Both the position numbers and the translations under genes were made by a program. The notes beneath the pieces are model-generated. The model saw only the letters and a list, made by a program, of their open reading frames with translations, ran no database searches and had not been told where the DNA came from. Below are positions 1 to 9,314 of a stretch of DNA of 9,314 nt, in pieces. Source of the stretch: a bacterium (GTDB lineage: Bacteria; CSSED10-310; JAJRTK01); NCBI GenBank assembly GCA_024278345.1, contig JAJRTK010000366.1:1-9314 (forward strand), written 5' to 3'. The first letter of the stretch is position 1. Each line of letters opens with the position of its first letter.

Positions 1-10
1 AACTTGGCTT

Positions 11-127
11 CGGACAACGCCGCGCTCCGCTCGGCGGTGGTCCGGGGACTCCGTCCCCGGTCCCCTGGCAGGGCTTCGCCCCGCACCCACCAGGGAGCTA
101 GCTCCCTGGACGTACATTTTTTGTACG
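11..127. repeat. Cluster of GC-rich hairpins (REP/BIME-like)
   Basis: Four or five inverted repeats lie side by side. CGGAC (11-15) pairs with GTCCG (39-43), with CGCCG/CGGCG nested inside. CCGGGGA (42-48) pairs with TCCCCGG (54-60). GGGC (71-74) pairs with GCCC (78-81). CCAGGGAGCTAGCTCCCTGG (90-109) is a perfect 20-nt palindrome. CGTACA (111-116) pairs with TGTACG (122-127) around a T5 loop. No open reading frame here looks like a gene. Such strings of short hairpins are typical of dispersed extragenic repeats in GC-rich genomes. That they are repeated elsewhere in this genome is inference; only one copy is visible. Confidence 0.55.
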
Positions 128-148
128 CTTCACATTTTCTTTTTTTTT
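90..148 (+). terminator. Possible rho-independent terminator of an upstream gene
   Basis: The 20-nt palindrome at 90-109 and the CGTACA/TGTACG hairpin at 111-127 are followed by a T-rich stretch that includes nine consecutive T at 140-148. The T run begins 12 nt after the last stem, which is further than in a textbook terminator, and no upstream gene is visible because the window starts here. It would insulate the cas operon from read-through from the left. Confidence 0.3.
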
Positions 149-560
149 CCTGTTCTGTCCCGCCTTGCGTGGATGCCCGATCCAGCACTGGCAACAGTGC
201 AAGCGCCTCTCTCTTCACGTAAGGCGGAACACCACAAGAGCTGTCCCGCACAATGCGACGGCAAGATGCTGGCGCACGCGGCTTGTCACCTTCTAATCCA
301 TGCCACGGCTGGCTACGGTCATGCTTTCGGCCACTTCGCGGAGAACCGGCTGCGGCGCGGCACCAGGGCTCCGGGCCCGGAACCCCGGTTGGGACTCGGT
401 GCCCCGGCGATGTGAGGCTCCACGGGAAAGGGGGATGTTCCGTCGATGTTTGACTGGACCACCTCGTTGTCATCAATGCCATCGCCTCGGTGAGAGTGGG
501 GTGGGTTTGCTCATTGTCGTTGAAGTATGGCAAGTTATTTGCGTCGGAGGGAGAGACTAC
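149..560. other. Non-coding region upstream of cas3
   Basis: No gene is recognisable on either strand. The frame of cas3 stays open back to position 300, but nothing before 561 resembles Cas3 and no Shine-Dalgarno precedes the earlier start codons. TCCGGGCCCGGA (370-381) is a perfect 12-nt palindrome. This is where the operon promoter should lie, but I found no convincing -35/-10 pair. Confidence 0.6.
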
Positions 561-2765
561 ATGCCCAATTATCGTGCCCATTCGCAGAATTCCCTACAGC
601 GTTTTCACGATCTTTTGGAGCACTTGAGCGAGGTAGCGAGGCTGGCGGCGGAGCATGCCAGTCATTTTGGCGGCGCCAGCGTGGCGGGTTGGACGGGCTG
701 GTGGCATGACTCTGGCAAAGTGCGCCCTGATTTCCAGGACTATCTTCAATCGCCGGATGAGAAACTCCGTGGCCCGGACCATTCCAGTGTTGGCGCACTC
801 CACGCCTGGAACTTGAAGTCGGACTTGCGGCTCCTTGCCTTTTGCCTTGCCGGACATCATGGCGGGTTGCCGAACCTGGTCGATTTGAAGGCAAGAATGA
901 AGAGAAAGCTCGCCGATACAGAGATTCGGCGGGCTTTGGACCAGGCATCCCGGTTCCTTGAGCATCGGTCGCCCCCCCCGTCGGCCAGCGAATTGCCCGA
1001 CTTTTTCCGCCAGAATTCCAGGCAAGGCCGGGACGCCGCCAGCCGCAGGGTGGCGTTTTTTCTTCGCATGCTCCACTCGGCCTTGGTGGATGCGGACTGC
1101 TTGGATACCGAACGCCACTTCGACCCGGAGCGGTCGAGCCTTCGGGAGGGATCCTTGCCTTTGGAGCCCCTTTGGGGGCGCCTCTCGCGAGCGGTGGATG
1201 AGTTGATATCCGATTCCCCCGGCACAGCGGTCAATCTTGTCCGAGCCAAAGTTTATGGGACCTGCATCGATGCCGCCAGTCGGAAACCGGGTTTTTTTAG
1301 CTTGACGGTGCCCACTGGCGGCGGGAAAACCCTTTCGGGTATGGCTTTCGCCCTTCGCCACGCCATCGAGCACGGTTTGCGCCGCGTGGTGGTTGCGATT
1401 CCCTTCACCACCATCATCGAGCAGAATGCCGATGTCTACCGCCGCCTTTTCGGCGAGGGCGCCGTTTTGGAGCATCATAGTTCCGCCGGCTCGGGAGCAG
1501 ACCGCTACGACGAGGGGCCGGAAGAACGGTGGCGCCGCCTGGCAGCCCAGAACTGGGACGCCCCCATCGTGGTCACCACCAACGTCCAGTTTTTCGAAAG
1601 CCTTTTCGCCTCCAGGAACGGTCGCATCCGCAAGCTGCACAACCTGGCGAAATCCGTGGTGATTCTGGACGAGGCTCAAACTTTGCCCGAGCACCTTCTG
1701 GCACCCACGTTGGAGGCTCTGGAGATCCTGGTCTCGGACTTCGGTTCCACCGTGATCTTTTCCACGGCCACGCAGCCGGCCTTTCAGTCCCTTCCCGGAG
1801 CTCAGGCAGCCCGGGATTCCCGGGAGATCGTTCCAGAATGCCAAGCGCTTTTCTCACGCCTTCGCCGCGTCACTTACGAACTACCGGCACCGGACACCCG
1901 TTGGACGTGGCGCGATCTGGCCGGGAAGGTGATGCGCCACGAATCCGCTTTGGTGGTGCTCAACAGAAAGCGCGATGCCATGGATCTCCTGGATACGCTG
2001 CAAGAACAGGGTGTCCCGGAGTCCCGTTTGCTCCATCTCAGCACCCAGCTTTGCGCGGCCCATCGCCGCCGTGTCCTGGCCCGGGTTCGGCGACGGCTCG
2101 AAAGTGGAGAGCCCTGTCTTCTGGTGAGCACCCAGGTGGTAGAGGCCGGGGTCGATCTGGATTTTCCCGTGGTCTACCGCGCTCTTGGGCCACTGGATCG
2201 GATCGTCCAGGCGGCGGGGCGGTGCAATCGGGAGGGACGGCACGGCCAAGGCCGGGTGATCGTCTTCGAGCCTGCCGAGGGGGGCTCCCCGCCGGGGCGG
2301 TATCGGACAGGGATGGATGTCACTCGCGGCCTCTTTCGGGAGCCGGAGCTGGATCTCCACGATCCCGCGGTCTATGGGCGCTATTTCCAGCGGTACTATG
2401 GCAGCCTGGAGCTGGATGAAAAGCGGATTCTGGAAGACCTGGCCCATCTGAATTTCGAGACGGTGGGAAAGAACTACCGCATCATCGAGAATCAAGGGGA
2501 ATCGGTGGTGGTCCCCGATTTGGAAGAGGGGGATCGCATCGAGGGACTGCTGGACGAGGCTCGCCGGTGGGGCCGGCCCTCCCGAGAGCTCATGAGACGG
2601 CTTCAACCCTACCTGGTGGGGCTCTACTCTTGGACGTTCAAGGAAGCGGCGGCGCAGCGATTGCTCATGGAAATTGTTCCCGGCCTCTACCGCTGGCTAG
2701 GGCGATACGACGAGATGCGCGGCCTTCAGATGGAGAGCGTGGAACCCGAGGATCTGGTGATATGA
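561..2765 (+). CDS. cas3: CRISPR-associated helicase-nuclease Cas3 (type I-C, HD fused to helicase)
   Basis: Cas3 is recruited by target-bound Cascade, nicks the displaced strand with its HD nuclease and reels in and degrades DNA with its SF2 helicase. The product is 734 aa, normal for I-C. An N-terminal HD nuclease domain shows H21, the H49-D50 pair (WWHDSGK), H99-H100 (GHHGG) and D179 (DADCLD). The helicase follows: Walker A TGGGKT at 252-257, DEAQ box at 370-373 (motif II), STATQP at 401-406 (motif III) and QAAGRCNREG at 550-559 (motif VI, arginine finger R554). All nuclease and helicase key residues appear intact. I chose the start at 561 because GGAGGGAG (546-553) sits just upstream and homology begins there, although the frame is open from 300. 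It is the first gene of the operon; 67 nt separate it from cas5c. Confidence 0.97.
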   Translation: MPNYRAHSQNSLQRFHDLLEHLSEVARLAAEHASHFGGASVAGWTGWWHDSGKVRPDFQDYLQSPDEKLRGPDHSSVGALHAWNLKSDLRLLAFCLAGHHGGLPNLVDLKARMKRKLADTEIRRALDQASRFLEHRSPPPSASELPDFFRQNSRQGRDAASRRVAFFLRMLHSALVDADCLDTERHFDPERSSLREGSLPLEPLWGRLSRAVDELISDSPGTAVNLVRAKVYGTCIDAASRKPGFFSLTVPTGGGKTLSGMAFALRHAIEHGLRRVVVAIPFTTIIEQNADVYRRLFGEGAVLEHHSSAGSGADRYDEGPEERWRRLAAQNWDAPIVVTTNVQFFESLFASRNGRIRKLHNLAKSVVILDEAQTLPEHLLAPTLEALEILVSDFGSTVIFSTATQPAFQSLPGAQAARDSREIVPECQALFSRLRRVTYELPAPDTRWTWRDLAGKVMRHESALVVLNRKRDAMDLLDTLQEQGVPESRLLHLSTQLCAAHRRRVLARVRRRLESGEPCLLVSTQVVEAGVDLDFPVVYRALGPLDRIVQAAGRCNREGRHGQGRVIVFEPAEGGSPPGRYRTGMDVTRGLFREPELDLHDPAVYGRYFQRYYGSLELDEKRILEDLAHLNFETVGKNYRIIENQGESVVVPDLEEGDRIEGLLDEARRWGRPSRELMRRLQPYLVGLYSWTFKEAAAQRLLMEIVPGLYRWLGRYDEMRGLQMESVEPEDLVI

Positions 2766-2832
2766 GACCGCCTCTGGCTACGGGCTTCGGCATGCACCGG
2801 AATTCCCATTTCGCCACAAGGAGAAACATCGC

Positions 2833-3492
2833 ATGAATAACCTGTTAACCGTGAGGGTTTGGGGCGATTGGGCCTGCTTCACGCGTCCGGAAATGAAAGT
2901 GGAGAGAGTGAGCTACGAGGCCATGACGCCAGCCGCGGCCAGGGCCATCCTTCGCTCCATTTTCTGGAAGCCGGAGTTTCGCTGGGAAATTCGAAGAATC
3001 GACGTCTTGAAACCGATCCGACGCTTTTCCATTCTTCGGAACGAAGTCAAGAGCAAGGCCGCTGTTTCCACAGTGAAGAAATGGGCGGAAAACGACGGCC
3101 ATTTCTTTGCCGACCAAGATCGGACTCAGCGCCACGCCTTGATCCTGCGGGACGTGGCTTACGTGATCCACGCCGGGATCTGGGTCAAGCCCCACGCCAA
3201 ACGCGAGCATCCGGCCAAATTCCGTGATCAGTTCCGGCGGCGGGTGGGTCGAGGGCAGTGCTATTCCAGACCGTACTTGGGGAACCGGGAATTCAGCGCC
3301 TACTTTGGCGAGCCTTCCGGGCGAGAGCAGCCCATCGAACGTACGGAAGATCTGGGGCGGATGCTCTTCGATATCGACTACGAAGCGGGGAATACAGGAA
3401 GAGGCAAGCCGGTTTTCTTCCAGGCGCGGCTGGAGCGAGGCGTGCTCCACGTTCCAGAAGCGCTCCACCAACGTTTTCGGCGGGAGGATTGA
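2833..3492 (+). CDS. cas5c: Cas5c (Cas5d) crRNA-processing endoribonuclease and Cascade subunit
   Basis: In type I-C, which lacks Cas6, Cas5c cuts the pre-crRNA at the 3' base of the repeat hairpin, stays bound to the 5' handle and caps the Cascade foot. The 219-aa product has the family signature throughout: RVWGDWACFTRPEMKVERVS near the N-terminus (8-27), IFWKPEFRWEI (43-53), then RFSILRNEV (64-72), and the central HPAKFRDQFRRR (126-137) followed by GQCYSRPYLGNREF (141-154). The start at 2833 is preceded by AAGGAGA (2818-2824). In the Bacillus halodurans enzyme Tyr46, Lys116 and His117 are reported as catalytic; by my by-eye alignment the matching residues here are F44, K129 and F130, so activity may depend on other residues. 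The stop lies 4 nt before the cas8c start, so the two are probably translationally coupled. Confidence 0.96.
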   Translation: MNNLLTVRVWGDWACFTRPEMKVERVSYEAMTPAAARAILRSIFWKPEFRWEIRRIDVLKPIRRFSILRNEVKSKAAVSTVKKWAENDGHFFADQDRTQRHALILRDVAYVIHAGIWVKPHAKREHPAKFRDQFRRRVGRGQCYSRPYLGNREFSAYFGEPSGREQPIERTEDLGRMLFDIDYEAGNTGRGKPVFFQARLERGVLHVPEALHQRFRRED

Positions 3493-3496
3493 CATC

Positions 3497-5287
3497 ATGC
3501 TCTTGCAGCGGTTGAAGGAGTATTACGAACGAATCGAAAAGACCGGAGACCTGGTCCCGGAGTACCATAAGGCGAGCCCGGTAAGATGGTTCCTGGATAT
3601 CACAAAACAGGGCGATTTCACTTGCGTCGTGGAAACCCGGGGGGCCGGTAAGAGCGGACGCAAGAAACACAAGGAACTGCAGGTTCCTTACTTCAAGCGC
3701 TCGGGGAAACAGCCGCCGCCATTCCTGGTTGTGGACCGATCGGACTACGTTCTGGGACTGGCGGTTCCAGACAAGGCCTCTTCGCCGGAGCATGAAGCGG
3801 AAAAGGCGAGCCGGAACCACCGGTTCTACGTCGAGCTGGTGAAACAGTGCGCCGGCAAAACTGGACTGGACTCGGTGGAGGCTGTGATTCGCTTCCTGGA
3901 AAACCAGGCTGCGGTGGAGGAGGCGCACCGGGAGTTGAAACAGGAGGCACGGAAGCTCAAGAAAGGCGACCTCATCGCCTTCCGTGTCGATGGCCGGATC
4001 GTCACCGACAATCCCCGGGTGCGCTCTTTCTGGCAAGAGCTCCAACGAAGTAGGGGCGGCGGCAAGAAGGTTGGAAAAAAGAAAAAAGGCGGGAAGGAGG
4101 AAGAGGACCAGTGCATGCTCTGTGAGCAGTTCGGCCCCACGTTGGAAAACCATCCCGTGGAGCTCAGGCTCGGCGGCGAGCGGCCAGCCCTGGTTTGCTT
4201 CAACGCCAATGCTTTTGTCTCCTTCGGCCTGAAGCGGGCTCAGAACGCACCGCTCTGCCTTTCTTGCGCCATGGCCTACGGTCGGGCCTTGGAGTCCTTG
4301 TTCCAGTCGAAGCAAAACTGTCTGCGGGTTGGCCAGGTTTTCTATGTTTTCTGGACTCGAGAAGAGGAGGCTGGTTTCAGTGTCTTGGCTCTTCTGAACG
4401 AAGCGGATCCCGCCGAGGTCCGGAAGCTCCTGAAAGCTCCCTTTGCGCCAACCGAGCCCGCCCTGGTGGAGACGGCTGATTTCTTTGCCCTGGCGGTGTC
4501 GGCAAACAAGAGCCGCCTGGTGGTTCGGGATTGGCTGGAGACGACTCTTGCCGTGGTTCAAATCCACTTGCGGCGGTATTTCGAGCTTCAGGAGTTGGTG
4601 GATGCCCATGGCGGGGAGGGGATTCCCGTGGGCCTCTTCCCCCTCCTGGCTTCCGTAGTGAGAGATCCGAACAAGGAGCTTTCTTCCCGCCTGGTCTCGG
4701 CCTTTCTAGCTGCGGCCCTCCGCGGCAGCCCATTGCCCCGGTGGCTGCTTCAGCTTGCCGTGCGCCGGGCCCAAGTGGACGAACATCACTTGACGAGGCC
4801 GCGGGCCGTGCTCCTCAAAATGTGCCTCAACACCCTTCAGGAGGAACGATTCATGGTGGAACCTTCCCTCGACATCAACCATCCCGATCCAGGTTACCAT
4901 TTGGGGCGCTTGCTCCGGGTCCTGGAGTCGATTCAGGAACGGGCCATTCCCGGCATCAAGGCGACCCTCGTAGACCGGTGCTTCGGCACGGCTTCCAGCG
5001 CCCCGGCCGCCATCTTCGGGACACTACTCAGGCAGTCCCAGGCCCATCTCTCCAAGCTTCGTAAGGAAAAGCCGGGACTGCACCATCTTTTCCAGGGAAA
5101 GTTGGAGTCCGTTTGCGGTCAACTCCAAGGGTTTCCCGCCACTCTTAGCCTGGAACAACAGGCCCTCTTCGGCCTGGGTTACTATCACCAGCGGGCCGAG
5201 GACCGGGCAGCCATGCAGCGGGCCAAGGAAGCGAAGAAACAGGCAGACAAGGCCGATGAGAACGATCAAAACGCTCAGGGCGATTGA
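3497..5287 (+). CDS. cas8c: Cas8c (Csd1) large subunit of type I-C Cascade
   Basis: The Cascade large subunit recognises the PAM and helps open target DNA. The product is 596 aa, normal for Csd1. Family marks include the N-terminal MLLQRLKEYYERI, the VCFNANAFVSFG and NAPLCLSCAMAYGRAL segments (about 232-264) and the C-terminal LFGLGYYHQ. Start 3497 is preceded by GGGAGG (3482-3487) inside the end of cas5c; the frame is open back to 3224 but that part overlaps cas5c. Odd points: a CxxC pair, C206/C209 and C254/C257, looks like a zinc-binding site. Just before it lies a lysine- and glutamate-rich linker (about 190-205) encoded partly by A-runs. The C-terminal 144 codons can also be translated separately as Cas11c (see 4853-5287). 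Confidence 0.95.
   Translation: MLLQRLKEYYERIEKTGDLVPEYHKASPVRWFLDITKQGDFTCVVETRGAGKSGRKKHKELQVPYFKRSGKQPPPFLVVDRSDYVLGLAVPDKASSPEHEAEKASRNHRFYVELVKQCAGKTGLDSVEAVIRFLENQAAVEEAHRELKQEARKLKKGDLIAFRVDGRIVTDNPRVRSFWQELQRSRGGGKKVGKKKKGGKEEEDQCMLCEQFGPTLENHPVELRLGGERPALVCFNANAFVSFGLKRAQNAPLCLSCAMAYGRALESLFQSKQNCLRVGQVFYVFWTREEEAGFSVLALLNEADPAEVRKLLKAPFAPTEPALVETADFFALAVSANKSRLVVRDWLETTLAVVQIHLRRYFELQELVDAHGGEGIPVGLFPLLASVVRDPNKELSSRLVSAFLAAALRGSPLPRWLLQLAVRRAQVDEHHLTRPRAVLLKMCLNTLQEERFMVEPSLDINHPDPGYHLGRLLRVLESIQERAIPGIKATLVDRCFGTASSAPAAIFGTLLRQSQAHLSKLRKEKPGLHHLFQGKLESVCGQLQGFPATLSLEQQALFGLGYYHQRAEDRAAMQRAKEAKKQADKADENDQNAQGD
4853..5287 (+). CDS. cas11c: Cas11c small subunit, translated from an internal start within cas8c
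   Basis: In type I-C the Cascade small subunit is made by internal initiation within cas8c (published for I-C and related subtypes). Here an in-frame ATG at 4853, codon 453 of cas8c, is preceded by a strong Shine-Dalgarno AGGAGGA (4839-4845) with 7 nt between it and the ATG. The predicted product is 144 aa, close to known Cas11c sizes. It begins MVEPSLDINHPDPGYHLGRL, at the place in the Csd1 C-terminus where the helical small-subunit domain starts, and ends with a charged tail rich in K, A, D and E. It would form the Cascade belly, stabilising the crRNA-DNA hybrid. The Shine-Dalgarno and start are directly visible; expression is inferred from the family. Confidence 0.85.
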   Translation: MVEPSLDINHPDPGYHLGRLLRVLESIQERAIPGIKATLVDRCFGTASSAPAAIFGTLLRQSQAHLSKLRKEKPGLHHLFQGKLESVCGQLQGFPATLSLEQQALFGLGYYHQRAEDRAAMQRAKEAKKQADKADENDQNAQGD

Positions 5288-5366
5288 TTGGTTCGCCAAT
5301 TTCGGGCGTTTCTTCTCTTTCTCAAACGAATCCTTCCCCGAAGAAATCACCTTTTCGTTTTACGAA
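5287..5366 (+). promoter_or_regulatory. Structured cas8c-cas7c spacer (three successive hairpins)
   Basis: The 103-nt gap between cas8c and cas7c contains three inverted repeats in series. ATTGG (5287-5291) and CCAAT (5296-5300) close a TTCG tetraloop right at the cas8c stop. TTCGGGCGTTT (5301-5311) pairs with AAACG (5324-5328) plus CCCGAA (5337-5342), giving 11 bp with an 8-nt bulge and a pyrimidine-only 12-nt loop. TTCGT (5354-5358) pairs with ACGAA (5362-5366). There is no T run after the strong stems, so it is not an obvious terminator. It may stabilise the cas7c mRNA or mark a processing site; this role is inference. Confidence 0.45.
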
Positions 5367-5390
5367 TCTTTTCAACCTGGAGATCTTTTC

Positions 5391-6281
5391 ATGTCGCCAC
5401 TGCCTGCCACCTGCGATCCGAACCTTCGCCACGACTTTATTCTTCTTTTCGATGTCTTGGACGGCAACCCCAACGGGGATCCCGACGCCGGCAATCTTCC
5501 TCGCGTCGATCCCGAAACCATGCAAGGACTCGTCACCGACGTGGCCCTCAAACGGAAAGTCCGGAATTACGTTCATGCCACCCGAGGTGATGAAGAGCGA
5601 TACAAGATCTACGTGGAAGAGGGAAGCGTCTTGAACCACCAGCACCAGCGTGCTTACACGGCCTTGAACCTGAAATCCAAAGGAGCAAAGCAAGATCAAA
5701 AGACCCGCAACCAGGCCAAGGATTGGATGTGCAGGAACTTTTACGACGTTCGCACGTTCGGCGCGGTGATGAGCACCGGGGTCAACTGCGGCCAGGTCCG
5801 CGGGCCGGTACAACTAACCTTCGCCCGGTCCATCGACCCGATTCTACCCTTGGAGGTGACCATCACCCGCGTGGCCATCACCGATGAATCCGAAAAAACA
5901 GCGGAGGAAGGCACCCGCGCTACCATGGGACGGAAGGCATTGGTCCCCTATGCACTCTTCCGGGCCCATGGATTCTTCGTTCCCACCTTTGCCAACAAGA
6001 CCAGCTTCAATGGCGAGGACTTGCAGCTTTTCTGGGAGAGCCTGGAACAGATGTGGGTGCTGGACCGGTCTGCCAGCCGCGGTTTGACCAGTTGCCGGGC
6101 CCTCTACCTCTTCACCCACGATTCGGCCTTGGGAAAGGCGCCCGCCCATGCCCTCTTCGAGCGGGTCCAAGTCCAGAAGAAAGAAGGCGTCACGGCTCCT
6201 CGGGCTTTCAGCGATTATCGCGTTCAGGTGGCGGGTGAAGATCTTCCGGAGGGCGTGACTCTCCACCGGCTGGTGGGGTAG
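5391..6281 (+). CDS. cas7c: Cas7c (Csd2) backbone subunit of type I-C Cascade
   Basis: Cas7c polymerises along the crRNA spacer (several copies per complex) and forms the Cascade backbone. The 296-aa product carries the Csd2 signature near its N-terminus (residues 15-40), containing FDVLDGNPNGDPDAGNLPR, then LKRKVRNYV (53-61), DVRTFGAVMSTG (119-130) and GPVQLTFARSIDPI. The start at 5391 has CTGGAG about 8 nt upstream. An open extension to 5256 overlaps cas8c, has no family resemblance and is rejected. Cas7 is needed in excess over the other subunits. The unusual 103-nt structured spacer before it, in an otherwise tight operon segment, could help set its level. After the stop, 150 nt separate it from cas4. 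Confidence 0.96.
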   Translation: MSPLPATCDPNLRHDFILLFDVLDGNPNGDPDAGNLPRVDPETMQGLVTDVALKRKVRNYVHATRGDEERYKIYVEEGSVLNHQHQRAYTALNLKSKGAKQDQKTRNQAKDWMCRNFYDVRTFGAVMSTGVNCGQVRGPVQLTFARSIDPILPLEVTITRVAITDESEKTAEEGTRATMGRKALVPYALFRAHGFFVPTFANKTSFNGEDLQLFWESLEQMWVLDRSASRGLTSCRALYLFTHDSALGKAPAHALFERVQVQKKEGVTAPRAFSDYRVQVAGEDLPEGVTLHRLVG

Positions 6282-6300
6282 CTCTTTCCGGCCCGGATTC

Positions 6301-6357
6301 CGTCGAAAAGGCGACTGGCGCGCGGCGGCCGCCGCGTGACAGGAGCGGACTCAACCC
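6301..6357 (-). repeat. Left copy of the inverted repeat flanking cas4-cas1
   Basis: The reverse complement of this 57-nt stretch matches 8182-8239 at about 50 of 58 positions with one gap, including one uninterrupted 21-nt identity. The centre is a perfect 16-nt palindrome, CGCGGCGGCCGCCGCG (6321-6336), so one copy alone can form a strong hairpin. It fills most of the cas7c-cas4 gap. Possible readings are a REP/BIME-type dispersed repeat, a remnant of a small mobile element, or a regulatory structure. Confidence 0.75.
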
Positions 6358-6431
6358 AAAAAAGAGAATGTTTCAGCGGTATCTTGGCCAGCATGTCCCG
6401 CCAGCGGCCATCGAATCACGGGAAATCCCTC

Positions 6432-7064
6432 ATGGAGCTTGGATCAGACGCCAATTTGCCGATCCCAATCTCGGCGCTGCAGCATTATGGGTTTTGTCCT
6501 CGGCAGGTGGCGCTGATTCACGTCGAACGGCGGTGGAACGAGAATGTCCTGACCCTGCGAGGACGGCAGGTCCACGAAGCAGTGCATGAGGAAGGCAGCC
6601 GGACGAGGAAGGGAGTCCGGATCGAGTGCGCCTTGCCAATATGGTCGGATCGGCTGGGGTTGGTAGGCGTTGCGGATGTCGTGGAGTTCCATCGCCGTGA
6701 CCCGCCCTGCCCTGTAGAGTACAAGCATGGCCGCCGGCGCGACAGCAAGCCGGACGCTCTTCAACTTTGCGCTCAAGCGCTCTGCCTGGAGGAAATGTTC
6801 CAGTCCCGGATTCCCCGGGGCGTCCTGTTCTACCATTCGTCGCGAAAGAGGCTCGTGGTGGAGCTCGGCGAAGCCCTTCGGTGTGAAACCAAGAAAGTCA
6901 TCGAGGCAGTTCGCAGCCTTTTCTCCGCCGGAAGGCTGCCCGCCCCTGCCAATGACTCCCGATGCCGCCAATGCTCGCTTCGGGACGAGTGTCAGCCCCA
7001 CCTCGTGTCCAACCGCGGGATCCTTCGACGCCTTCATGAGGAACTGTTCCAGGCAGAGAAATGA
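6432..7064 (+). CDS. cas4: Cas4 adaptation nuclease (RecB-like, iron-sulfur)
   Basis: Cas4 works with Cas1-Cas2 to trim prespacers at the PAM end so that spacers insert in the correct orientation. The 210-aa product has the N-terminal cysteine of the Fe-S cluster (C22 in FCPRQ) and the C-terminal trio C178, C181, C187 (CRQCSLRDEC). The RecB nuclease residues are H48, D82 (GVADVVEF), E96 and K98 (VEYKHG) and Q111. All expected metal ligands are present. The start at 6432 is chosen from family length and from the PIPISALQHY motif just after it. The ribosome site is weak (GGGAA at 6419-6423), and the frame is open to a GTG at 6336 inside the inverted repeat, so the start is less certain than for its neighbours. 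The stop overlaps the cas1 start by 4 nt (ATGA). Confidence 0.94.
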   Translation: MELGSDANLPIPISALQHYGFCPRQVALIHVERRWNENVLTLRGRQVHEAVHEEGSRTRKGVRIECALPIWSDRLGLVGVADVVEFHRRDPPCPVEYKHGRRRDSKPDALQLCAQALCLEEMFQSRIPRGVLFYHSSRKRLVVELGEALRCETKKVIEAVRSLFSAGRLPAPANDSRCRQCSLRDECQPHLVSNRGILRRLHEELFQAEK

Positions 7065-8098
7065 AAGATACTCACCATTTGCTCAATACGTTGTACGTCA
7101 CTCGCCCGGGATTGATCCTCAAGCTCCGGGGCGAGACCATTCGGATCGAGGAGGATGGCAAAAAAATATTGCAGGTGCCTTTCCACCATCTGACGGCCAT
7201 CGTCGTCTTTGGCTGGAGCAGCGTGTCCGCGGGCCTGATCTACAAGTGCGCGGAAACGGGGATCGGATTGGTTTGGTTGAGCCGCTCGGGGCGGTTTCAG
7301 GCTCGGATCAGCGGGCCGGTGGCAGGCAATGTGCTCCTCAGACAGGAACAATACCGAACCTTGGACAACCAGGAGAAGGCGATCCTGGCGGCTCGTGCTT
7401 TTGTCGCCGGAAAAATTCGCAATTGCCGGCAGAGCGTTTTACGATCTGCCCGGGATCTTGGCGAGCCTTGCGCGACCGCCTTGCGCCACACGGGAAAAAG
7501 ACTCAAAGCATTGCTGGATCGAGCTCGAACCGCTCCCAACGTCGAGATCCTCCGAGGTGCCGAGGGAGAAGCCGCACGGGCTTATTTCGGGACTCTCGGG
7601 CAAATGATCCAAGGGGATGATCCCAAGCTTCGCTTTTCCGGAAGAAATCGGCGACCGCCCAGGGATCCGGTCAATGCCTTGCTCTCTTTCCTGTACACGC
7701 TTTTGGCGCAAGATTGCGTCTCGGGCCTGGAGACCGTGGGACTGGACCCGGCTGCGGGTTTCCTTCATGCTCTCCGTCCCGGACGCCCGGCCCTTGCATT
7801 GGATTTGATGGAGGAGTTCCGCCCCGTGTTGGCCGACCGGTTGGCCTTGACCTTGCTCAACCGGCGCCAGTTGACCGCTGACGATTTCAACGTTCGGGAA
7901 GGCGGATCGGTCATCATGAGGGACGAGGCACGAAAAAAACTCGTCGTGGCCTACCAGAAGCGAAAGAAAGCGGAGGTTTCTCATCCCCTCCTCAAAAGCA
8001 AGATTCCGTTGGGGTTGGCACCCCACCTGCAAGCCCGCCTTTTGGCTCGGTGGCTTCGTGGAGACGTGGAGCATTATGTGCCCTACATCCACAAGTAG
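7061..8098 (+). CDS. cas1: Cas1 CRISPR integrase (type I-C)
   Basis: Cas1 catalyses spacer integration into the leader-end repeat as a Cas1-Cas2 complex. The 345-aa product shows the N-terminal beta domain (MKDTHHLLNTLYVTRPGL and onward) and a helical catalytic domain with the metal ligands: E168 and/or E170 in EGEAARAYF, H236 in FLHALRPGRPALAL, and E251/E252 in DLMEEFRP. It starts at 7061 within the cas4 stop (ATGA overlap), so translation is probably coupled to cas4. In most I-C loci cas2 follows almost immediately; here 204 nt, including the second inverted-repeat copy, separate them. There is no sign of truncation. Confidence 0.96.
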   Translation: MKDTHHLLNTLYVTRPGLILKLRGETIRIEEDGKKILQVPFHHLTAIVVFGWSSVSAGLIYKCAETGIGLVWLSRSGRFQARISGPVAGNVLLRQEQYRTLDNQEKAILAARAFVAGKIRNCRQSVLRSARDLGEPCATALRHTGKRLKALLDRARTAPNVEILRGAEGEAARAYFGTLGQMIQGDDPKLRFSGRNRRPPRDPVNALLSFLYTLLAQDCVSGLETVGLDPAAGFLHALRPGRPALALDLMEEFRPVLADRLALTLLNRRQLTADDFNVREGGSVIMRDEARKKLVVAYQKRKKAEVSHPLLKSKIPLGLAPHLQARLLARWLRGDVEHYVPYIHK

Positions 8099-8181
8099 TC
8101 GGAAGAGGCTGCCAGGTCGTCCAAGAACGGGCCGTGGCAGGCTAACAGGTCGAGACTTTCCCAGAACGCTTTCTTCTCTTT

Positions 8182-8239
8182 GGGTTGTGCTCCGCTCCTG
8201 TCACGCGGCGGTCGCCGCACGCCGGTCGCCTTCTCAACA
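8182..8239 (+). repeat. Right copy of the inverted repeat flanking cas4-cas1
   Basis: This 58-nt segment is an imperfect reverse-complement copy of 6301-6357. The central palindrome is degraded (GCGGCG, GT, CGCCGC), but the flanks GGGTTG and GTCGCC are kept. Similarity may extend a few bases further left through a TTCTCT-rich stretch. It lies in the unusual gap between cas1 and cas2, so the two copies enclose cas4 and cas1 (about 1.8 kb) and nothing else. Confidence 0.75.
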
Positions 8240-8300
8240 GCCCCAAACTTCAATGTTTGCCCTGAAAGCGTACCACCATCTTACCTTGACAGGAGCCGGA
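8191..8300 (+). promoter_or_regulatory. Long-range stem covering the cas2 ribosome binding site
   Basis: GCTCCTGTCA (8194-8203) is a perfect complement of TGACAGGAGC (8287-8296), which contains the cas2 Shine-Dalgarno AGGAG (8291-8295). After a one-base bulge, TCC (8191-8193) pairs with GGA (8298-8300), for 13 bp in total. The loop is 83 nt and includes the GCGGCG/CGCCGC hairpin of the right repeat copy. In an mRNA reading through from cas1 this would hide the cas2 ribosome site. The pairing is seen in the sequence; the regulatory effect is inference. Confidence 0.4.
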
Positions 8301-8302
8301 TC

Positions 8303-8593
8303 ATGTTCGTGGTGATCTGTTACGATGTCTCCACCATCTCCAAGGAAGGTCGCAGGCGGCTCCGGACTGTAGCCAAAACGTGCGAAAATTGGGGCCAGAG
8401 AGTCCAAAAATCGGTGTTTGAGTGCAATCTGTCCGAGGTTCACTTCGAGCGGCTCCTCCAGACGCTCAAGAAGATCATGGACGCTGAAGAAGACAGCCTC
8501 CGAATCTATCGCCTCACCAAGCCCCACGAGCGCTTCATCGAAACCTATGGCATCCAGAAGGTACTGGATTTTGACGAACCCCTCGTTCTTTGA
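8303..8593 (+). CDS. cas2: Cas2 adaptation protein (type I-C)
   Basis: Cas2 forms the central dimer of the Cas1-Cas2 integration complex and sets prespacer length. The 96-aa product is a ferredoxin-fold protein of normal length, with the first strand MFVVICYDV carrying D8, then CENWGQRVQKSVFEC (27-41) and DSLRIYRL (64-71). The start at 8303 is preceded by AGGAG (8291-8295) with 7 nt between; the frame is open back to 8180 but that part is the repeat element. It is separated from cas1 by 204 nt, and its ribosome site can pair with upstream sequence (see 8191-8300). Downstream, 554 nt without genes lead to the array. Confidence 0.95.
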   Translation: MFVVICYDVSTISKEGRRRLRTVAKTCENWGQRVQKSVFECNLSEVHFERLLQTLKKIMDAEEDSLRIYRLTKPHERFIETYGIQKVLDFDEPLVL

Positions 8594-8969
8594 GCGGGGC
8601 GTGTGAGCTGTCCCCGGGACATCAATCGAGCTCGTGGGTCGTCAGTTCATCTAGATCATTCGCCATTGGCCACAACGCGCCCAGCATTCTGGTCCTCGAT
8701 GCCTTCTTCTCCCCAAGTTTCGTCTTTGCCCTGACCAACTCCAGTTAACAACAAAGTGTCCCGCCTTAACGAGCATGATCCCGGCGACCACACCCCGGAA
8801 GATGAAAGTGGAAGGCGCGGAGCGCCATGACCACGCCGTCGAAGATGGATTCAACCATTTACTTTCATGGTACGTGGATACCCTCTTCCCAGAACCACGG
8901 TTTTGTCTTTCCTCGCCAAGGCGGATGAGCGAACCGCACGGGCGTGCAGCCGCTGCACTCAAACCTTGA
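8594..8969. other. Non-coding stretch between cas2 and the leader
   Basis: I recognise no gene on either strand. A 139-codon reverse frame (8651-9070) has no recognisable motif and no credible ribosome site. Several short inverted repeats are present: GGCGC/GCGCC (8814-8826), ATGAAAGT/ACTTTCAT (8802-8809 with 8861-8868) and GTGCAG/CTGCAC (8944-8958). It could be a decayed gene or insertion, but I see nothing that names it. Confidence 0.55.
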
Positions 8970-9147
8970 CGCGAACCTGGAGCAATCAAGGAATCCCCGG
9001 GGAGGTTCGCGCCAGCGGTTAGTTCCTTCAAGGATTGTGTTTTCTCATTCATCAACCGGATTGCCTCCAACTTCAGCTATGGTTGGAGATGCAATTCGCG
9101 TGATAGCAAGGTAAAATGCTGCCACTCCAAGCCCCTAGCGGGTGGAA
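8970..9147 (+). promoter_or_regulatory. CRISPR leader (predicted)
   Basis: The sequence next to the first repeat, on the side where the + strand repeats begin, should be the leader that carries the array promoter and the integration signals. It is more AT-rich than the genes. It has two inverted repeats: CGCGAACCT (8970-8978) with AGGTTCGCG (9003-9011), and CTCCAAC (9065-9071) with GTTGGAG (9082-9088). A -10-like TAAAAT lies at 9112-9117 but no good -35 is spaced from it. The left limit is arbitrary. Confidence 0.5.
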
Positions 9148-9314
9148 GCAGCACCCGGTCTTCGGGCCGGGTGAGCGTTGAAACAATTGAGAATAAAAAG
9201 ACTGAACCATCCCAACCGCAGCACCCGGTCTTCGGGCCGGGTGAGCGTTGAAACAAATTCCGGCGGGCGAAAGCCCGATTCCCGGCGCGCAGCACCCGGT
9301 CTTCGGGCCGGGTG
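9148..9314 (+). CRISPR. CRISPR array, leader-proximal end, truncated by the window edge
   Basis: Two full 37-nt repeats (9148-9184 and 9218-9254) and a 26-nt partial third (9289-9314) are identical over their shared length. The spacers are 33 nt (9185-9217) and 34 nt (9255-9288). Each repeat reads GCAG, stem CACCCGG, loop TCTTCGGG, stem CCGGGTG, then AGCGTTGAAAC. The 11 nt after the stem match the 5' handle expected from Cas5c cleavage in I-C. The GAAAC-type 3' end faces away from the cas genes, so the leader is on the left and new spacers enter at 9185. Repeat ends are uncertain by up to 2 nt, because both spacers begin with AA. The repeat is longer than the usual 32 nt of I-C. Confidence 0.97.

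Follow-up and report, generated by a model that had tools for sequence, protein, structure and literature searches.

The window analysed here, a 9,314-nt stretch of contig JAJRTK010000366.1, contains a type I-C CRISPR-Cas operon. Seven genes were identified by Pfam, in the order cas3, cas5, cas8c (Csd1), cas7, cas4, cas1 and cas2, and a CRISPR array follows cas2. Four of these genes, all on the plus strand, bound the two gaps that concern us: cas7 at 5391..6281 (Pfam Cas_Cas7; start codon approximate), cas4 at 6393..7064 (Cas_Cas4), cas1 at 7061..8098 (Cas_Cas1) and cas2 at 8303..8593 (CRISPR_Cas2). From our reading of the sequence, cas4 likely starts at ATG 6393; a longer open reading frame from 6336 would begin inside the repeat element described below. 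Counted to this ATG, the cas7-cas4 gap is about 110 nt, and the cas1-cas2 gap is 204 nt. The corresponding median gaps were 6 nt (59 measurable) and 13 nt (53 measurable) in a comparison set of 64 type I-C loci from other genomes of many phyla, chosen by Cas7.

By local alignment, we found that these two gaps hold the arms of an inverted repeat, arm A at 6302-6368 on the plus strand between cas7 and cas4, and arm B at 8171-8238 on the minus strand between cas1 and cas2. The arms were about 85% identical overall; their main block agreed in 50 of its 57 columns, and the longest exact run common to both was 21 nt (CCGCCGCGTGACAGGAGCGGA). Their local alignment score was 84, compared with a maximum of 42 in 200 comparisons between pairs of random 9.3-kb sequences with the first-order (dinucleotide) statistics of the window. 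These results show that the inverted repeat around cas4-cas1 is real and far above chance. The preliminary description of this DNA had placed an inverted repeat with a 21-nt exact run in the same two gaps; both points hold, the flanking genes being identified by Pfam matches, and the arms are slightly wider than it described. Its 58-nt unit forms part of the 66-nt conserved core of an element that we call R1. The R1 core of arm A, on the same strand as the operon, lies at 6303..6367 (covariance model match of 72.8 bits, and alignment), and that of arm B, on the opposite strand, lies at 8172..8237 (covariance model match of 69.9 bits, and a paralogous copy at the equivalent place on contig C16).

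Alignment of 27 copies showed that the 66-nt core begins with GGCGA(G/C)T(G/A)GC, continues with an 8-bp GC-rich stem closed by a 4-nt loop, and then reads GA(T/C)GGGAGCGGA..CAACCCAAAGAAAAGA, so that a conserved single-stranded 3' part stands beside the hairpin. In arm A, the hairpin (CGCGCGGC GGCC GCCGCGTG) is at 6318..6337 on the plus strand, its position being taken from the alignment rows; in arm B, a hairpin of the same structure (CGTGCGGC GACC GCCGCGTG) is at 8202..8221 on the minus strand. Both are supported by compensatory changes across copies. Among the 27 copies, seven of the eight stem pairs had changed on both sides, and doubly changed stem cells numbered 53 versus 19.9 after shuffling, with far lower values in slid controls. 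For 89 copies and a 12-pair structure, the count was 139 versus 47.9 after shuffling, in an alignment that was fitted to the model and hence leans towards the modelled structure. In the stems, 91 G-T pairs were found versus 4 A-C pairs, and the numbers were 39 versus 3 after leaving out one pair that is usually T-G. This asymmetry suggests that only one strand of R1 folds, most likely the modelled strand, as RNA or single-stranded DNA. In a minority of copies the hairpin is longer, an additional inner stem (GGGGAACTCGCGCCG...GGCGCGGGTCG) adding about 24 nt; examples are L064 6737-6825, L068 18472-18560, L079 10488-10577 and L077 17540-17628, among others. We also considered an outer stem joining the flanking boxes (ACGCTTTC and GAAAGCG around arm B) and rejected it, since the flanks of a copy paired with each other no better than with flanks of different copies.

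The host genome is 6.06 Mb in 550 contigs, and R1 is abundant in it. A sequence search with arm B returned at least 40 matches there, and all 40 scored were own-genome matches. The host genome yielded at least 150 copies when searched with a covariance model built from the R1 core, all listed at 59 bits or more, and 150 of the 150 matches listed came from this genome. Two samples that share one contig were used for extrapolation: 62 matches in 387 kb of contigs already known to have matches correspond to about 920 per genome, and 19 matches in 160 kb of contigs taken by number correspond to about 650-720. The copy number is therefore estimated at roughly 650-900, and R1 cores occupy nearly 1% of the genome. 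When genes were called with an ad hoc hexamer caller, 53 of 59 copies were wholly intergenic, versus 11% of random positions. R1 was distributed over co-directional, divergent and convergent gaps roughly as the frequencies of these gaps would predict, and in both orientations, indicating that R1 has no preference for position or strand relative to genes. Neighbouring copies in opposite orientation within 2 kb of each other were found 12 times in 387 kb, which makes a pair such as A and B ordinary. The search of the host for further copies that the preliminary description had proposed thus ended in a dispersed, mostly intergenic repeat. In seven other genomes of the phylum and 33 more distant ones, the covariance model found no R1, save one weak match of 28 bits in a distant genome (G031).

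A comparison with related I-C loci had likewise been proposed, and we ran it on the 64 foreign loci. Most of them share the cas7-cas4-cas1-cas2 order, and none contained an R1 copy (covariance model, about 620 kb, E <= 1), which also indicates that false matches of the model are rare. These R1-free loci suggest that R1 was probably inserted into an operon of standard layout. The identities of Cas1 and Cas4 were also compared with those of Cas7 for incongruence, and this comparison was uninformative, the loci having been chosen by Cas7.

Within the host, contig C16 (L086 1-720) carries the end of cas1, an R1 copy and the truncated start of cas2, with 82% identity to the main locus over 460 nt; it is what is left of a second, now decayed adaptation module of I-C-like type. 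It keeps the arm-B copy at the equivalent cas1/cas2 site and in matching orientation, so this copy predates the divergence of C16 and the main locus. For arm A, the closest copy was one on contig C280 (87%; window 6303-6367 versus L152 2167-2231), followed by arm B (85%). Only 3.6% of R1 pairs are as similar as A and B, which are near-closest relatives of each other, and one arm may have been copied from the other; such copying would not change the conclusion that these are two dispersed copies. Two further CRISPR-Cas loci with R1 were noticed, whose types come from our reading of the open reading frames: a type I-B-like locus on C280 (L152 80-9615) with two copies, and a type III locus on C377 (L153) with one clear copy, in both cases at the usual density. 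In the latter, the Cas1 match lies in a long reading frame beside a second long protein.

Taken together, we consider it very probable that the inverted repeat consists of two copies of a dispersed hairpin element, R1, lying in opposite orientation in gaps of an otherwise standard I-C operon. In this explanation, cas4-cas1 would be enclosed only because copies landed on both sides. Of the options raised in the preliminary description, two REP-like elements inserted independently comes closest: the dispersed intergenic repeat is borne out, and independence of the insertions stands as likely rather than certain, since few pairs of copies are as similar as A and B. The same description had also proposed that the arms mark the two ends of a decayed mobile unit by which cas4-cas1 was carried in or replaced. 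The arms are indeed inverted and closer to each other than R1 copies usually are, but such a composite unit is contradicted by the I-C loci of other genomes, most of which have cas4 and cas1 between cas7 and cas2 without a repeat, and by the C16 remnant, where arm B is still found between cas1 and cas2; with similar opposite-strand R1 pairs common elsewhere in the genome, we regard it as highly improbable. The inverted arms and their 21-nt exact run could also speak for a segment whose inversion switches cas4-cas1 with respect to the upstream promoter, yet arms only about 85% identical fit this poorly, all seven genes that could be identified in the window are cas genes and none encodes a recombinase, hundreds of other R1 copies would be equally usable as sites, and the assembly shows a single orientation. 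Inversion is therefore scarcely credible here.

Two other readings concern R1 itself. The strand-specific conserved fold with its G-T pairs, and the conserved single-stranded 3' part, would also suit a reading of R1 as a functional RNA or as an element acting in cis on gene regulation, such as a riboswitch, terminator or small RNA, and not as a mobile repeat. This is unlikely, given the lack of a preferred position or strand relative to genes and the presence of hundreds of divergent copies in one genome. Moreover, the Rfam 15 covariance models gave no match at R1 up to E 5 in 12 sources and nothing at gathering score in 5 further sources, and no T-run follows the hairpin on either strand, hence R1 is not an intrinsic terminator. 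A subfamily of R1 specifically associated with CRISPR-Cas loci was considered because the best genome-wide matches of arm A are the copy in the type I-B-like locus and arm B. However, other members adjoin apparent housekeeping genes, the C377 copy and the second of the two copies on C280 fall in other subfamilies, the C16 copy is a duplicate of arm B and so not independent, and R1 density in CRISPR loci is ordinary. Such an association is very unlikely, and the position of arm A's nearest copy in another CRISPR locus is possibly due to chance.

R1 would have spread in the manner of a non-autonomous, REP-like element whose hairpin is recognised in single-stranded form. The enzyme might be a Y1 HUH transposase such as the one encoded in this genome, a step that we propose tentatively. 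One Y1 transposase gene was detected in the genome (G000, C390:22510-23232; L031 1012-1737). Its best NCBIfam match, below the cut-off, was REP-associated tyrosine transposase, and its best solved-structure match by sequence was TnpAREP 4er8 (E 0.002). The WQ and YIENNP motifs and the long insertion that separates HUH from Tyr are consistent with subclass 2.4, while the DHVH of this gene differs from the NH[IFV]H of that subclass (PMC6006769). The stop codon of this RAYT-type gene lies in an R1 copy (42 bits) that overlaps the gene's 3' end, and the next R1 copy, inverted, lies about 1.2 kb upstream of it. The gene also contains two in-frame copies of a 49-nt repeat with the palindrome GGGCGGGTTC/GAACCCGCCC and GTAG at one foot; this exact palindrome was found nowhere else in the genome. 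REPs inserted within genes in a like manner have been reported for subclass 2.4 RAYT genes, and a different palindrome inside the gene counts against it as the mobiliser of R1. On these sequence features, the RAYT-type gene may mobilise R1, a proposal we doubt slightly more than we favour. A search of the genome for a Y2 transposase (PF04986) gave no match, but the controls likewise gave none. For the cas genes, the only expected effect of the two copies would be an extra predicted mRNA hairpin between cas7 and cas4 and between cas1 and cas2.

Repeats of the ERIC and MITE type are non-coding, intergenic, structured and of high copy number, and are larger than REPs. R1 resembles them in being non-coding, intergenic, high-copy, structured and longer than a REP, but differs in that our analysis of it revealed neither terminal inverted repeats nor target duplications nor a parent transposon. 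Empty R1 sites inside other dispersed repeats, sought in order to fix the ends of the element, numbered 0 in 770 kb. REPs of the GTAG super-family have units of 20-40 bp, a GC-rich stem of 6-9 bp and a GT(A/G)G head, and are associated with RAYT/TnpAREP transposases (PMC2817692, PMC3733652, PMC6006769). R1 is like them in its hundreds of intergenic copies (more than 100 per genome), its compensatory GC-rich stem with G-T pairs, and the presence of a RAYT-type gene with an R1 copy at its 3' end. Unlike them, it has a conserved core of 66 nt rather than 20-40, a long conserved single-stranded 3' part, a RAYT-type gene that holds a different GTAG palindrome, and GT(A/G)G 5' of the stem in part of the copies only. 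Directly 5' of the stem, the head in 89 copies was GTGG in 23, GTAG in 11, CTGG in 19 and GCAG in 9, and arms A and B have CTGG and CCGG. Read on its other strand, R1 resembles CGTC-tagged REPs in that many copies have CGTC or TGTC beside an 8-bp stem with a 4-nt loop, whereas stems of those REPs start with A-T and their units are short (PMC3733652); R1 stems start with C-G and G-C.

R1 therefore behaves as a REP in copy number, placement, compensatory hairpin and strand bias, but we do not class it as a GTAG REP, given its longer core and partial head motif. In the literature searched, we found no description of the R1 family and none joining REPs with I-C or cas4 loci or with CRISPR-Cas operons, and on this basis the family seems to be undescribed. 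It could represent a new strand-specific structured family, separate from the GTAG and CGTC REPs, with a 66-nt core and hundreds of copies, known so far from a single lineage in a phylum with sparse sampling, and mobilised as single-stranded DNA by a RAYT-type or other enzyme; we rate this combined reading a little below an even chance. As posed, the finding is ordinary, two copies of an abundant repeat, and its explanation removes a false lead by leaving a mobile or invertible adaptation cassette in this CRISPR operon without support. The R1 family itself is of modest interest. With its strand-specific covariation, it can serve to test whether REP-like elements spread by way of single strands, in a phylum that has been little sampled.

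Several repeat families are plentiful in this genome. One dispersed family, about 155 nt long (L071 14838-14993, with relatives in L004, L074, L076 and L079), has copies that are 70-98% identical and often begin exactly where an R1 core has its edge. Window positions 8754-8883 belong to another dispersed repeat, with a length of at least 118-130 nt; they are 92-98% identical to its copies in L068, L059, L066 and L031/L075, and the copy in L066 comes straight after an R1 copy. A further dispersed repeat occupies positions 18-180 of the window, with 33 matches at 75-93% identity in 19 sampled loci.
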